Shown: positions 1 to 64,000 of the stretch, one piece after another
Position numbering within the stretch: position 1 is the stretch's first letter
Layout: every line of letters starts with the position of its first letter
Assembly (NCBI RefSeq): GCF_008124835.1
Contig: NZ_VNHW01000006.1
Coordinates: 62,001 to 126,000, forward strand
Direction: 5' to 3'
Origin: Blastococcus xanthinilyticus
Lineage (GTDB): Bacteria; Actinomycetota; Actinomycetes; Mycobacteriales; Geodermatophilaceae
Length of the DNA: 64,000 bases
Translations under genes and position numbers: made by a program
Notes under the pieces: model-generated
Databases searched by the model: none
What the model was told of the DNA's origin: nothing
The model's input: only the letters and a program-made list of their open reading frames with translations

Positions 1-554
1 TCGAACCGGCCGACGACGTCGCGCAGGTGCTCGGCGTCCAGGTCGAGGTCGGACTCGGTGCCCTGCTCCCGCTTGGCCTCGTCGAGGGCCTCGTCGAACA
101 GCTCGCCGTCGATGCCCAGGACGGTCTTGCCGAACATCTGGATCAGCCGGCGGTAGGAGTCCCAGGCGAAGCGCTCGCTGCCGGACTGGGCGGCCAGGCC
201 CTGCACCGAGTCGTCGTTGAGCCCGACGTTCAGGACGGTCTCCATCATCCCGGGCATCGAGGCCGCGGCACCGGAGCGGACCGACACCAGCAGCGGGTCT
301 GCCGGGTCGCCGAGGGTCTTGCCCATCGACTTCTCCAGCGCCTGCAGGTGCTCGGTGACCTGCGCGTCGAGCTCCTCCGGCGTCCTGCCGTGCTCCAGGT
401 AGTGCCGGCACGCGTCGGTGGTGATGGTGAACCCGGGCGGCACCGGCAGCCCCAGGTTGGTCATCTCCGCCAGGTTGGCGCCCTTGCCGCCCAGCAGGTC
501 CTTCTGGTCCTTGCTGCCCTCGCTGAAGTCGTAGATCCACTTTCCGCCGGCCAT
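1..554 (-). CDS. ppdK: Pyruvate, phosphate dikinase, N-terminal part (runs off the left edge)
   Basis: Interconverts pyruvate, ATP and phosphate with PEP, AMP and pyrophosphate in the cytoplasm. The visible 184 residues are the N-terminal ATP-grasp nucleotide-binding domain: GGKGANLAEM (about residues 22-31), then PPGFTITTDAC (39-49), and the SVRSGAAASMPGMMETVLNV stretch (91-110), all typical of PPDK rather than PEP synthase. The ATG is supported by GGAGG seven bases upstream. About 700 residues (swivelling phosphohistidine and PEP-binding domains) lie outside the window. Identification is firm. Confidence 0.94.
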   Translation of the reverse strand, partial: MAGGKWIYDFSEGSKDQKDLLGGKGANLAEMTNLGLPVPPGFTITTDACRHYLEHGRTPEELDAQVTEHLQALEKSMGKTLGDPADPLLVSVRSGAAASMPGMMETVLNVGLNDDSVQGLAAQSGSERFAWDSYRRLIQMFGKTVLGIDGELFDEALDEAKREQGTESDLDLDAEHLRDVVGRF

Positions 555-621
555 CCCGCACCTCCGCGCTCGTCAGCCCCTGGCGGGCACGTCCGTCCAA
601 CAGACAGTGCCGCGCGGAGCA

Positions 622-636
622 GACGTCCTAAACGTC
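622..636. promoter_or_regulatory. Short palindrome upstream of ppdK
   Basis: GACGT-CCTAA-ACGTC is a perfect five-base inverted repeat 68 bases upstream of the ppdK start. It could be an operator, but there is no independent support. The rest of 555-724 shows nothing I recognise. Confidence 0.25.
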
Positions 637-724
637 CACCCCGGCGGCGTCCGTCGATGGTGGCGGAGACCGGCGGTGAGCGCGAGCCCTGGTGCGGGTG
701 ACAGCGACCACCCGGCGTGGCGGG

Positions 725-1165
725 TCAGACCCGGCCGCAGACCCGCGGGCCGTCCTCGTTGATCACGGCGAACCGATCGGTCTGGCCGTCGTCCCAGCGC
801 ACGGTGACCTGCTGCACCCGGGCGCCGGCGGTCTCGTCGTCGGTCACGCCGGTCACCTCCGGCTCGCCCGGGCGCAGGAAGAGCTCCACCATCTCCTCCT
901 CGGCGACCTGCTCCCGCTCGTCCTCGCACAGCAGCTGGTGGGCGGTCTCGGTGTCGCCGGCGGCGAGCGCGGCGAAGAAGACCCCGGTCACCTCGGTCGC
1001 CTGCTCGCCCGGCGAGCCCTTGACCACCGGCAGCAGGACGGCGAAGAGCACCGCGGCGAGCACGGTGCCGGCGAGGATCAGGACCATCAGCTTGCCGCTG
1101 CGGCGGGGCGCGCCGGTGTGCAGCGGCGCCGGGTCGTCGTCGTAGAGGAAGGGGCCGGTGCTCAT
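725..1165 (-). CDS. Small membrane-anchored protein with extracytoplasmic domain
   Basis: 146 residues. A short cytoplasmic N-terminus rich in D and P is followed by one membrane segment (about 26-48) and a roughly 95-residue outer domain. The layout GVFFAALAAGDTETAHQLLC resembles DUF4878/lumazine-binding-like (NTF2-fold) domains of actinobacterial membrane proteins. Cys80 and Cys143 could form a disulfide. The ATG start (MSTGPF) is chosen because upstream in-frame sequence belongs to the dus gene region. Its stop lies 22 bases downstream of nothing else on this strand, and dusB ends 22 bases upstream of its start, so the two may be cotranscribed. Function unknown. Confidence 0.7.
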   Translation of the reverse strand: MSTGPFLYDDDPAPLHTGAPRRSGKLMVLILAGTVLAAVLFAVLLPVVKGSPGEQATEVTGVFFAALAAGDTETAHQLLCEDEREQVAEEEMVELFLRPGEPEVTGVTDDETAGARVQQVTVRWDDGQTDRFAVINEDGPRVCGRV

Positions 1166-1187
1166 GGCTCGACTCCGGTGGGGACGG

Positions 1188-2348
1188 TCATCCGCCGCTC
1201 GTCTCCAGTTCAGCGCCCACGGGGGGCCGGGGGTCGTCGCGGTCGGTGAGCCAGCCCTCGGGCAGGGCGACCGGCCGCCGGGCGGTGGTGCGCCCGCGCG
1301 GCGCCCCGAGGACGGCGGTCGGGTACGGCTGGTCGGGGATGCCGGCGAGCAGCTCGGCGAGCTCGTCGAGGCCGCTGACCATCGCCAGCGCCCGCCGCAC
1401 GTCACCGCCCACCGAGAAGCCCTTGAGGTACCAGGCCACGTGCTTGCGGAAGTCGCTGCAGCCGTGCCGCTCGCCGTGCTCGGCGGCCAGCAGCGTGGCG
1501 TGCCGGTGCATGATCGCGGCGACCTCGCCAAAGGTGGGCAGCGCCCGGCGGCTCTCGCCGGCGAACGCGGCGGCGAGGTCACCGAACAGCCAGGGGCGGC
1601 CCAGGCAGCCGCGGCCGATGACCACGCCCGCGCAACCGGTCTCGGCGACCATGCGCAGCGCGTCGTCGGCCTCCCAGATGTCGCCGTTGCCGAGCACCGG
1701 GATGTCGACCGCCTCCACGAGCCGGGCGATCGGCGCCCAGTCGGCGGAGCCGCTGTAGAGCTGGTCGGCGGTGCGGCCGTGCAGCGTGATCGCCGCGGCG
1801 CCCTCGTCCTGGGCGATCCGGCCGGCGTCGAGGTAGGTGACGTGGTCGGCGTCGATGCCGATGCGGGTCTTGATGGTGACCGGGACGTCGCGAGCCGCCC
1901 GCACCGCCGCGCGGACGATGTTCTGCAGCAGCACGCGGCGCCACGGCAGCGCGGAGCCGCCGCCCTTGCGGGTCACCTTGGGCACCGGGCAGCCGAAGTT
2001 CAGGTCGATGTGCGCCGGGCGGGTGCCGGCGACGCCCTCGTCGACGAGCATCTCCACCGCGCGGCCGACCGTCACCGGGTCGACGCCGTAGAGCTGCACG
2101 GAGAAGGCGTCCTTCTCGTCCGCGGTGGCCCGGATCATGCGCAGCGTCTTGTCGTTGCGCTCGACCAGCGCCCGCGTGGTGATCATCTCGCAGACGTACA
2201 GCCCGGCCCCGAACTCCCGGCACAGCGTGCGGAACGCCGGGTTGGTGATGCCGGCCATGGGCGCGAGCACGACGGCGGGGTCGACGGCGAGCGCCCCGAG
2301 CCGCAGCGGCGGGAGCGCCGTCGTCGTCGGCTCGAGCGTGCTGGTCAC
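1188..2348 (-). CDS. dusB: tRNA-dihydrouridine synthase, DusB/NifR3 family
   Basis: FMN-dependent reduction of uridine to dihydrouridine in tRNA D-loops. The 386-residue protein has the TIM-barrel N-terminus LAPMAGITNPAFR (about 28-40), the catalytic-cysteine motif NFGCPVPKVTRKGGGSAL with Cys120, and a C-terminal helical tRNA-binding domain. The GNGDIW and IGRG phosphate-binding loops of the FMN site are present. Length is normal. It faces the cupin gene divergently across a 118-base spacer that must hold both promoters. Confidence 0.93.
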   Translation of the reverse strand: MTSTLEPTTTALPPLRLGALAVDPAVVLAPMAGITNPAFRTLCREFGAGLYVCEMITTRALVERNDKTLRMIRATADEKDAFSVQLYGVDPVTVGRAVEMLVDEGVAGTRPAHIDLNFGCPVPKVTRKGGGSALPWRRVLLQNIVRAAVRAARDVPVTIKTRIGIDADHVTYLDAGRIAQDEGAAAITLHGRTADQLYSGSADWAPIARLVEAVDIPVLGNGDIWEADDALRMVAETGCAGVVIGRGCLGRPWLFGDLAAAFAGESRRALPTFGEVAAIMHRHATLLAAEHGERHGCSDFRKHVAWYLKGFSVGGDVRRALAMVSGLDELAELLAGIPDQPYPTAVLGAPRGRTTARRPVALPEGWLTDRDDPRPPVGAELETSGG

Positions 2349-2466
2349 GGCACCCAGGGTAGGCGGCGACCCGGGTCACTCCGGGCCCGGCGCGGCTCCG
2401 GACGCCCCGCGGTGCCCGCCCGGTGGATACGGTCCCTCCCCGGCTGCCGTCGCGAAGGGTCCGCCG

Positions 2467-2982
2467 ATGTCCTTCTTCCCGCCGCCCGAGACCTACCCGC
2501 CGGACCGGCACGCCGGGCCGCCGAAGGCGTCGGCGCGCTGGCGGCGCGCCGGGTCGCCGCCGGACCTGGTCACCGGCCGGGGATCGTGCGAGTACCTCGC
2601 CACGGGCGCCGGCACCCGCGGCGACTACGGGCTCTACCGCTGGAACATGGGCCCCGAGCCCAGCGGCCCGGTCCCGCACGTGCACCGGACCATCTCCGAG
2701 TCGTTCTTCGTCCTCGACGGTGTGGTGCGGATCCACGACGGGCGGACGTGGTCCGAGGCCCGGCCCGGCGACTTCGCCTTCGTACCGGAGGGCGGGATCC
2801 ACGGCTTCCGCAACGAATCCGGCGAACCCGCCTCGATGCTCATCCTCTTCTCCCCCGGTGCACCGCGGGAGCGCTACTTCGAGGGCCTGGCACACCTGGC
2901 CCACGGCGGGCAGCGGCCTACCGACGAGGAGATGGCGGAGTTCTACGCGCGGCACGACACCTGGTGGGTCGACGACGTCTGA
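2467..2982 (+). CDS. Cupin-domain protein
   Basis: 171 residues forming a single cupin barrel. Motif 1 has His71, His73 and Glu78 (HVHRTISESFFVLDG) and motif 2 is PGDFAFVPEGGIHGF with His112, the usual metal-binding set. The ATG was chosen because homology to the barrel begins soon after; longer in-frame extensions run antisense into dus. Substrate cannot be deduced. Small cupins of this type are often dioxygenases, isomerases or simple binding proteins. It converges on glyS and shares a strong terminator with it. Confidence 0.8.
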   Translation: MSFFPPPETYPPDRHAGPPKASARWRRAGSPPDLVTGRGSCEYLATGAGTRGDYGLYRWNMGPEPSGPVPHVHRTISESFFVLDGVVRIHDGRTWSEARPGDFAFVPEGGIHGFRNESGEPASMLILFSPGAPRERYFEGLAHLAHGGQRPTDEEMAEFYARHDTWWVDDV

Positions 2983-3127
2983 CCCCGGGCCGCGAGGGCG
3001 TCGGACGCGACGGTGCGCGCCGTCGGCTCAGGACGCGTCCGGGGCCACCGATGCCCCGTGGTCCGCTGTTCCGGAGCGCCAGATGTCCGGTGGAGGGACA
3101 ACGCCGGCCGATCGGCCCCCGCATGCA

Positions 3128-3164
3128 CCGACGGCCGGCTCCCGTTGCGGGAGCCGGCCGTCGG
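3128..3164. terminator. Bidirectional terminator hairpin between cupin gene and glyS
   Basis: A perfect 17-base-pair stem (arms 3128-3144 and 3148-3164) closes a TTG loop. It sits in the 199-base space between two convergent genes, so it can end both transcripts. No U-tract follows, as is usual for high-GC actinobacteria. Confidence 0.85.
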
Positions 3165-3181
3165 TGAACGCGGAGCGGCGG

Positions 3182-4579
3182 TCAGCAGCCGGGCAGACGG
3201 GCTCCGAGGTAGGACTCGACCTGGTCGAGGGCGACCCGCTCCTGGCTCATCGAGTCGCGCTCGCGGATGGTCACCGCCTGGTCCTCGAGGGTGTCGAAGT
3301 CGACGGTGATGCAGAACGGCGTCCCGACCTCGTCCTGGCGGCGGTACCGGCGGCCGATGGCGCCGGCGTCGTCGAAGTCGACGTTCCAGTTCCGCCGCAG
3401 CGCGGCCGCGAGGTCCTTGGCCTTGGGCGAGAGGTCGGCGTTGCGCGACAGCGGCAGGACGGCGGCCTTCACCGGCGCCAGCCGCGGGTCGAGCTTCAGG
3501 ACGGTGCGGACGTCGACCCCGCCCTTGGCGTTGGGCGCCTCGTCCTCGGTGTAGGCCTCGACGAGGAAGGCCATCAGCGAGCGGGTGAGGCCGGCCGCCG
3601 GCTCGATCACGTACGGCGTCCAGCGGGTGTTGCTCGCCTGGTCGAAGTAGGACAGGTCGGTGCCCGAGTGCTCCGAGTGCGTCGACAGGTCGAAGTCGGT
3701 GCGGTTGGCGATCCCCTCGAGCTCACCCCACTCCGAGCCCTGGAAGCCGAAGCGGTACTCGATGTCGACGGTGCGCTTCGAGTAGTGCGACAGCTTCTCC
3801 TTCGCGTGCTCGTAGTGCCGCAGGTTCTCCGGGTCGATGCCCAGGTCGGTGTACCAGCGGGTGCGCTCGTCGATCCAGTACTGGTGCCACTCCTCGTCGG
3901 TGCCGGGCTCGACGAAGAACTCCATCTCCATCTGCTCGAACTCACGGGTCCGGAAGATGAAGTTGCCCGGCGTGATCTCGTTGCGGAACGACTTGCCGAT
4001 CTGGCCGATGCCGAACGGCGGCTTCTTGCGCGCGGCACCCATGACGTTGGCGAAGTTGACGAAGATGCCCTGGGCGGTCTCGGGGCGCAGGTAGTGCAGG
4101 CCGGACTCGTCCTCGATCGGGCCGAGGTAGGTCTTGAGCATCATGTTGAAGTCGCGCGGCTCGGTCCACGCGCCCTTGGTGCCGCAGTTCGGGCAGGTGA
4201 TGTCGGCCAGGCCGTTCTCCGGCAGCCGGCCCTTCTTCTCCTCGTAGGCCTCTTCCAGGTGGTCGGCCCGGAACCGCTTGTGGCAGCTCTGGCACTCGGT
4301 CAGCGGGTCGGTGAAGACACCGACGTGGCCCGACGCCACCCAGGTCTGCCGCGGCAGGATCACCGAGGAGTCCAGGCCGACGATGTCGTCCCGGCTCTGG
4401 ACGACGGTGCGCCACCACTGCTTCTTGATGTTCTCCTTGAGCTCGACGCCCAGCGGCCCGTAGTCCCAGGCGGAGCGGGTGCCGCCGTAGATCTCGCCGG
4501 ACGGGAAGACGAATCCCCGTCGCTTGCAGAGGTTGACGACCTTGTCGAGGCGGGCGGGGTCGTGCTTGGCGGTGCTCAC
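3182..4579 (-). CDS. glyS: Glycyl-tRNA synthetase (alpha2 type)
   Basis: Charges tRNA-Gly; class II, single-chain dimeric type, 465 residues. The N-terminal [19 protein letters not shown] motif, two Cys pairs (CQSCHKRF and CPNCGTKG) of the insertion domain, the motif 2 loop [17 protein letters not shown], motif 3 (GLTRSLMAF) and a C-terminal anticodon-binding domain are all visible. I prefer the GTG start at 4579 because GGAG lies nine bases upstream. An in-frame ATG at 4594 adds five residues and has no ribosome site. A TAACGT -10 box lies upstream. Confidence 0.93.
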
Positions 4580-4623
4580 GGAGAGGAACTCCATCCGGCT
4601 GGCGGTCGGCGGGTGACCCCTAG

Positions 4624-4629
4624 ACGTTA
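4624..4629 (-). promoter_or_regulatory. Candidate -10 box of glyS
   Basis: TAACGT read on the minus strand fits the actinobacterial TANNNT -10 pattern and lies 44 bases before the preferred GTG of glyS. No clear -35 is visible. Confidence 0.4.
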
Positions 4630-4733
4630 GCCGCCGCCTGCTGCGCTCCCGGCCGACGGTCGGCCGCGGACCCCGCCGGTCCCGGTGCCCGGACACGCCG
4701 CGCGCGCATGCGCGTCGCACGGGCCCAACACCC

Positions 4734-4739
4734 TAGGGT
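4734..4739 (+). promoter_or_regulatory. Candidate -10 box, leaderless arrangement
   Basis: TAGGGT ends eight bases before the ATG at 4748, the spacing expected if transcription starts at or next to the start codon. No ribosome-binding site is present. Confidence 0.5.
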
Positions 4740-4747
4740 CCGCGCTC

Positions 4748-5338
4748 ATGCCGCTCTTCTCGCGCCGCGCCGCGCCGTCCTCGGACGTACCCGTGCTGCC
4801 CTATGATTCGCGGTCGGCCGAAGGACTGGCTGCGCGCTGGGTCCGGTGGGTCGCCTCCGCCGGCCCCCTCAAGAACCCGCTGGACGACGCCACGGGCGAG
4901 CACGCCGCGGTCAACCAGCCCGACGACGTCTGGTTCCTCGCCGGCTCCTACGGCAAGCGGGTGCTGCGCCGTTGCTTCGTGCCGGCCGGCCGAGAGCTGT
5001 TCCTGCCGGCGTTCAACATGTGGGAGTACCCCTCGACCGGGCCGGCGCCCGTCGTCGAGGACGCATGGGGATCGCTCACGGTCGACGGCAGGCAGTGGGA
5101 GCTTGCGACGATCGGGACCCCCGAGCCGTTCGTCGTCGCCGGTGCCCGCCTGAACGGCGTGACGTCGCGCAAGACCCCGACCCCGACGACCGTGTGGGGC
5201 CTGTGGGCGCTGATCGGCCCGCTGTCACCGGGGCCGCACGAGGTGCACGCGGCGGGCGGCGACGGCCACGGCTTCGAGGTCGATGTGACCTACCAGATCA
5301 CCGTGGGCGGCGCCGACCCCGGCTACCGCACGCCCTAG
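4748..5338 (+). CDS. Conserved hypothetical protein
   Basis: 196 residues, soluble, with no signal peptide or membrane segment. The only composition feature is many Trp/Pro/Gly (WELATIGTPEPFVVAGARLNG, VWGLWALIGPLSPGPHEV region), which suggests a beta-rich fold. I do not recognise the family. The ATG at 4748 is preferred over an earlier in-frame start at 4685 because a TAGGGT -10 box would place transcription start at the ATG. Ends in TAG. Confidence 0.65.
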   Translation: MPLFSRRAAPSSDVPVLPYDSRSAEGLAARWVRWVASAGPLKNPLDDATGEHAAVNQPDDVWFLAGSYGKRVLRRCFVPAGRELFLPAFNMWEYPSTGPAPVVEDAWGSLTVDGRQWELATIGTPEPFVVAGARLNGVTSRKTPTPTTVWGLWALIGPLSPGPHEVHAAGGDGHGFEVDVTYQITVGGADPGYRTP

Positions 5339-5383
5339 CCCCGACCGGGCCGGGCCTCGACCCGGGCTCAGCCGCTCCGCGGT

Positions 5384-5770
5384 CTACGCCTCCCGGCCCG
5401 CGGGGGCCCACTCGTCGGCGTCCCCGGCGAACTGCTGCGCCAGCAGCATCCGGACCTCGGCGTGCCGCACCAGGAAGGCCCGCTCGTCCAGCCGCTTGCG
5501 CCGCAGCCAGCCGGTGACCTCGTCGTTGCACTTGCTGGCGTTGCAGGAGCCGCAGGCAGGGACGATGTTCTCCAGCGTGTACCGGCCGCCGCGGGACAGG
5601 GCCAGCACGCAGTCCCGCTGCAACGGGACGCCGGTCGCGCCGCAGTAGGCGCAGCCGTTCCAGGCCTTCTGCAGCAGGGCCCACTGCCCAGGGCTCAGGT
5701 CGTGCTCGACGGCGTCCATGCGGCGCTTGCGTCGCCGGGCGTACCGGGCGGTGCAGGAGCGGCTGACCAC
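5384..5770 (-). CDS. HNH-endonuclease-like protein
   Basis: 128 residues with a basic N-terminus (RYARRRKRRMD), then CAYCG and a distal CGSCN pair that would bind the structural zinc, around the beta-beta-alpha core LSRGGRYTLENIVPACGSCN. In canonical HNH proteins an Asp-His pair precedes this core; here the pair reads DC (residues QRDCVLALSRGG), so the first catalytic His is Cys. Asn of TLEN is present. The protein could be a non-catalytic or altered member. It stands alone between a hypothetical gene and a TauE exporter. Stop is TAG. Confidence 0.72.
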   Translation of the reverse strand: MVSRSCTARYARRRKRRMDAVEHDLSPGQWALLQKAWNGCAYCGATGVPLQRDCVLALSRGGRYTLENIVPACGSCNASKCNDEVTGWLRRKRLDERAFLVRHAEVRMLLAQQFAGDADEWAPAGREA

Positions 5771-5893
5771 CGGCCGACCGTAGGCCCCGGGGCGCTCCGG
5801 CGCGGGAGCGACGGGCGGGACCGCCGGTTCCGGGTGCGGCGCACCTGCGCCCGCGGCGCACCGGCTGGCTGGCCCTCGGCAGGTGACCGGGGC

Positions 5894-6646
5894 TCAGCCG
5901 CCGGTGACCGCCCGGATCACCGTGGTGGCGCCGGTGACCAGCACCAGGCCCAGCGTCAGGCGGCCGAAGAGCGCCGCCGGCACCCGTCCGCCCAGCGCCG
6001 TGCCGAGCGCGTTCCCGATCAGCGCCCCCGGCAGCCAGCAGGCCAGCAACCAGCCCACGCGGTCCGCGGCCAGGTCGCCGGTGAGCCCGATGAGCAGCAG
6101 TGCGAGGGCGTTGCAGGCTACGAAGTAGACCGCCAGATCGGCGACGAACTGCCGGGGAACCGCCTGCTGCCGGGACAGCAGGATGACCGGCGGCGGCCCG
6201 TTCAGCGACGTCGTGATGCCCAGGAACCCGCCGAGCATCCCGGCCCCGCCGGCCGGCAGCCGTGAGCGCGGTGCCGCTCCGGCCGGCCGGGAAGCAGGCG
6301 GCCGGAGGAGCAGGTAGCCGGCCACGAGCACCGCCACCCCGCCGGCGGTCATCTCCAGCACCGGCCCGTCGACCACCGTCCGGGTGGCCGCACCGAGCAG
6401 CAGCCCCGGGACGCAGCCGACCACGAGGGCGGTGGCGCGCCGCCGGTCGACGGCGTCCCGGAACTTGACGGCGACCACCAGCCGGGTGACCAGGCCGATC
6501 GTGAGGTTGACGACCACCACCTCGGCCAGCGGGAACCCGGCGAGCAGCAGCAGCGGCGTGCACACCAGCGCGAAGCCGAAACCGGTGATGCCGCCCAGGA
6601 CGGCCGCGGCGCAGACCACGACGGCGCCCACGACGAGCAGCAGCAC
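5894..6646 (-). CDS. TauE/SafE family anion exporter (sulfite exporter-like)
   Basis: 250 residues with about eight hydrophobic segments. The paired family signatures are GGITGFGFALVCTPLLLL near the N-terminus and GGFLGITTSLNGPPPVILL in the second half, as in TauE/SafE permeases (4-TM duplicated). Members export sulfite, sulfoacetate or related anions; the substrate is not evident from neighbours. The gene precedes the monooxygenase gene's stop by 49 bases. Confidence 0.82.
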   Translation of the reverse strand: MLLLVVGAVVVCAAAVLGGITGFGFALVCTPLLLLAGFPLAEVVVVNLTIGLVTRLVVAVKFRDAVDRRRATALVVGCVPGLLLGAATRTVVDGPVLEMTAGGVAVLVAGYLLLRPPASRPAGAAPRSRLPAGGAGMLGGFLGITTSLNGPPPVILLSRQQAVPRQFVADLAVYFVACNALALLLIGLTGDLAADRVGWLLACWLPGALIGNALGTALGGRVPAALFGRLTLGLVLVTGATTVIRAVTGG

Positions 6647-6695
6647 GTCTGCTCCCTCCCGCTCCCCGGGCGGCGGTGCTCCCGGGTGATGGCCG

Positions 6696-6965
6696 TCAGT
6701 CGGTGATGTAGACGCCGGGCTCGTCCACGGCGTGCACCCACACCGGCGCGCCGGTGATCTTCACCTCCGCGGCGGAGAGCGCGCGGCGGTAGGCGCCCAC
6801 GCCGTCCCAGCGGGTGACCAGCGCCCAGAGCTCCGGGTCGTCGGCCGAGCGGCCGAACTCCCCGTCGCGGAACCCGGGCCGGGCGCGGAGCGCGGCCAGC
6901 AGCGCCGCCACGTCGGCGGTCAGCGCCGCCGCGTCGGCGGTGCGGAAACGGGTCACGGCGAACAC
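6696..6965 (-). CDS. Antibiotic biosynthesis monooxygenase (ABM)-fold protein
   Basis: 89 residues starting at GTG two bases after the uppS stop codon, so probably translationally coupled to it. FAVTRFR, then ARPGFRDGEFGRS and WALVTRWDGVGAYRRAL match the ferredoxin-like dimeric ABM fold. Proteins of this size are cofactor-less oxygenases or small-molecule binding proteins. Its position as last gene of the phoH-to-uppS operon is the only functional hint. Confidence 0.75.
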   Translation of the reverse strand: MFAVTRFRTADAAALTADVAALLAALRARPGFRDGEFGRSADDPELWALVTRWDGVGAYRRALSAAEVKITGAPVWVHAVDEPGVYITD

Positions 6966-6967
6966 GG

Positions 6968-7732
6968 TCAGGCGCTGCCGAACCGGCGCTGGCGAGCGGC
7001 GAACTCCTCGCACGCCGCCCACAGGTGCCGGCGGTCGAAGTCGGGCCAGAGCGTGTCGAGGAAGACGAACTCCGCGTAGGCCGACTGCCAGAGCAGGAAG
7101 TTGCTCGTGCGGTTCTCCCCCGAGCTGCGCACGAACAGGTCGACGTCCTCCATGTCGGGCTCGTCGAGGAAGCGGGCGACGGTCGATTCGTCGACCTTGT
7201 CCGGGTTCAGCCGGCCCGCGGCGACCTCGCGGGCGATGGCCGCGGCGGCGTCGGCGATCTCGGCCCGCCCGCCGTAGTTCACGCACATGGTCAGGGTGAG
7301 GACGTCGTTGTCCCGGGTGAGCTCCTCGGCCATCTCGAGCTCCTTGATGACGCTGCGCCACAACCGCGGCCGGCGGCCGGCCCAGCGCACCCGCACGCCG
7401 AGCTCGTGCATCTCGTCGCGGCGGCGTCGGATGACGTCGCGGTTGAAGCCCATGAGAAACCGCACCTCCTCGGGGCTGCGCCGCCAGTTCTCCGTGGAGA
7501 ACGCGTAGGCGCTGATCGCCTTCACACCCAGCTCGATCGCGCCCTCGACGCAGTCGAACAGCGAGGACTCCCCCGCCTCGTGGCCGGCCGTGCGCGGCAG
7601 CCCGCGCTGCTTGGCCCACCGGCCGTTGCCGTCCATGACCAGGGCGACGTGCCGGGGCACCTTGTCCGCGGGCAGCTGCGGTGGCCGGACGCCGGACGGG
7701 TGCGGGTTCGGGGGCTTGACCTCACGCCTCAC
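6968..7732 (-). CDS. uppS: Isoprenyl (undecaprenyl) diphosphate synthase, cis type
   Basis: Adds isopentenyl units in cis to make the lipid carrier for cell-wall glycans. 254 residues from [15 protein letters not shown] carries catalytic Asp34; [16 protein letters not shown] and the C-terminal [17 protein letters not shown] segment are family hallmarks. The usual RxGGE reads RSSGE here, as in many actinobacteria. The start overlaps the end of recO by 11 bases, which implies coupled translation. Chain length (C15 to C55) cannot be told from sequence alone. Confidence 0.92.
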
Positions 7733-8513
7733 TGAGCAGGCTCGCTTCCCGGCGCGGGGCCGACTCGGAGCGGTCGACCAGCGGCAGCGAGCGCAGCCCG
7801 CGCTCCAGGTGCCACTGCAGCATCGCGGCCACCAGCCCGCTGCCCTCCCGGCGGTTGATGCCCTGGCTCGCCTCGGCCCGCGCCCAGTCGCCGGTGAGCA
7901 GGGAGTCGAGCAGCTCGATGGTGACCGGGCTCGGCATCGCCGACCCGGTGGGCCGGCACGCGGGGCAGACGGTGCCGCCGGCCGGGACCGAGAAGTGCCG
8001 GTGCGGTCCGGCCTCACCGCAGCGTGCGCACTCCGCCAGCGCCGGCTCCCAGCCGGCCACCGACATGGCCCGCAGCAGGAAGGCGTCGAGCACCAGCGGC
8101 GCCGGGTGCGACTTCTCCCCCAGCGCCCGCAGCGCGCCGACCACCAGCAGGAACATCCGGAGCGATGGCTCCTTCTCCTCGGCGGTGAGCCGGTCGGCGG
8201 TCTCCAGGACGGCGGTGCCGGCGGTGTAGGCGGGGTAGTCGGCGACGACCTCCTGGCCGTAGGCGCGGATCGACTCCGCCTGGCTGACGATGTCCAGGTT
8301 GCGGCCGGTGTAGAGCTGCAGGTCGACGTGCGTGAACGGCTCCAGTCGGGCGCCGAACTTGCTCTTGGTGCGGCGCACGCCCTTGGCCACCGCGCGCACC
8401 TTCCCGGTGCGCCGGGTGAGCACGGTGATGATCCGGTCGGCCTCACCGAGCTTCTGCGTGCGCAGGACGATGCCCTCGTCCCGGTAGAGGGCCTTCGGGG
8501 TGTGCGCGCTCAC
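7722..8513 (-). CDS. recO: DNA repair protein RecO
   Basis: Recombination mediator of the RecFOR pathway that loads RecA on SSB-coated DNA. 263 residues: an OB-fold N-terminus ([19 protein letters not shown], about 10-28), a helical middle, and a zinc-finger with CARCG and CPAC pairs in the second half. It is separated from era by a single base and overlaps uppS, the conserved actinobacterial order era-recO-uppS. Confidence 0.93.
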
Positions 8514-8514
8514 C

Positions 8515-9432
8515 TCAGTAGCCCAGCCGGTTCAGCTTCTTCGGGTCGTCCTGCCACTCGCCCAGCACGGTGACGTGCAGCTCCAGGTGCACCCGGGCGC
8601 CGAGCAGCGTCTCCATGCCCATCCGCGCCTCGCTGCCGATCGCCTTGATGATCGACCCGCCCTTGCCCAGCAGCATCGGCTTCTGGCTGGGGCGCTCGCA
8701 GTGCAGCAGCGCGTGCACCTCCACCAGCTCGGCGCCGGGGCGCTTCGGGTCGGGGCGCCGGTTCAGCTCCTCCACGGTGACGGCCAGGGAGTGCGGCACC
8801 TCCTGGCGCACCTTCTCCAGCGCCGCCTCGCGGACCAGCTCGGCGATCTGCCGCTCGACGTCCTCGTCGGTGGTCTGCTCCTGCGGGTACAGCGGCGGGC
8901 CCTCGGGCAGCAGCCCCACCAGCAGGTCCTCCAGCAGCTCGACCTGGTCACCCCGGACGGCGCTGACCGGCACCAGCTCGGCGGCCTCGACCAGCTGGCT
9001 GGCGGCGACGAGCTGCTCGGCGACCTGCTTCTTCGCCGCGGCGTCGGTCTTGGTCACGACCACGACAACCGGCGCCTTCACCTCGGCGAGCTGGCGGGCG
9101 ATGAACTTGTCACCGGTGCCCACCGGCTGGTCGGCCGGGATGCAGAACACGATCACGTCGACGTCGGAGAGCGTGTCGCGGACGACGTCGTTGAGCCGCT
9201 TGCCCAGCAGGCTCTTGGGCTTGTGCAGCCCCGGGGTGTCGACGAGGACGATCTGCCCGCCGGCCCGGTGGACGACGCCGCGGATGGCGTGCCGGGTGGT
9301 CTGCGGGCGGTTGCTGACGATGCCGACCTTCTCGCCGACCATCGCGTTGGTCAGCGTGGTCTTCCCGGCGTTGGGGCGGCCCACCAGGGCGACGAAACCG
9401 CTGCGGTGCGGCGTCTGCTCAGGGCTGCTCAC
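8515..9432 (-). CDS. era: GTPase Era
   Basis: Ribosome-associated GTPase for 30S assembly that binds the 3' end of 16S rRNA. 305 residues: G1 GRPNAGKT (18-25), G3 DTPG (65-68), G4 TKTD (127-130), and a C-terminal KH domain containing MLLGKGGSIIKAIGSEAR. Length is normal. It begins 126 bases downstream of a small minus-strand gene and leads the era-recO-uppS-ABM unit. Confidence 0.95.
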   Translation of the reverse strand: MSSPEQTPHRSGFVALVGRPNAGKTTLTNAMVGEKVGIVSNRPQTTRHAIRGVVHRAGGQIVLVDTPGLHKPKSLLGKRLNDVVRDTLSDVDVIVFCIPADQPVGTGDKFIARQLAEVKAPVVVVVTKTDAAAKKQVAEQLVAASQLVEAAELVPVSAVRGDQVELLEDLLVGLLPEGPPLYPQEQTTDEDVERQIAELVREAALEKVRQEVPHSLAVTVEELNRRPDPKRPGAELVEVHALLHCERPSQKPMLLGKGGSIIKAIGSEARMGMETLLGARVHLELHVTVLGEWQDDPKKLNRLGY

Positions 9433-9558
9433 CCGGCCAGTCTCCCACCGGCCGCCGACATCCCGGGCCCCGCTCCCGGAGTGTTCCTCGCGCTCCCGGT
9501 GTCCGGCAGCGCTCCCGGCCCGCGAGGAGGGCCCCCGGAGCGGGCGGGTGGCGGGTCG

Positions 9559-9759
9559 TCAGGACCAGGGCGAGCCCACCCGGTCGCGGCGTGCGGCGGC
9601 GAGCCGGCTGAGCGCACGGACGCCGGCCAGGACGTCGCGGGCCAGCCGCCGGCCGGCCTCGGACCAGGAGCCGGCCGGGTCGCGGGGACGTCGTCCGGGC
9701 CCGCGCCCCAGCGCCCGCAGCGCCAGGACGAGCAGGAGGAGGAACAGCAGCGTCGTCAC
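9559..9759 (-). CDS. Possible small membrane protein
   Basis: 66 codons from GTG: TTLLFLLLLVLALRALG is one membrane helix followed by a basic, Arg-rich tail. A weak GAGG sits just before the start. It lies between era and the divergent gene at 9878. Codon use fits the genome, but I recognise no family and a longer start (9831) is possible. Confidence 0.4.
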   Translation of the reverse strand: MTTLLFLLLLVLALRALGRGPGRRPRDPAGSWSEAGRRLARDVLAGVRALSRLAAARRDRVGSPWS

Positions 9760-9877
9760 GCCTCGACGATCGTCCGCCCGGCGCTCCGCCGACAGTGGCA
9801 GGGCCGACGTCGTCCGCAAGGAACCTGCCACGGCACCCCTCGCGCCCTGGGAGTCCGGTGACCCCGGCTCGGCTGGG

Positions 9878-10477
9878 ATGATCGCCGTCGTGGCAGGACG
9901 ACAGCGGGACGGGTCGCGTCCACCCCGGGCCGCGGTGGACCGCGCGCGCCGGCAGCACGTCGAGCAGGTGTCGCGTCACCGGTTCGTGGCCGGCTGGGGG
10001 CCGAAGCGCTCGGCGACCGTCGTCCCCGCGCCGCTGCGCTACTGGCAGTACCGGCCGGGCGGGCCGCTGGCCGCCGTGCTCGCCCTCACCGTCGTCGCCG
10101 TGTGGCTGGCGCTGTTCGCCTGGACCGGCGGGTGGCCGGCCGCCCGGGGCGAGCTGCCCCTGGCGCTGGCAGCCGGCGCCGCCCTGTACGCGCTGAGCAC
10201 CGGCCGGCTGACCGTCTCCGACTCCGGCATGTCCTTCGACGTCGCCGGCCGGCGGACCGACCCCGCCACCGTCCTGCCCTCGGCCCTGGTGCAGGAGGTC
10301 CGTGCCGGCGGCGCCCCGCCGGAGTGGCCGCGGCCGGCGGACCGCGGCGGCTGGTGGCCGGGGCGCACGCGGGTCGCGGTCCGCTACCGGGCCGAGGACG
10401 GCGCCGCGGCGGTCACCCTGCGGGTGCGCGATCCGGAGGCCTTCGCGGACGCCGTCGGCGTCCCGCTGTCCCGCTAG
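9878..10477 (+). CDS. Membrane protein of unknown function
   Basis: 199 residues (196 if the in-frame GTG at 9890 is used). A basic N-terminus is followed by two adjacent membrane helices (about 62-83 and 90-107) and a cytosolic C-terminal half with WPRPADRGGWWPGRTRVAV. The layout, two helices then a beta-rich tail, is like bacterial PH-domain or DUF3093-type proteins, but I cannot assign it. It is the only plus-strand gene inside the minus-strand phoH-uppS block. Ends in TAG inside a short tandem repeat. Confidence 0.6.
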   Translation: MIAVVAGRQRDGSRPPRAAVDRARRQHVEQVSRHRFVAGWGPKRSATVVPAPLRYWQYRPGGPLAAVLALTVVAVWLALFAWTGGWPAARGELPLALAAGAALYALSTGRLTVSDSGMSFDVAGRRTDPATVLPSALVQEVRAGGAPPEWPRPADRGGWWPGRTRVAVRYRAEDGAAAVTLRVRDPEAFADAVGVPLSR

Positions 10478-10518
10478 ACGCTGCTGTCCGCTAGACGGTG
10501 CTGTCCCGCTAGACGGTG
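10472..10518. repeat. Tandem 17-18 bp repeat spanning two convergent stop codons
   Basis: Three copies (the last partial) of a unit close to CGCTAGACGGTGCTGTCC start at 10472, 10489 and 10507. Copy one contains the TAG stop of the plus-strand gene. Copy three contains the TAG stop, read on the minus strand, of the cytidine deaminase-like gene. This looks like slippage duplication at a convergent gene end. Confidence 0.75.
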
Positions 10519-10841
10519 GCGCGCACGACCCCGTCGGGCCCGGCCAGGTGCACCGGGGCGCCCGCCGTGAGGTCGTGCACGGCGGCCAGCCCCTCCTGCT
10601 CGACCGCGTCGGCGGCGGAGACGACCACCGCGGCCTCCAGACCCTCGACCCCGCTGGAGACGGCGGCGGCGACCGCGGCCTGCAGGGCGGACAGCCGCAG
10701 CGACGGCAGCGCGACGCTCGCCGCGACGTAGGTGCGGCCGTCGGTGTCCCGCACCGCGGCGCCCTCCGGCGCACCGGTGCGGCCACGCGCCGAGCGGGCC
10801 AGGGTCACGAGCTTCGCGTCCTCGGGGTGCAGGTCAGCCAC
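10509..10841 (-). CDS. Cytidine deaminase-like protein lacking the catalytic motifs
   Basis: 110 residues with the cytidine deaminase fold signature in weak form (LVTLARSARGRTGAPEGAAVRD, YVAASVALPSLRLSALQAAVAAAV). The active-site HAE and the zinc-binding PCxxC motifs are absent. Its position between corC and era matches the conserved-hypothetical gene found there in other actinobacteria. It is probably a structural or regulatory derivative, not an enzyme. Six bases separate its start from the corC stop. Confidence 0.8.
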   Translation of the reverse strand: MADLHPEDAKLVTLARSARGRTGAPEGAAVRDTDGRTYVAASVALPSLRLSALQAAVAAAVSSGVEGLEAAVVVSAADAVEQEGLAAVHDLTAGAPVHLAGPDGVVRATV

Positions 10842-10847
10842 GAGGCG

Positions 10848-12206
10848 TCAGCCTTCCACGGAGGCCGGCAGCTCCGCGCGGGTGGCCCCCGACGCCTGCG
10901 GCTCCTCGGTGCTCTCCTCGTCGTCCTCCGACGGCTCGGGCAGCCGGCACACCAGCAGGGTGTCGATCCGGTTGCGCCGTCCGCCGGTGCTCTCGGCGAC
11001 CAGCCGCAGGCCGCCGACCTCGGCCGCCGCGCCCTCGATCGGCACCCGGCCGAGTTCGCGGGCCAGCAGGCCGCCGACGGTCTCGACATCGTCGTCCTCG
11101 GTGAGCTCCACGCCGGGGAACAGCTGGGCGAGGTCCTGGACCGGCAGCCGCGCGATGACCCGCATCGAGCCGTCCTCGAGCTGCTCGACCTCGGGCCGCT
11201 GGAAGCGGTCGTGCTCGTCGGCGATCTCCCCGACGATCTCCTCGAGGATGTCCTCGATGGTCACCAGGCCGGCGAAGCCGCCGTACTCGTCGACCACGAT
11301 CGCGATGTGGATCCGCTGGGCCTGCATGTCGCGCAGCAGCTCGTCGACCGGCTTGGACTCCGGCACGAACGTCGGCGGGCGCATCAGCTCCTCCACCCGC
11401 GGCCCGCGCTGGTCGGCGCCGTGCTGCGAGCGGCGGACCAGGTCCTTGAGGTAGACGACGCCGACCACGTCGTCGACGTTCTCGCCGATGACCGGGATCC
11501 GGCTGAAGCCGCTGCGCAGCGCCAGCGCCAGCGCCTGCCGCACGGTCTTGGTGCGCTCTATCCAGACGACGTCGGTGCGCGGGACCATGACCTCGCGGGC
11601 GATCGTGTCGCCCAGCTCGAACACCGAGTGGATCATGTTCCGCTCGCCTGACTCGACCACGCCGCGCTCCTCGGCCATGTCGACCAGCTCGCGCAGCTCG
11701 ACCTCGGAGGAGAACGGGCCGTCGCGGAAGCCGCGGCCGGGGGTGATGGCGTTGCCGACGAGGATCAGCAGCGTGGCCACCGGGCCCAGCACCCGGCCGA
11801 GCAGCCGCACGACGCCTGCGGTGGCCAGCGCCGTCCCGTAGGCGTGCTGGCGGCCGAGCGTGCGCGGGCCGACGCCGACGAGGACGTAGCTGACGAGGGT
11901 GAGCACACCGGCGGCGGTGAGGAACGTGCGCCAGCCACCACCCCACACGCCGTAGAGCAGGACGGTGACCAGCACCGCCGCGAGCATCTCGCAGAGGATC
12001 CGCAGCAGCAGCAGGAGCGAGACGTGCCGCGCCCGCTCGCCGACGACCTCCTCCAGCGCCGCCGCCCGCTTCACGCCGTCGCGGCGCAGCTCCTCCACCC
12101 GCGCCTTGGACACCCGCTGCAGGGCGGCGTCCATGGCACCGAAGACCCCCGCGAGGAGGACGAGGCAGACGGCGACCACCAGCATCGTGATCGCGGAGCC
12201 GGTCAT
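10848..12206 (-). CDS. Hemolysin-family/CorC transporter-associated protein (CNNM-CBS-CorC)
   Basis: 452 residues. A DUF21/CNNM membrane domain with four hydrophobic segments (about 1-140) is followed by a pair of CBS domains (about 195-320, including [17 protein letters not shown] and [20 protein letters not shown]), and a C-terminal CorC_HlyC domain (about 335-415). Members are linked to Mg2+/Co2+ homeostasis. A Glu/Ser-rich tail follows. The start overlaps the ybeY stop by four bases (ATGA). Order phoH-ybeY-corC is conserved. Confidence 0.92.
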
Positions 12207-12730
12207 GAGGGGACGGTCCCCTGACGGGGCGAGCCGGGGTCACGGGTGGTGGCCGGAGCCCCGGTCACGGGTTCGCGCGGCGCGGCCTTCCACGACTCGA
12301 TGAGCCGCGCCTGGAGGTCGAACATCTCCTTCTCCTCGTCGGGCTCCATGTGGTCGTAGCCCAGGAGGTGCAGCACGCCGTGGGTGGCCAGCAGCACCAG
12401 CTCGTCGTCCATCGAGTGGCCGGCGGCGCGGGCCTGCCGGACGGCGACCGCGGGGCACAGCACGATGTCGCCGAGCAGCGCGGGGCCGGGGTCCGGGTCG
12501 TCGGGCCGGCCGGTGTCGAACTCGTCCATGGGGAAGGCGAGGACGTCTGTCGGGCCCTTCTCCCCCATCCAGCGCTCGTGCAGGCTGCTCATGTAGTCGA
12601 CGTCGACGCAGAGCACCGACAGCTCGGCCATCGGGTTGATCTCCATCTCGCCGAGCACGAACCGGCAGATGCCGGAGATCTCGGCCTCGTCCACCGCGAT
12701 CTCGCACTCGTTGGACACCTCGACGGGCAC
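12203..12730 (-). CDS. ybeY: Endoribonuclease YbeY (rRNA maturation factor)
   Basis: Metal-dependent RNase for 16S rRNA 3' processing and ribosome quality control. 175 residues. The zinc motif [11 protein letters not shown] has His117, His121 and His127, and [10 protein letters not shown] is the conserved upstream strand. A proline-rich tail of about 25 residues extends past the usual end. Five bases separate its start from phoH. Confidence 0.94.
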
Positions 12731-12735
12731 GGCGG

Positions 12736-13926
<1,191 letters not shown>

Positions 13927-13939
13927 GGTGACCGGCTCG

Positions 13940-13945
13940 ATGCTA
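13940..13945 (-). promoter_or_regulatory. Candidate -10 box of the phoH operon
   Basis: TAGCAT on the minus strand fits TANNNT and lies 13 bases before the phoH GTG, giving a very short leader. No ribosome-binding site is seen. Confidence 0.4.
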
Positions 13946-13985
13946 CCCGCGCCGGCCGACCCGAATCCCGGTTCGCCCCATGGGG

Positions 13986-14810
13986 TCAGCGTCCGGCGTA
14001 CGTCGCCTTCCCCGGCCCCTCGGTCAGGAACGAGGCCACCGCCCCGCGCAGGTCCTCGGTGGCGAACAGCGGCCCGGAGACCTCCGGGACCAGGGCGTCG
14101 GCGGCCCGCGCCCCCTCGCGGACGGCGACGTTCGCCAGCCGCTTGGTCGCCGCGTGCGCCAGCGTGGGGCCGGCCGCCACCCGGCGCGCGTACTCGCGGG
14201 CGGCCTCGGCGAACCCCTCGTCGGGCAGCACCCGGTTCACCACGTTCCACCGCTCCAGGACCGCCGCCGGGTAGCGCTCGCCGGTGAAGACGAGCTCCTT
14301 CGCCCGCGCCACGCCGGCGCGCTCGGCCAGCCGCTGCGGGCCGCCCATCGACGGCGTGAGCCCGACGACGATCTCGACCAGGCCGAAGGACGCCTTCTCC
14401 GCGGCCAGCAGGATGTCGCAGGACAGCGCCAGCTCGAAGGCCGCGGTCAGCGTCAGTCCGTGCGCGGCGAACACGGTCGGCACCGGGAGGTCCTCGATCG
14501 TGTTGGCCACCCGCAGCAGCCGCGCCCACAGCTCGCCGCCCACCCGCGCCGGGTCCGGGCCCTCGGCGACGTCGCGGAAGTAGGTGACGTCCACCCCGCC
14601 GGAGACGACCTTGCCGCGGGCCTCGACCAGCACCGCGCGGGCCCGGTCGGCCCGGGACGGGTCGGTCAGCGCGACCAGCTCGCCGGCCACCGTCTCCATC
14701 GCGTCGAACGTCGCGGCGTCGAAGAGGTTCAGCGGCGGGTTGTCGAGGACGACGACGGCGACGTCCCCGTCGCGCTCGATGCGGAGGGGGGCGCTGCTGC
14801 TCTCGGACAT
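13986..14810 (-). CDS. Enoyl-CoA hydratase/isomerase family protein
   Basis: Crotonase superfamily, 274 residues. The oxyanion-hole regions are SGGVDVTYF (near 70) and AAHGLTLTAAFELALSCDI, where the usual GxxxGGG(C/E) loop is altered to HGLTLTAAFE. The second catalytic acid region is FGLVEIVVGLTPSMGGPQRL. The exact acyl-CoA substrate is unknown. ATG is preferred over a GTG six bases earlier because GAGAGGG stands seven bases before it. Confidence 0.86.
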   Translation of the reverse strand: MSESSSAPLRIERDGDVAVVVLDNPPLNLFDAATFDAMETVAGELVALTDPSRADRARAVLVEARGKVVSGGVDVTYFRDVAEGPDPARVGGELWARLLRVANTIEDLPVPTVFAAHGLTLTAAFELALSCDILLAAEKASFGLVEIVVGLTPSMGGPQRLAERAGVARAKELVFTGERYPAAVLERWNVVNRVLPDEGFAEAAREYARRVAAGPTLAHAATKRLANVAVREGARAADALVPEVSGPLFATEDLRGAVASFLTEGPGKATYAGR

Positions 14811-14886
14811 GGGCACACCCTCTCAGCCCGCCCCTGCCCCCGCTCCCACGGCCACCGGGCCGGGCCGACGGCGCGCGCGGGGCCGG

Positions 14887-15246
14887 TCAGCCGGGCGGCC
14901 AGCCGAGGTCGCGGCCGCCGAGCAGGTGCAGGTGGACGTGGTGCACCGTCTGGCCCGCGGCCGGGCCGGTGTTGGCGACCAGCCGGTACCCCGGCTCGGC
15001 GCCGTCGCCGGCGACCAGGCCCTCCTGGCGGGCGACCGCGTGGGCGGCGGCGACGACCTCGCCCATCAGCGCCGGGTCGGCCTCGGCCAGGGCGCCGGCC
15101 GTCGGGTGGTGCTCCTTGGGGATGACCAGCACGTGGGTCGACGCCTGCGGGTTGATGTCCCGGAAGGCCAGGACGCGCTCGGTGTCGTGGACGACGTCGG
15201 CCGGGATCTCCCCGGCGACCATGCGGCAGAACGGGCAGTCGGGCAC
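14887..15246 (-). CDS. HIT family nucleotide-binding protein
   Basis: Histidine-triad phosphohydrolase or nucleotidyl hydrolase acting on purine nucleotide conjugates. 119 residues starting at GTG: CPFCRMVAGEIPADVVHDTE at the N-terminus with a CxxC, FRDINPQASTHVLVIPKEH in the middle, and the triad HVHLHLLGGRDLGWPPG at the C-terminus. Normal length for HINT-type proteins. A TAAGGT box six bases upstream suggests a leaderless mRNA. Confidence 0.92.
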   Translation of the reverse strand: MPDCPFCRMVAGEIPADVVHDTERVLAFRDINPQASTHVLVIPKEHHPTAGALAEADPALMGEVVAAAHAVARQEGLVAGDGAEPGYRLVANTGPAAGQTVHHVHLHLLGGRDLGWPPG

Positions 15247-15252
15247 GGACCG

Positions 15253-15258
15253 ACCTTA
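15253..15258 (-). promoter_or_regulatory. Candidate -10 box, leaderless HIT gene
   Basis: TAAGGT on the minus strand ends six bases before the GTG at 15246. No Shine-Dalgarno sequence is visible between them. Confidence 0.5.
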
Positions 15259-15325
15259 GGAGGACCCCCGTGCCCCCCACCACTCGCTTCGTTCGCGGCG
15301 GGAGCCCGTTCCGGCGGGTCGCCCG

Positions 15326-16066
15326 TCAGCTCGCGCTGTCGACGCCCAGGTAGGCCTGCACGATGCGCTCGTCGGCCAGCAGCTCGGCGGCCGGGCCGGA
15401 GTGCACCACCTCGCCGCTCTGCAGCACGTACCCGTGGTCGGCGGCGCGCAGGGCCCGGCGGGCGTTCTGCTCCACCAGCACCACCGTGGTGCCCGAGGCG
15501 CGGATCTCCTCGATCACCCGGAAGACCTCGTCGACGATCTTGGGCGCCAGCCCCATCGACGGCTCGTCCATGAGCATCACCTTCGGCGCGGCCACCAGCG
15601 CCCGGGCGATCGCCAGCATCTGCTGCTCGCCTCCGGACAGCGCACCGGCCGGGAGGCCGCGCCGCTCGGCGAGCACCGGGAACCGGTCGTACATGGCCTC
15701 GACCGAGCCGGCGGCCTCGCCGCCGGTCTGCCCGCGCCCGCCGCTGTGCCAGGCGCCCATCTGGAGGTTCTCCTCGATGGTCAGGGTGGCCAGGATCTGC
15801 CGCCCCTCGGGCACCTGCACCAGGCCGCGGCCGACCAGCTTGTGCGCCGGCGTGCGGGTGATGTCCTGGCCCTCGAACGTGATCCGTCCCCCCGCCGGTC
15901 GGAGCATGCCCGAGACGGCGTTGATGACCGAGGACTTGCCCGCCCCGTTGGCGCCGACCAGCGTCACCAGCGAGCCCGGCGCGGCCTGGAAGGAGACCCC
16001 CCGCACGGCCTCGACCCGCCCGTAGCTCACCCGCAGGTCGTCCACGGTGAGGATGGGCTCGCTCAT
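15326..16066 (-). CDS. livF: Branched-chain amino acid ABC transporter ATPase LivF
   Basis: 246 residues, one ABC domain: Walker A GANGAGKS (38-45), signature LSGGEQQ (143-149), Walker B LMDEPS (165-170), and the LivF-type VPEGRQILATLTIEENL around the Q-loop. Energises uptake together with LivG. Start ATG overlaps the livM-livG stop by four bases. Last gene of the liv operon. Confidence 0.92.
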   Translation of the reverse strand: MSEPILTVDDLRVSYGRVEAVRGVSFQAAPGSLVTLVGANGAGKSSVINAVSGMLRPAGGRITFEGQDITRTPAHKLVGRGLVQVPEGRQILATLTIEENLQMGAWHSGGRGQTGGEAAGSVEAMYDRFPVLAERRGLPAGALSGGEQQMLAIARALVAAPKVMLMDEPSMGLAPKIVDEVFRVIEEIRASGTTVVLVEQNARRALRAADHGYVLQSGEVVHSGPAAELLADERIVQAYLGVDSAS

Positions 16067-17889
16067 GTCGGGTTCCTCGGGGTGGTGTCCGGTGTGTCCA
16101 GGGTGCCGGCGGCGCCGGGGGTCAGGTTGGTGACCGCGTCCGGAGGTGCGGCGTCGCGACCGGCCGCGGTGGCCCCCGAGCCGGCCGAGCCGGCGTCGTC
16201 CTCGTCCGACCCCAGGTAGGCCTCGATGACCGCCGGGTCGGCGGCGATCTCCCCCGGGGCGCCGCTGGCGATGACCTCGCCGAAGTTCAGGACGACGACG
16301 CGGGTGCAGGTCTGCAGCACCATCCCGACGTTGTGCTCGATGAACAGGATGGTCAGCCCGTCCCGGGCGAGGGAGGTGATCAGCTCCGACAGCCGCGCGG
16401 CCTCCACGTGGTTCATGCCGGCGGCCGGCTCGTCCAGGATCAGCAGGGACGGGTCCGACGCCAGCGCGCGGGCGATCTCGAGCCGGCGCTGGTCGCCGTA
16501 GGACAGCGCCTCGGCGCGGGCGGCGGCCCGGTCGGCCAGCCCGACCCGGTCGAGGCAGCGGACCGCCTGCCGGAGCGCGGCCCGCTCGTCCCGCCGCGCC
16601 GACGGCAGCCAGAGCAGCCGGCGCAGGAAGGTCGGCCGGCTGACCAGGTGGGCGCCGACCAGGACGTTCTCCAGCGCCGAGAGCCGGTTGAACAGCTTGG
16701 AGTGCTGGAAGGTGCGGCTGACCCCGGCCGCGGCGATCCGGTGCACCGGCGTCCGGCCGATCGTGCTGCCGAGCACCGTCGCGGTGCCCGAGCTGGGCGG
16801 CACCAGGCCGCTGATCATGTTGACCAGCGTGGTCTTGCCGGCACCGTTGGGGCCGATCAGGCCGACGACCTCGCCGGCCCGGATCTCCAGGTCCACGCCG
16901 CGTACGGCGTGCACCCCGCCGTACTCCTTGCCCAGCCCGGAGAGGCTGACCACCGGCTCGCCGGCCGCCGGGTGGTGCCGCCCGGCGAGGCCCCGGCCGG
17001 GACCCTCGCCGGCGTCCGCCCGGGCGTCGTCCGCGGCGCCGGCCGGCAGGCGGGTGCGGCGCCGGATCAGGCTGGCCAGGCCGCCGGGCAGGAAGAGGAT
17101 GACGACGAGCAGCAGCAGGCTGGCGAGGAACGGCCGGATCCAGCCGGCCTCCACGCCGACGGCCCGCTGGATCTCGGGGACGATCGTCTGGAACCCGCTG
17201 CCCAGGATCGGCCCGAGGAACATCGTCGAGCCGCCGACCACCGCGGTGACCAGGCCCTCGACGGCGGCGACGAAGTCGAAGTCGTCCGGCGCGATGAGCC
17301 GGACGTAGTAGGCGTAGAGGACGCCGTAGAGCCCGGCGACCGCGCCGGCGGTGACGAACGCGGCCAGCCGGTGGCGGCCCACGTCGATGCCCATGGCGCG
17401 GGCGGCGAGCTCGTCCTCGCGGATGGCCTCGAGCGCGCGGCCGTACCGGGAGCGGCCCATGCGCCAGAACCAGTACGCGACCAGCCCCAGCGCCAGCCAG
17501 GCCATGCCGACGGTCAGGACGCGCGGCACCCCGAGGCCCTGCGCGCCGCCGGTCCACTCCTGGTTGGTCAGCACCACCCGCACCGCCTCGGCGAAGCCGA
17601 GGGTGGCGATGGCCAGGAAGACCCCGCGCAGGTGCATCGTCGGGAGGCCGAGGACGACGGCGGCGAGCGCGCCGACCGACATGCCGATGGCCACCGCGAT
17701 CAGCAGCGCGGGGACGTCCCCGACGTCGGTGGGGCTCGGCGCCAGGTAGGCCCCGGCGAACGCCGAGAGGGCGGCGAAGCCGGCCTGCCCGAGGCTCAGC
17801 TGGCCGGCGATCAGGACCGCGTAGAAGGAGTAGGCGAAGATCGCCCCGAGGGCGATGAAGGTCAGCGTGGTGGCGTACTCGTCGAGCAT
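16063..17889 (-). CDS. Fused branched-chain amino acid ABC permease LivM and ATPase LivG
   Basis: One uninterrupted 608-residue frame. Residues 1-290 are the LivM-type permease with eight or so membrane helices (YSFYAVLIAGQLSLGQAGF, then RALEAIREDELAARAMGI, the EAA-like loop). A charged linker (about 290-310) leads to a LivG-type ATPase with Walker A GPNGAGKT (about 345-352), LSYGDQRRLEIARAL and ILDEPAAGMNH. No stop or start signal separates the halves, so this is a real fusion, not two genes. It overlaps livH by one base (TGATG) and livF by four. Such fusions occur in actinobacteria. Confidence 0.9.
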   Translation of the reverse strand: MLDEYATTLTFIALGAIFAYSFYAVLIAGQLSLGQAGFAALSAFAGAYLAPSPTDVGDVPALLIAVAIGMSVGALAAVVLGLPTMHLRGVFLAIATLGFAEAVRVVLTNQEWTGGAQGLGVPRVLTVGMAWLALGLVAYWFWRMGRSRYGRALEAIREDELAARAMGIDVGRHRLAAFVTAGAVAGLYGVLYAYYVRLIAPDDFDFVAAVEGLVTAVVGGSTMFLGPILGSGFQTIVPEIQRAVGVEAGWIRPFLASLLLLVVILFLPGGLASLIRRRTRLPAGAADDARADAGEGPGRGLAGRHHPAAGEPVVSLSGLGKEYGGVHAVRGVDLEIRAGEVVGLIGPNGAGKTTLVNMISGLVPPSSGTATVLGSTIGRTPVHRIAAAGVSRTFQHSKLFNRLSALENVLVGAHLVSRPTFLRRLLWLPSARRDERAALRQAVRCLDRVGLADRAAARAEALSYGDQRRLEIARALASDPSLLILDEPAAGMNHVEAARLSELITSLARDGLTILFIEHNVGMVLQTCTRVVVLNFGEVIASGAPGEIAADPAVIEAYLGSDEDDAGSAGSGATAAGRDAAPPDAVTNLTPGAAGTLDTPDTTPRNPT

Positions 17890-18764
17890 CAGACCTCCCG
17901 GACCTTCCGCGCGCCCAGCAGGCCCTGCGGGCGCAGCAGGAGGATGACGAACAGCAGGCCGAAGGCGATGACGTCGATCCACGACGAGCCGATGTACTGG
18001 ACGGCGAAGACCTCGGCGAGGCCCAGCAGCAGGCCGCCGATGAGCGCGCCGGGCAGCGACCCCATGCCGCCGACGATGATCACCGCGAGACCCTTCAGCT
18101 CGATCGCCGCGCCCATGCCGAGCTGCGCGGTGTTGACGTTGATGGCGAAGAGCACGCCGGCGACCGCGCCGAGGGCCGAGGAGATCGCGAAGGTGATCGC
18201 GGTGACCCGGTCGACGTTCACGCCGAGCACCCGCGCCGCCGTCGGGTTCTCCGCCACCGCCCGCATGCCGCGGCCCAGCCGGGTGCGGGTGACCATGTAG
18301 GTCAGGCCGACCATCAGCGCGAGCGAGACCGCCAGGATGACCACCTGGACCAGCGTCACCTGGGCCCCGGCGATCTCGAAGCGGGTGTCGGGGAACGAGC
18401 CGGTCGGGAAGCGGCGGGTGTCGGGGCCGTACCGCCACTGCAAGAGCGCGATGAACATGCCGGCGAGCGCGATCGAGGAGATCAGCCCGGCGAAGTGGGC
18501 GTCGGCCCGGCCCTTCAGCGGCCGGAACGCCAGGCGCTCGATGGCCAGGCCGAGGACGGCGCCGAAGACGAAGACGATCGGCAGCGCCGCCCACAGCGAC
18601 AGCCCGCCCCGCTCCACCAGCTCGATGCCGACGAAGGCCGACGCCGCGAAGACCGCGGGGTGCGCGAGGTTCAGCCGGTCGAGGATGCCGAAGACCAGGG
18701 TGAACCCGATGGCGAACAGCGCGTAGATCGAGCCGATGAAGATGCCGTTGAGGAGCTGCTGCAC
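17889..18764 (-). CDS. livH: Branched-chain amino acid ABC permease LivH
   Basis: 291 residues, about eight membrane helices, inner-membrane channel half paired with the LivM domain. NGIFIGSIYALFAIGFTLVF at the N-terminus, VLGVNVDRVTAITFAISSAL, and MGAAIELKGLAVIIVGGMGS are typical. It starts after a strong hairpin that separates it from livK. Confidence 0.92.
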   Translation of the reverse strand: MQQLLNGIFIGSIYALFAIGFTLVFGILDRLNLAHPAVFAASAFVGIELVERGGLSLWAALPIVFVFGAVLGLAIERLAFRPLKGRADAHFAGLISSIALAGMFIALLQWRYGPDTRRFPTGSFPDTRFEIAGAQVTLVQVVILAVSLALMVGLTYMVTRTRLGRGMRAVAENPTAARVLGVNVDRVTAITFAISSALGAVAGVLFAINVNTAQLGMGAAIELKGLAVIIVGGMGSLPGALIGGLLLGLAEVFAVQYIGSSWIDVIAFGLLFVILLLRPQGLLGARKVREV

Positions 18765-18815
18765 AGCGTTGCCTGTTCTCGTCGTGGGTGCCCGGGCACG
18801 GTAGCCGACACGCGG

Positions 18816-18848
18816 CCGGGGGCCCGGTCGCCAGGACCGGGCCCCCGG
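18816..18848 (-). terminator. Hairpin between livK and livH
   Basis: Perfect 14-base-pair GC stem (18816-18829 with 18835-18848) around a five-base loop, in the 136-base gap between the binding-protein gene and the permease genes. It likely acts as a partial terminator that raises livK expression over the membrane components, as is common in such operons. Confidence 0.75.
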
Positions 18849-18900
18849 CGGGGTCGCCGCGCGGCACCGGCCGGTCGGCCGGCCGGCGCCGCGGAGCGGG

Positions 18901-20076
18901 TCACTCCAGGACGGCGAAGGAGCCGTTCTCGACGACCTGCACGACCGCCGGGTGCTCGGCGTCGCGGTTCTCGTCGATGGAGAACTCGCCGAGCACGGTG
19001 GGCACGTCCTCGATCTCGCCGAGGGCCTGCTGGATGCTGTCCCGCTCGGCGGAGCAGTTCGCCCGCACGGCCTGGTCGACCAGCTTCAGCCCGGTGTACG
19101 CCTGCGCGGCGAACTGGTCGGGCGCGGCGTCGTACTCGGCCTCGTAGGCCTCGAGGAACGCCTGGTTCTCCGGGTTGTCCGAGGAGGAGTTCCACGCCGC
19201 GCCCACGACGACGCCCTCGGCCGCCTCGCCGGCGTCGGCCATGAGCCGCGGGTTGTTGAACCCGTTGCCGCCGATGATCGGGACGTCGATGCCGAGCTCG
19301 CGGGCCTGGGTCACCAGCGGCACAGCGGCCTCGATGAGCGCGGAGACGACGATCGCGTCGGGGTCGCTCTCCTGCGCCTGGGTCAGCAGCGCGCGGAAGT
19401 CGGTGTCGGACTTGGAGAAGGTGATCGTCTCGCTGACCTCCACGCCCTCCTCCTCCAGCGCGGCGGAGAAGGCCTCGTAGCCGGACTCCGTGAAGGCGTC
19501 GTCGTTGCTGTACATGACCACGACGTCCTCGAGGCCGAACTGCTCGGTGGCCGCGGCGATCGTCTGCGGGATGACCGCCTGCTCGGTGAGCGAGTCGCGG
19601 AAGATGTAGTCGCCGATCTCGGTGACGCCCGCGGCGGTGTTGGAGATGCCGAGCACCGGGACGCCGGCGTCCTGGGCGATCGGGTCGGCCTGGATCGCGG
19701 CGTTGGACAGCGTCGGGCCGATGATCAGGCTGGCGCCGTCGTTGACGAACTCGTCGAACAGCGTGATGGCCTGGCGGGGGTCGGTCTGGTCGTCCTCGAT
19801 CGTGAGGTCGTAGGTGACGCCGTCGTTCTCGGCCAGCTCCGCGGCCGCGAGCTCCAGGCCGCGCTGCTGGGACTCGCCGTAGCTGGCCGCCGCACCGGTC
19901 AGGCTCAGCACCGCGCCGATCGGCACCTCGCCCTCGATGGTGCAGGACTCACCGCTGCCCTCGCCGGTCAGCCCGCCGGAGGCGGAGGTGTCCTCGCCGC
20001 CCTCCCCGGAGCCGCAGGAGGCGAGCAGGAGGGCCGCGGCGCCGGCCGCGGCGACGGTGCTGAGCTTGGTGCGCAT
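18901..20076 (-). CDS. Branched-chain amino acid ABC transporter substrate-binding lipoprotein
   Basis: 391 residues with a lipoprotein signal peptide (basic start, hydrophobic core, lipobox LLAS-Cys21). The mature part is a Leu/Ile/Val-binding periplasmic domain: VPIGAVLSLTGAAASYGESQ, EDDQTDPRQAITLFDEFV, IIGPTLSNAA, GISNTAAG. AGGGAG stands seven bases before ATG. First gene of the liv operon. The exact ligand (Leu/Ile/Val, amide or urea-like) is not certain. Confidence 0.9.
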   Translation of the reverse strand: MRTKLSTVAAAGAAALLLASCGSGEGGEDTSASGGLTGEGSGESCTIEGEVPIGAVLSLTGAAASYGESQQRGLELAAAELAENDGVTYDLTIEDDQTDPRQAITLFDEFVNDGASLIIGPTLSNAAIQADPIAQDAGVPVLGISNTAAGVTEIGDYIFRDSLTEQAVIPQTIAAATEQFGLEDVVVMYSNDDAFTESGYEAFSAALEEEGVEVSETITFSKSDTDFRALLTQAQESDPDAIVVSALIEAAVPLVTQARELGIDVPIIGGNGFNNPRLMADAGEAAEGVVVGAAWNSSSDNPENQAFLEAYEAEYDAAPDQFAAQAYTGLKLVDQAVRANCSAERDSIQQALGEIEDVPTVLGEFSIDENRDAEHPAVVQVVENGSFAVLE

Positions 20077-20389
20077 GTCTCTCCCTTGTCGAGCACGACG
20101 ACGCCGGTCCCGCGAGGGGCGCGGCGCCCGCTGGGGGGGCGCCGGCCGGCCCGCTCCGCGCGCGCCGTGTGGCCGGCCGCGATCGGCCCGCCGGTTACCG
20201 GCGTCACAGTAGGCCGTTCCGCGGGCCTCTCCGGCCGGGGGCCGGGCACCGTGCCCAGAACGTGACCGACCGGGCCCCGGGCCGCCTCCCGGCGCCGGCG
20301 GGGAGCCCGCCGGTGCAGGATGGGGCGCTCCCCGCTGCCGCCTCCCGGAGGTCTCCCGTGTCCCCTCTCCGTCCCCCCGCGCGGATCTA
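20077..20389. other. Divergent intergenic region, livK / selenate-type ABC genes
   Basis: 313 bases holding the promoters of both divergent operons. A TACTGT hexamer on the minus strand (20206-20211) could be a -10 for livK. The plus-strand part is extremely GC-rich with several short inverted repeats, but I recognise no riboswitch or operator in it. Confidence 0.4.
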
Positions 20390-21343
20390 GTGCGCACCGT
20401 TCGCGCCGCCCGGTCGGGTGGCCCCGCCTACGGAATCCCCCGCCCGGCCCGGCTGACCGCCGTCGCCCTGCTCCTCGCCCTCGCCGCGCTGCTGACCGGC
20501 TGCGGCGGCGCCTCCCCCGCCCCGGCGGCCGCCGACGCCGCGGGTCCGCTGCGGATCGGCGCCATCCCCGACCAGGACCCCGAGGTCCTGCAGCGGCTCT
20601 ACGGGACCCTGGCCGACTCCCTCGCCGAGGACCTCGGCATCGAGGTCGAGTACGTCCCGGTCACCGACTACGCCGCCGCCGTCTCCCTCTTCCGCACCGG
20701 CGACCTCGACCTCGTCTGGTTCGGCGGGCTGACCGGCGTCCAGGCCCGGCTCCAGACACCCGGGGCGGTTCCCGTGGCCCAGCGGGACATCGACGAGGAC
20801 TTCCACTCGGTGTTCGTCGTGAACCGCGACACCGGGCTGACCCCGTCCGACGACCTCGCGCCGCTGGCCGGCCTGCGCTTCACCTACGGCAGCGAGACCT
20901 CGACCTCCGGCCGGCTGATGCCCGCCTTCTTCCTCGCCGAGCAGGGCGTCGACCCCGAGGGCTTCCCCGGCGGACCCGGGTTCTCCGGATCGCACGACGC
21001 GACGCTGTCGCTCGTGGCGTCCGGCAGCTACCAGGCCGGCGTGCTCAACGAGCAGGTCTACGAGGCCCGGGCGGCCGCCGGCGAGCTCGACCCCGCGGTG
21101 GTCCGCTACGCCCGGACCCCGGCCTACGCCGACTACCACTGGCTGCTGGGCCCCGACGCGGTGGAGCGCCTCGGGGCGGACCTGCCCGAGCGGCTCACCG
21201 ACTACTTCACCGGGCTCTCCGCCGACGACCCGGAGGACGCCGAGGTGCTCGAGCTGTTCGGCGCCGGCGCCTTCCTCCCCACCGAGGCGGCGAACTACGA
21301 CCAGATCGAGCAGATCGGCCGCGACCTCGGGCTGGTGAACTGA
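20390..21343 (+). CDS. Substrate-binding lipoprotein of a phosphonate-type (putative selenate) ABC transporter
   Basis: 317 residues from GTG. The signal peptide ends in lipobox LLTG-Cys38. The mature domain has the PhnD-like pattern: IGAIPDQDPEVLQRLYGTLA, VEYVPVTDYAAAVSLFRTGDLDLVWFGG, RFTYGSETSTSGRLMPAFF. I recall that this subfamily is modelled as putative selenate ABC transporter binding protein (TIGR04553). With sel genes 16 kb away that fits, but phosphonate, phosphite or another oxyanion is possible. First gene of a three-gene operon with four-base overlaps. Confidence 0.82.
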   Translation: MRTVRAARSGGPAYGIPRPARLTAVALLLALAALLTGCGGASPAPAAADAAGPLRIGAIPDQDPEVLQRLYGTLADSLAEDLGIEVEYVPVTDYAAAVSLFRTGDLDLVWFGGLTGVQARLQTPGAVPVAQRDIDEDFHSVFVVNRDTGLTPSDDLAPLAGLRFTYGSETSTSGRLMPAFFLAEQGVDPEGFPGGPGFSGSHDATLSLVASGSYQAGVLNEQVYEARAAAGELDPAVVRYARTPAYADYHWLLGPDAVERLGADLPERLTDYFTGLSADDPEDAEVLELFGAGAFLPTEAANYDQIEQIGRDLGLVN

Positions 21344-22086
21344 GCGCCGTCCTGCGGCTGGCCGGCCTCGAGGTCCGCTACGGAACCTCGCCCGCGCTCG
21401 CGGGGATCGACCTCGAGGTGGCCGCCGGAGAACGCGTCGCCGTCGTCGGCGCCTCGGGGGCCGGCAAGTCGACGTTGCTGAACGTCCTCAACGGCACCGT
21501 CGTCCCGACGGCCGGAACCGTCGAGGTGCTCGGCCGGGACCCGTCCGCGCTGCGCGGGCGGGAGCTGCGCCAGGTCCGCGCGCGCACCGGCACCGTGCAC
21601 CAGCACCTGGAGCTGACCGGGGCGCTGCGGGTGGTGCACAACGTCAACGCCGGGCGCCTCGGCTCCTGGTCGGCCGCCCGCGCCGCCTGGTCGCTGCTGC
21701 GCCCGCAGGGGGTGCCCGAGGTGCGTGCCGCGCTCGACCGGGTGGGCCTGGCCGACCGCGTCTTCGAGCGCACCGACCGGCTCTCCGGCGGACAGCGGCA
21801 GCGGGTCGCCCTGGCCCGGCTGCTGGTCCAGCGGCCCGACCTCGTGCTCGCCGACGAGCCGGCGTCGGCGCTCGACCCCGCCCTGGCCGACCTGGCCCTC
21901 GAGCTGCTGGGCGAGCCGGCCCGCAGCCGCGGCGGCGCCCTCCTGGTCTGCCTGCACGACCCGGCCCTCGCCCTGCGGCACTGCGACCGGGTGGTGGGGC
22001 TCCTCGACGGCCGGGTGGCCCTGGACGCCCCCGCGACGTCGCTGACCCTCGCCGACCTCGAGCGGTTCTACGGGGTGGTGCGGTGA
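21340..22086 (+). CDS. ATPase of the phosphonate/selenate-type ABC transporter, probable CTG start
   Basis: 248 residues: LAGLEVRYGTSPALAG N-terminus, Walker A GASGAGKS (37-44), LSGGQ (148-152), Walker B ADEP (171-174), D-loop ALDP. PhnC-like. In this frame no ATG, GTG or TTG lies near the N-terminus. CTG at 21340 overlaps the binding-protein stop as CTGA, exactly like the ATGA/GTGA overlaps elsewhere here, so CTG initiation is the best reading. Upstream in-frame starts would lie deep within the previous gene. The permease follows with GTGA overlap. Confidence 0.85.
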   Translation: MSAVLRLAGLEVRYGTSPALAGIDLEVAAGERVAVVGASGAGKSTLLNVLNGTVVPTAGTVEVLGRDPSALRGRELRQVRARTGTVHQHLELTGALRVVHNVNAGRLGSWSAARAAWSLLRPQGVPEVRAALDRVGLADRVFERTDRLSGGQRQRVALARLLVQRPDLVLADEPASALDPALADLALELLGEPARSRGGALLVCLHDPALALRHCDRVVGLLDGRVALDAPATSLTLADLERFYGVVR

Positions 22087-23699
22087 CCGCCGTCCTCGCC
22101 CCGCCCGGACCGCGACCGCGGCTGCGCCGGGACCGGCGGCGCTGGGTGTGGGGGGCCGGAGCCGTCGCCGTCGTCGTCTGGTCGCTCGCCGGGGCGGGCC
22201 TGTTCTCCGGCCCCGTGGTGAACCCGGCGGGCCTGCGGCAGTTCGGCCGCTTCGCCTCCGCCGCCCTCTCCCCGGCGCTGGACGCCGAGTTCCTCGCGGT
22301 GCTCGGCCGGGCGACCCTGGTGACGGTGGCCTACGCCGCCTCCGGAACGGCCCTGGCCCTCGTCCTCGGCGCGCTCGGCGCCGGGGTGGTGGCCCGCACC
22401 ACCTGGGGACGGCGGCGCACCGGCTGGACCGCGGCCCGTGGGCTGCTCGCGCTCCCCCGCGGCCTGCACGAGGCCGTGTGGGGTCTGCTGCTGGTGAACG
22501 TCCTCGGCCTGGACCCCTGGGTGGGCGTCCTGGCGATCGGCATCCCCTACGGCGCGATCACCGCGAAGGTCTTCGCGGACCTGCTCGACGAGGTGCCGCG
22601 CGGGAGCTACGAGGCACTGCTCGCGGCCGGGGCCGGCCGCGCGACGGCGTCGCTGTACGGGCTGCTCCCCCCGGCCGCCGGTGGGCTGCTGTCCTACTCC
22701 TTCTACCGGCTGGAGTGCGCCGTCCGGTCGGCCGTCGTGCTCGGCCTGATCGGCGCGGGCGGGCTGGGCTACCAGCTGGCGCTGTCGTTCGCGTCGCTGC
22801 GCTGGGACGAGGTCTGGACGGCGGTGTTCGCACTGGCGGCGCTGTGCGCGCTGGCCGACGTGGGGGGCCGCGCCGTCCGGCGCCGCGTCGCAGACCCGCG
22901 GCCGGCGGGCGAGGACCGGCCGTCCCGCGACCGGCTCCTCACGACCGCGGTGCTGGGATCGGTGGCCCTGGTGGCGTGGTCGTGGTGGTACCTGGCCCTG
23001 ACGCCGGCGACGCTCACCTCTGCCGGCACCCTCGAGCAGCTGTCCTACGTGCTGGGCGCCGCCTGGCCTCCGGCCACCGACGGGGACCTGCTCGGGGCGA
23101 TCGCGTCGGCGGCCGTGGACACCCTCCAGATGTCGGTGATCGCCATCGCCCTCGCCACGGCCGGCGCCGTCCTGCTGTCCGGCCTGGCTGCCCGCCGACC
23201 GGGAGCCGGACCGGGGCGGTGGGCCCTCGGCGTCGCCACCCGGTGGGCATTCCTGGTCCCGCGCGCGGTCCCGCCCCCGGTCTGGGCGCTGGTGCTGCTC
23301 TTCGTCCTGCTGCCCGGAGTCCTGCCGGGCGCGCTGGCGCTGGGCGTGTACACGCTGGGTGTGCTGGGACGCCTGGTCGCCGAGGCGACGGAGGAGCTCG
23401 ACAGCCGTCCCCGGGACGCGCTGCGGGCGGCCGGCGCCTCCCCGCTGGGTGGCTGGCTCTACGGCGTGCTGCCCGTCCTGAGCGGGCCGGTGCTGGCGCT
23501 GGGCCTCTACCGATGGGAGGTCGCGATCCGCGACACCGTGCTCGTCGGGCTGCTCGGCGCCGGGGGGATCGGCGTGCTCCTCTCCGGCGCGATCGCCGCC
23601 TTCGACTGGCCCGCCGTCACCACCGTGCTCGCGGCCATCGTGCTGGTGACGCTGGTCGTCGACCTGGTCGGCGAGCGCGCCCGCACCGCCCTCCGCTGA
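22083..23699 (+). CDS. Double-length PhnE-like ABC permease
   Basis: 538 residues from GTG, two homologous permease domains in tandem. Domain 1 (about 15-265) has EAA-loop SYEALLAAGAGRATASLYGLL; domain 2 (about 285-538) has PRDALRAAGASPLGGWLYGVL. Each has about six membrane helices and ends with a GLIGAGGLGYQL or LLGAGGIGVLLS segment. The duplication replaces the usual homodimer of PhnE. Overlaps the ATPase gene by four bases. Confidence 0.88.
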   Translation: MTAVLAPPGPRPRLRRDRRRWVWGAGAVAVVVWSLAGAGLFSGPVVNPAGLRQFGRFASAALSPALDAEFLAVLGRATLVTVAYAASGTALALVLGALGAGVVARTTWGRRRTGWTAARGLLALPRGLHEAVWGLLLVNVLGLDPWVGVLAIGIPYGAITAKVFADLLDEVPRGSYEALLAAGAGRATASLYGLLPPAAGGLLSYSFYRLECAVRSAVVLGLIGAGGLGYQLALSFASLRWDEVWTAVFALAALCALADVGGRAVRRRVADPRPAGEDRPSRDRLLTTAVLGSVALVAWSWWYLALTPATLTSAGTLEQLSYVLGAAWPPATDGDLLGAIASAAVDTLQMSVIAIALATAGAVLLSGLAARRPGAGPGRWALGVATRWAFLVPRAVPPPVWALVLLFVLLPGVLPGALALGVYTLGVLGRLVAEATEELDSRPRDALRAAGASPLGGWLYGVLPVLSGPVLALGLYRWEVAIRDTVLVGLLGAGGIGVLLSGAIAAFDWPAVTTVLAAIVLVTLVVDLVGERARTALR

Positions 23700-23847
23700 T
23701 CCTCACCGGCGCGGCGACACGTCGGGGAGCCGGAACGGTCGCCGGTCCCTATGCTGCCTCCCGGCATGCGCCGCCCGGAGCGCACGCAGGGCGCGAGGGA
23801 GCGCACACGTCCACCACGATCACCACCCCTGACGCGGGCGGCGGGAG

Positions 23848-24982
23848 GGCGGCATCGCGGCGCTGATCGCGGTCTTCGCGATCATGATCATCATCCTGGC
23901 GGTGCTGGCCCTGATCGTGGTCAACGCGCTCGCCGAGTCGCCGTGGGGCGTCTTCTCGATCGGCCTGACCATCCCCATCGCGCTGTTCATGGGCGTCTAC
24001 CTCCGCCGGCTCCGGCCGGGCAGAGTGCTCGAGGCGACCGGCATCGGCGTCGCGCTGCTGCTCCTGGCGATCGTGGCCGGCGGCTGGATCCAGGACACCG
24101 CCCTCGGCGACTCCCTCACCCTCTCCCGGGAGTTCCTGGTCCTGGCCCTGGGGATCTACGGCCTTCGTCGCCTCGGTGCTCCCGGTCTGGCTGCTGCTCA
24201 CCCCGCGCGACTACCTGTCGACCTTCATGAAGATCGGCGTGATCGTCCTGCTGGCGATCAGCCTGATCATCGCCCGGCCGGTGCTGCAGGCCGAGGCGGT
24301 CACCGACTTCGCCCGCGAGGGCACCGGTCCGGTGTTCGCCGGCTCCCTGTTCCCGTTCGTCTTCATCACCATCGCCTGCGGGGCGCTCTCCGGCTTCCAC
24401 GCGCTGATCGCCTCCGGGACGACGCCGAAGATGGTGGCCAAGGAGAGCCAGGTCCGCCTCATCGGCTACGGCGGCATGCTGATGGAGTCCTTCGTCGCGA
24501 TCAGCGCGCTCATCGCCGCGTGCGTCATCGACCAGGGCCTCTACTTCGCGATGAACAGCCCGGCGGGTGCCACCGGGGGGACGGCGGAGTCCGCTGCCAC
24601 GTGGCTCGACGGCCTGGGCTTCGACACCAGCGCGCAGACCCTGGCCGCGGCGGCGGCCGCGGTCCAGGAGGACACCCTCATCTCCCGCACCGGCGGGGCC
24701 CCGACCATCTTCAACTCGACGCTCAACGGGATCCTGCAGTCGGTGTTCGCGCTGACGCTGGTGGTGGCCGTCCACGCCGCCGTCGTCATCGCGAAGGCGA
24801 TCCGGTCGCACGGTCTGCCCACCACGGAGGAGCCGGCGGTCCCGCCGGAGCTCGTGGAGCCCTCCGGGCTGTTCCCCACCGCCGAGGAGAAGCGCCGGAT
24901 GGCCGAGCACGATCGCCTGGTCGGTGCGGGGGCCGGTACGCACGGCACCTTCGACGATCGCCCGGACAGGACCCGGCCGTGA
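23848..24982 (+). pseudogene. cstA: Remnant of carbon starvation protein A (peptide/pyruvate transporter)
   Basis: CstA is normally about 700 residues. Here homology begins abruptly at GGIAALIAVFAIMIIILAVL after an in-frame TGA at 23830-23832, so about 200 N-terminal residues are missing. The frame breaks near 24162: one extra C turns YGFVASVLPVWLLL into YGLRRLGAPGL, and the reading continues in another frame (DYLSTFMKIG, TIACGALSGFHALIASGTTP, GYGGMLMESFVA). After ISRTGGAPT the central to late helices are absent and sequence jumps to the C-terminal tail (VPPELVEPSGLFPTAEEK). Three lesions make a functional transporter unlikely. The end overlaps ybdD by four bases. Confidence 0.88.
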
Positions 24983-25191
24983 CCAGCCCGATCGCCGCCC
25001 GCGGGGGCGACGCCGTCGTCCGCGCCTGGCGGGGCGTCGTCTGGTACCTGCGCGAGTGGAGCGGTGAGGCCCGCTGGGACCGGCACCTGGCGCACTGCAC
25101 CGACCACGGGCACACGCCGATGAGCCGGCGCGAGTTCGAGCGGCAGCGCATGGACGAGGTCGAAGCGAACCCGGTGAGCCGCTGCTGTTGA
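24979..25191 (+). CDS. YbdD/YjiX family small protein (CstA partner)
   Basis: 70 residues from GTG: RAWRGVVWYLREWSGEARWD, CTDHGHTPMSRREFERQRMD, and the characteristic C-terminal RCC. In other bacteria this family is encoded directly after cstA/btsT and works with it. Here the small gene is intact although its partner is decayed. TGA stop follows the CC. Confidence 0.88.
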   Translation: MTSPIAARGGDAVVRAWRGVVWYLREWSGEARWDRHLAHCTDHGHTPMSRREFERQRMDEVEANPVSRCC

Positions 25192-25302
25192 GGAGGTGCG
25201 GCGTTCCGCGCCGCGGGGCGGAGACCCCCGGCGCGGGACGCCGACCCGCTCGCCCGGTGCGGGTCAGCAGGGAGCCGTACTCCGGCCGCTGGCCCGGGGG
25301 TC

Positions 25303-25800
25303 TCACGCGGGGGTGCCGCTCGCCCCACCTTCAGGACGCCGGTAGTCGCGGTGGTGGCCCACGATCGTCTGCAGCAGCGTCACCAACTGCTCGCGCTGCG
25401 GGGGCGAAAGGGGTTCGAGGAGCTCGGCCTGTGCCGCGAGCGCCCGCTCCTCCAGGCGATCGAGTGCCGCTGCGCCGTCGTCGGTGATCGCGATGGTGTG
25501 CCGTCGGCGGTCCTGCGGGTCCTCCCGACGGGTCACCCACGCCTGGGCCTCGAGGCGCTTCAGCACCGCAACCATGTCCCCGAGGTTCATCCCGAGCCTC
25601 CGGCCGAGCACGGCCTGGCTGACCGGGCCGTACTCCGCAAGACCTGCCAGCACCGCGAGGTCGGTACGGCTCGTCGAGTTGCCGAAGGCATCGGTCACCA
25701 GCCGGCGTGAGTCCACGTACACGTGACCCACCAGCCAGGTGACCAGCGACCACAGCTTGTCCGGCGGTGAAGCTCCCTCCGGCGCATCGCTCGAGTGCAT
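25303..25800 (-). CDS. MarR-family transcriptional regulator
   Basis: 165 residues, winged helix in the middle (RTDLAVLAGLAEYGPVSQAV, LGRRLGMNLGDMVAVLKRLE, WVTRREDPQDRRRHTIAITD). Divergent from a flavin reductase gene with two identical palindromes between them, so it most likely represses both itself and that operon. Ligand unknown; possibly an aromatic or electrophile given the neighbours. Confidence 0.9.
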   Translation of the reverse strand: MHSSDAPEGASPPDKLWSLVTWLVGHVYVDSRRLVTDAFGNSTSRTDLAVLAGLAEYGPVSQAVLGRRLGMNLGDMVAVLKRLEAQAWVTRREDPQDRRRHTIAITDDGAAALDRLEERALAAQAELLEPLSPPQREQLVTLLQTIVGHHRDYRRPEGGASGTPA

Positions 25801-25818
25801 GACACCACCCTAGCAAAT

Positions 25819-25835
25819 CGTTTGCCCCTCAAACG
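25819..25835. promoter_or_regulatory. Operator palindrome 1 (MarR-type)
   Basis: CGTTTG-CCCCT-CAAACG, perfect six-base arms. It lies 19 bases upstream of the MarR start, where it would block MarR's own transcription. Confidence 0.75.
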
Positions 25836-25857
25836 GACTGCTACGGTCCCTCCTGAA

Positions 25858-25874
25858 CGTTTGTTCGTCAAACG
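25858..25874. promoter_or_regulatory. Operator palindrome 2 (MarR-type)
   Basis: CGTTTG-TTCGT-CAAACG has the same arms and spacer length as palindrome 1 and is centred 39 bases from it. It lies 31 bases before the flavin reductase ATG and just downstream of a TACGGT that could be the -10. Confidence 0.75.
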
Positions 25875-25904
25875 GTCCAGGAGGACCGCTGAGGAGGAGC
25901 GACT

Positions 25905-26516
25905 ATGCCCCGTATCGCGATCATCGTCGGGAGCACCCGACCCGGACGGCGGGCAGAGTCCGTGGCCCGGTGGGTGCACCGGGTTGCGTCGGGCGGCGAC
26001 CGGGCGCACGTCGAGGTGGTGGACCTGGCCGAGTACGGACTCCCGATCCTCGACGAGCCGGCGCCCGCGGCCATGGGGACGTACGCCCACGAGCACACCA
26101 GACGCTGGGCGGACGCGATCGCGTCCTACGACGGGTACGTCTTCGTCGCGCCGGAATACAACCACTCCCTTCCCGCTGCTCTCAAGAACGCCATCGACTA
26201 CCTGTACAGCGAATGGGGCGACAAGGCAGCCGGCCTGGTGACCTACGGGCTCCAGGGGGGCGTCCGTGCGGGCGAACACCTGCGCTTGGTCCTCGCCGAG
26301 TTGAAGATCGCCGACGTGCGGACACACGTCGCGCTCTCGTTGAGGGACGACTTCCGCTTCGACGATCCCCGGCAGCCGGACACCCTGACACCCCCACGGC
26401 ACCAGGAGGTGCTCCTGCTGCGCCTCCTCGACGAGGTCGCCGACTGGTCGGAGGCGCTCGCGCAACTCCGCCGCGGTGCTGCGGGTGCGGCACGCAAGCT
26501 GGAGGCACGCGCATGA
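25905..26516 (+). CDS. NAD(P)H-dependent FMN reductase/oxidoreductase
   Basis: 203 residues, flavodoxin-like fold. GSTRPGR (9-15) binds the FMN phosphate and PEYNHS (83-88) is the flavin-contacting loop of the NADPH-dependent FMN reductase family. Such enzymes reduce quinones, azo compounds or supply FMNH2. GGAGGAG precedes the ATG. It overlaps the next gene by four bases, and both sit behind MarR operators, so a redox or xenobiotic role is inferred. Confidence 0.88.
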   Translation: MPRIAIIVGSTRPGRRAESVARWVHRVASGGDRAHVEVVDLAEYGLPILDEPAPAAMGTYAHEHTRRWADAIASYDGYVFVAPEYNHSLPAALKNAIDYLYSEWGDKAAGLVTYGLQGGVRAGEHLRLVLAELKIADVRTHVALSLRDDFRFDDPRQPDTLTPPRHQEVLLLRLLDEVADWSEALAQLRRGAAGAARKLEARA

Positions 26517-27148
26517 GGTCGGACCAGCCCTCGTTCCCGGACGTGCGCCGCCCCGACAGCGGGATCGTTCTGGTGTCGCCCCGCTACGTCGCGACGGCGG
26601 ACCGGCAGCGTGCGGCAGCCGCGGAAGCCGTCGCCCCCTACCGCGACAATTCCCCGCCCCCCGGGTTCCTGGCGCTCACGGCGTTCGGCAGCACGGACGG
26701 GCAGACACTGCTGACCTACGCGCAGTGGGCCGGCGACGACGACTACCGCCGCTTCGACGGGAGCCACGCCCCGGGTGCAGGCACCGGTCGGGCCCAGCCC
26801 ATCCGGTTCGTCCCCTATCGCAGCGCCGTGCACGCTCCCGGGTCCGTTCCGGGCCTCGTCGTCGCTCCCACGTTCGACGTCGACGGTCCCGAGCGCCAGC
26901 GGACGTCGATCGATGCCCTCGTCGACGGCCCGCTGTCCGAACCGGTCCCCGGGTTGATCGCGAGCCACTTCCACGTCAGCCTGGACGGTTCTCGCGTCCT
27001 CAACTGGGCCGAATGGGTGGACGAGCACGCTTACGACGAATTCATGCGAAGCGCGCGTCCGGCCCGGTTCCTGGATGCGATCACGATGCCCGGTGTCCGC
27101 GGGATCGGCGGCAAGCGGTACGCACCGCTGGATTGGGTGGGCGCGTGA
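26513..27148 (+). CDS. Tandem antibiotic biosynthesis monooxygenase-like protein
   Basis: 211 residues with two ABM-like halves. The first has ALTAFGSTDGQTLLTYAQW and the second HFHVSLDGSRVLNWAEWVDE. Each shows the strand-W pattern of the ferredoxin-like fold, fused into one chain instead of forming a homodimer. Cotranscribed with the FMN reductase (ATGA overlap), so it may be the oxygenase partner. Confidence 0.72.
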   Translation: MRSDQPSFPDVRRPDSGIVLVSPRYVATADRQRAAAAEAVAPYRDNSPPPGFLALTAFGSTDGQTLLTYAQWAGDDDYRRFDGSHAPGAGTGRAQPIRFVPYRSAVHAPGSVPGLVVAPTFDVDGPERQRTSIDALVDGPLSEPVPGLIASHFHVSLDGSRVLNWAEWVDEHAYDEFMRSARPARFLDAITMPGVRGIGGKRYAPLDWVGA

Positions 27149-27184
27149 CCAGCGCCCGCCCCGGCGCCCCGGGCCTGGTGCGGG

Positions 27185-27937
27185 TCAGGCCCAGCGGCTC
27201 CGGACCGACAGTGCCGCCAGAGCCGCCGCGCCCGCGGTCGAGGTGCGCAGCACCTCGGGGCCGAGCCGCACCGCCTCGGCGCCGGCCGCCCGGAAGGCGA
27301 CCACCTCTCCGTCGGTGAGGCCGCCCTCCGGGCCGACGACGACCACCACCGTGCCCGCGGGGGGCACGGGAAGGCCGGCGAGCGGGCGGCGCGCCTGCTC
27401 GTGCAGCACCACCGCGAGGTCGGCGTCGGCGAGCAGGCCGCAGACCTCCCGGGTGGTCATCGGCTCGGTCACCTCGGGCAGCCGGGGACGGCGGGACTGC
27501 TTGGCCGCCGCCCGCGCCGCCGCGCGCCACTTGGCGACCCCCTTGTCCACCCGGTCGTCCCGCCACCGGGTCACGCAGCGGGAGGCCTGCCAGGGCACGA
27601 TCCGGTCGACGCCGAGCTCGGTGGCGAGGTCGACCGCCAGCGGCCCGCGGTCGCCCTTCGGCAGCGCCTGGACGAGCACGAACTCGGGGTCCGGCTCGGG
27701 CACCTCGAACCGTTCCTGCACCGCGACTCGCAGCCCCTCCGGCCCGGCGGCGACGACGTCCCCCTCGACGACGACCCCCCGGCCGTCGCCGACGTGCACC
27801 CGCTCGCCCGGCTGCAGCCGGAGCACCTCGACCGCGTGCCGGCCCTCGGGGCCGGGCACCAGCAGCTCCGCGGTGTCGGCCAGCTCGTCCAGCAGGAACA
27901 GCGGTGCGCCGTCGAGCGCCGGGGTCTGCTCGGTCAT
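27185..27937 (-). CDS. rsmE: 16S rRNA (uracil-1498-N3) methyltransferase RsmE
   Basis: SPOUT-class SAM methyltransferase. 250 residues: PUA-like N-terminal domain, then knot motifs GPEGGLTDGE (202-211) and LGPEVLRTSTA (225-235) that bind SAM. IVPWQASRCVTRW matches the conserved I-P-WQ-RS region. Start ATG overlaps the dnaJ stop by one base (TGATG). Actinobacterial order hrcA-dnaJ-rsmE. Confidence 0.94.
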   Translation of the reverse strand: MTEQTPALDGAPLFLLDELADTAELLVPGPEGRHAVEVLRLQPGERVHVGDGRGVVVEGDVVAAGPEGLRVAVQERFEVPEPDPEFVLVQALPKGDRGPLAVDLATELGVDRIVPWQASRCVTRWRDDRVDKGVAKWRAAARAAAKQSRRPRLPEVTEPMTTREVCGLLADADLAVVLHEQARRPLAGLPVPPAGTVVVVVGPEGGLTDGEVVAFRAAGAEAVRLGPEVLRTSTAGAAALAALSVRSRWA

Positions 27938-29067
27938 CAGCGGCCGTTGAATGCGTCGCGGACGCGGGAGAACAGGCCCCCCTGGGCCTCGCGGTGGGAG
28001 TCGGCCCGGTCCTCCCCGCGCAGCGCCGCCAGCTCGCGGAGCAGCTTCTCCTGCTCGCCGTCCAGCCTCGTGGGGGTCTGCACCTCCACGTGCACCAGCA
28101 GGTTGCCCCGGCCGGTCGCGCGCAGCCGCGGGGCGCCGTGGGCGCGGAGGGTGAGCACGCTGCCGGACTGGGTGCCCGGCCGGATGTCCAGCTCCTCCTC
28201 GCCGTCGAGGGTCTTCAGGTTCAGCGTCGTGCCCAGCGCCGCGGAGGTCATCGGCAGGGTGACCCGGCAGTGCAGGTCCTCGCCGTCGCGGGTGAAGACC
28301 TCGTGCGGGCGCTCGTGCACCTCGACGTAGAGGTCACCGGCCGGGCCGCCCCCGGGGCCGACCTCGCCCTGCCCGGTGAGCCGGATCCGCATGCCGTCCT
28401 CGACGCCGGCCGGCACCTTCACCGAGATGGTGCGGCGGGCGCGGACCCGGCCGTCGCCGGCGCACTTGGGGCACGGCTCGGGGATGACCTGGCCGGTGCC
28501 CGAGCACGTGGGGCACGGGCGGCTGGCGACGACCTGGCCGAGGAAGCCGCGCTGCACGCTCTGCACCTCGCCGCGGCCGGAGCAGGTCGCACAGGTGGCG
28601 GCGTGGGTCCCCGGCGCGGTGCCCGCGCCGGCGCAGGTGTCGCAGAGGACGGCGGTGTCGACGGTGATCTCCTTGGTGACGCCGAAGACCGTCTCGTCCA
28701 GCTCCAGCTCGACCGGGATCAGCGCGTCGCGGCCGGACCGGGTGCGGCTGCGCGGGCCACGGGTGGCCGCGCCGCCGAAGAAGGCGTCCATGATGTCGCC
28801 CAGCCCGCCGAAGCCGGCGCCGCCGAAGCCTGCACCAGCACCACCGGCGGCGTCGAACGGGTCGCCGCCGAGGTCGACGATCCGGCGCTTCTCCGGGTCG
28901 GTCAGCGCCTCGTACGCGCGGCTGACCTCCTGGAAGCGGTCCTTGGCGGCCGGGTCGGGGTTGACGTCGGGGTGCAGGTCACGGGCCAGCCGGCGGTAGG
29001 CCTTCTTGATGTCGCTGTCCGTGGCCCCCTGGGCCAGGCCCAGCACGCCGTAGTAGTCGGTTGCCAT
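27937..29067 (-). CDS. dnaJ: Chaperone DnaJ (DnaJ2, hrcA-linked)
   Basis: Co-chaperone of DnaK. 376 residues: J-domain with HPD (32-34), G/F-rich linker (about 70-95, with [14 protein letters not shown]), four zinc repeats beginning [24 protein letters not shown] and CPKCAGDG, then the two C-terminal substrate-binding domains. The type I layout is complete. Fifteen bases lie between the hrcA stop and this start; HrcA presumably controls it through the CIRCE element upstream. Confidence 0.95.
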
Positions 29068-29081
29068 CGAAGTTCTCGTCC

Positions 29082-30104
29082 TCAGCTCTCGGCCAGCAGG
29101 TGGCCGACGTAGCGGGCCACGGCACGGACCGCGGCCATGTTCCCTGGGTAGTCCATCCGGGTCGGGCCGACGACGCCGAGGCCACCGAGCGACCGGTCGG
29201 CCGAGCCGTACCCGACGGTGACCAGCGACGCGCCCGACAGGGCCTCGTGGGCGTTCTCCTCGCCGATCCGCACCAGCACGGTGCTCGCGTCGACCTCGCC
29301 CATGAGGCGGAGGACGACGACCTGCTCCTCCAGCGCCTCGAGCAGCGGCTGCATCGTGCCGGGGAAGTCCATCGCGCTGCCGCGGGCGAGGTTCGCCGTC
29401 CCGCCGACGACCAGCCGGTCCTCGCTGGGCTCGACGAGGGTCTCCACCAGCGTCGCGCTGACCGCGGCGACCAGGCCGCGCAGGTGCACCGGCGCGGTCT
29501 CCAGCAGACCGGGCACCTTGTCCCCCGCCTCGCCGAGCTTCACCCCGGCGAACGCGGAGTTCAGCAGCGTCCGCAGCTCCGGGACCGCACCGGCGTCGAC
29601 GTCGGCCGGGCAGTCGACGACCCGCTGCTCCACCCGCCCGGTGTCGGTGATGAGCACCAGCAGCAGCCGGCCGGCCGCGACCTGCACGACCTCGAGGTGC
29701 CGCACGGCGCTGCGGGAGAGCGTCGGGTACTGCACGACGGCGACCTGCCGGGTCAGCTGAGCCAGCAGCCGGACGGTGCGGCCCAGCACGTCGTGCAGGT
29801 CGACCGCGCCGTCGAGGAAGCGCTCGATCGCCCGGCGCTCGGCGGCCGACAGCGGCTTGACCGCCGAGAGCCGATCGACGAACAGCCGGTACCCCTTGTC
29901 GGTGGGCACCCGGCCGGCGCTGGTGTGCGGCTGGGTGATGTAGCCCTGCTCCTCCAGCACCGCCATGTCGTTGCGGATGGTGGCCGGGGAGACGCCCAGG
30001 TCGTGCCGTTCGGCGAGGGCCTTGCTGCCGACCGGGTCGTTGGTCGAGACGAAGTCCTGGACGATGGCCCGGAGCACCTCCAGGCGGCGTTCGTCGTGCG
30101 CCAC
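29082..30104 (-). CDS. hrcA: Heat-inducible transcription repressor HrcA
   Basis: 340 residues. The N-terminal winged helix reads [20 protein letters not shown] then [16 protein letters not shown]-terminal GAF-like and dimerisation regions follow, with [18 protein letters not shown] and [18 protein letters not shown] at 30104 is chosen because GGAGG lies seven bases before it. A CIRCE palindrome 113 bases upstream shows self-regulation. Confidence 0.95.
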
Positions 30105-30216
30105 GGTGACACCTCCCCGTACCGGTCGACGCGCCGTGCGGTGCCGGCCGGGAGGTCGACCTCCCGCGGCCGGCCGGCCGGTCCGGGGGCTGCCCGGGCC
30201 GGCTCGCGCACGACCA

Positions 30217-30243
30217 CTGGCACTCGCACGAACAGAGTGCCAG
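30217..30243. promoter_or_regulatory. CIRCE operator of HrcA
   Basis: CTGGCACTC-N9-GAGTGCCAG: perfect nine-base arms matching the CIRCE consensus (TTAGCACTC-N9-GAGTGCTAA) in its high-GC variant. It directly follows a TATGCT -10 box and precedes hrcA-dnaJ-rsmE. Confidence 0.93.
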
Positions 30244-30246
30244 GCC

Positions 30247-30252
30247 AGCATA
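30247..30252 (-). promoter_or_regulatory. -10 box of the hrcA operon
   Basis: TATGCT (TANNNT) lies three bases upstream of the CIRCE element on the minus strand, so bound HrcA would cover the transcription start. Confidence 0.6.
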
Positions 30253-30402
30253 CGCGACCGACGGCGCCGTCCCCCTGGCTCGCGGACGCGGCGGCGAGCC
30301 TCCCGGCGGGGCCGCCGGGAGCGGCCGACGGCGGCTCTCCCGGGCGGTTAGGGTTGTCCCCGTCGGCGCCCCGGGACGGGGCTGAGAGCGGAGGTCGGTC
30401 CC

Positions 30403-30780
30403 CTGATCTTCAAAGGCGTGCGCAACGGGCGCCCCTATCCCGACCACGGGTTGTCCACCCGCGACTGGGCGATGATCCCGCCCCGCCAGGTCCGCCTGGA
30501 CACCTTGACCACGACGAAGCGGGAGCTCGCGCTCGACGCGCTCCTGGCCGACGACTCGACCTTCTACGGCGACCTCTTCCCGCACGCGGTGCAGTGGCAC
30601 GGCGAGATGTACCTCGAGGACGGCCTGCACCGCGCGCTGCGGGCGGCCCTGCAGCAGCGCACCGTCATCCACGTGCGGGTGCTCGACCTCGACGCCCTTC
30701 CCCCGGTGCAGCCACCGGAGGAGCCGGCGACGGCGTCGATCCCGGCCCAGCCGCCGGTGCCCGGCACGCGCACCGGCTAG
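30403..30780 (+). CDS. Conserved actinobacterial small protein, probable CTG start
   Basis: 125 residues. The core [40 protein letters not shown] and [15 protein letters not shown], then [15 protein letters not shown], is well known from actinobacteria without a proven function. GGAGG stands seven bases before CTG at 30403, giving the N-terminus MIFKGVRNG expected for this family. The first GTG (30418) has no usable ribosome site. The gene ends in TAG that overlaps, on the other strand, the TAG of the response-regulator gene. Confidence 0.8.
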
Positions 30781-31382
30781 AGCCAGCCCTTCTCCTCGGC
30801 GACCCGCGCGGCCTCGACGCGGGTGCGCGCCCCGGTCTTGCCGATGGCCGAGGAGAGGTAGTTGCGCACCGTCCCCTCCGACAGGAACAGCCGCCCGGCG
30901 ATGTCGGCGACGGTCGCCCCGTCGGCGGCGGCCCGGAGCACGTCGGCCTCCCGGGTGGACAGCGGCGTAGCGCCGATGGCCAGGGCGGCGGCGGCCAGGT
31001 CGCGGTCGATGACCCGCTCGCCGGCCATGACCGCGCGGATCCCCGCCGCCAGCTCGGCGACCGGCGCGTCCTTGACCAGGAAGCCCGCGGCGCCGACCTC
31101 CATGGCGCGGCGCAGGAAGCCGGGCCGGCCGAAGGTGGTGAGGATGACCGCCCGGCAGGTGGGCAGCACCGTGGCGAGCTCGCGCGCCGCGGTCAGCCCG
31201 TCGGCGCCGGGCATCTCGATGTCGAGCAGGGCGATGTCCGGCCGGTGCTCGGCGGCGGCCGCGGCCACGGCGTCGCCCCGGCCGACCTCGGCCACCACCT
31301 CGATGTCCTCCTCCAGCTCCAGCAGCGCGCGCAGCGCCCCGCGCACCATCGACTGGTCCTCGGCCAGCAGCACCCGGATCAC
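30777..31382 (-). CDS. NarL/LuxR-type response regulator
   Basis: 201 residues from GTG. The receiver domain has acidic Asp9, phospho-acceptor Asp54 (ALLDIEMPG) and Lys104. The C-terminal LuxR helix-turn-helix reads [20 protein letters not shown] then [20 protein letters not shown]. Overlaps the kinase gene by four bases. It likely regulates the ABC exporter immediately upstream, as in DesR/LiaR-type systems. Confidence 0.92.
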
Positions 31383-32515
31383 GGCGCCGCCACGTCCGCG
31401 GCCGGCACGCACCCGGCGGCCACCGCGCCGGTCAGGGGGACGGCGACGGCCAGCCGGAACCCGCCACCCGGGTTCGGGCCGTGCGCCAGCCGGCCGCCCA
31501 CCGCGGCGACCCGCTCGGCGAGCCCGCTGAGGCCGGCCCCCGCGGCGGCGTCGCCACCCCGCCCGTCGTCGGAGACGGTGAGCTCGACGGCGTCCTCCGC
31601 CGCGGCGAACGCCACGGTGACCGACCGGGCGCCGCTGTGCCGGAGGACGTTCGTGGTGGCCTCCCGCAGCACCCAGCCGAGCACCGCGTCGACCGGCCCG
31701 GGCAGCGGCGGAGCCGGCGGTGGCGCCTTCAGCGCTATGCCGGCCGCGCGCAGCGCCGAGCGCGCCTCCACGAGCGACTGGGCCAGGCTGACCTGGCGGT
31801 AGCCGCTGACCGCGTCGCGCACCTCCGCCAGCGCCCGGCGCGCGGCGGACTCCACGTCGGCCATCTCCTGCCGCGCCCGCGCCGGGTCCCGCTCGGCCAG
31901 CCGCCCGGCCAGCTCGCTCTTCAGCGCGATCAGCGACAGGCTGTGGCCGAGCAGGTCGTGCAGGTCGCGGGCGAACCGCATCCGCTCCTCGGCCACGGCG
32001 TTGCGGGCCAGCTCCTCGCGGGCCACCACCAGCTCGGCGTTCACCGAGACCAGCTGCCGCATCCCGCGCAACGCGAACGCGGTGAGCACGCACATCACCG
32101 GGAGGATGAAGACGTCGCCGAGCACGCCGTGGGTGGCCAGCACCGCGGCGCACACACCGGCCGCGCCCAGGACCGCCGGCCACACCCACCGCTGGGGCAG
32201 GCCCACGGAGGCCGCCGCCGAGATGTAGATCATCAGCCCGGCCCACGCGGGACCCAGCCACACGGCCAGCCCCACGCCGAGCACGGCGACGACTGCCAGC
32301 GGCGCGCGCGGCCAGTCGCGGCGCTCGCCGAAGGCGTCCCCGAAGATGCCGAGGTAGACGACGGTGAAGGCGATCAGCCCCCCGGCCGCCGCCACCTGGA
32401 CCAGCAGCGGCCGGGACGTGCTCACCAGGTCGGCGATCGGGAAGACCTGGAACAGCAGCCAGGGCACGGCCCAGCCCAGCCGCTGCCACCGGTTCCGGGG
32501 ATCCACGAGCGGCAC
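31379..32515 (-). CDS. Sensor histidine kinase (HisKA_3 type)
   Basis: 378 residues. Five to six membrane helices fill residues 10-150, then a coiled dimerisation region with the phosphorylation site [20 protein letters not shown], then an HATPase domain ([40 protein letters not shown]). Start GTG at 32515; another GTG nine bases on is possible. Sensor for the adjacent response regulator. Confidence 0.9.
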
Positions 32516-32526
32516 CGTAACCGCGC

Positions 32527-33273
32527 TCAGCCCGCGACCGCGTACAGCGGCCTGCGGCGCGCCACCAGGACGGCGAGGGCGCCGAAGGCGGCGGTGTACG
32601 CGGCGATCGCCAGCACGCCGGCCGGTCCCGGGAACCCGTCGAACACCACGCCGCGCCCGAGCTCGGCGTACCAGTACGAGGGCAGCGCGTACGCCAGGCC
32701 GCGCATCGCCCCGGGCAGCATCTCCACCGGCCACCACAGCCCGCCCAGCGCCGCGAGCACGACCCCGAGGATGCCGATGGCCCCGCCGGCCGCCTTCTCG
32801 TCGAGCGAGAGCCCCACCAGGATCCCGAGCGCGACGAAGGCCGCCGAGCCGGCCCACAGCACCGCGATCAGGGTGACCCAGGTGGCCACCCCGAGCTCGA
32901 CGCCGTTGATCAGCCGGCCGACCAGCGCGACCACCAGGATGCTGGGCAGCGTCAGCAGCACCCCGACGGCGACGTCGACGGCGAAGACCTGGGTCTGCGG
33001 CACGGGGGTGACCCGCAGCTGCCGGAGCCATCCCGACGCGCGGTCGAAGGAGATCCGGATGGTGGCGCCCAGGGCGGCGCCGATGGCCCCGTAGGCCATC
33101 ATCGAGACCATGATCGACGCCGAGACCTCCTGACGCTCGGCGGCGACGGACATCTGCCCGCCGATGATCTTCGTGAGGAAGATCGTGAACAGCGCGGGCA
33201 GCAGCACGGTGAAGAAGACGAACTGCTTGTTCCGCGCCACGCGGCGCAGCTGGAAGGCGAACAGCGGGTTCAT
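32527..33273 (-). CDS. ABC-2 type exporter permease
   Basis: 248 residues with six membrane helices. N-terminal FAFQLRRVARNKQFVFFTVL and the internal WLRQLRVTPVP loop are typical of ABC-2 permeases such as those of drug or lantibiotic exporters. Start overlaps the ATPase stop by four bases; kinase begins 11 bases after its stop. Confidence 0.9.
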   Translation of the reverse strand: MNPLFAFQLRRVARNKQFVFFTVLLPALFTIFLTKIIGGQMSVAAERQEVSASIMVSMMAYGAIGAALGATIRISFDRASGWLRQLRVTPVPQTQVFAVDVAVGVLLTLPSILVVALVGRLINGVELGVATWVTLIAVLWAGSAAFVALGILVGLSLDEKAAGGAIGILGVVLAALGGLWWPVEMLPGAMRGLAYALPSYWYAELGRGVVFDGFPGPAGVLAIAAYTAAFGALAVLVARRRPLYAVAG

Positions 33274-34193
33274 CGGGGCGCTCCGATCGAGGTCTGCCGA
33301 CGGGCGGCGATGAGAGAGATGACGGCGTCCTCGAGGGTCGCGCCGCGCACCTCGAGGTCGGGCAGGCCGCCGTCGGCCAGCAGCGCCCGGAGGGTCGTGT
33401 CGGCGTCGGCGGTGGCCAGGGTGACGGTGCTGCCCTGGCGGGTGACGGCGGTGACGGCCGGCACGTCGTCCAGCCGGCGCTCCGGACCGGCGGTGAAGGA
33501 GATGGTCCGCCCGCCCACGCCGGCCTTGACCTCGGCGGTGGTGCCGTCGGCGACCACCCGCCCCCCGGCCACCACGACCACCCGGTCGGCGACGGCGTCG
33601 GCCTCGTCGAGGTGGTGGGTGGCGAAGACGACGGTGTGCCCGCGCGCGGCGAGGCCGCGCATCGTCGTCCAGAAGGCGCGGCGGCCTTCGACGTCCATGG
33701 CGGAGGTCGGCTCGTCGAGCAGCAGCAGCGGTGGCGCACCCACCAGGGCCAGCGCCAGCAGCACCCGCTGCCGCTGACCGCCGGACAGCGCGTCCACGGG
33801 GCGGCCGAGCAGGCCGTCGATGCCCGCGGTGGCGACGAGGTCCTCCAGGGGCCAGGCGGTCGTCTGCCCGGCCCGGTCGAAGCTGCGCCGGACCAGGTCG
33901 ATCACCTCGCCGACCCGGGCCTCGGTCGGCAGGCCGCCGTGCTGCAGCATCGCGCCGACGCTGCCGGCGCGCACCGCGTCCTGCGGCTTCCGGCCGAGCA
34001 CCTCGACCTCGCCGGCGGTGGGGTTGAGCAGCCCGAGGACGGCGTTGACCGTGGTTGACTTGCCCGCTCCGTTGGGCCCGAGGAGGGCCACGGTCTGGCC
34101 CCGCGGGATGGTCAGGGACAGGTCGTCGACGGCGACCGCGTCGCCGTAGCGGACGGTGAGCCCGCGGATGTCGAGGGCGGGGGCGGGAGGCAT
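33270..34193 (-). CDS. ABC exporter ATPase
   Basis: 307 residues: Walker A GPNGAGKST, signature LSGGQRQRVLLALAL, Walker B LLLLDEPTSAMD, switch His in FATHHLDEAD, and a DrrA-like C-terminal extension. ATG at 34193 is chosen; an earlier in-frame start (34259) would sit inside the upstream terminator. First gene of the ATPase-permease-kinase-regulator operon. Confidence 0.9.
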   Translation of the reverse strand: MPPAPALDIRGLTVRYGDAVAVDDLSLTIPRGQTVALLGPNGAGKSTTVNAVLGLLNPTAGEVEVLGRKPQDAVRAGSVGAMLQHGGLPTEARVGEVIDLVRRSFDRAGQTTAWPLEDLVATAGIDGLLGRPVDALSGGQRQRVLLALALVGAPPLLLLDEPTSAMDVEGRRAFWTTMRGLAARGHTVVFATHHLDEADAVADRVVVVAGGRVVADGTTAEVKAGVGGRTISFTAGPERRLDDVPAVTAVTRQGSTVTLATADADTTLRALLADGGLPDLEVRGATLEDAVISLIAARRQTSIGAPR

Positions 34194-34242
34194 GGCCCGA
34201 GCCTGCCGCCCCCGTGCCCCGGGCCGGTAGTGGCGGACGTCG

Positions 34243-34276
34243 CCGGTCCCGTCTGACATCCGTCAGACGGGACCGG
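34243..34276 (-). terminator. Terminator of the DksA-like gene
   Basis: Perfect 15-base-pair stem (34243-34257 with 34262-34276), loop ATCC, 12 bases downstream of the stop codon at 34289. It separates this gene from the ABC exporter operon. Confidence 0.85.
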
Positions 34277-34288
34277 TGGAGGAAGCGG

Positions 34289-34603
34289 TCAGGCGGCCGC
34301 GGTGCAGGCCACGCAGGTGCGCGCGAACGGGCGCAGCTCGAGCCGCTCCTCGGGGATGAGGGCGTCGCAGCCGGTGCAGCGGCCGTAGGTGCCCTCGTCG
34401 AGGCGGCTCAGCGCGGCGTCGATCTCCTCGACGGTGCGCTGCAGGTCGGCGCTGCGGCGCTGGGCCACCGGGTCGGGCACCGAGGTGGCGCACTCGGCGA
34501 TGGCCTCCTCGCGCTGGTGGACGCAGTCGGCCCGCTGGGTCTGCAGCAGGGTGCGGAAGCGGTCCGCCGTGCTGGCGGACATGGAGTCGAGGCTGGCGGA
34601 CAT
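34289..34603 (-). CDS. TraR/DksA-family zinc-finger protein
   Basis: 104 residues: helical N-terminal coiled coil (about 12-70) and a C-terminal C4 zinc finger, Cys76-Cys79 and Cys97-Cys100, with the family spacing YGRCTGCDALIPEERLE. AAGGAGA lies five bases before the ATG. Members bind the RNA polymerase secondary channel; in actinobacteria the role is less defined. Confidence 0.88.
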   Translation of the reverse strand: MSASLDSMSASTADRFRTLLQTQRADCVHQREEAIAECATSVPDPVAQRRSADLQRTVEEIDAALSRLDEGTYGRCTGCDALIPEERLELRPFARTCVACTAAA

Positions 34604-34892
34604 GCGGATCTCCTTCTGGCGACGCGGACGTGCGCGGTCACCGGTCGGTGGCGCGGGAGGTCGGGAGGACCCGGCTGGCTGGATCGCCGGAGTCAGAGGG
34701 CCGGCGCGGCGGCTGGCGGTACGGGGGTCCGGGGACCCGGCGGAGATTCCTCGCCGGGGCGCACTCCTGGTGCGGGCACCGCGGACCACCCCCTCGTACG
34801 AAGCCGGCGCCGTTGCCGGAACGGGGACCATAGCCCAGATCCGGCGCCGCGATCTCGCCCGTCCGGGTGAGATCGGAGTGTCGGGTCCGCTC

Positions 34893-36131
34893 TCAGTCGG
34901 TCAGGTCGCGGACCACCGCGTCGGCCAGCAGCCGGCCCCGGTCGGTCAGCACGGCCCGGCCGTCGGCGTGCGCGGCCGGGTCGAGCAGGCCGCCGCGCAC
35001 GGCGTCCGCGGCCCGGGCCCGGCCGGTGCCGGTCAGGGCCGTGAGCGGCAGCCCGTCGCGCAGCCGGAGGCCGAGCATGACCGCCTCCAGGGCGCGGTCG
35101 GCCTCGTCGAGCAGCTCGGCGTCCTGGGCCGGGCTCTGGTCCCGGGCCAGCCGGTCGGCGTAGGCGGCCGGGTGCTTGACGTTCCACCAGCGGAGCCCGC
35201 CGACGTGGCTGTGCGCGCCCGGCCCGACGCCCCACCAGTTGGCGTTGGCCCAGTACAGCTCGTTGTGCCGGCAGCGGGCGGCGTCGGAGGTGGCCCAGTT
35301 GGACACCTCGTACCACTCGAAGCCCGCACTGCCCAGGGTCGCGTCGGCCTGCTCGTAGCGGTCCGCCAGCACGTCGTCGTCGGGCATCGGCAGCTCGCCG
35401 CGGCGGACGCGGCGGGCCAGCTTGGTGCCCTCCTCGACGATCAGCGCGTAGGCGCTGACGTGGTCGACGGGCGAGGCGAGCACGGCGTCGAGCGAGGCGG
35501 CCCAGTCGGCGTCGGTCTCCCCCGGCGTGCCGTAGATCAGGTCCAGGTTGACGTGGTCGAACCCGGCCGCGCGCGCCTCGTGCGCGGCCTCGACGGCGCG
35601 GCCGGGCGTGTGCCGCCGGTCCAGCGCGGCCAGCACGTGCGGCGCGGCGGACTGCATGCCGAGGCTGACCCGGGTGAAGCCGGCCTCGCGCAGCGTGGCC
35701 AGCGAGGCCGGCGAGACGGTCTCCGGGTTGGCCTCGGTGGTCACCTCGACGTCGTCGGCCACCGGGAACAGCTCCCGGGCCGCCGACAGGACCGCGGCGA
35801 GGTCGTCGGCGGGCAGCAGCGTCGGCGTGCCGCCGCCGACGAAGACGGTGGAGACCGTCGGCAGCTCCGGGCCGAGGGTGCGGACGGCCCGCTGCAGCTC
35901 CGCGATCGCCGTGCCCGCGTACTCGCTGCGGTTGGCGCCGGGGCCCAGCTCGTCGGAGGTGTAGGTGTTGAAGTCGCAGTAGCCGCAGCGGGTCGCGCAG
36001 AACGGGACGTGCACGTAGAGCCCGAACGGCGTGGTGGCCAGCCCTTCGCGGGCGCTGTCGGGCAGCGGGTCGGGGCCGGGCGCGCCGGGCGGCAGGCCGG
36101 CGTCGGTCAGCAGGGGCAGGACGGTGTTCAT
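34893..36131 (-). CDS. hemW: Radical SAM family heme chaperone HemW
   Basis: 412 residues. Radical SAM cluster CATRCGYC (Cys45, Cys49, Cys52) in YVHVPFCATRCGYCDFNTY, then GGGTPTLL and NLDLIYGTPGET, ending with the HemN_C domain. HemW-type proteins insert heme into respiratory proteins and lack true coproporphyrinogen oxidase activity. The 289-base gap downstream (34604-34892) holds the promoter of the DksA-like gene and no gene. Confidence 0.9.
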   Translation of the reverse strand: MNTVLPLLTDAGLPPGAPGPDPLPDSAREGLATTPFGLYVHVPFCATRCGYCDFNTYTSDELGPGANRSEYAGTAIAELQRAVRTLGPELPTVSTVFVGGGTPTLLPADDLAAVLSAARELFPVADDVEVTTEANPETVSPASLATLREAGFTRVSLGMQSAAPHVLAALDRRHTPGRAVEAAHEARAAGFDHVNLDLIYGTPGETDADWAASLDAVLASPVDHVSAYALIVEEGTKLARRVRRGELPMPDDDVLADRYEQADATLGSAGFEWYEVSNWATSDAARCRHNELYWANANWWGVGPGAHSHVGGLRWWNVKHPAAYADRLARDQSPAQDAELLDEADRALEAVMLGLRLRDGLPLTALTGTGRARAADAVRGGLLDPAAHADGRAVLTDRGRLLADAVVRDLTD

Positions 36132-36212
36132 CTGCTCCCAGTGTGCCGCGTGGCCGCTCCCGCCAGGCGGGAAGGCATTGTCATGCACGCCACTCGGCCG
36201 ATTCGATGACGC

Positions 36213-36692
36213 ATGGCCATCGACCCCTCCGTGATCGCCGCAGCGGTCGGTGCAGGCATCGGCGCGGCCATACCGGCGGTGTACGGCCCCTGGAAGACCC
36301 GCCACGACGCCCGGGTGCAGCGCAACGAGGACCTGCGCCGGCGGCGCATGGAGGTGTACATGGCCTTCTGCGGAGCCGCGCTGGACTACCGCCGGGCGGT
36401 GCTGAACCAGTGGTACGTGCGCGCACGGCTGGGCGGGAAAGACGCGGCCGCCCAGGCCGAACCGGCCGTCGGCGAGGACGTGCGCGCCACGCGGGCCGCC
36501 GCGTGGAGCCGCTACTACGAGGTCTTCATGCTGAGCAGCGGCCCGGTCAGCGCCGCAGCCGACGCAGCCCTCCAGAGCGCGGCCGCGATCAGTGGTGCCA
36601 CGCCGGCGCGCCGCAAGGAGCTCAGCGACCAGGTCCATCGGGAGATCAAGAGCTTCGCGGAGCTCGCGGCGACGTCAGTCCGCACGCGCTAG
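36213..36692 (+). CDS. Hypothetical protein with N-terminal membrane segment
   Basis: 159 residues. A Gly/Ala-rich hydrophobic start (VIAAAVGAGIGAAIPAVYG) is followed by a basic helical region (RHDARVQRNEDLRRRRMEVY) and a long alpha-helical tail. I recognise no family. Ends in TAG. Confidence 0.6.
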   Translation: MAIDPSVIAAAVGAGIGAAIPAVYGPWKTRHDARVQRNEDLRRRRMEVYMAFCGAALDYRRAVLNQWYVRARLGGKDAAAQAEPAVGEDVRATRAAAWSRYYEVFMLSSGPVSAAADAALQSAAAISGATPARRKELSDQVHREIKSFAELAATSVRTR

Positions 36693-36767
36693 CCGCGCCT
36701 CCGGTGCGGTCGCCGGGCTAGCTGGCACGCCAGGCCCGAGCGACGCCGGCCGCCCGCGACCGGCAGG

Positions 36768-37547
36768 ATGCCGGGCGTGACCTCCGACCGAGTGCTGCAG
36801 GTGTCCGTCTCCCGCGGCGTCGCCACGCTGACCCTCGACTCCCCCGCCAACCGCAACGCACTGTCCCGGGCGATGCGCGCGGAGCTGCGCGCGGCCCTGA
36901 CCGACGCGCTGGCCGACGACGCGGTGCGCGTGGTGGTGCTCGACCACACCGGCCGGGTGTTCTGCTCCGGGATGGACCTGTCCGAGGCCACCGGCGGGTC
37001 GTCGGAGGACCAGGGCGTGCGGGAGTTCCCCGAGCTGCTCTCCCTCGTCTGGTCCGCCCCCAAGCCCGTCGTCGCCGTCGTCCGCGGTCCGGCGCGCGCC
37101 GGTGGCGTCGGGCTGCTGGCCGCCTGCGACGTCGTCGTGGCCGCCTCGTCGGCCACGTTCGCGTTCTCCGAGGTGCGGCTCGGGCTCGTCCCGGCGGTCA
37201 TCTCCGCCGTCGTCCTGCCGCGCATGACCACGCACGTGGCGCACCGGCTGATGCTCACCGGCGAGGTCTTCGACGCCGCCACCGCGGCCGCCGGCGGACT
37301 CGTGGACCTCGTCGCCCCGGACGACGGCGTCGACGAGGTGCTCACCACCCAGCTCACCGCGCTGGCCGCGGGCGCCCCCGCCGCGCTGGCCGAGACCAAG
37401 CGGCTGCTGCGGGCCCGCCAGCCCGAGCTCGCGTTCGACGACCTGCTCGACCTCTCCGCGCGGTTCTTCGCCGGCGACGAGGGCCAGGAGGGCATCGCCG
37501 CCTTCCGCGAGAAGCGCCCCGCCCGCTGGGTCCCCCCGGCCGGCTGA
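36768..37547 (+). CDS. Enoyl-CoA hydratase/isomerase family protein
   Basis: 259 residues, crotonase fold. SGMDLSEATGG (oxyanion region 1), VRGPARAGGVGLLAACDVVV (the GGVG oxyanion loop), and FSEVRLGLVPAVIS. One catalytic Glu position is occupied (SEVRLG). ATG is used; a GTG nine bases downstream is an alternative. Stands alone, ending in a region of strong hairpins. Confidence 0.85.
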   Translation: MPGVTSDRVLQVSVSRGVATLTLDSPANRNALSRAMRAELRAALTDALADDAVRVVVLDHTGRVFCSGMDLSEATGGSSEDQGVREFPELLSLVWSAPKPVVAVVRGPARAGGVGLLAACDVVVAASSATFAFSEVRLGLVPAVISAVVLPRMTTHVAHRLMLTGEVFDAATAAAGGLVDLVAPDDGVDEVLTTQLTALAAGAPAALAETKRLLRARQPELAFDDLLDLSARFFAGDEGQEGIAAFREKRPARWVPPAG

Positions 37548-37571
37548 GGGCCCAGCCGCTGACCTGTTCCG

Positions 37572-37619
37572 CGGGAATTCGGACTCTGCCCACCGCCGTG
37601 GGCAGAGTCCGACTTCCCG
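37572..37619. terminator. Long hairpin between echA-type gene and selB
   Basis: A 22-base-pair stem with one mismatch closes a CGCC loop (inner arms 37580-37593 and 37598-37611). It lies just after a convergent gene end and can terminate both strands. Confidence 0.8.
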
Positions 37620-37645
37620 GGAATCTCTTCCTGGTCCCGGCGCAG

Positions 37646-37730
37646 TCGGTCTCTGCTTCCTCCCGGGAGCAGAGACCGAAACGACGCGAGCCCGCACTCG
37701 ATCTCTGCTCCGCATGGGAAGCAGAGACCG
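37646..37730. repeat. Two further related hairpins sharing a CTCTGCT/AGCAGAG core
   Basis: Hairpin A pairs TCGGTCTCTGCT (37646-37657) with AGCAGAGACCGA (37668-37679). Hairpin B pairs TCTCTGCT (37702-37709) with AGCAGAGA (37720-37727), with two more outer pairs after a mismatch. Together with the preceding terminator they share TCGG-CTCTGC, so the region reads as three diverged copies of one palindrome. Confidence 0.75.
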
Positions 37731-37746
37731 ACCTGCGGCCGGACAC

Positions 37747-39492
37747 CTATCCGAGGCGGCGGGTGTTGTCCGGCAACCGCGTGGTGACGCCGCGGGCGTC
37801 CAGCCACTCCATCAGCGGGACGGCGACCCGGCGGCTGGTCCCCCACGCCTGGCGCGCCTGGCTCAGGGTGAACGGCTGCGGGAGATCCACCAGCCGGGCA
37901 CGGGCGACGGCGTCGATGCCTGGGGCGAGGTAGACCCCCTCCCCCACGCGGACCAGCTGCCCGCTGCGGGCGGCGGCGGCGAGCTCCCGGGCGCCCAGCC
38001 CGGCGGCCACCAGCTCCGGCGCCTCAGGGGCGGCGAAGGGGTCGGCCGCCAGGCGCGCGCGGATCGCGTCCACCGCCCGCTGCACCGCCGGCGGCAGGTC
38101 GGCCGCGCCGTCGACGACCCGCCCCTCGCGCAGCGCCAGCGGCGCCCGCACGAGCGCGGGCACCAGGTCGGCGTCGGGCAGGTCGAGGGCGCGGCGCACC
38201 ACCTCGGCCGGCGGTCCCGGCTCCAGCGGGCGGAGACGCCGGTAGCGGCCGACCACGTCGGGCACCCGCCCGGCCAGCTCGTCGGCCAGCCCGGCGGTGA
38301 GCAGCCACGGCCCGTGCACGGTGGCTTCGGCGGGCACCGGCCATCCCATGGCCGCGAAGTCCGCGGCCCGCACGATGCGCCGGCGGGCCAGGTCGGCGGC
38401 CGCGCCGTCGGCTCCACCCGGCTGGGCGGCGAGGTCGGCGGCCCGCTGCCGGGCGGCGCCGCGGCGGTGCAGCTCGGGCGGGTCGACGTCGCGCACGTCG
38501 GCGCCGAGCACCCGCCGGGCGCCGGGGTCGCGCAGCAGCAGCCGGTCCCCGACACGCAGCGGCAGCGGGCGGTCCAGCCGCAGCCGCACCGCCGCGCCGT
38601 CGAGCGGGCGCAGCCGGGCACCGACCGTCGCCGAGCCCACGTGCACCACCGGCTCGGCGGGCAGCCGGTCCACGGGGTCCCCGGTCAGGGTCACGTCGAC
38701 GACCTCGGTGCGGCGGAACGCCGACGGCGTGAGCAGGGCGTCGCCGCGGGAGATCTCCTCCACCGCGATGCCGCGGAGGTTCAGCGCGACCCGGGCGGTC
38801 GCCGCCGCCCGGTCGACCGCCGCGCCGAGCGACTGCACGCCCCGCACGGTCACCTCCCGGTCGCCGAGCAGGAACCGGTCGCCGGCCGCGACGGTGCCGG
38901 CGGCGAGCGTGCCGGTGACCACGGTGCCCGCGCCGCGGATGGTGAACGCCCGATCGATCCACAGCCGGACCGCGGCCGCCGGGTCCGGCGCGGGCAGGCC
39001 GCCCAGCAGCGCCTCCAGCGCCGTGGTCAGCTCCGGCAGCCCGGCGCCGGTCACCGCGCTCACCGCGACGCCGGGCACCTGGCCCATGGAGGTGGCGGCG
39101 AGCCGCTCCCGCACGTCGGCCAGCACGGGCACCGGGTCGGCGAGGTCGGCCTTGGTCACCGCGAGCAGCGCGTGCCGCACGCCGAGGGCGTCGAGGACGG
39201 CGACGTGCTCGGCGGTCTGCGCCGACCAGCCGTCGTCGGCCGCGACCACCACCAGCGCGGCCGGGACCGATCCGACCCCGGCCAGCATGTTGCCCACGAA
39301 CCGCTCGTGGCCGGGGACGTCGACCACGGCCAGCCGGCGGCCCGAGGGCAGCGTCGTCCAGGCGAAGCCCAGGTCGATGGTGAGCCCGCGGCGGCGCTCC
39401 TCCGCCCAGCGGTCGGGCTCCATGCCGGTGAGCGCGCGCACCAGGGCCGACTTGCCGTGGTCGACGTGGCCGGCGGTGGCGATGACGTCCAT
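37747..39492 (-). CDS. selB: Selenocysteine-specific elongation factor SelB
   Basis: Carries Sec-tRNA-Sec to the ribosome at SECIS-marked recoded codons. 581 residues: G1 GHVDHGKS (8-15), G2/G3 RRRGLTIDLGFAW and DVPGHERFVGNML, G4 TKAD, domain II/III, then the C-terminal winged-helix repeats that bind SECIS RNA. ATG at 39492 gives the family-typical MDVIATAGH N-terminus. GTGs at 39507 (overlapping the selA stop as GTGA) and 39513 are alternatives. Because its tRNA reads UAG, this SelB should act at UAG. Confidence 0.94.
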   Translation of the reverse strand: MDVIATAGHVDHGKSALVRALTGMEPDRWAEERRRGLTIDLGFAWTTLPSGRRLAVVDVPGHERFVGNMLAGVGSVPAALVVVAADDGWSAQTAEHVAVLDALGVRHALLAVTKADLADPVPVLADVRERLAATSMGQVPGVAVSAVTGAGLPELTTALEALLGGLPAPDPAAAVRLWIDRAFTIRGAGTVVTGTLAAGTVAAGDRFLLGDREVTVRGVQSLGAAVDRAAATARVALNLRGIAVEEISRGDALLTPSAFRRTEVVDVTLTGDPVDRLPAEPVVHVGSATVGARLRPLDGAAVRLRLDRPLPLRVGDRLLLRDPGARRVLGADVRDVDPPELHRRGAARQRAADLAAQPGGADGAAADLARRRIVRAADFAAMGWPVPAEATVHGPWLLTAGLADELAGRVPDVVGRYRRLRPLEPGPPAEVVRRALDLPDADLVPALVRAPLALREGRVVDGAADLPPAVQRAVDAIRARLAADPFAAPEAPELVAAGLGARELAAAARSGQLVRVGEGVYLAPGIDAVARARLVDLPQPFTLSQARQAWGTSRRVAVPLMEWLDARGVTTRLPDNTRRLG

Positions 39493-39503
39493 CCCGGCAG
39501 TGC

Positions 39504-40829
39504 TCACGTCCACCGGCGGGCCACCTCCAGGACCGCCGTCACCAGGGCGTCGTCGGCGGCCGGCGGGACGCTGCGCAGGTTCAGCAGCGTCCGGCCGTCC
39601 TCGACGTACCCGACGACGGGGTGCCGGCCGCGCCGCAGCGGCTCGGCGAAGGACGCCGCGAGCGCGACCGCGGCGCCGGGCAGCGGGTGCTCGGGGGCTC
39701 CTCCCCCGCCGACCCGGGAGTCGGCGTCCACCGCGACCGCCTCGACCCCGGCGTCGCCCAGCCGGCCGGCCAGCGCACGGGCGCGGGCGCGGAGCCCGTC
39801 CACGTCGGCCGCGAGCAGCTCCCGCACCGGCGGGACGGGGCCGCGCAACGTCGCCTCCAGCGCCGCGAGGGTGGTCTTGTCCACCCGCAGCGCCCGGTAG
39901 AGGGGATGCCGGCGCAACCGCTGCACCAGCTCCGCCCGGCCGAGCACCAGCCCGGCCTGCGGGCCGCCCAGCAGCTTGTCGCCGCTGGCCAGCACCAGGT
40001 CCGCGCCGGCGGCCAGGGTGGTCTGCAGATCCGGCTCGTCGGGCAGCAGCGGGGAGGGGCGCAACAGCCCGGAGCCGACGTCGGCGACCAGCGGGATCCC
40101 GTCGAGGGCGCCGGCCAGCTCGGCCACCTCGACCACCCGGGTGAAGCCGCGCACGACGAAGTTCGACGGGTGCACCTTGAGCACCGCGCCGGTGTCCGGG
40201 CCGAGGGCGTCGCGGTAGTCGGCCAGCGTGACCCGGTTGGTGGTGCCGACCTCGCGCAGCCGGGCGCCGGTGGTCTGCAGCAGCTCGGGGATGCGGAAGC
40301 CGTCGCCGATCTCCACCAGCTCGCCGCGGGCCAGCACCAGCTCCCGCCCCTGGCCCAGCGCCGTCGCGACCAGCGCCAGCGCCGCGGCGCAGTTGTTCAC
40401 CACGAGCGCGGCCTCCGCGGCCGGGACCGCCTCCAGCAGCGCCGCGATCGCCGCCTCGCCCCGTGGTCCGCGCCGGCCGGTGCCCAGGTCCAGCTCCACG
40501 TCGGTGGTCCCGCTGGCCGCGACCACCGCCGCCACCGCCGCGGGCGAGAGCGGCGCGCGGCCGAGGTTGGTGTGCACCAGCACGCCGGTGGCGTTCAGCA
40601 CCGGGCGCAGGCTCGCCGCCGTCGCCGGTAGCTCGTCGACCACGGCGTCGACGGCCGAGGCCGGCGGCACCTCGCCGTCCCGCACCCGCTGCTGCACCCG
40701 GCCGATGGCGGCCTTCACCAGGTCGCGGCCCAGCCGGTCACCGGCCGCGGCCAGCCGCGGGTCGGCGAGCAGGGTGTCGGTGCGCGGCACCTGCCGGCGG
40801 GGGTCGGTGCCGTGCGGGTCGTCGGTCAT
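39504..40829 (-). CDS. selA: L-seryl-tRNA(Sec) selenium transferase
   Basis: PLP enzyme converting Ser-tRNA-Sec to Sec-tRNA-Sec with selenophosphate. 441 residues; NATGVLVHTNLGRAPLS, ELDLGTGRRGPRGE, and the PLP lysine Lys285 in SGDKLLGGPQAG are all canonical. ATG at 40829. A TACGCT box at 40838-40843 ends eight bases before the start, so selA may have its own leaderless promoter as well as read-through from the tRNA gene 28 bases upstream. Confidence 0.95.
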   Translation of the reverse strand: MTDDPHGTDPRRQVPRTDTLLADPRLAAAGDRLGRDLVKAAIGRVQQRVRDGEVPPASAVDAVVDELPATAASLRPVLNATGVLVHTNLGRAPLSPAAVAAVVAASGTTDVELDLGTGRRGPRGEAAIAALLEAVPAAEAALVVNNCAAALALVATALGQGRELVLARGELVEIGDGFRIPELLQTTGARLREVGTTNRVTLADYRDALGPDTGAVLKVHPSNFVVRGFTRVVEVAELAGALDGIPLVADVGSGLLRPSPLLPDEPDLQTTLAAGADLVLASGDKLLGGPQAGLVLGRAELVQRLRRHPLYRALRVDKTTLAALEATLRGPVPPVRELLAADVDGLRARARALAGRLGDAGVEAVAVDADSRVGGGGAPEHPLPGAAVALAASFAEPLRRGRHPVVGYVEDGRTLLNLRSVPPAADDALVTAVLEVARRWT

Positions 40830-40857
40830 CGCCCCGCAGCGTATGTGCGGGGGAAGC

Positions 40858-40953
40858 TGGCGGAGGCGGACGGGAATCGAACCCGCCTGACCGAGGTACT
40901 CGGCCACGTCGGCTTTAGAGGCCGCGGGGGCCACCAGACACCCTGACGCCTCC
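40858..40953 (-). tRNA. selC: tRNA-Sec with anticodon CUA (reads UAG)
   Basis: 96 bases including an encoded CCA (40858-40860). Acceptor arms GGAGGCG/CGCCTCC; short D-loop TGGT on a long D-stem; long variable arm with an eight-pair stem (40899-40906 with 40888-40895, one G-U) and TAC loop; T-arm with GGTTCGATTCC; discriminator G. These are tRNA-Sec hallmarks. The anticodon stem CGGC/GCCG closes the loop CTCTAAA (40920-40914). Position 33 is T, so the anticodon at 40918-40916 is CTA, not the usual TCA. It sits beside selA, which confirms identity. Confidence 0.95.
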
Positions 40954-40960
40954 ACCCGGC

Positions 40961-40966
40961 AGCCTA
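40961..40966 (-). promoter_or_regulatory. -10 box of the tRNA-Sec gene
   Basis: TAGGCT on the minus strand ends seven bases before the mature tRNA 5' end at 40953, so transcription probably begins at or next to the first tRNA base. No clear -35. Confidence 0.55.
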
Positions 40967-41017
40967 CGTGCCGGGCCGGCGGCCGAACTGTCAGAGCCTC
41001 CTGCCAGCATCCGCGGC

Positions 41018-41305
41018 GTGAAGCGCACCGAGTCCCGTGCCGCCGGAACGCTGCCGCCCGTCGTCCTCACCCCGGAGGAGGCGGCGGCGGTGGCGTCCGC
41101 CCTCGCCGCCCGCCCCGACGGTCCCTACGCCGACGCCGGGGGCACCGCGCTGCGCAAGGTGGTGGCGGCGCTGGAGCCCGACCGGTCCCGGCGCGCGCAG
41201 CTCCTGGCGGCGGTGGCGCGGCATCCGGCCGGTCGGGCGCGGCGCCCGACCGGCGGCGAGGTGCCCCGGCCCCGGCTGGTCGTGCTCCCCGGTGGCAGCG
41301 CCTAG
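41018..41305 (+). CDS. Short protein, possibly a fragment of a YafY/WYL-type regulator
   Basis: 95 residues from GTG. PPVVLTPEEAAAVASALAAR then ALRKVVAALEPDRSRR resembles the linker segment between HTH and WYL domains of YafY-type regulators, with neither domain present. Could be a remnant or an independent small protein. Its TAG stop at 41303 is also the start of the selD -10 box, nine bases before selD. Confidence 0.5.
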   Translation: MKRTESRAAGTLPPVVLTPEEAAAVASALAARPDGPYADAGGTALRKVVAALEPDRSRRAQLLAAVARHPAGRARRPTGGEVPRPRLVVLPGGSA

Positions 41306-41308
41306 ATT
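41303..41308 (+). promoter_or_regulatory. Candidate -10 box of selD, leaderless
   Basis: TAGATT ends six bases before the GTG of selD; no Shine-Dalgarno follows. Confidence 0.5.
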
Positions 41309-41314
41309 CGGGGC

Positions 41315-42322
41315 GTGACGACCGCTCCCGCGAGGATCCGGCTGACCCAGTACGCCCACGGCGGGGGCTGCGCCTGCAAGATCCCGCCCGGCGAGCTGGA
41401 GGCCGTCGTCGCCGGGCTGACCGCCCGGGGCCCGGTCGACCCGGCGGCCGAGCTGGTGGTCGGCCTGGACGACGGGGACGACGCCGCCGTCGTGCGGATT
41501 GCCGGCGGCCAGGGACTGGTGCTCACCACCGACTTCTTCACCCCGGTGGTCGACGACGCGTACACGTTCGGCCGGATCGCCGCGGCGAACGCGCTCTCCG
41601 ACGTCTACGCCATGGGTGGCACCCCGGTCGTGGCGGTGAACCTGCTCGGCTGGCCGCGCGACGTGCTGCCCGCCGAGCTTGCCGCCGAGGTGCTGCGCGG
41701 CGGGCTCGAGATGGCCCACGAGGCCGGGTGCCACGTGGGCGGCGGCCACTCGATCGACGACCCCGAGCCCAAGTACGGGATGGCGGTGACCGGGGTGGTC
41801 GACGTCGACCGGATCATCACCAACTCCGGCGCGGTCGCCGGCACCCCGCTGACCCTCACCAAGCCGCTCGGCGTGGGCGTGCTCAACAGCCGGATGAAGG
41901 CCACCGGCGAGGTGTCGGAGGAGGCGGTCGCCGCGATGACGACGCTGAACCGGGATGCCGGGCAGGCCGCGGTCGCGGCCGGCATCCGCGCCGGCACGGA
42001 CGTCACCGGCTTCGGCCTGCTCGGGCACCTCTACAAGATGGCGCGGGCCAGCGGGGTGACCGCCGTCGTGGACGCCGCCGCCGTCCCCTACCTGGCGGGC
42101 GCCCGGGCGGCGCTGGCCGACGGCTTCGTCTCCGGCGGCACCCGGCGCAACCTCGACTGGGTGCGCCCGCACACCGACCTCACGGCCGTGACCGAGGACG
42201 AGGCGCTCCTGCTGGCCGACGCGCAGACCTCCGGCGGGTTGCTCCTCGGCGGGGAGATCCCCGGCTCGCCGGTCATCGGGGAGTTCGTGCCACGGCAGGA
42301 GCACGTGGTCGTCGTCCGCTGA
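41315..42322 (+). CDS. selD: Selenide, water dikinase (selenophosphate synthetase)
   Basis: Makes selenophosphate from selenide and ATP for SelA. 335 residues from GTG. The N-terminal active site GGGCACK has Cys19 (TGC) and Lys22; position 19 is Sec in some organisms but is plain Cys here. TTDFFTPVVDD and ANALSDVYAMGG are AIRS-family metal/ATP sites. Divergent from selC-selA-selB. A slightly odd feature is HGGGCAC instead of the common SGAGCGC. Confidence 0.94.
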   Translation: MTTAPARIRLTQYAHGGGCACKIPPGELEAVVAGLTARGPVDPAAELVVGLDDGDDAAVVRIAGGQGLVLTTDFFTPVVDDAYTFGRIAAANALSDVYAMGGTPVVAVNLLGWPRDVLPAELAAEVLRGGLEMAHEAGCHVGGGHSIDDPEPKYGMAVTGVVDVDRIITNSGAVAGTPLTLTKPLGVGVLNSRMKATGEVSEEAVAAMTTLNRDAGQAAVAAGIRAGTDVTGFGLLGHLYKMARASGVTAVVDAAAVPYLAGARAALADGFVSGGTRRNLDWVRPHTDLTAVTEDEALLLADAQTSGGLLLGGEIPGSPVIGEFVPRQEHVVVVR

Positions 42323-42500
42323 CCGCCCGGCCCCTCGGACCCGGCAGCCGACCCGCGGAGCGGCCAGCCCGGCGTGTCCTCGGCGACACGCTCGAGCCCC
42401 CCACCTGCCGGGTGCGAGGCCGCCCCTCGGTCCACCGTCCGGTGGGAACCTCTCGCCCCGGGCGGCGACCGCGCCGCTCCGCGAGCGGCGAGGAGCGGAC

Positions 42501-43091
42501 ATGCGAGGCAGGCGGACCGGAGCAGCGCTGGCGGTCGCCGCGGCGACCGTGATGGTGACGGGTGCGGGAACCGCCGCCGCGGGTCCGCCCGGCGACCACC
42601 GGCCCACCCGCGTCGTCGAGGATGCGGCCATCGGCTCGTTCTCCACCCCGAGCGGCGACGTCACGGTCTTCCTCAGCCTCTTCGACCCGCCGGGCGACGA
42701 GGAGATCGGTGGCGTGGAGATCTTCGGGACGACGCCCTCCGGCGATTCCTACGAGTGCTTCGAGGGCCCGCAGATCAGCGCCGACCTCGACGGCCTCAGG
42801 GGCGCCTGGAGCGAGGGCAGCACGACCCTGGCCTGCGGCGGACCGGATCTGCCCCAAGGAGTCGTCGCCGAGGTGGGAGTCGACGTGAGGTGGGAGCCGT
42901 ACGGCCGAGTCGAGACCTCGATCGTGACCCTGCCCGACCCGCCGTGCGTCTCGCGGACCCGCCTGCGCGCGGCCGAGATCTCCGGGCTGGTCACCGTCAG
43001 CATCCCGGCGCTCGGTGTCACCGCGTCCGTCACCGAGGGCTTCGGTGACGTCCGGATGATCACCAGCATCTGCCGACCGCTGCCCCGCTGA
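42501..43091 (+). CDS. Secreted hypothetical protein
   Basis: 196 residues. Signal peptide MRGRRTGAALAVAAATVMV with a probable AAA cleavage site near 27. The mature part is beta-rich with four Cys (ECFEG, LACGG, PPCVS, SICRP), likely two disulfides. GAGGAG lies five bases before the ATG. No family recognised. The 178-base gap after selD shows nothing notable. Confidence 0.65.
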   Translation: MRGRRTGAALAVAAATVMVTGAGTAAAGPPGDHRPTRVVEDAAIGSFSTPSGDVTVFLSLFDPPGDEEIGGVEIFGTTPSGDSYECFEGPQISADLDGLRGAWSEGSTTLACGGPDLPQGVVAEVGVDVRWEPYGRVETSIVTLPDPPCVSRTRLRAAEISGLVTVSIPALGVTASVTEGFGDVRMITSICRPLPR

Positions 43092-43139
43092 CCTGGACGC
43101 CGGCGCGGCCGTGCCCAGCGGGCATCCGGGCCGCGCCGG

Positions 43140-44057
43140 TCATCGGCACGGTCGTGCAACGGCAGGAGCACGTCGACGTCCGTCGACCGCCCCGGCCGCA
43201 CCGCGCAGCGCCAGCACGACCCCCACGGCGCAGACGAGAACCCCGGGCAGCGCCGTCGGCCCGGGGGCCTGGCCGAACATGGCCCAGGCCCACGCCGCGG
43301 TGGCAGGGGGCGTCAGGTAGAGCAGGGTGCTCGCCGTGGTCGCTCCCGACCGGCGCACCACGAGGAGGTAGCTCCCGTAGCCGCCCACGGTGGCCAGGAC
43401 GACCAGCCAGGCCATCGCGGCCCAGAACCCGGGGTCCGCCGGCGGCACGAACTCGTCCCGGGCGGCGGCGACCGCACCGAAGACCAGCGCCGCCACGGCC
43501 GACTGGAGGGCGAGGGAGACGACCAGCGACTCCGCCGGGCCCCACCGCCGCTCCAGCAGCGTGCCCCCCGCGAGGCCGACGACGGCCGCGACCGGCAGCA
43601 GGAAGGCGACGGGCGCCGCTCCGCCGCCGGTGATATCACCCGCGACCACGAGCGCGACTCCCCCGGCCCCGATGAGGAGTCCGACCCGCTGGCGCCGGGT
43701 GACGGCCTCGCCCAGGAAGGGGCCCGCGAGAGCGGCGACGAGCAGTGGCTGGAGCGCCGCGATGAGCGCCGAGGTGCCGGCGGAGACCCCTGCCCCGGCG
43801 GCGGCGAAGACCCCGCCCAGGTACACCACCTGGACCAGCAACCCCAGTACCGCCTGGCGCAGCAGGGAGCCGGGCCGCACGCGTTCGCTCCGGAGCAGCG
43901 CCCAGCCGCCGATCAGCCCGGCGGCCAGCAGGGTGCGCCACGCCAGCACGGTGGTGACCGGCGCGTCCTGGGTCGCGAACTCCGCCCCCACGAAGCCCGA
44001 CGACCAGCAGACGACGAGCACGGCGGCGGCAGCGGCGGCAGGGCGGCGAGGGCTCAC
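43140..44057 (-). CDS. EamA/DMT family transporter
   Basis: 305 residues, ten membrane helices in two EamA repeats (VLVVCWSSGFVGAEFATQDA at the start, ALQPLLVAALAGPFLGEAVT at the end of the first repeat, TPPATAAWAWAMFG near the end). Exports metabolites or drugs. GTG start. Divergent from a TetR gene with a shared palindrome, so most likely repressed by it. A TATGGT -10 (44070-44075) precedes the start. Confidence 0.88.
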   Translation of the reverse strand: MSPRRPAAAAAAVLVVCWSSGFVGAEFATQDAPVTTVLAWRTLLAAGLIGGWALLRSERVRPGSLLRQAVLGLLVQVVYLGGVFAAAGAGVSAGTSALIAALQPLLVAALAGPFLGEAVTRRQRVGLLIGAGGVALVVAGDITGGGAAPVAFLLPVAAVVGLAGGTLLERRWGPAESLVVSLALQSAVAALVFGAVAAARDEFVPPADPGFWAAMAWLVVLATVGGYGSYLLVVRRSGATTASTLLYLTPPATAAWAWAMFGQAPGPTALPGVLVCAVGVVLALRGAAGAVDGRRRAPAVARPCR

Positions 44058-44072
44058 CGAGCCGACGTAACC

Positions 44073-44086
44073 ATACCGGTCGGTAT
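44073..44086. promoter_or_regulatory. TetR operator between the EamA and TetR genes
   Basis: ATACCG-GT-CGGTAT is a perfect inverted repeat. It overlaps the minus-strand -10 (TATGGT, for eamA) and the plus-strand -10 (TATACT, 44084-44089, for tetR), so one bound dimer would block both. Confidence 0.78.
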
Positions 44087-44122
44087 ACTCGCAGTGGAGC
44101 CGACCGGAAACGTGGAGGACGC

Positions 44123-44689
44123 ATGACCGACGTCGCCGATCCCCCGCTCACGCCCGCCGCGGAGCGGCTGCTCGCCGCGGCCTCGACGCTCTTCTACGCC
44201 CACGGCATCCGGGCGGTCGGCGTCGACGCCATCGCCGAGGCGGCGGGCACCACCAAGAAGACGCTCTACGACCGCTTCGGCTCCAAGGACGCCCTGGTCG
44301 CCCTGTACCTCGAGCGCCGGGCACGGCACTGGCAGCGCTTCCTCGAGGAGGAGATCGCGACCCACGCTCCGGGCGGGGAGCGGGTGCTCGCCGTCTTCGA
44401 CGCCGCCCGGCGCTGGCAGGACGGCCAGGCCCGCGGCTGCGCCTTCGTGAACGCCTACGCCGAGGTGGGCGGCACCGACCACCCGGCGCTCCCGGTGATC
44501 CGTGCGGAGAAGGAGTGGATGCGCACCCGGCTCACCCAGCTGGTCGCCGACGCCGGCATCCCGCACCCGGAATCGGTCGGGGCGACGGTGCACCTGCTCT
44601 ACGAGGGCGCGCTGGTCGCCACCACGGCGGGCGACGACCCCGAGGCCCTGACCACGGCACGGAAGGCAGCGGCCGGCCTGGTCGGTTAG
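44123..44689 (+). CDS. TetR/AcrR family regulator
   Basis: 188 residues. N-terminal helix-turn-helix AERLLAAASTLFYAHGIRAV then DAIAEAAGTTKKTLYDRFGS; the C-terminal ligand domain contains ARGCAFVNAYAEVGG, seen in a common actinobacterial TetR subgroup. Likely controls the divergent transporter. Ends in TAG. Confidence 0.9.
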   Translation: MTDVADPPLTPAAERLLAAASTLFYAHGIRAVGVDAIAEAAGTTKKTLYDRFGSKDALVALYLERRARHWQRFLEEEIATHAPGGERVLAVFDAARRWQDGQARGCAFVNAYAEVGGTDHPALPVIRAEKEWMRTRLTQLVADAGIPHPESVGATVHLLYEGALVATTAGDDPEALTTARKAAAGLVG

Positions 44690-44692
44690 GTT
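44687..44692 (+). promoter_or_regulatory. Candidate -10 box, leaderless oxidoreductase gene
   Basis: TAGGTT begins at the TAG stop of tetR and ends seven bases before the ATG at 44700. Confidence 0.45.
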
Positions 44693-44699
44693 CGCGGGC

Positions 44700-45665
44700 A
44701 TGCTGGCTGCCTTCGTCTCCACCCCCGCCCCGAAGGACCCGCTCTCCGTGCTGGAGGTGGGCGACCGGCCCGAGCCGGAGGCTCCCGAGGGCTGGACGAC
44801 CATCCAGGTCAAGGCGGTCTCGCTCAACCACCACGACTTGTTCAGCCTCCAGGGCATCGGGCTGCCGGCCGAGCGGATGCCGATGATCCTGGGCACCGAC
44901 GCCGCCGGCATCGACCAGGACGGCAACGAGGTCGTGGTGCACGGAGTGCTGAGCAGCCCCGACTGGATGGGCGACGAGACGCTCGACCCGAAGCGCTCGC
45001 TGCTGTCCGAGGTGCACCAGGGGTCGATGGCGGAGAAGGTCGCCGTCCCGAAGCGGAACCTGCTGCCCAAGCCCGCCGAGCTCTCCTTCGCCGAGGCCGC
45101 CTGCCTGCCCACCGCGTGGCTGACCGCCTACCGGATGCTCTTCGTGAAGTCGGGCCTGCGCCCGGGCCAGACCGTCCTCGTCCAGGGGGCCAGCGGCGGG
45201 GTCGCGACGGCGCTGATCGTGCTCGGCCGCGCCGCCGGCTACCGGATGTGGGTGACCGGGCGGAGCGAGGAGAAGCGGGCCGCCGCGCTCGCACTCGGCG
45301 CCGACCAGGCGTTCGAGACCGGCGCCCGGCTGCCCGAGCGGGTGGACGGCGTCATGGAGACCGTCGGCGAGGCCACCTGGGGCCACAGCATCAAGTCGCT
45401 CAAGCCCGGCGGGGTGCTCGTCACCTCCGGGGCCACGACGGGCTTCAACCCGGGCGCGGAGCTGAACCGGGTCTTCTTCACCCAGCTGTCGGTCATCGGC
45501 TCGACCATGGGCACCAAGACCGAGCTGGAGGCGCTGATCCGCATGTGCGCGGTCACCGGCATCCGCCCGCAGATCGACGTCGAGCTGCCGCTGGCGCAGG
45601 CCTCCGAGGGCTTCGCGCGGATGCTCGAGGGCCGCACCAACGGGAAGATCGTCTTCACGCTGTAG
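44700..45665 (+). CDS. Zinc-binding dehydrogenase/quinone oxidoreductase family (MDR)
   Basis: 321 residues: GroES-like N-terminus (VKAVSLNHHDLFSLQGIGLP, ILGTDAAGID), then a Rossmann fold with VLVQGASGGVATALI. The catalytic and structural zinc cysteines are missing, so it is a zinc-independent NADPH:quinone reductase-like member. Follows tetR by ten bases. Ends in TAG. Confidence 0.87.
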   Translation: MLAAFVSTPAPKDPLSVLEVGDRPEPEAPEGWTTIQVKAVSLNHHDLFSLQGIGLPAERMPMILGTDAAGIDQDGNEVVVHGVLSSPDWMGDETLDPKRSLLSEVHQGSMAEKVAVPKRNLLPKPAELSFAEAACLPTAWLTAYRMLFVKSGLRPGQTVLVQGASGGVATALIVLGRAAGYRMWVTGRSEEKRAAALALGADQAFETGARLPERVDGVMETVGEATWGHSIKSLKPGGVLVTSGATTGFNPGAELNRVFFTQLSVIGSTMGTKTELEALIRMCAVTGIRPQIDVELPLAQASEGFARMLEGRTNGKIVFTL

Positions 45666-45674
45666 GCGGGCGAC

Positions 45675-45727
45675 CGTGTGCACGGATGCGCAGTTCCGGG
45701 TCTCGGAATCGCGTATCCGCGCACACG
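45675..45727. terminator. Long bidirectional terminator hairpin
   Basis: A 23-position stem (45675-45697 with 45705-45727) has two mismatches and two G-U pairs and a seven-base loop. It fills the gap between two convergent genes. Confidence 0.82.
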
Positions 45728-45728
45728 C

Positions 45729-46043
45729 TCAATGCACGATCTTGAGCCCGACCACGCAGCCGACGATCCCGGCGAGCAGCAGCAGCCGTACGAGCGAGAC
45801 CGGTTCCGCGCCGGTCACCATGGCGTAGACGACCGTCAGCACCGCGCCGATGCCCACCCACACCGCATAGGCCGTGCCCAGCGGGAGCTCGCGCATCGCG
45901 AAGGCGAGCCCGCCCATGCTCGCGGCCAGCGCGACGGCGAAGAGCACCGTCGGCCAGAGCCGGGTGAAGGCCTCCGAGCGGTCCAGCGCCGCGGCCCAGA
46001 CCGCCTCCAGCACCCCGGACAGGACCAGCACCAACCACGACAT
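45729..46043 (-). CDS. SMR-family guanidinium exporter (Gdx/SugE type)
   Basis: 104 residues, four membrane helices, conserved Glu13 in LSGVLEAVWAAALDRSEAF, then MRELPLGTAYAVWVGIGAVL. Dual-topology proton antiporter of the small multidrug resistance family. The guanidine-III riboswitch directly in front of it identifies guanidinium as the likely substrate. AGAGGAG lies six bases before the ATG. Confidence 0.92.
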   Translation of the reverse strand: MSWLVLVLSGVLEAVWAAALDRSEAFTRLWPTVLFAVALAASMGGLAFAMRELPLGTAYAVWVGIGAVLTVVYAMVTGAEPVSLVRLLLLAGIVGCVVGLKIVH

Positions 46044-46056
46044 CGCGGGCTCCTCT

Positions 46057-46099
46057 GGCGCCGTCTTGTCGCACACCGGGTACGGCACCGCTCGTCCGG
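46057..46099 (-). ncRNA. Guanidine-III (ykkC-III) riboswitch
   Basis: 43 bases on the minus strand. In order it contains CCGGACGAG, TGCCGTACCCGG and GACAAGACGGCGCC, which match the class III consensus (pseudoknot of two hairpins) almost base for base. It ends seven bases before the AGAGGAG ribosome site of the SMR gene, consistent with translational control by guanidine. Confidence 0.92.
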
Positions 46100-46140
46100 G
46101 AGCCGTGGTCGCGGCTCGAGCCGAGCTTAGCCGTCTCTCC

Positions 46141-46184
46141 GTTGTCAAAGCAGGTTGACAACGTCCCAGGACGCAACCTAGGTT
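46141..46184 (+). promoter_or_regulatory. Sigma-70-type promoter with overlapping palindrome
   Basis: -35 TTGACA (46155-46160), 18-base spacer, -10 TAGGTT (46179-46184), then seven bases to the ATG at 46192, so the mRNA should be leaderless. GTTGTCAA (46141-46148) and TTGACAAC (46155-46162) form a perfect eight-base inverted repeat covering the -35, a plausible autoregulatory operator. Confidence 0.8.
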
Positions 46185-46191
46185 GACAGCC

Positions 46192-46440
46192 ATGGCCGAT
46201 ACGACAGAGGTGGCCACCGCCGCCGGCAGCAAGGACCCCGCCGTGGGCCTGAAGGCCGTCCGGTCGTTGCGGGTGCTGGTCGAACGCCTGGAGGCCCTCC
46301 AGGTGCAGAGCGCCCGCGACCAGGGCTGGACCTGGGAGCAGATCGCCCAGCTGCTCGGGGTGAGCCGGCAGGCGGTGCACAAGAAGCACGCGAGCGCTCG
46401 GTCCATCAGCGGCAGAGCCTCGCTCCGACGGAAGGACTGA
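46192..46440 (+). CDS. Small helix-turn-helix protein
   Basis: 82 residues: disordered N-terminus, an amphipathic helix (LKAVRSLRVLVERLEALQVQ), then a helix-turn-helix TWEQIAQLLGVSRQAVHKKH. It is followed after two bases by a Clp-N domain gene, a pairing seen in actinobacteria. Probably represses its own promoter through the palindrome. A TTG nine bases upstream is less likely as start. Confidence 0.85.
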   Translation: MADTTEVATAAGSKDPAVGLKAVRSLRVLVERLEALQVQSARDQGWTWEQIAQLLGVSRQAVHKKHASARSISGRASLRRKD

Positions 46441-46442
46441 CC

Positions 46443-46979
46443 ATGTTCGAGCGGTTCACCCCCGAGGCGCGGGCGGTCGTCGTCGGCGCCCAGCAGGAGG
46501 CCCGGACCCTGCACTCCCCGAGGATCGGCACCGAGCACCTGCTGCTGGCCCTCCTGCGGCGGTCCACCCCCTCCGCGGTGGTGCTCGCGCGGCACGGCCT
46601 GGCGGCCGACGAGGTCGCCGCCGACGTCGTCCGGCTGACCGGCAGCGACGACCTGGACGCCGACGCGCTCACCAGCGTGGGCATCGACCTCGACGCCGTC
46701 CGCAGCAGCGTCGAGGCCGCCTTCGGCCCCGGCGCGCTCGACGGCCCCGGGCGCGGCTCCGGGCGCAGCGGGCACATCCCGTTCACCCCGCGGGCGAAGA
46801 AGGTGCTCGAGCTCTCCCTCCGCGAGGCGCTGGCGATGAAGTCGCGGAGCATCGCCGACGGTCACATCGCGCTGGGACTGATCCGCGAGGGCGAGGGGCT
46901 GGCGATGAAGATCCTGCACGACCGCGGCCTCGACCCGGTCAGCCTCCGGCAGGACCTCGGGCTGCTGCTGAACTCCTGA
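46443..46979 (+). CDS. Clp N-terminal (Clp R) domain protein without ATPase
   Basis: 178 residues with two Clp R repeats: FERFTPEARAVVVGAQQEAR with TEHLLLALLRR, and FTPRAKKVLELSLREALAMK with GHIALGLIREG. A Gly/Ser-rich linker joins them. There are no AAA+ domains, so it resembles the adaptor/substrate-binding part of ClpC. Possibly a stress-linked adaptor or decoy. Its last 41 bases overlap the 3' end of the MFS gene on the other strand. Confidence 0.87.
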   Translation: MFERFTPEARAVVVGAQQEARTLHSPRIGTEHLLLALLRRSTPSAVVLARHGLAADEVAADVVRLTGSDDLDADALTSVGIDLDAVRSSVEAAFGPGALDGPGRGSGRSGHIPFTPRAKKVLELSLREALAMKSRSIADGHIALGLIREGEGLAMKILHDRGLDPVSLRQDLGLLLNS

Positions 46980-48693
46980 GCAGCACCAGCGCCGCGACGG
47001 CGGCCAGGCCCGCGGCGATCGCGGCGCCGGCGAACACCGTGTGCAGCTGGGTGAGCAGCGCCGCCTCGGTGGCGAGGTCGTAGGCCGGGCAGTCCGCCGG
47101 GTTGGTGGGGCACACCTCCATCGGGGTGCCGATCGCCGCCACCTCGGCGGTGAACCGGCGCAGCGCCACCGCGGTGAGCAGCGACAACCCGGCCAGCATG
47201 CCGACGGTGCGGGCGACGACGGCCAGCGCACCGGCGCTGCCGTGCACCTCGGCCCGCGTCACGGCCAGCAGGACGGCGTTGACCGGCGCGATGGCCAGGC
47301 CGAACCCGAGCCCCGCGGCCAGCAGCACCACGGTCGACCAGGCGCCGTCGAGGGACCGGTCGTCCCAGCCGGTCATCGCGACGAAGGCGACGGCGGTCAG
47401 CGCCATGCCGGCCCCGGCGACGATCCGCGGCGGCACCACCCGGCACAGCCAGCCCCCGGCGACGGCGCCCACCGGCACGGCGATCAGCAGTCGCAGCAGG
47501 ACCAGCGCGGCACCCAACTGGTCCCCCGGCGTCGTCGTGGCACGGGCGAACAGCGGCACGTCGACCAGCGCCGCCACCAGCGCCGCCCCGACGAAGAGGT
47601 TGACCAGGAGCGCGCCCCACGCGCCGACCGGCCGCAGCGCCGCCAGGGGCAGCACCGGGTCGGGGGTGCGCCGCTCGTGCAGCACGAAGAGCACCGCCGC
47701 GACGGCGGCCAGCGGCAGGAGCAGCTGCCCGTGCGCGACGACCTCCCGCTCGGGATCGGCCGCGGCGAAGGCCCAGACCAGCGCGCCCAGGGAGACCACG
47801 ACCAGCGCCGAGCCGATGAGGTCGACCTCGCGGGCCAACCGCGGCAGCCCGCCCAGCGGCAGCACCGCGCCGGCGGGGTGCCGCAGGCTCCGGACCACCA
47901 GCGCCGCGGCGGCCAGCACGGTGGCCAGCAGCAGCGGGGTGCTCCACGCCGCCCCCTCGGCGAGCGGCACGTAGAGCAGCCCGAGCGTGACGTCCTCGGC
48001 GAGGGCGCCGGGCTCCGCCAGCAGCAGCCCGAGCGCGGTGGCGGCCAGGGCGGCGAGCACCAGCCCGAGCGGGTCGGGGCGGCGCACCCGCCCGGTGACC
48101 ACGATCCCGGCCGCCAGGGCCAGCCCGAGCAGCAGGTTCAGCCAGAAGATCGCCCGCCAGTCGGACACCGCCAGCACCGCCGCACCGGCGAGCGGGCCGA
48201 GGACGGCGCCGGCCTCCTGGACCGCGCCCACGACGCCCAGCGGCAGGGCGCGCCGCTCCGGCGGCCAGCGGTCGGCCACCAGCGCCAGCGTGGCCGGGAC
48301 CAGCCCGCCCGCCCCGATCCCCTGCAGGCCCCGGCCCACGACCGCGGGCCCGAGCGAGTCGGCCGTGGCGGTGAGCAGCGAGCCGAGGGCGAACAGCAGC
48401 AGGCAGCCGACGAGCACCGGCAGCCGCCCGCGCAGGTCGGCCAGCCGGCCCAGCAGCGGCAGCGTGGCGGTGTAGCCGAGCAGGAAGCCGCCCACGATCG
48501 GGGTGGCCTTCTGCAGCTCGTCCAGACCCACGCCGACCCCGGTGAGGATGTCGGGGAGCGCGAGGACGACGACGTAGGTGTCGGCCGCCGTCACCAGGAC
48601 GGCGAGGGTGGCCAGCGCGATCGCCGCCGTCCCGGGCACCTGCCGGACGGCGGGCGCCGCGTCAGCCGGTGGGCGGCGCGCTGATCTCGACAT
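46939..48693 (-). CDS. MFS transporter (DHA2 type, P55-like)
   Basis: 584 residues, about 14 membrane helices. Motif A region is GRLADLRGRLPVL; motif C GAVQEAGAVLGPLAGAAVL. A larger loop before the last helix contains a Cys pair (VCPTNPADCPAY). It follows an LprG-type lipoprotein gene, as Rv1410c (P55) follows lprG in mycobacteria, where the pair moves triacylated lipids and drugs. The ATG overlaps the lipoprotein stop by 32 bases; a later start is possible. Confidence 0.86.
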   Translation of the reverse strand: MSRSARRPPADAAPAVRQVPGTAAIALATLAVLVTAADTYVVVLALPDILTGVGVGLDELQKATPIVGGFLLGYTATLPLLGRLADLRGRLPVLVGCLLLFALGSLLTATADSLGPAVVGRGLQGIGAGGLVPATLALVADRWPPERRALPLGVVGAVQEAGAVLGPLAGAAVLAVSDWRAIFWLNLLLGLALAAGIVVTGRVRRPDPLGLVLAALAATALGLLLAEPGALAEDVTLGLLYVPLAEGAAWSTPLLLATVLAAAALVVRSLRHPAGAVLPLGGLPRLAREVDLIGSALVVVSLGALVWAFAAADPEREVVAHGQLLLPLAAVAAVLFVLHERRTPDPVLPLAALRPVGAWGALLVNLFVGAALVAALVDVPLFARATTTPGDQLGAALVLLRLLIAVPVGAVAGGWLCRVVPPRIVAGAGMALTAVAFVAMTGWDDRSLDGAWSTVVLLAAGLGFGLAIAPVNAVLLAVTRAEVHGSAGALAVVARTVGMLAGLSLLTAVALRRFTAEVAAIGTPMEVCPTNPADCPAYDLATEAALLTQLHTVFAGAAIAAGLAAVAALVLLRSSAAARGPAGG

Positions 48694-49375
48694 CGGCCCC
48701 GAAGTCGCTGAGCTCGAGGGTGTAGGTGGCGTCCTCGTCGGCGGTGAAGAACGGTCCGGTCAGCTCTGCCCGGCGCAGCTCACCGCTCTCGGTGACGACG
48801 GAGAACCGCGCCTGCACCGGCTGGGACGGGTCCTCGCTGGCGAGCACCTGCTCGACGAGCTCGCCGGGCAGCTCGGCGGTCACCTCGCGGACCACCTCGC
48901 CGTCGACCCGGCGCTCCTCCCCCAGCTCCGCCGAGCTCGCCTCGGCGAGCAGCTGCGAGATGCCGGTCTCCGGGTCGAGCAGGTCGCCCGGGTCGCCGAA
49001 GCCGAACTGCGCCGGTTCGATCTCGCTGAACCCGCTGGTGAAGGGCAGCTCCGCGTAGACGGTGCCGTCGACCGACACGACCTGCAGGTCGAGGGTCGAG
49101 CCGAGCGCGAGCACCTGGAGCGTGCCGTCGAACGAGGCCGGCCGGGCGATGTCGCCCTCGCCGCCGACGAGCAGGGTGCCCGAGTCCGGCGCCCCCTCGC
49201 TGGCCAGCACGAAATGCGCGCTCTCCGCCTCGTCCAGGGTGCTCTTGGCCCGCTCGAGCAGCGCCGTCGCCGACTCCGCCGTCTCCTCCGGCTCGTCGGA
49301 GCTGCAGCCGGTCAGCACGGCACCGGTCAGCAGCGCGAGCACGAGCGCGGGTGCACCGGACCGGCGCAGCAGCAT
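48662..49375 (-). CDS. LppX/LprA/LprF/LprG-family lipoprotein
   Basis: 237 residues. Lipobox VLTG-Cys (LTGAVLTGCSSDEPEE) near residue 24. The mature domain is the half-barrel lipid-binding fold of LprG: STLDEAESAHFVLASEG, GTLQVLALGSTLDLQVVSVD, YAELPF. Expected at the outer face of the membrane, handing lipids on with the MFS transporter downstream. ATG at 49375. Confidence 0.86.
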   Translation of the reverse strand: MLLRRSGAPALVLALLTGAVLTGCSSDEPEETAESATALLERAKSTLDEAESAHFVLASEGAPDSGTLLVGGEGDIARPASFDGTLQVLALGSTLDLQVVSVDGTVYAELPFTSGFSEIEPAQFGFGDPGDLLDPETGISQLLAEASSAELGEERRVDGEVVREVTAELPGELVEQVLASEDPSQPVQARFSVVTESGELRRAELTGPFFTADEDATYTLELSDFGADVEISAPPTG

Positions 49376-49438
49376 GGCGACCTCCACGTCGCGGCGGGGC
49401 TCCCCGCCGTCGCGGCGGACACTAGCGCGCCCCACGGT

Positions 49439-50092
49439 TCAGGCGCCGACGGCGCGGGCCTCGATCCGCGCGGCGACCGTGGCGCGGTTCCGCCGCGGCA
49501 GCACGTCCAGCGCGGCGGCCGTCTCGGGCAGGCGGTGCTTCTCCGTCGTCCAGGCGCGGAACGTCAGGTCGATCGTGACGCCGTGGTCCGGCCGCCCGAC
49601 CACCTCGACGGGGTCGCCCGCGCCGATGTCACCGGTCTCGAGCACCCGCAGGTAGGCACCCGGCGCGCCGTGCGCGGTGAACCGCTTGACCAGCCGCGGC
49701 TCGTCCCAGAACCGGGCGAAGTTGGCACACGGGATGCGCGGGGCGGTCACCTCCAGCAGCGCCGTCCCGACGCGCCAGCGCTCGCCGAGGACGGCGCCGG
49801 TGAGGTCGAGCCCCGTCGTCCGCAGATTCTCGCCGAACATGCCCGGGGCCAGCTCGCGGCCGAGCTCCGCGATCCAGAAGTCGGCATCCTCCTGCGCGTA
49901 GGCGTAGACCTGCTGACCGTCGCCGCCGTGGTACCGGCGGTTGACCTGGACGTCGCCGTCCAGGCCGAGCTCGCCGACGGCGACCCGGCCGGCCACCGGC
50001 CGCTTGGCGATGCCGCTGCGGTTCGGCTTGCGGTCGGGCAGCGGCAGCAGGTCCGCGCCGGACACGCAGACGGCGTCGACCCGCCCGGTCAC
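49439..50092 (-). CDS. MOSC-domain protein (YiiM-like)
   Basis: 217 residues. GLDGDVQVNRRYHGGDGQQVYAY is the MOSC start, GMFGENLRTTGLD a metal/cofactor loop, and Cys122 in TAPRIPCANFARF the predicted molybdenum-ligand cysteine. Probably reduces N-hydroxylated compounds or carries a sulfur/Mo cofactor. Confidence 0.87.
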   Translation of the reverse strand: MTGRVDAVCVSGADLLPLPDRKPNRSGIAKRPVAGRVAVGELGLDGDVQVNRRYHGGDGQQVYAYAQEDADFWIAELGRELAPGMFGENLRTTGLDLTGAVLGERWRVGTALLEVTAPRIPCANFARFWDEPRLVKRFTAHGAPGAYLRVLETGDIGAGDPVEVVGRPDHGVTIDLTFRAWTTEKHRLPETAAALDVLPRRNRATVAARIEARAVGA

Positions 50093-50120
50093 CTCGGCTC
50101 CGGTGCGCTCGTCCGCTCGC

Positions 50121-51971
50121 TCACTTGGGCTTGCTGGAGGCGGTCGACTCGTTGGTGGAGAGCGCGGCGACGAACGCCTCCTGGGGGACCTCGACGCGGC
50201 CGACCATCTTCATCCGCTTCTTGCCCTCCTTCTGCTTCTCCAGCAGCTTCCGCTTGCGGGTGATGTCACCGCCGTAGCACTTGGCGAGGACGTCCTTGCG
50301 GATGGCGCGGACGGTCTCGCGGGCGATCACCCGGGAGCCGACGGCGGCCTGGATGGGCACCTCGAACTGCTGGCGCGGGATGAGTTCGCGCAGCTTGCCG
50401 GCCATCGCCACGCCGTAGCTGTAGGCCTTGTCCTTGTGCACGATGGCGCTGAACGCGTCGACGGCCTCGCCCTGGAGCAGGATGTCCACCTTCACCAGCG
50501 AGGACTCCTGCTCACCGGCCTCCTGGTAGTCCAGCGAGGCGTACCCGCGGGTGCGGGACTTCAGCGCGTCGAAGAAGTCGAAGATGATCTCGCCGAGCGG
50601 CAGCGTGTAGCGGAGCTCGACGCGGGACTCGCTGAGGTAGTCCATCCCCCCGAGCTGGCCGCGGCGGCCCTGGCAGAGCTCCATGATCGCGCCGGTGTAG
50701 TCGCTGGGCGCGATGACGGTGGCGTTGACGATCGGCTCGAAGACCTTCTCGATCTTCCCCTCGGGCCAGTCGCTGGGATTGGTCACCGTGTGCTCGGTAC
50801 CGTCCTCCATGATCACCCGGTAGACCACGTTCGGCGCCGTCGAGATCAGGCTGATGCCCGCCTCCCGCTCCAGCCGCTCGCGGACGATCTCCAGGTGCAG
50901 CAGGCCCAGGAAGCCGACGCGGAAGCCGAAGCCGAGCGCCGCCGAGGTCTCCGGCTCGTAGACCAGCGCGGCGTCGTTGAGCAGCAGCTTGTCCAGGGCC
51001 TCGCGCAGCAGCGGGTACTCGCTGCCGTCGATCGGGTAGAGGCCGGAGTACACCATCGGGCGGGGGTCGCGGTACCCGCCGATCGACTCCGTCGCCGGCT
51101 TGCTCGCCAGCGTGACGGTGTCGCCGACACGGGACTGGCGGACGTCCTTCACGCCGGTGATGAAGTAGCCGACCTCACCGACGCCGAGCGAAGGAACCGG
51201 CTTGGGCTCGGGCGAGATGACGCCGATCTCCAGCAGCTCGTGCGTGGCGCCGGTGGACATCATCTTGATCTTCTCGCGCCCGGAGATCCGCCCGTCGACG
51301 ACCCGGACGTAGGTGATGACGCCGCGGTAGATGTCGTAGACCGAATCGAAGATCATCGCTCGGGCCGGGCCCTCGTCCAGGCCGGTCGGCGCCGGGATGT
51401 CGGTGACGATGCGGTCCAGCAGCTCGGGCACGCCCTCACCGGTCTTGCCGCTGACGCGCATGACGTCGTCGGGGTCGCAGCCGATGATGTGCGCGATCTC
51501 CGCGGCGTACTTCTCGGGCTGGGCCGCCGGCAGGTCGATCTTGTTGAGCACCGGGATGATCGTGAGGTCGTTCTCCAGCGCCAGGTAGAGGTTGGCCAGC
51601 GTCTGGGCCTCGATGCCCTGCGCGGCGTCGACCAGCAGCACGGCGCCCTCGCAGGCGGCCAGCGACCGGGACACCTCGTAGGTGAAGTCGACGTGGCCCG
51701 GGGTGTCGATCATGTCGAGCACGAACTCGGTGCTGGTGTCCGCACCGGTCCGCGGCGTCCAGGGCAGCCGCACGTTCTGGGCCTTGATGGTGATGCCGCG
51801 CTCGCGCTCGATGTCCATGCGGTCCAGGTACTGGGCGCGCATGTTCCGGCCCTCGACGATCCCGGTCACTTCCAGCATCCGGTCGGCCAGCGTCGACTTG
51901 CCGTGGTCGATGTGGGCGATGATGCAGAAGTTCCGGATGCGGGCCGGATCGGTGGCAGCAGGTGTCGTCAC
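50121..51971 (-). CDS. lepA: Elongation factor 4 (LepA)
   Basis: Ribosome back-translocase/biogenesis GTPase. 616 residues: G1 AHIDHGKS (19-26), G2 [15 protein letters not shown]3 DTPGHVDF, G4 NKIDLP, and the LepA-specific C-terminal domain ([38 protein letters not shown]). GTG start inferred from alignment of the N-terminus [10 protein letters not shown]. Divergent from rpsT. Confidence 0.95.
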
Positions 51972-52067
51972 AGTGCGGCCATCGTCCCACGAACCCGGCC
52001 GGGGACGGGACCGGGCGCGGCGTCCGGTCCCGGCGCGGTGTGTGCGGGAAGTCCCTACGGCCCGGGG

Positions 52068-52097
52068 TTGGGGCCATCGGGCAGACGCTGGTAATCT
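52068..52097 (+). promoter_or_regulatory. Promoter of rpsT
   Basis: -35 TTGGGG (52068-52073), 18-base spacer, -10 TAATCT (52092-52097). This leaves a leader of about 85 bases before the rpsT GTG, long enough for S20 autoregulation. Confidence 0.65.
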
Positions 52098-52187
52098 CGC
52101 AAGCCGGTCCTGTGGCGCATGCCCGGACGCAGACTTCAGCACGACTGTCAGAAGTACTTCCTCCTGTCGAGACACCGAGGCTCACGC

Positions 52188-52448
52188 GTGGCGAACATCA
52201 AGTCCCAGATGAAGCGGATCAAGACCAACGAGAAGGCGCGCCAGCGCAACGTTGCCGTCAAGTCCGCCCTCAAGACGGCGGTCCGGCGCGTCCGCAGCGC
52301 CGCCGAGTCCGGGGACGCCGCTGCCGCGACCGCCGCCTACGAGGTGGCGGCCAAGCAGCTGGACAAGGCCGCCAGCAAGGGCGTCATCCACAAGAACCAG
52401 GCCGCCAACCGCAAGTCGGGTCTGGCCAAGCAGGTCGCCGGCCTCTGA
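52188..52448 (+). CDS. rpsT: 30S ribosomal protein S20
   Basis: 86 residues, very basic: [20 protein letters not shown] at the N-terminus and [20 protein letters not shown] near the C-terminus. GTG start with GAGG seven bases upstream. Non-ATG starts are usual for S20 and tie to its autoregulation. Confidence 0.96.
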
Positions 52449-52480
52449 GCCGGTGATCCCGCGCTCCGGCGCGGTGACGA

Positions 52481-52514
52481 ACGAGCCCCTGTCCCCTCCG
52501 GGACGGGGGCTCGT
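52481..52514 (+). terminator. Terminator of rpsT
   Basis: 15-base-pair stem with one G-U pair (52481-52495 with 52500-52514), loop CTCC, 33 bases after the rpsT stop and also downstream of convergent holA. Confidence 0.85.
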
Positions 52515-52575
52515 CGCATGCCCGGACCCTTTCGCTGGGGGATGACGCGCGCCGCGCCCACCGGGCTCCCGGGGA

Positions 52576-53577
52576 TCAGCGGCGGGCGCCGGTCCGTCCT
52601 CGTCCGGTCTCGATGCGGATCGTGACGATCCGCCGGATGGCCCGCTCGAGGGCGTAGTCCGCGCTGGCCGCGGCGCCCTTCACGTCGGCGTTGAGGTCGG
52701 CGGCGACGCCGAGCGCCTGCTGCAGCCCCTCGATGCTCCAGCCGCGGGCCTGCGCCTGCGCCTTCTTCACCTTCCAGGGCGGCATCTTCAGCGTGCGGGC
52801 CAGATCACCGGGATTGCTGGAGCTGAGCGAGGCGACCCGCGCGGCGGTGCGCACGCCGTCGGCGATGGCGTCGGCGATCAGCACGTGCGCGACGCCCCGG
52901 TCCAGGGCCCACCGGAGCATCTCGATGGAGCCGGCCCGGTCGCCGGTGAGCACCCGCTCGGCCACGGTGAAGCCCGTGACCTCGGCCTGCCCGCGGTGGA
53001 ACCGGGCGACGTCGTCGGCGTCGATGCTGCCGCCGAAGTCGCTCACCAGCTGGCTGGCCGCGGCCGACAGCGACCGCAGGTCGGCGCCGATGGCATCGAC
53101 CAGGGCGGTGACCGCGTCGGGGGTGATCCGGCCACCGAGGCGGCGCACCTCGTGGCGGACGAAGGCGATCCGGTCCCCCACCGAGCTCACCTTGGGGCAC
53201 TCGTCGACCGCGGCACCGGCGGCCTTGAACGACTTGACCAGGGCCTCGTTGCGCTTGCCGCCGGCGTGCACGATGACCAGCGTGAGATCGGGGTCGGGGT
53301 CCTTCGCGTAGCCGGTCAGCGCATCGGCCAGCGCCCCGGCCGACTCCTGCACCCCGGTGACCACGACCAGCCGGTGGCCCCCGAACAGCGAGGGGGCCAG
53401 CACGTCGGCCAGCTGGCCGATCGGCAGCCCCAGGGCGGCCAGCTCGTGCAGCTCGGCATCGGGGTGGTGGCCGAGGACGGCGGAGCGCACGGCGCCGACC
53501 GCGCGGGCGCGGAGCAGCTCCTCCTCCCCGATCACCACCCGCAGGCGCGACGTGGGCTCGACGGGGGCTGCGGGCAC
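52576..53577 (-). CDS. holA: DNA polymerase III subunit delta
   Basis: Clamp-loader subunit. 333 residues from GTG. RLRVVIGEEELLRARAVGAV opens the N-terminal domain; VVVTGVQ, LTLVIVHAGGKRNEALVKSF and the C-terminal collar region MPPWKVKKAQAQARGWSIEG are typical. The upstream comEC reading frame runs into this gene out of frame (see comEC). Confidence 0.92.
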   Translation of the reverse strand: MPAAPVEPTSRLRVVIGEEELLRARAVGAVRSAVLGHHPDAELHELAALGLPIGQLADVLAPSLFGGHRLVVVTGVQESAGALADALTGYAKDPDPDLTLVIVHAGGKRNEALVKSFKAAGAAVDECPKVSSVGDRIAFVRHEVRRLGGRITPDAVTALVDAIGADLRSLSAAASQLVSDFGGSIDADDVARFHRGQAEVTGFTVAERVLTGDRAGSIEMLRWALDRGVAHVLIADAIADGVRTAARVASLSSSNPGDLARTLKMPPWKVKKAQAQARGWSIEGLQQALGVAADLNADVKGAAASADYALERAIRRIVTIRIETGRGRTGARR

Positions 53578-56035
53578 GCCAGCATGGTGCCACGCGCTGC
53601 CGACACCCCCGGGGAGCCCGCCGGGCCGCCGGCGGCGGAACTGCGCCGCCGGATCCCGGGTCCGGCGGCGCCGCGGCCGCGACCCCACCGGCGGGCCCGC
53701 CCCGGGCGACGACCCCCCAGTCGCCGGCACGCCCCACGACGGCCAGGTCGCCGTCGCGGTCGGTCCGGTGCACCCGGATCCCGGCGTCGGCCAGCCAGCC
53801 CAGCAGGCGCGGCGCCGGGTGCCCGTAGGTGTTGTCCGCCGCCACGGAGATCAGGGCGACCTGCGCCCCCGTGGCGGCCAGGAAGTCCGGGTCGGCGTCG
53901 CCGCTGCCGTGGTGCGGGACCTTGAGCACGTCGGCACCCAGGTCGGTGCCCTCGCGCAGCAGGGCGGCCTCCTCGTCGGCGCCGATGTCGCCGGTGAGGA
54001 GCAACCGCAGCCCGCCGACCGATGCCCGGGCCACCAGCGACAGCCCGTTGGGATCGGCCGACGCGGTCGCGCGCCGGGGATCCGGGGCGAGCACCTCCAG
54101 CTGCACGCCGAGCAGCGAGCGCCGGTCCCCCGGGACCAGCACCTCGCGCACGCCCCCGGCGCGGCGCACCAGGGCGTCGACCACCGGCGCGCGGTCGTCG
54201 GCCGGCGCCAGGGTGCCGGTGGCCACCACCCCCACGGTGCGCCCGCCCAGCGCACCGGCGAGGCCCCCGACGTGGTCGGCGTCCAGGTGCGAGAGCAGCA
54301 CGAGCGGAAGGTCGTCGATCCCCAGCCGGTCCAGGCACCGGTCGATGGAGGCGGCGTCCGGGCCGGCGTCGAGGAGGATCCCCTGCGCGTCCCCCACCGG
54401 CAGCACCAGGCCGTCGCCCTGGCCCACGTCGCAGGCGACGAGGACGGCACCGGCGGGCGGCCACCCGTCCAGCTCTTGGCGCACCGGCCAGGCGACGACC
54501 ACGACTCCCACGAGCGCGGCCAGCCCCAGCGCGCGCAGCCGCGGAAAGCGCCAGCAGGCCCAGCCGACGGCGAGCAGGAGGGCGGCGAGCGCCGCGGCGC
54601 CCGGAACGCCGCCCGGCCACCCGGCGACCGCGTCGGGCGCGGCCGCGGCGCGCTCGGCCACCAGGACGATCCAGCGGACCGGCCACCCGGCCAACCAGAC
54701 CAGCACGTCACCCGCCTCCGGCAGCGCCAGCCCGGCGGGCGCCGCGAGCAGTCCCAGCACGGTCGCGGGCAGCACCGCGGGCACGGCGAGCAGGTTGGCC
54801 GGCACCGAGACCAGGCTGACGGTCCCGTTGAGCCCGGCGACCAGCGGAGCGGTCGCCAGGCCGGCCGCGACGCTCACCGCGACGGCGTCGGCGGCCCACG
54901 CCGGCCATCTCCGGGTGCGCAGCCGCCGCGCCCACGGCGGAGCGAGCAGCACGATGGCGGCCGTGGCCGTGACCGACAGCGCGAAGCCCGGGTCCCGCGC
55001 GAACGCCGGCTCGACCAGCAGCAGCACCGTCACGGCGGCACCGAGAGCCGGTAGCGCCGCCCTCGGCCGCCCGGACGCGAGCGCGAGCAGCGTCACGGCG
55101 CCCATGGCGCCGGCGCGCAGCACGCTGGCGCTCGGCCGGGCCAGGATCACGAACCCCACCAGGGCGACCAGGGCCACGAGCGCCTGCACCCGGCGGTCGA
55201 CGGCCCGTCGCCGCAGGGGGTGCAGCACGCAGGCGATCACGATCGCGACGTTGGCACCCGAGACGGCCGTCAGGTGCGCGAGCCCGGCGCTCCGGAACTC
55301 CTCGACGAGCAGCTCGTCCATCCGGCGGGTGTCCCCCACCACCAGCCCGGGCAGCAGCCCACCCGGCCGGGGGTCGAGGACGCGGGCCGAGGAGCCGGCC
55401 AGTGACTCCCGGAGCGCGCCGGCAGCCCGCTGGACGGCGCCGGCCTCCGCCACCGGCCGCGGCGGACCGCGCGCCGACAGGACGGCGACGACGTCGTCCC
55501 CCGCCTCGGGCAGGGACACCCCGGCACGGACGCGGACCACCTGGCCGGGCAGGCTGCCGACCCAGCCGTCGGCCGGCGCGAACACCAGGACGGGCGCCCG
55601 CAACCGGGCGTCGGTCGTCCCGTCGTCCAGCGCCGTGACGTCGGCCTCGAGCAGCACCCGGGGGGCGCCCGCCCCGGAGAGCCGGCGCGGGTCGGTGCGC
55701 ACGACCAGGGTCACCTCCGCGGCGGCACCCGCCTCGGCGACGACCCGCAGCGGCGACGACTCGTGCGCGGCCGCCCCGGCCGCGGCGGCGCCCGCGGCGA
55801 CGGTGATGCCGGCGAGCACCACGAGCGTGACCGCCGCCCGGGTGCCCCGGAGGCGGGCGACGACGACCGCGGCGACCAGCGCGGCACCCGCTCCCGCGGC
55901 GAGCACGCGCGATCCGAGGTGGGGCGCGGCCAGCCCGACGGCCCAGACCGCCGCGGCGACCGGCCACAGGCGCAGGTCCAGCCAGGTCCAGCGCTCGGGA
56001 GCGGGGGTGCCGAGCGGCTCGCGGGCAGCGGTCAC
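52805..56035 (-). CDS. comEC: ComEC/Rec2 DNA-uptake channel; frame lacks a stop before holA
   Basis: Membrane channel for single-stranded DNA entry in transformation. DUF4131 and Competence domains with about ten helices (SAGLAHLTAVSGANVAIVIA, LRAGAMGAVTLLALASGRPR), then a metallo-beta-lactamase-like domain (DVGQGDGLVLPVG, LLSHLDADHVGGLAGALGG, VLKVPHHGSGDAD). The conserved protein ends near 53690 (about residue 780). The frame then has no stop until 52805, running about 770 bases through holA in another frame. A single-base shift would let it end at 53532. Either a stop loss, a frameshift or a sequencing error. GTG start overlaps comEA as GTGA. Confidence 0.85.
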   Translation of the reverse strand: MTAAREPLGTPAPERWTWLDLRLWPVAAAVWAVGLAAPHLGSRVLAAGAGAALVAAVVVARLRGTRAAVTLVVLAGITVAAGAAAAGAAAHESSPLRVVAEAGAAAEVTLVVRTDPRRLSGAGAPRVLLEADVTALDDGTTDARLRAPVLVFAPADGWVGSLPGQVVRVRAGVSLPEAGDDVVAVLSARGPPRPVAEAGAVQRAAGALRESLAGSSARVLDPRPGGLLPGLVVGDTRRMDELLVEEFRSAGLAHLTAVSGANVAIVIACVLHPLRRRAVDRRVQALVALVALVGFVILARPSASVLRAGAMGAVTLLALASGRPRAALPALGAAVTVLLLVEPAFARDPGFALSVTATAAIVLLAPPWARRLRTRRWPAWAADAVAVSVAAGLATAPLVAGLNGTVSLVSVPANLLAVPAVLPATVLGLLAAPAGLALPEAGDVLVWLAGWPVRWIVLVAERAAAAPDAVAGWPGGVPGAAALAALLLAVGWACWRFPRLRALGLAALVGVVVVAWPVRQELDGWPPAGAVLVACDVGQGDGLVLPVGDAQGILLDAGPDAASIDRCLDRLGIDDLPLVLLSHLDADHVGGLAGALGGRTVGVVATGTLAPADDRAPVVDALVRRAGGVREVLVPGDRRSLLGVQLEVLAPDPRRATASADPNGLSLVARASVGGLRLLLTGDIGADEEAALLREGTDLGADVLKVPHHGSGDADPDFLAATGAQVALISVAADNTYGHPAPRLLGWLADAGIRVHRTDRDGDLAVVGRAGDWGVVARGGPAGGVAAAAPPDPGSGGAVPPPAARRAPRGCRQRVAPCWRARSPRRAHVAPAGGDRGGGAAPRPRGRRRALRRPRPPPRCRAARAGRPGAADRPAGRRAGPLAVRGPPAGRGHRGAGVGRGAGRCADRLREGPRPRSHAGHRARRRQAQRGPGQVVQGRRCRGRRVPQGELGGGPDRLRPPRGAPPRWPDHPRRGHRPGRCHRRRPAVAVGRGQPAGERLRRQHRRRRRRPVPPRAGRGHGLHRGRAGAHRRPGRLHRDAPVGPGPGRRARADRRRHRRRRAHRRAGRLAQLQQSR

Positions 56036-56940
56036 ACCGTCACCAGGTCGGCCAGCTCGGCCGCGATGGTCGGCCCGATCCCCGGGACGTCGTCGAGCTC
56101 GTCGACGCTGCGGAAGGGGCCGTTGCGGGTGCGGTGCTCGACGATCCGCTGGGCGAGCACCGGGCCGATCCCGGGCAGGGCGTCGAGGTCGGCGGCGCCG
56201 GCGGCGTTGAGGTCGACCGGTCCCGGTGGCGCCCCCGGGGACGCGGCGCCGTCCGGCGCCACGCCCGTACCGGCGCCTGGCACGCCCACCGCGATCTGCT
56301 GGCCGTCGGCCACGAGCGCGGCGAGGTTGACCGACGCCGGGTCGGCGTCGGGGAGCAGCCCTCCCGCGGCGGCGACCGCATCGGCCACCCGGGCGCCGGC
56401 GCGCAGGGAGACCAGCCCCGGACGCGCCACCCGCCCGACCACGGAGACGACCACCGGTGCGGAACCCGCGGCCGCCTCGGCGGACGGCGTGGCGGGGGCC
56501 GGGCTGCCCGGCGCCGGCGTCGTGCTCCCGGCCGCGGGCGACGTGGCGACGGGTGACGTGGCGGCGGGTGACGTGGCGGCGGGTGACGTGGCGGCGGGCG
56601 GGCTCACCGGCTCGACCCGGGGGCGGTCCAGCCACGTCCAGGTGAGCACCACGGCGACGGCGACGACCGCGGCCACCCACAGGGCGCGGACCCCTGAAGG
56701 ACCGGCTCGCCAGCGGAGCGCGGTGCCCGGGGCCCGGTGCCTGCCCACCTCCCCGGGCAGGCCGTCGCCGGGGTCGGCCGGCACGTCGCCGCGGTCGTCG
56801 GCCCAGCCGACGGGCTCGGGTACCTCCTCGTCGGCCTCCTGCTCCGGCAGCCACCCGCCGGAGCCGTCGCGGTCCGCCAGGAGAGCCCGCAGCCGGGCGC
56901 GGATGATGTCCGCGTCGTCGCGGCGGGAGGTCAGGCGCAC
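56032..56940 (-). CDS. comEA: ComEA-type DNA-binding competence protein
   Basis: 302 residues. Cytosolic acidic N-terminus, one membrane helix (85-104), a Ser/Pro/Ala/Thr linker with SPAAT repeats (about 113-136), a SLBB-like domain (VSVVGRVARPGLVSLRAGAR) and a C-terminal helix-hairpin-helix pair (DLDALPGIGPVLAQRIVEHR, VPGIGPTIAAELADL). Binds double-stranded DNA outside the membrane for ComEC. GTG start. Confidence 0.92.
   Translation of the reverse strand: MRLTSRRDDADIIRARLRALLADRDGSGGWLPEQEADEEVPEPVGWADDRGDVPADPGDGLPGEVGRHRAPGTALRWRAGPSGVRALWVAAVVAVAVVLTWTWLDRPRVEPVSPPAATSPAATSPAATSPVATSPAAGSTTPAPGSPAPATPSAEAAAGSAPVVVSVVGRVARPGLVSLRAGARVADAVAAAGGLLPDADPASVNLAALVADGQQIAVGVPGAGTGVAPDGAASPGAPPGPVDLNAAGAADLDALPGIGPVLAQRIVEHRTRNGPFRSVDELDDVPGIGPTIAAELADLVTV
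56540..56599 (+). repeat. 15-bp tandem repeat inside comEA
   Basis: Four copies of GACGTGGCGGCGGGT (the first with one change, the last ending in C). On the coding strand they give repeating SPAAT/SPVAT pentapeptides in the linker after the membrane helix; copy number may vary between strains. Confidence 0.9.
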
Positions 56941-57073
56941 CCCGGCGACGCTAGGCAGCCCGGGACGGCCGGGCGGCCGTCGCGGCGGGGCTGTGGACGG
57001 CGACGCGGCTGTGGACGGCCGACCGGGCACCCGGCGGCCGCTCGGGCACGCTGCCCCGATGCGACGTCACCGC

Positions 57074-57961
57074 TCAGCGCGTGGGCTGGTCCCCCACCTC
57101 GTCCGCGGGCGCCCCGGCGTGCGGCGAGACGACCACCCCGACCGCGCCGGGCCCCACGTGCGCCCCGATGGCCGCGCCCAGCTCGCTCACGTGCAGCTCG
57201 CGCAGCGCGGGAACGCGCTCGCGCAGCTCGGCCACCAGCCGGTTCGCCCGCTCGGGCGCGGCCAGGTGGTGGACGGCGAGCGAGACCGGACCGTCGCCGG
57301 CGGTGTCGACGACGTGCTGCACGAGGCGGCTGAGCGCCCGGGCCGAGGTGCGCACCTTCTCGAGGGGGACGACCTTCCCGTCGAGCACGTGCAGCACCGG
57401 CTTCACCGCGAGCGCCGAGCCGAGCACGGCGGCGGCGGAGCCGATCCGGCCACCTCTCCGCAGGTGCTCCAGCGTGTCGACGACGAACAGCGTGCGGGTG
57501 CGCGCCGCGGTCTCGCGGGCCGCCAGTGCCACGGCCTCGCGGTCGGCGCCACGGGCCGCCGCCGTCGCCGCCTCCAGCACGGCGAACCCGGTGCCCATGG
57601 CCGCCGACCGGGAGTCGACCACCGAGACGATGTGCTCCCCCACCTGGGAGGCGGCGACCCGCGCGGCGTCCCAGGTGCCCGAGAGCTCCGCCGAGAGGTG
57701 CACCGACACCAGCCGGTCGGCCCCGGCGTCGAGCGCGGCCCGGTAGGCGGCGAGGAAGTCACCGGGCGTGGGCCGGGACGTGGACACCCGCTGGCCCCGC
57801 GTGGACAGCGCCCTGGCCACGTCCTCGGCGGAGATGTCCTCCCCCTCGCGCCCGGACCGGCCGGCGAGGACGACGTAGAGCGGCACGACGCGCACCCCGT
57901 GCTCCTGGGCGAGCGCGGGCGGCAGGTAGGCCGTCGAATCGGTGAGGACGGCGACGCGCAC
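57074..57961 (-). CDS. DegV family fatty-acid-binding protein
   Basis: 295 residues from GTG. TDSTAYLPPALAQEHGVRVV at the start, TSRPTPGDFLAAYRAALDAG (lipid-headgroup loop), HLSAELSGTWDAARVAA, and VDTLEHLRRGGRIGSAAAVL. Presents bound fatty acid, e.g. to FakA-type kinases in firmicutes; the actinobacterial partner is not in this window. Stands between comEA and the phosphatase gene. Confidence 0.9.
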   Translation of the reverse strand: MRVAVLTDSTAYLPPALAQEHGVRVVPLYVVLAGRSGREGEDISAEDVARALSTRGQRVSTSRPTPGDFLAAYRAALDAGADRLVSVHLSAELSGTWDAARVAASQVGEHIVSVVDSRSAAMGTGFAVLEAATAAARGADREAVALAARETAARTRTLFVVDTLEHLRRGGRIGSAAAVLGSALAVKPVLHVLDGKVVPLEKVRTSARALSRLVQHVVDTAGDGPVSLAVHHLAAPERANRLVAELRERVPALRELHVSELGAAIGAHVGPGAVGVVVSPHAGAPADEVGDQPTR

Positions 57962-58001
57962 CGGGCGAGGCTAGCCGCCGTGCCCCGGCGGGGCCCCGCC
58001 G

Positions 58002-58085
58002 CCCGGGCGAAGGACAGGGCCGCCCGGGCGAAGGACAGGGCCGCCCGGGCGAAGGACAGGGCCGCCCGGGGTCAGGATGGGGCCG
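58002..58085. repeat. Four tandem 21-bp repeats downstream of the phosphatase gene
   Basis: Three exact copies of a 21-base unit (CCCGGGCGAAGGACAGGGCC plus G) start at 58002, 58023 and 58044; a fourth, diverged, starts at 58065. Each contains CGGGCG facing CGCCCG of the next, so successive small hairpins can form. Lies between the stop of the phosphatase gene and the start of degV. Confidence 0.92.
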
Positions 58086-58106
58086 CCCGGCATCGGGACG
58101 GGTCGG

Positions 58107-58856
58107 TCAGCCGACCGCGTCGGCGTCCTGCGCCGGCTGATCGCCGTCGCCGGACCGCGCCCCGGGCGCCGGGTCGGCATGGAGCCGCTCCGCCGGGGGC
58201 ACCGCCAGCCCCTCGGGCAGCGGGCCGGCCGACGAGTTGTGCCGCATCAGCCGCCAGCGCCCGCTCTGCCGGGCCAGCTCACTCCACGCACAGTTGCCCA
58301 GCGGGCCGAACACCCGCCGGTGGTCGGGGCCGAACTCCAGGAGCAGCTCGAGCAGGCGGCCGCTCGTGCCGCCGTGGGTCACCACGACCGCCACCTCGAC
58401 CGGCGGGAGGTCGAGCAGCGCCGCGAGCACCCGCTCCCCGACCGTCGCCGGCTCCTCGCCGCCGCGGCCGCGGACCGGCCGTCCGGCCATCCAGTCGGCG
58501 TACTGCTCCGGGTGCCGGTCGGCGACCTCTGCCCGCGTCAGCCCCTCCCAGCTGCCCATGCCGTGCTCGCGCAGCCGGGGGTCCAGCTGCAGCGGCAGGT
58601 CGAGCACGCCGGTCAGGGCGCGAGCGGTCTCCGCGGCGCGCACCAGGTCGCTGGCGACGACCGCGGTGGACCGCCCGGCCAGCGCGGCCGAGGCCACCAG
58701 GTGCGGCGCCGCGTGCACCGCCTGAGCCCGGCCGACCTCGTCCAGCGGCGGATCCAGCTGCCCCTGGAAGCGGCCGGCCGCGTTCCAGGCGGTCCGCCCG
58801 TGCCGCCAGACCACCAGACGGGTCACCGGCAGCTCGGGGAGACCCGGGGAGGTCAC
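58107..58856 (-). CDS. Histidine phosphatase (phosphoglycerate mutase-like)
   Basis: 249 residues. VVWRHGRTAWN carries Arg18-His19-Gly20, the phospho-histidine motif; VVASDLVRAAETARALTG, and VTHGGTSGRLLE with the second His. A Pro-rich tail of about 45 residues follows. Clustered with rsfS and nadD as in many actinobacteria, where a glucosyl-3-phosphoglycerate phosphatase-like role has been proposed. Start overlaps rsfS stop as GTGA. Confidence 0.88.
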   Translation of the reverse strand: MTSPGLPELPVTRLVVWRHGRTAWNAAGRFQGQLDPPLDEVGRAQAVHAAPHLVASAALAGRSTAVVASDLVRAAETARALTGVLDLPLQLDPRLREHGMGSWEGLTRAEVADRHPEQYADWMAGRPVRGRGGEEPATVGERVLAALLDLPPVEVAVVVTHGGTSGRLLELLLEFGPDHRRVFGPLGNCAWSELARQSGRWRLMRHNSSAGPLPEGLAVPPAERLHADPAPGARSGDGDQPAQDADAVG

Positions 58857-59281
58857 TGGCCGGCCGTCTCCGCCACCGACGGGGAGCCGGCGCCAGGGGC
58901 CGCGTCCGGGGCGGCAGCGAGGGCGGCGTCGGTGAACGGGATGGTCGGGCAGTCCTTCCAGAGCCGCTCGAGGGCGTAGTACGCCCGCTCCTCGGCGTGC
59001 TGCACGTGGACGACGACGTCGACGAAGTCGAGCAGCACCCAGCGGGCCTCGGCCACGCCCTCGCGGCGCACCGGCTTGACGCCGTGCCCGCGCAGCCGCT
59101 CCTCGACCTCGTCGACGATGGCCTGGACCTGCCGCTCGTTGGGAGCCGACGCGAGGACGAAGGCGTCGGTGATCGCCAGCCGTTCGCTGACGTCGACGAT
59201 CGAGACGTCGGTGGCCAGCTTGTCGGCAGCCGCCTGCGCGGCGACGAGCGCGGTCTCCCGTGCTTCGGCCGAGGCGGTCAT
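58853..59281 (-). CDS. rsfS: Ribosome silencing factor RsfS
   Basis: 142 residues. Binds uL14 and blocks subunit joining in starvation. [20 protein letters not shown], then [20 protein letters not shown] and [12 protein letters not shown] are the conserved core; an Ala/Pro-rich tail follows. Overlaps nadD by four bases. Confidence 0.94.
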
Positions 59282-60015
59282 CGGGGTACCTCCTGGAGGT
59301 GGGGATCGGTGGGGGGTGGTTCAGCGCCGGCGCCCTCGGGGCTGTTCCCGGGGTCGCCCGGCGGTGGGCGGTCGTAGGTGGCCCGGTCGCCGGCGGGGCG
59401 CCCGTCGGCAACGGCGGGCCGGCGGGAGGGCTGGCGGTAGAGCCCGCGCTTCTCGATGTACTGGACGACCCCGTCGGGCACGAGGTACCAGACCGGCATC
59501 CCCCGGCCCACGCGGGCGCGGCAGTCGCTGGAGCTGATGGCCAGGGCCGGGATCTCGACCAGGCTCACACCGCCCTCGGGGAGGTGGGAGTCGGCCAGGG
59601 TGTAGCCGGGACGGGTGACCCCGATGAAGTGCGCGAGCTCGAAGCACCGGGCGCCGTCCCGCCAGGTCATGATCTGGGCGAGCGCGTCGGCGCCGGTGAT
59701 GAAGAACAGCTCCGCACCGGGCCGCTGGGCCTGCAGGTCGGTGAGGGTGTCGAAGGTGTAGGTCGGCCCCCCGCGGTCGATGTCGACCCGGCTCACCGAG
59801 AAGCGGGGGTTCGAGGCCGTCGCGATGACCGTCATCAGGTAGCGGTCCTCCGCGGGGCTGACCGCCTGGTCGCTCTTCTGCCACGGCTCGCCGGTGGGCA
59901 CGAAGACCACCTCGTCCAGGCCGAACAGGCCGGCCACCTCGCTGGCGGCCACCAGGTGCCCGTGGTGGATGGGGTCGAAGGTCCCACCCATCACGCCGAC
60001 TCGTCGTCCCGCCAC
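59278..60015 (-). CDS. nadD: Nicotinate-nucleotide adenylyltransferase
   Basis: NAD biosynthesis: NaMN + ATP to deamido-NAD. 245 residues from [14 protein letters not shown] (10-20) is the nucleotidyltransferase motif; [10 protein letters not shown] and [20 protein letters not shown] follow, where the usual ISST-xIR is ISSSDCR. A Pro-rich C-terminal tail of about 50 residues is extra. First gene of nadD-rsfS-phosphatase. Confidence 0.93.
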
Positions 60016-60330
60016 CGTTCGAGCCTATCCGCACCGGCGCCGGGGCCGGTTCCGGAAGGACCGGCCCCCGTCGACGGGAGCCCCCGGCCGGCCGGTCCGG
60101 GCCCGCCGGCCGCGGCGACCGGCTCCCCCGTGCAGCCGGTCGCGCCCCGGCCGCGGTGGTGCCGACGGGCGGGTGCCGCGCGTCGGCACCCCGGTGACCA
60201 ACGGGCCCGGCGGGGATCGGTTACGGGCGGCCGGCGATGCGCCCGTCGCCACACTTGTCGACGTCTCGACGTCTCGACGTCTCGACGGGTCGGCGGGTCG
60301 GCCCGTCGAGGAGTCGACTCGCCGACGTCC
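60016..60330. other. Intergenic region with tandem octamers and a terminator-like hairpin
   Basis: 315 bases without a convincing gene. It must hold the nadD promoter. TCGACGTC is repeated three times (60258-60281) with a partial fourth copy. A nine-base-pair stem (60281-60289 with 60302-60310) lies 21 bases after the VWA gene stop and may terminate it. Confidence 0.6.
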
Positions 60331-61755
60331 TCAGAGGGTGGTGACGAAGTCCGCCAGCTGCGCGGCGTTGCGGCACTCGACCATGTCGATGACCTCGCCG
60401 TAGCGGTCGGCCGCGGAGTCACCGCTGCCCCACATCCGACGCGGCTCCGGGTTCAGCCAGTGCGCCGAGCGGGCCTTCGAGACGAGGCCGGCGAGCACCG
60501 GGACGCCCGGCTGCCGGTAGTTGGTCCGCCCGTCGCCCAGCACCAGCAGCGACGTCTTCGGGCCGACGGCGGACGCCCAGCGGTCGGCGAAGACGTCGAA
60601 GGCGTTGCCGTAGTCGCTGTGCCCGTCGAAGGCGACCACCTGGGCCTCCCGGCCGATCCGGGCGATGGCGTCGGCGACGTCGACCCCGGGGCTGAAGAAG
60701 CGGGTCACCTCGTCGGTGGAGTCGACGAAGGCGAACGCCCGCACGCCGGTGAAGTGCTCGCGCAGCGCCTGGGTGAGCATCAGCGTGAAGTGGCTGAACC
60801 CGGCGACCGAGCCGCTGACGTCGCACAGCACGACCAGCTCGGGCTTGTGCACCTTGCGCGGCCGGTGGTGGGTGACCACCGGCACCCCGCCGGTGCCGAG
60901 CGAGGCGCGGACGGTCCTGCGGAAGTCCAGCCGGCCCTGGCGCCCCATCTTCCGACGGGCCGACAGCCGGACGGCGAGCCGGCGGGCCAGCGGGGCGACC
61001 GACCGCCGCAGCTCGGCGAGGTCTCCCGCCTGGGCCCGGAGGAAGTCGACCTGGTCGGCCAGCGGGCGGACGGCGTTCTTCGCCACCCGGTCGCGCCCCT
61101 TCTCCGCGGCCGTCCGCCGGCGCACCTCGGCCTCGACGGCGGTGCGGAAGGCGGCCAGCCGGTCGCGCACCGTCTGCCGGGCCACCTGCTCGGCCAGCCC
61201 GCCGCGGTCGCCGTCGCCGAGCAGACCGGCCAGCAGCTGGGCCACCAGGGTGTCCGGGGAGAGCGCCCGCATGACCCGGTAGCTGAAGTACGACTGGCCC
61301 GACGGGGTCGGCTGACCCTGGCCCAGCTGGTCGACCGCGTCCCGGGCGAACCGGCGCAGGGCCTCCGGATCGCCGTCCGCCAGCAGGCGCAGCAGCTCGT
61401 CGCGCATCAGCTGGGCCAGCGCGGCGTCGTCGGGGACGTCGAGCGTCGACTCCCCCGGCCGGCCCGTGTCCTCGTCCTCGTCGTCGCCGGAGGCCGGCCG
61501 GTCGCCCAGCGGCCACCACAGGTCGAACAGGACGTCGTAGGCCGGGCGCTGCGCGGCCCGCTGGAGGAGCACCGCGGCCAGCCCATGGCGGAGCTGCTCG
61601 CGGTCGAGCAGGTCCACGACGGTGAGGATCTCCGCGGCGTCGACGGCCTGGCTGATCCCCACCGGGACGCCGGCGTCGCGGACCGCCCGCACGAACCCGT
61701 CCAGGTGACCGGCGAGCCCACCGGGTTCCCGGACCGGTGCGTGCGGCTGCCCCAT
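60331..61755 (-). CDS. VWA-domain protein (CoxE-like), partner of MoxR ATPase
   Basis: 474 residues. The C-terminal von Willebrand A domain has the MIDAS start LVVLCDVSGSVAGFSHFTLM and the later AFVDSTDEVTRFF. The N-terminal half is helical (QAVDAAEILTVVDLLDREQL, SGQSYFSYRVMRALSPDTLV). Starts within TGATG overlapping the MoxR stop. MoxR-VWA pairs act as metal-insertion or assembly chaperones; the client is not visible here. Confidence 0.9.
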   Translation of the reverse strand: MGQPHAPVREPGGLAGHLDGFVRAVRDAGVPVGISQAVDAAEILTVVDLLDREQLRHGLAAVLLQRAAQRPAYDVLFDLWWPLGDRPASGDDEDEDTGRPGESTLDVPDDAALAQLMRDELLRLLADGDPEALRRFARDAVDQLGQGQPTPSGQSYFSYRVMRALSPDTLVAQLLAGLLGDGDRGGLAEQVARQTVRDRLAAFRTAVEAEVRRRTAAEKGRDRVAKNAVRPLADQVDFLRAQAGDLAELRRSVAPLARRLAVRLSARRKMGRQGRLDFRRTVRASLGTGGVPVVTHHRPRKVHKPELVVLCDVSGSVAGFSHFTLMLTQALREHFTGVRAFAFVDSTDEVTRFFSPGVDVADAIARIGREAQVVAFDGHSDYGNAFDVFADRWASAVGPKTSLLVLGDGRTNYRQPGVPVLAGLVSKARSAHWLNPEPRRMWGSGDSAADRYGEVIDMVECRNAAQLADFVTTL

Positions 61756-62636
61756 CAGTTCAGCCGCAGCTCGGCCGCGGCCCGGGTCTGGTCGCTCGCG
61801 TGCTTGAGCACCACCCCGAGGGTGGAGGCCATCGCGGGCTCGTCGAGGGTGTCCAGGCCCAGCTCCAGCAGGGTCTGGGCCCAGTCGAGGGTCTCCGAGA
61901 TCGACGGCGACTTCTTCAGCTCCAGCCCGCGCAGCGCGCGGACGGTGCGGACCAGCTGGTCGGCCAGGCCCGGCGCGAGGTCGGGCACCCGCGAGAGCAC
62001 GATCTCCCGCTCCCGCTCGGCCGACGGGTAGTCCAGCGCCAGGTAGAGGCAGCGCCGCTTGAGCGCCTCGGAGAGCTCCCGGGTGGCGTTGGAGGTGAGG
62101 ACCACCATCGGCCGGCGGGTGGCCGTGATGGTGCCCAGCTCGGGGATGGTCACCTGGAAGTCGCTGAGCACCTCCAGCAGCAGGCCCTCCACCTCGACGT
62201 CGGCCTTGTCGGTCTCGTCGATGAGCAGCACGGTGGGGTCGGTGCGGCGGATGGCGGTGAGCAGCGGCCGGGAGAGCAGGAACTCCTCGCCGAAGATGTC
62301 GTCGTGGACGGTGTCCCAGTCGGCCCCGCCACTCCCCTGCGCCGCCTGGATGCGCAGCAGCTGCTTCTTGTAGTTCCACTCGTACAGCGCGCGGGCCTCG
62401 TCCAGGCCCTCGTAGCACTGCAGCCGGATGAGCTCCGATCCGGTCGCCGTGGCCAGCGCCTTGGCCAGCTCGGTCTTGCCCGTCCCGGCCGGCCCCTCCA
62501 CCAGCAGCGGCTTGCCCAGCCGGTCGGCGAGGAAGACCGTCGTCGCGATCTGCGCGTCGGGCAGGTAGCCGGCGGTGGACAGCCGCTTGCTGACGTCCGC
62601 GACCGACGAGAAGTTCGGGGACTGCTGGCGGGGCAT
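61755..62636 (-). CDS. MoxR-type AAA+ ATPase
   Basis: 293 residues. Walker A GPAGTGKT (48-55), Walker B LLIDETDKAD, sensor VLTSNATRELSEALKRRCL. Typical of the CoxD/MoxR class. Upstream of the VWA gene and 24 bases downstream of proA. Confidence 0.92.
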   Translation of the reverse strand: MPRQQSPNFSSVADVSKRLSTAGYLPDAQIATTVFLADRLGKPLLVEGPAGTGKTELAKALATATGSELIRLQCYEGLDEARALYEWNYKKQLLRIQAAQGSGGADWDTVHDDIFGEEFLLSRPLLTAIRRTDPTVLLIDETDKADVEVEGLLLEVLSDFQVTIPELGTITATRRPMVVLTSNATRELSEALKRRCLYLALDYPSAEREREIVLSRVPDLAPGLADQLVRTVRALRGLELKKSPSISETLDWAQTLLELGLDTLDEPAMASTLGVVLKHASDQTRAAAELRLN

Positions 62637-62660
62637 GCGGCTCCTCGATCGGGCGAGCGG

Positions 62661-63914
62661 TCAGCGCGTGTGGCCGGACCCGGTGACGACGTAGGTGGTG
62701 GTGGTGAGTTCGGGCAGCCCGAGCGGGCCGCGGGCGTGCAGCTTCTGGGTGGAGATGCCGATCTCCGCGCCGAAGCCGAACTCACCCCCGTCGGTGAACC
62801 GGGTGGAGGCGTTGACCAGCACGGCCGCGGCGTCGACGCCGGCGGTGAACTCGGCGACGGCGCGGGCGGAGTCCGCGACGATCGCCTCGGTGTGGCCCGT
62901 GCTCCACCGCGCGATGTGGTCGAGGGCCTGCGGCAGGTCGTCGACGATCCGGACGGCCATGTCCATCGACAGGTACTCGGTCGCCCAGTCCTCGTCGGTG
63001 GCCGGCTGCACGCCGTCGTGGGCGGCCCGCGCCGCGTCGTCGCCGTGCAGCGTCACGCCGGCACCGGCGAGCGCGGCCAGCAGCCGCGGGAGGAACGGCA
63101 CGTCGCGGTGCACGAGCAGCGTCTCGGCGCTGTTGCAGACGCTCACCCGGTGCGTCTTGGAGTTGAGCACGACGGCTTCGGCGATCTCCGGGTCGGCCGA
63201 GGCGTCGACGTAGACGTGGCAGTTGCCCTCGCCCGTCTCGATCACCGGCACCCGCGATTCCCGCACCACCCGCTGGATCAGCGAGGCGCCGCCGCGCGGG
63301 ATGACGACGTCGACCAGGCCACGCGCGTTCAGCAGCTCGCCCACCGACGCGCGGTCGGCCGGCAGCAGCTCGACGAAGCCGGCAGGCAGGCCGGCCTTCT
63401 CCCCCGCCTCGGCGAGGACCGCGAGCAGCGCGGTGTTGGTGCCGAACGCCGACGCCGAGCCGCGCAGCAGCGCCGCGTTGCCGCTCTTGAGGCACAGCCC
63501 CGCCGCGTCGACGGTCACGTTGGGGCGGGCCTCGTAGACGATCCCCACCACGCCCAGGGGCACCCGTACCTGCTTCAGCTCGAGCCCGTTGGGCAGCCGC
63601 GACCCGCGGACGACGTCGCCCACCGGGTCGGGCAGCGCGACCAGCTGGCGCAGCGCGTCGGCGACCCCGACGACCCGCCCGGCATCCAGCCGCAGCCGGT
63701 CGACGATCGCCTCGGGCGTGCCGTCGGCCCGGGCCGCGGCGACGTCGGCCGCGTTCGCGGCCAGGATCTCGTCGGTGCGGTCCACCAGCGCCTCGGCCAT
63801 CGCCGCCAGCGCGGCGTCCTTGGTGTCCGTCGGCAGCGTGCGCAGCACCCGGGAGGCGGCCTTCGCGCGCAGCGCGGCGGCACCGATCAGCGGCAGGCCG
63901 GAGACGTCGGACAC
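62661..63914 (-). CDS. proA: Glutamate-5-semialdehyde dehydrogenase (gamma-glutamyl phosphate reductase)
   Basis: Second step of proline biosynthesis. 417 residues from [23 protein letters not shown] is the NADP site region; the active Cys260 lies in [12 protein letters not shown]. Normal length. A TAGGAT -10 six bases before the start points to a leaderless mRNA. Confidence 0.95.
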
Positions 63915-63920
63915 ACCGGG

Positions 63921-63926
63921 ATCCTA
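63921..63926 (-). promoter_or_regulatory. Candidate -10 box of proA, leaderless
   Basis: TAGGAT on the minus strand ends six bases before the proA GTG. Confidence 0.5.
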
Positions 63927-63986
63927 CGCGCGCGCCCGTTCGGGTTCCCCGAGCGCGACCGGGCGCCGGTCAGACCGCGCCCTGTG

Positions 63987-64000
63987 TGAGAATGATTCCC
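63987..64000 (+). promoter_or_regulatory. Possible Zur/Fur box cut by the window edge
   Basis: TGAGAATGATTCCC resembles the left part of the actinobacterial Zur operator (TGAAAATGATTTTCA-like). It is unusually AT-rich for the surroundings and lies upstream of whatever gene begins to the right. Confidence 0.4.

Follow-up and report, generated by a model that had tools for sequence, protein, structure and literature searches.

A selenocysteine tRNA with anticodon CUA and matching TAG codons in a genome of the Geodermatophilaceae

We analysed a stretch of 64,000 nucleotides of DNA (the window) together with the genome to which it belongs, and this genome almost certainly uses UAG as a codon for selenocysteine (Sec): as judged from sequence, the anticodon of its tRNA-Sec, presumably changed from UCA, is CUA, and it matches TAG Sec codons in the same genome. 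The earlier note had read a tRNA-Sec with anticodon CUA in the window and had taken UAG to be the Sec codon; this reading is now supported by TAG at the Sec sites of four genes of the same genome. Annotation in which TAG is a stop shortens such selenoprotein genes. As, moreover, ARAGORN labels the tRNA as one for pyrrolysine (Pyl), the selenoproteins of the family are missed by searches based on UGA.

UAG-programmed Sec was reportedly described in Geodermatophilus and Blastococcus by Mukai et al. in Angew. Chem. in 2016, as the earlier note stated. In Santesmasses et al. (2017, PMC5330540), where Mukai 2016 is summarised for the Geodermatophilaceae, three genomes of the family are given a tRNA-Sec(CUA) along with formate dehydrogenase (FDH), UGSC and AhpC genes carrying TAG, and Blastococcus saxobsidens DD2 is given an AhpC gene with TAG. 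The UAG-Sec system of the family is already in print. The genome of the window is another genome with the same set, and what we add is scale (112 genomes mapped), the relatives with UCA, a tree of SelA and a strain with two tRNA-Sec. Elsewhere, according to a further source (PMC10778597, referring to Mukai 2016), Sec has been recoded to UAA and to ten sense codons, one of which is UGU (normally Cys), so used in Aeromonas salmonicida; there too the anticodon and the Sec codon changed together, the codons being different from UAG. In our survey there is apparently one codon swap, with UCA relatives to be set against CUA relatives and one strain seemingly holding both tRNAs, which makes it directly testable in what way the identity of a recoded codon shifts.

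The selenocysteine tRNA and the neighbouring sel genes

ARAGORN finds a single tRNA in the window, with anticodon cta and the label tRNA-Pyl, at the very coordinates and on the strand given by the earlier note (selC in Table 1). The covariance model of tRNA-Sec (Rfam RF01852) matches it at 40862-40953 of the minus strand with 64.2 bits (E 9e-11) over positions 1-91 of the 91 of the model, which is above the gathering score of 47 bits over the whole model. This match bears out the identity that had been proposed from the long variable arm, the encoded CCA and the position beside selA and selB; sequence and alignment both display the long variable arm and G73 followed by CCA. The loop is CTCTAAA, in the register read before, and the anticodon bases are those of 40916-40918 on the plus strand: the usual anticodon UCA is absent from this gene, and CUA is present instead as a variant feature. 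A read error at these three bases is very unlikely, because CUA recurs in 101 of the 108 genomes of the family which have a tRNA-Sec. When the gene is compared with the UCA tRNA of a relative (genome G068, locus L025), 6 of the 96 bases differ, namely two anticodon bases, both bases of the pair closing the loop (C31-G39 where G068 has U-A) and two bases of the D arm. The tRNA body, the sel neighbourhood and a hairpin after the Sec codon are like those of the canonical UGA system (tRNA-Sec with UCA, SelA, SelB, SelD and bSECIS), unlike which the window has the anticodon CUA, C31-G39 for U-A, and UAG as the predicted Sec codon.

We also searched the whole assembly (4.6 Mb in 38 contigs) with RF01852 at E<=0.001 and obtained six matches. 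Besides selC, they are typed by ARAGORN as Ser (three), Tyr and Leu, among which a Ser tRNA with anticodon tga reaches 51.5 bits, above the cut-off of 47. By this search and this typing no second tRNA-Sec was found, and in particular none with UCA, which would have spoken against UAG as the Sec codon.

The start of selA lies 28 bases past the 3' end of selC, and selB is next in order. The gene on the other side is presumably a selenophosphate synthetase gene; we call it selD-like from its AIRS domains and its position. The stop codon of selB (37747-37749, minus strand) is TAG, the same codon that the neighbouring tRNA-Sec would read.

Among 16 chosen genes of the window, four, selB included, have TAG as their terminal stop. 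Since ordinary genes still end in TAG, the insertion of Sec must depend on context, and UAG would not be reassigned throughout the genome. Elsewhere in the window, a Guanidine-III riboswitch (Rfam RF01763, 62.5 bits) is found at 46055-46120 of the minus strand, directly upstream of a small frame (about 45729-46050, minus strand) which, we presume, resembles a transporter of the SMR type.

Table 1. Positions of the features described in the window and in Geodermatophilus sp. LHW52908 (genome G058)
Feature	Position	Strand	Evidence or remark
selC, tRNA-Sec, anticodon CUA	40858..40953	minus	ARAGORN, Rfam, sequence
selA, L-seryl-tRNA(Sec) selenium transferase	39504..40829	minus	Pfam PF03841 324.1 bits, PF12390 42.5 bits
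selB, Sec-specific elongation factor	37747..39513	minus	ORF; Pfam GTP_EFTU, Beta-barrel_SelB, SelB-wing_3 on 37747-39495
selD-like gene, Cys form (HGGGCACKIPP)	41315..42322	plus	Pfam AIRS 96.3 bits, AIRS_C 41.5 bits; ORF
Second tRNA-Sec of G058, anticodon UCA	C17:1173-1263		81.8 bits
CMD/AhpD-like frame beside the UCA tRNA-Sec, 190 codons	L109:1579-2148		one TGA, CFY-U-MESH
Low-GC island with the UCA tRNA-Sec and the AhpD-like gene	L109:1000-6200 (G058:C17)

TAG codons at selenocysteine sites and the hairpins behind them

The search for selenoprotein genes with an in-frame TAG that the earlier note had proposed yields four in the genome of the window, each with TAG at the catalytic Sec site. 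With U standing for TAG, they are FDH (NQARI-U-HSATV, codon 191 of 1100), two genes of the UGSC family (D-U-GSC) and an AhpC-like gene (GDW-U-PYC). The other matches of this genome, seven to AhpC-TSA and eight to the FDH model, have no stop. Selenoproteins with TGA had been named as evidence to the contrary; no TGA was found at the Sec site in the FDH, UGSC and AhpC-TSA matches, and this result holds for these three families, to which the search was confined. By eye, the second UGSC frame (L321, G000:C1:590250-590657) runs upstream into thioredoxin reductase-like sequence, which suggests a fusion.

A SECIS hairpin after the TAG had also been expected. At all four sites we find a stem of 7-8 bp that is perfect when G-U pairs are allowed, with a loop of 3 bases; counted from the first base of the TAG codon, the stem starts at a distance of 14-17 bases. 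By the same stem rule, at least 7 bp are reached at 5.0% of the codons in 14 window genes (232 of 4670). In the fetched UGSC loci of relatives, those with TAG have an 8 bp stem in 21 cases out of 22 and a 6 bp stem in the remaining one, these loci being close relatives and not independent trials; with TGC at the site, 2 of 8 loci reach 7 bp. The folding energy of the 59-60 nt from the four TAGs is not unusual when compared with shuffles (z of -0.95, 0.79, -0.55 and 0.60). Thus the expected hairpins were found as stems but not in the energies, and the argument for a SECIS-like element is one of stem position and perfect stems only.

In the system that we propose, SerRS would charge tRNA-Sec(CUA) with serine, SelA would turn the Ser on the tRNA into Sec using selenophosphate, and SelB would bring the Sec-tRNA to those UAG codons which have a SECIS-like hairpin close behind them. 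There the insertion of Sec would compete with release factor 1, not with release factor 2, and UAGs elsewhere would remain ordinary stops. The Sec codons would have moved along with the tRNA, FDH, the two UGSC genes and the AhpC-like gene having received TAG at the catalytic position. No computed result separates Ser from Sec at these positions, and one may imagine that tRNA-Sec(CUA) reads UAG with Ser (or Cys) as the main product, so that the genes would encode working Ser or Cys proteins instead of selenoproteins. We consider this very improbable, as selA is intact, as a selD-like gene is adjacent, and as a related SelA serves UCA relatives which use TGA at the Sec site of FDH.

Distribution in the family and origin of the anticodon

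In a survey of 112 Geodermatophilaceae genomes, with tRNA-Sec called at E<=1e-10, the tRNA is present in 108, and its anticodon could be read in each of them: it is CUA in 101 genomes and UCA alone in 7 (genera g5 and g7 with three genomes each, g6 with one). One of the 101 (G058) has UCA in addition to CUA, and another genome (G036) has two copies with CUA. At E<=1e-250, FDH gives 119 matches in 100 genomes; 110 of them span the Sec residue, each with at least one TAG, and the nine remaining start after residue 200. These TAGs are seen across eight genera, at 63-91% identity to the query (own gene excepted), and wherever the Sec codon was read directly it was TAG (30 of 30 fetched loci and 7 of 7 further spanning loci). 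No FDH match at this threshold was found in 12 of the 112 genomes, including all nine of genera g5-g7. Some matches seemed to hold an extra stop, either TGA besides TAG (G009, G023, G028, G107) or a second TAG (G030, G060); upon re-alignment each of the six loci has one TAG, at residue 191, the TGA of the G028 locus (L324) being at residue 1094, near the C-terminal end. In both FDH copies of G079 the alignment breaks up around the site into two parts whose frames differ, and these copies were left uncounted. As for UGSC, 72 of the 94 matches have TAG and 22 have no stop, among them one in each of the UCA genomes G066 and G072.

It is true that every TAG breaks a reading frame, as would be the case if selC were a remnant of a tRNA-Sec, decayed or turned amber suppressor, and the TAG-bearing genes were pseudogenes. 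This explanation is highly unlikely and even less probable than the one by Ser or Cys: the FDH of the window's genome is open on both sides of its TAG, over 1100 codons, TAG is found in 110 out of 110 site-spanning FDH matches in spite of their divergence, the stops in the UGSC matches are always TAG and never TGA, and the anticodon is identical in 101 genomes. Finally, that selC might be a pyrrolysine tRNA and UAG a Pyl codon can be dismissed, for although ARAGORN prints tRNA-Pyl for selC and likewise for all 102 CUA tRNA-Sec of the family, Rfam recognises a tRNA-Sec over the full model length, selC has a long variable arm and adjoins selA and selB, TAG sits at Sec/Cys catalytic positions (FDH, UGSC, AhpC-like), and the C-terminal domain of PylS, which the same search detected in Methanosarcina acetivorans as a positive control, is missing from 112 of 112 family genomes, own included (E<=1e-10), which led us to reject the label.

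The FDH of genus g7 (G071-G074) is of a different type; its Sec site, SCNRT-U-HAPSV, has TGA in all four fetched loci (L061, L072, L331, L332), and the tRNA-Sec of three of its four genomes has UCA, none being found in G071. This FDH is not the orthologue of that of the window's genome (tblastn gives no match at 1e-20), so that the comparison between TAG and TGA in FDH is one between gene types.

UCA was also found in 29 of 29 tRNA-Sec read in other families of the order, a biased sample since they are the best-scoring of 154 other-family genomes with a match. We then consider the tree of SelA, whose 53 rows were chosen from 133 loci with SelA plus the window. All 31 rows with CUA fall into a single clade (100/100), the state changing once on the tree, and four UCA rows of Geodermatophilaceae (g6, g7) neighbour this clade (94/87); the root is drawn for display only, as the data do not root the tree. 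Among the rows, the SelA nearest to that of the window belongs to Blastococcus capsensis (87%), which, among other evidence, leads us to assign the window to Blastococcus and makes its genome a member of the Geodermatophilaceae. The tree fits a single switch from UCA to CUA. It can be supposed that the swap arose once within the family, from a UCA tRNA resembling that of the early-branching relatives.

Outside the survey, an exact pattern was scanned for in the genomes of named species; as it fixes the T arm, tRNAs of other shapes may be missed. Of the 102 stretches obtained, 88 are tRNA-Sec(CUA) of this type, and 85 of these are labelled Geodermatophilaceae. The other three are a Jatrophihabitans MAG, a stretch without family label and one under an unverified Bacillus label; the latter (L200, in a record titled UNVERIFIED_ORG: Bacillus sp. 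AZ43) is a tRNA-Sec locus of the Geodermatophilaceae type. ARAGORN did not confirm the 14 further stretches as this type, and Rfam gave no tRNA-Sec match for the 11 of them that were run (L270, L275 and L278 being outside the run); L278, from a Modestobacter MAG, may be a true case. An Alphaproteobacteria MAG has a CUA tRNA with a long variable arm (L205:4865-4955, minus strand) which Rfam matches as a general tRNA with 51.4 bits, not as tRNA-Sec, and which is possibly a natural amber-reading tRNA. Two loci recorded under the same title, Blastococcus endophyticus CPCC 205247 (L277 and L290), each hold a tRNA-Sec(CUA) and selA, their DNA being 85-88% identical; perhaps the sel locus is duplicated, or two records share one title.

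A strain that seems to have two selenocysteine tRNAs

The genome with both anticodons, G058, is that of Geodermatophilus sp. LHW52908. Its resident tRNA-Sec has CUA, with selA and selB alongside, and its FDH and UGSC are of the TAG type. We see an even chance that this strain acquired an island with a UCA tRNA-Sec and that UAG and UGA both stand for Sec in one cytoplasm, the resident SelA and SelB serving both. If this were true, a mobile cassette of selC and a selenoprotein gene would carry its codon meaning along, and this would account both for the passage of selenoprotein genes across a code barrier and for the swap of a Sec codon via an ambiguous stage with two tRNAs. In the literature searched, where most subscription papers were out of reach, we found no such genome described as using two Sec codes, which is weak evidence of absence; as far as this search reaches, the strain is apparently unreported.

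The second tRNA-Sec lies on contig C17, whose bases 1001-6000 have 59-65% GC, against 69-78% in the remainder of the 40 kb that were read. Transposase-like genes are present at 271-834 and 8231-9184. A tblastn search of the 40 kb at E<=1e-5 yields neither selA nor selB, so that the UCA tRNA would depend on the SelA and SelB of the resident system. The contig may be foreign or mixed DNA. However, two of the 25 other genomes of the genus share a gene of its 37-39 kb region, with identities of 82% and 80% (the 23 others giving no match at E<=1e-100), and C17 is thus probably Geodermatophilus DNA.

The TGA of the AhpD-like frame is at the last position of a CxxU motif (CFY-U). Behind it there is a stem of 7 bp, the folding energy not being unusual there either (z of -0.04). 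A search of 394 genomes of the class at E<=1e-20 gives two homologues, both free of internal stops and with Cys in place of this TGA, and a search of plasmids with the AhpD-like protein gives 333 records, all below 60% identity. Selenoproteins of the CMD/AhpD group with CxxU are a known type (PMC13188914).
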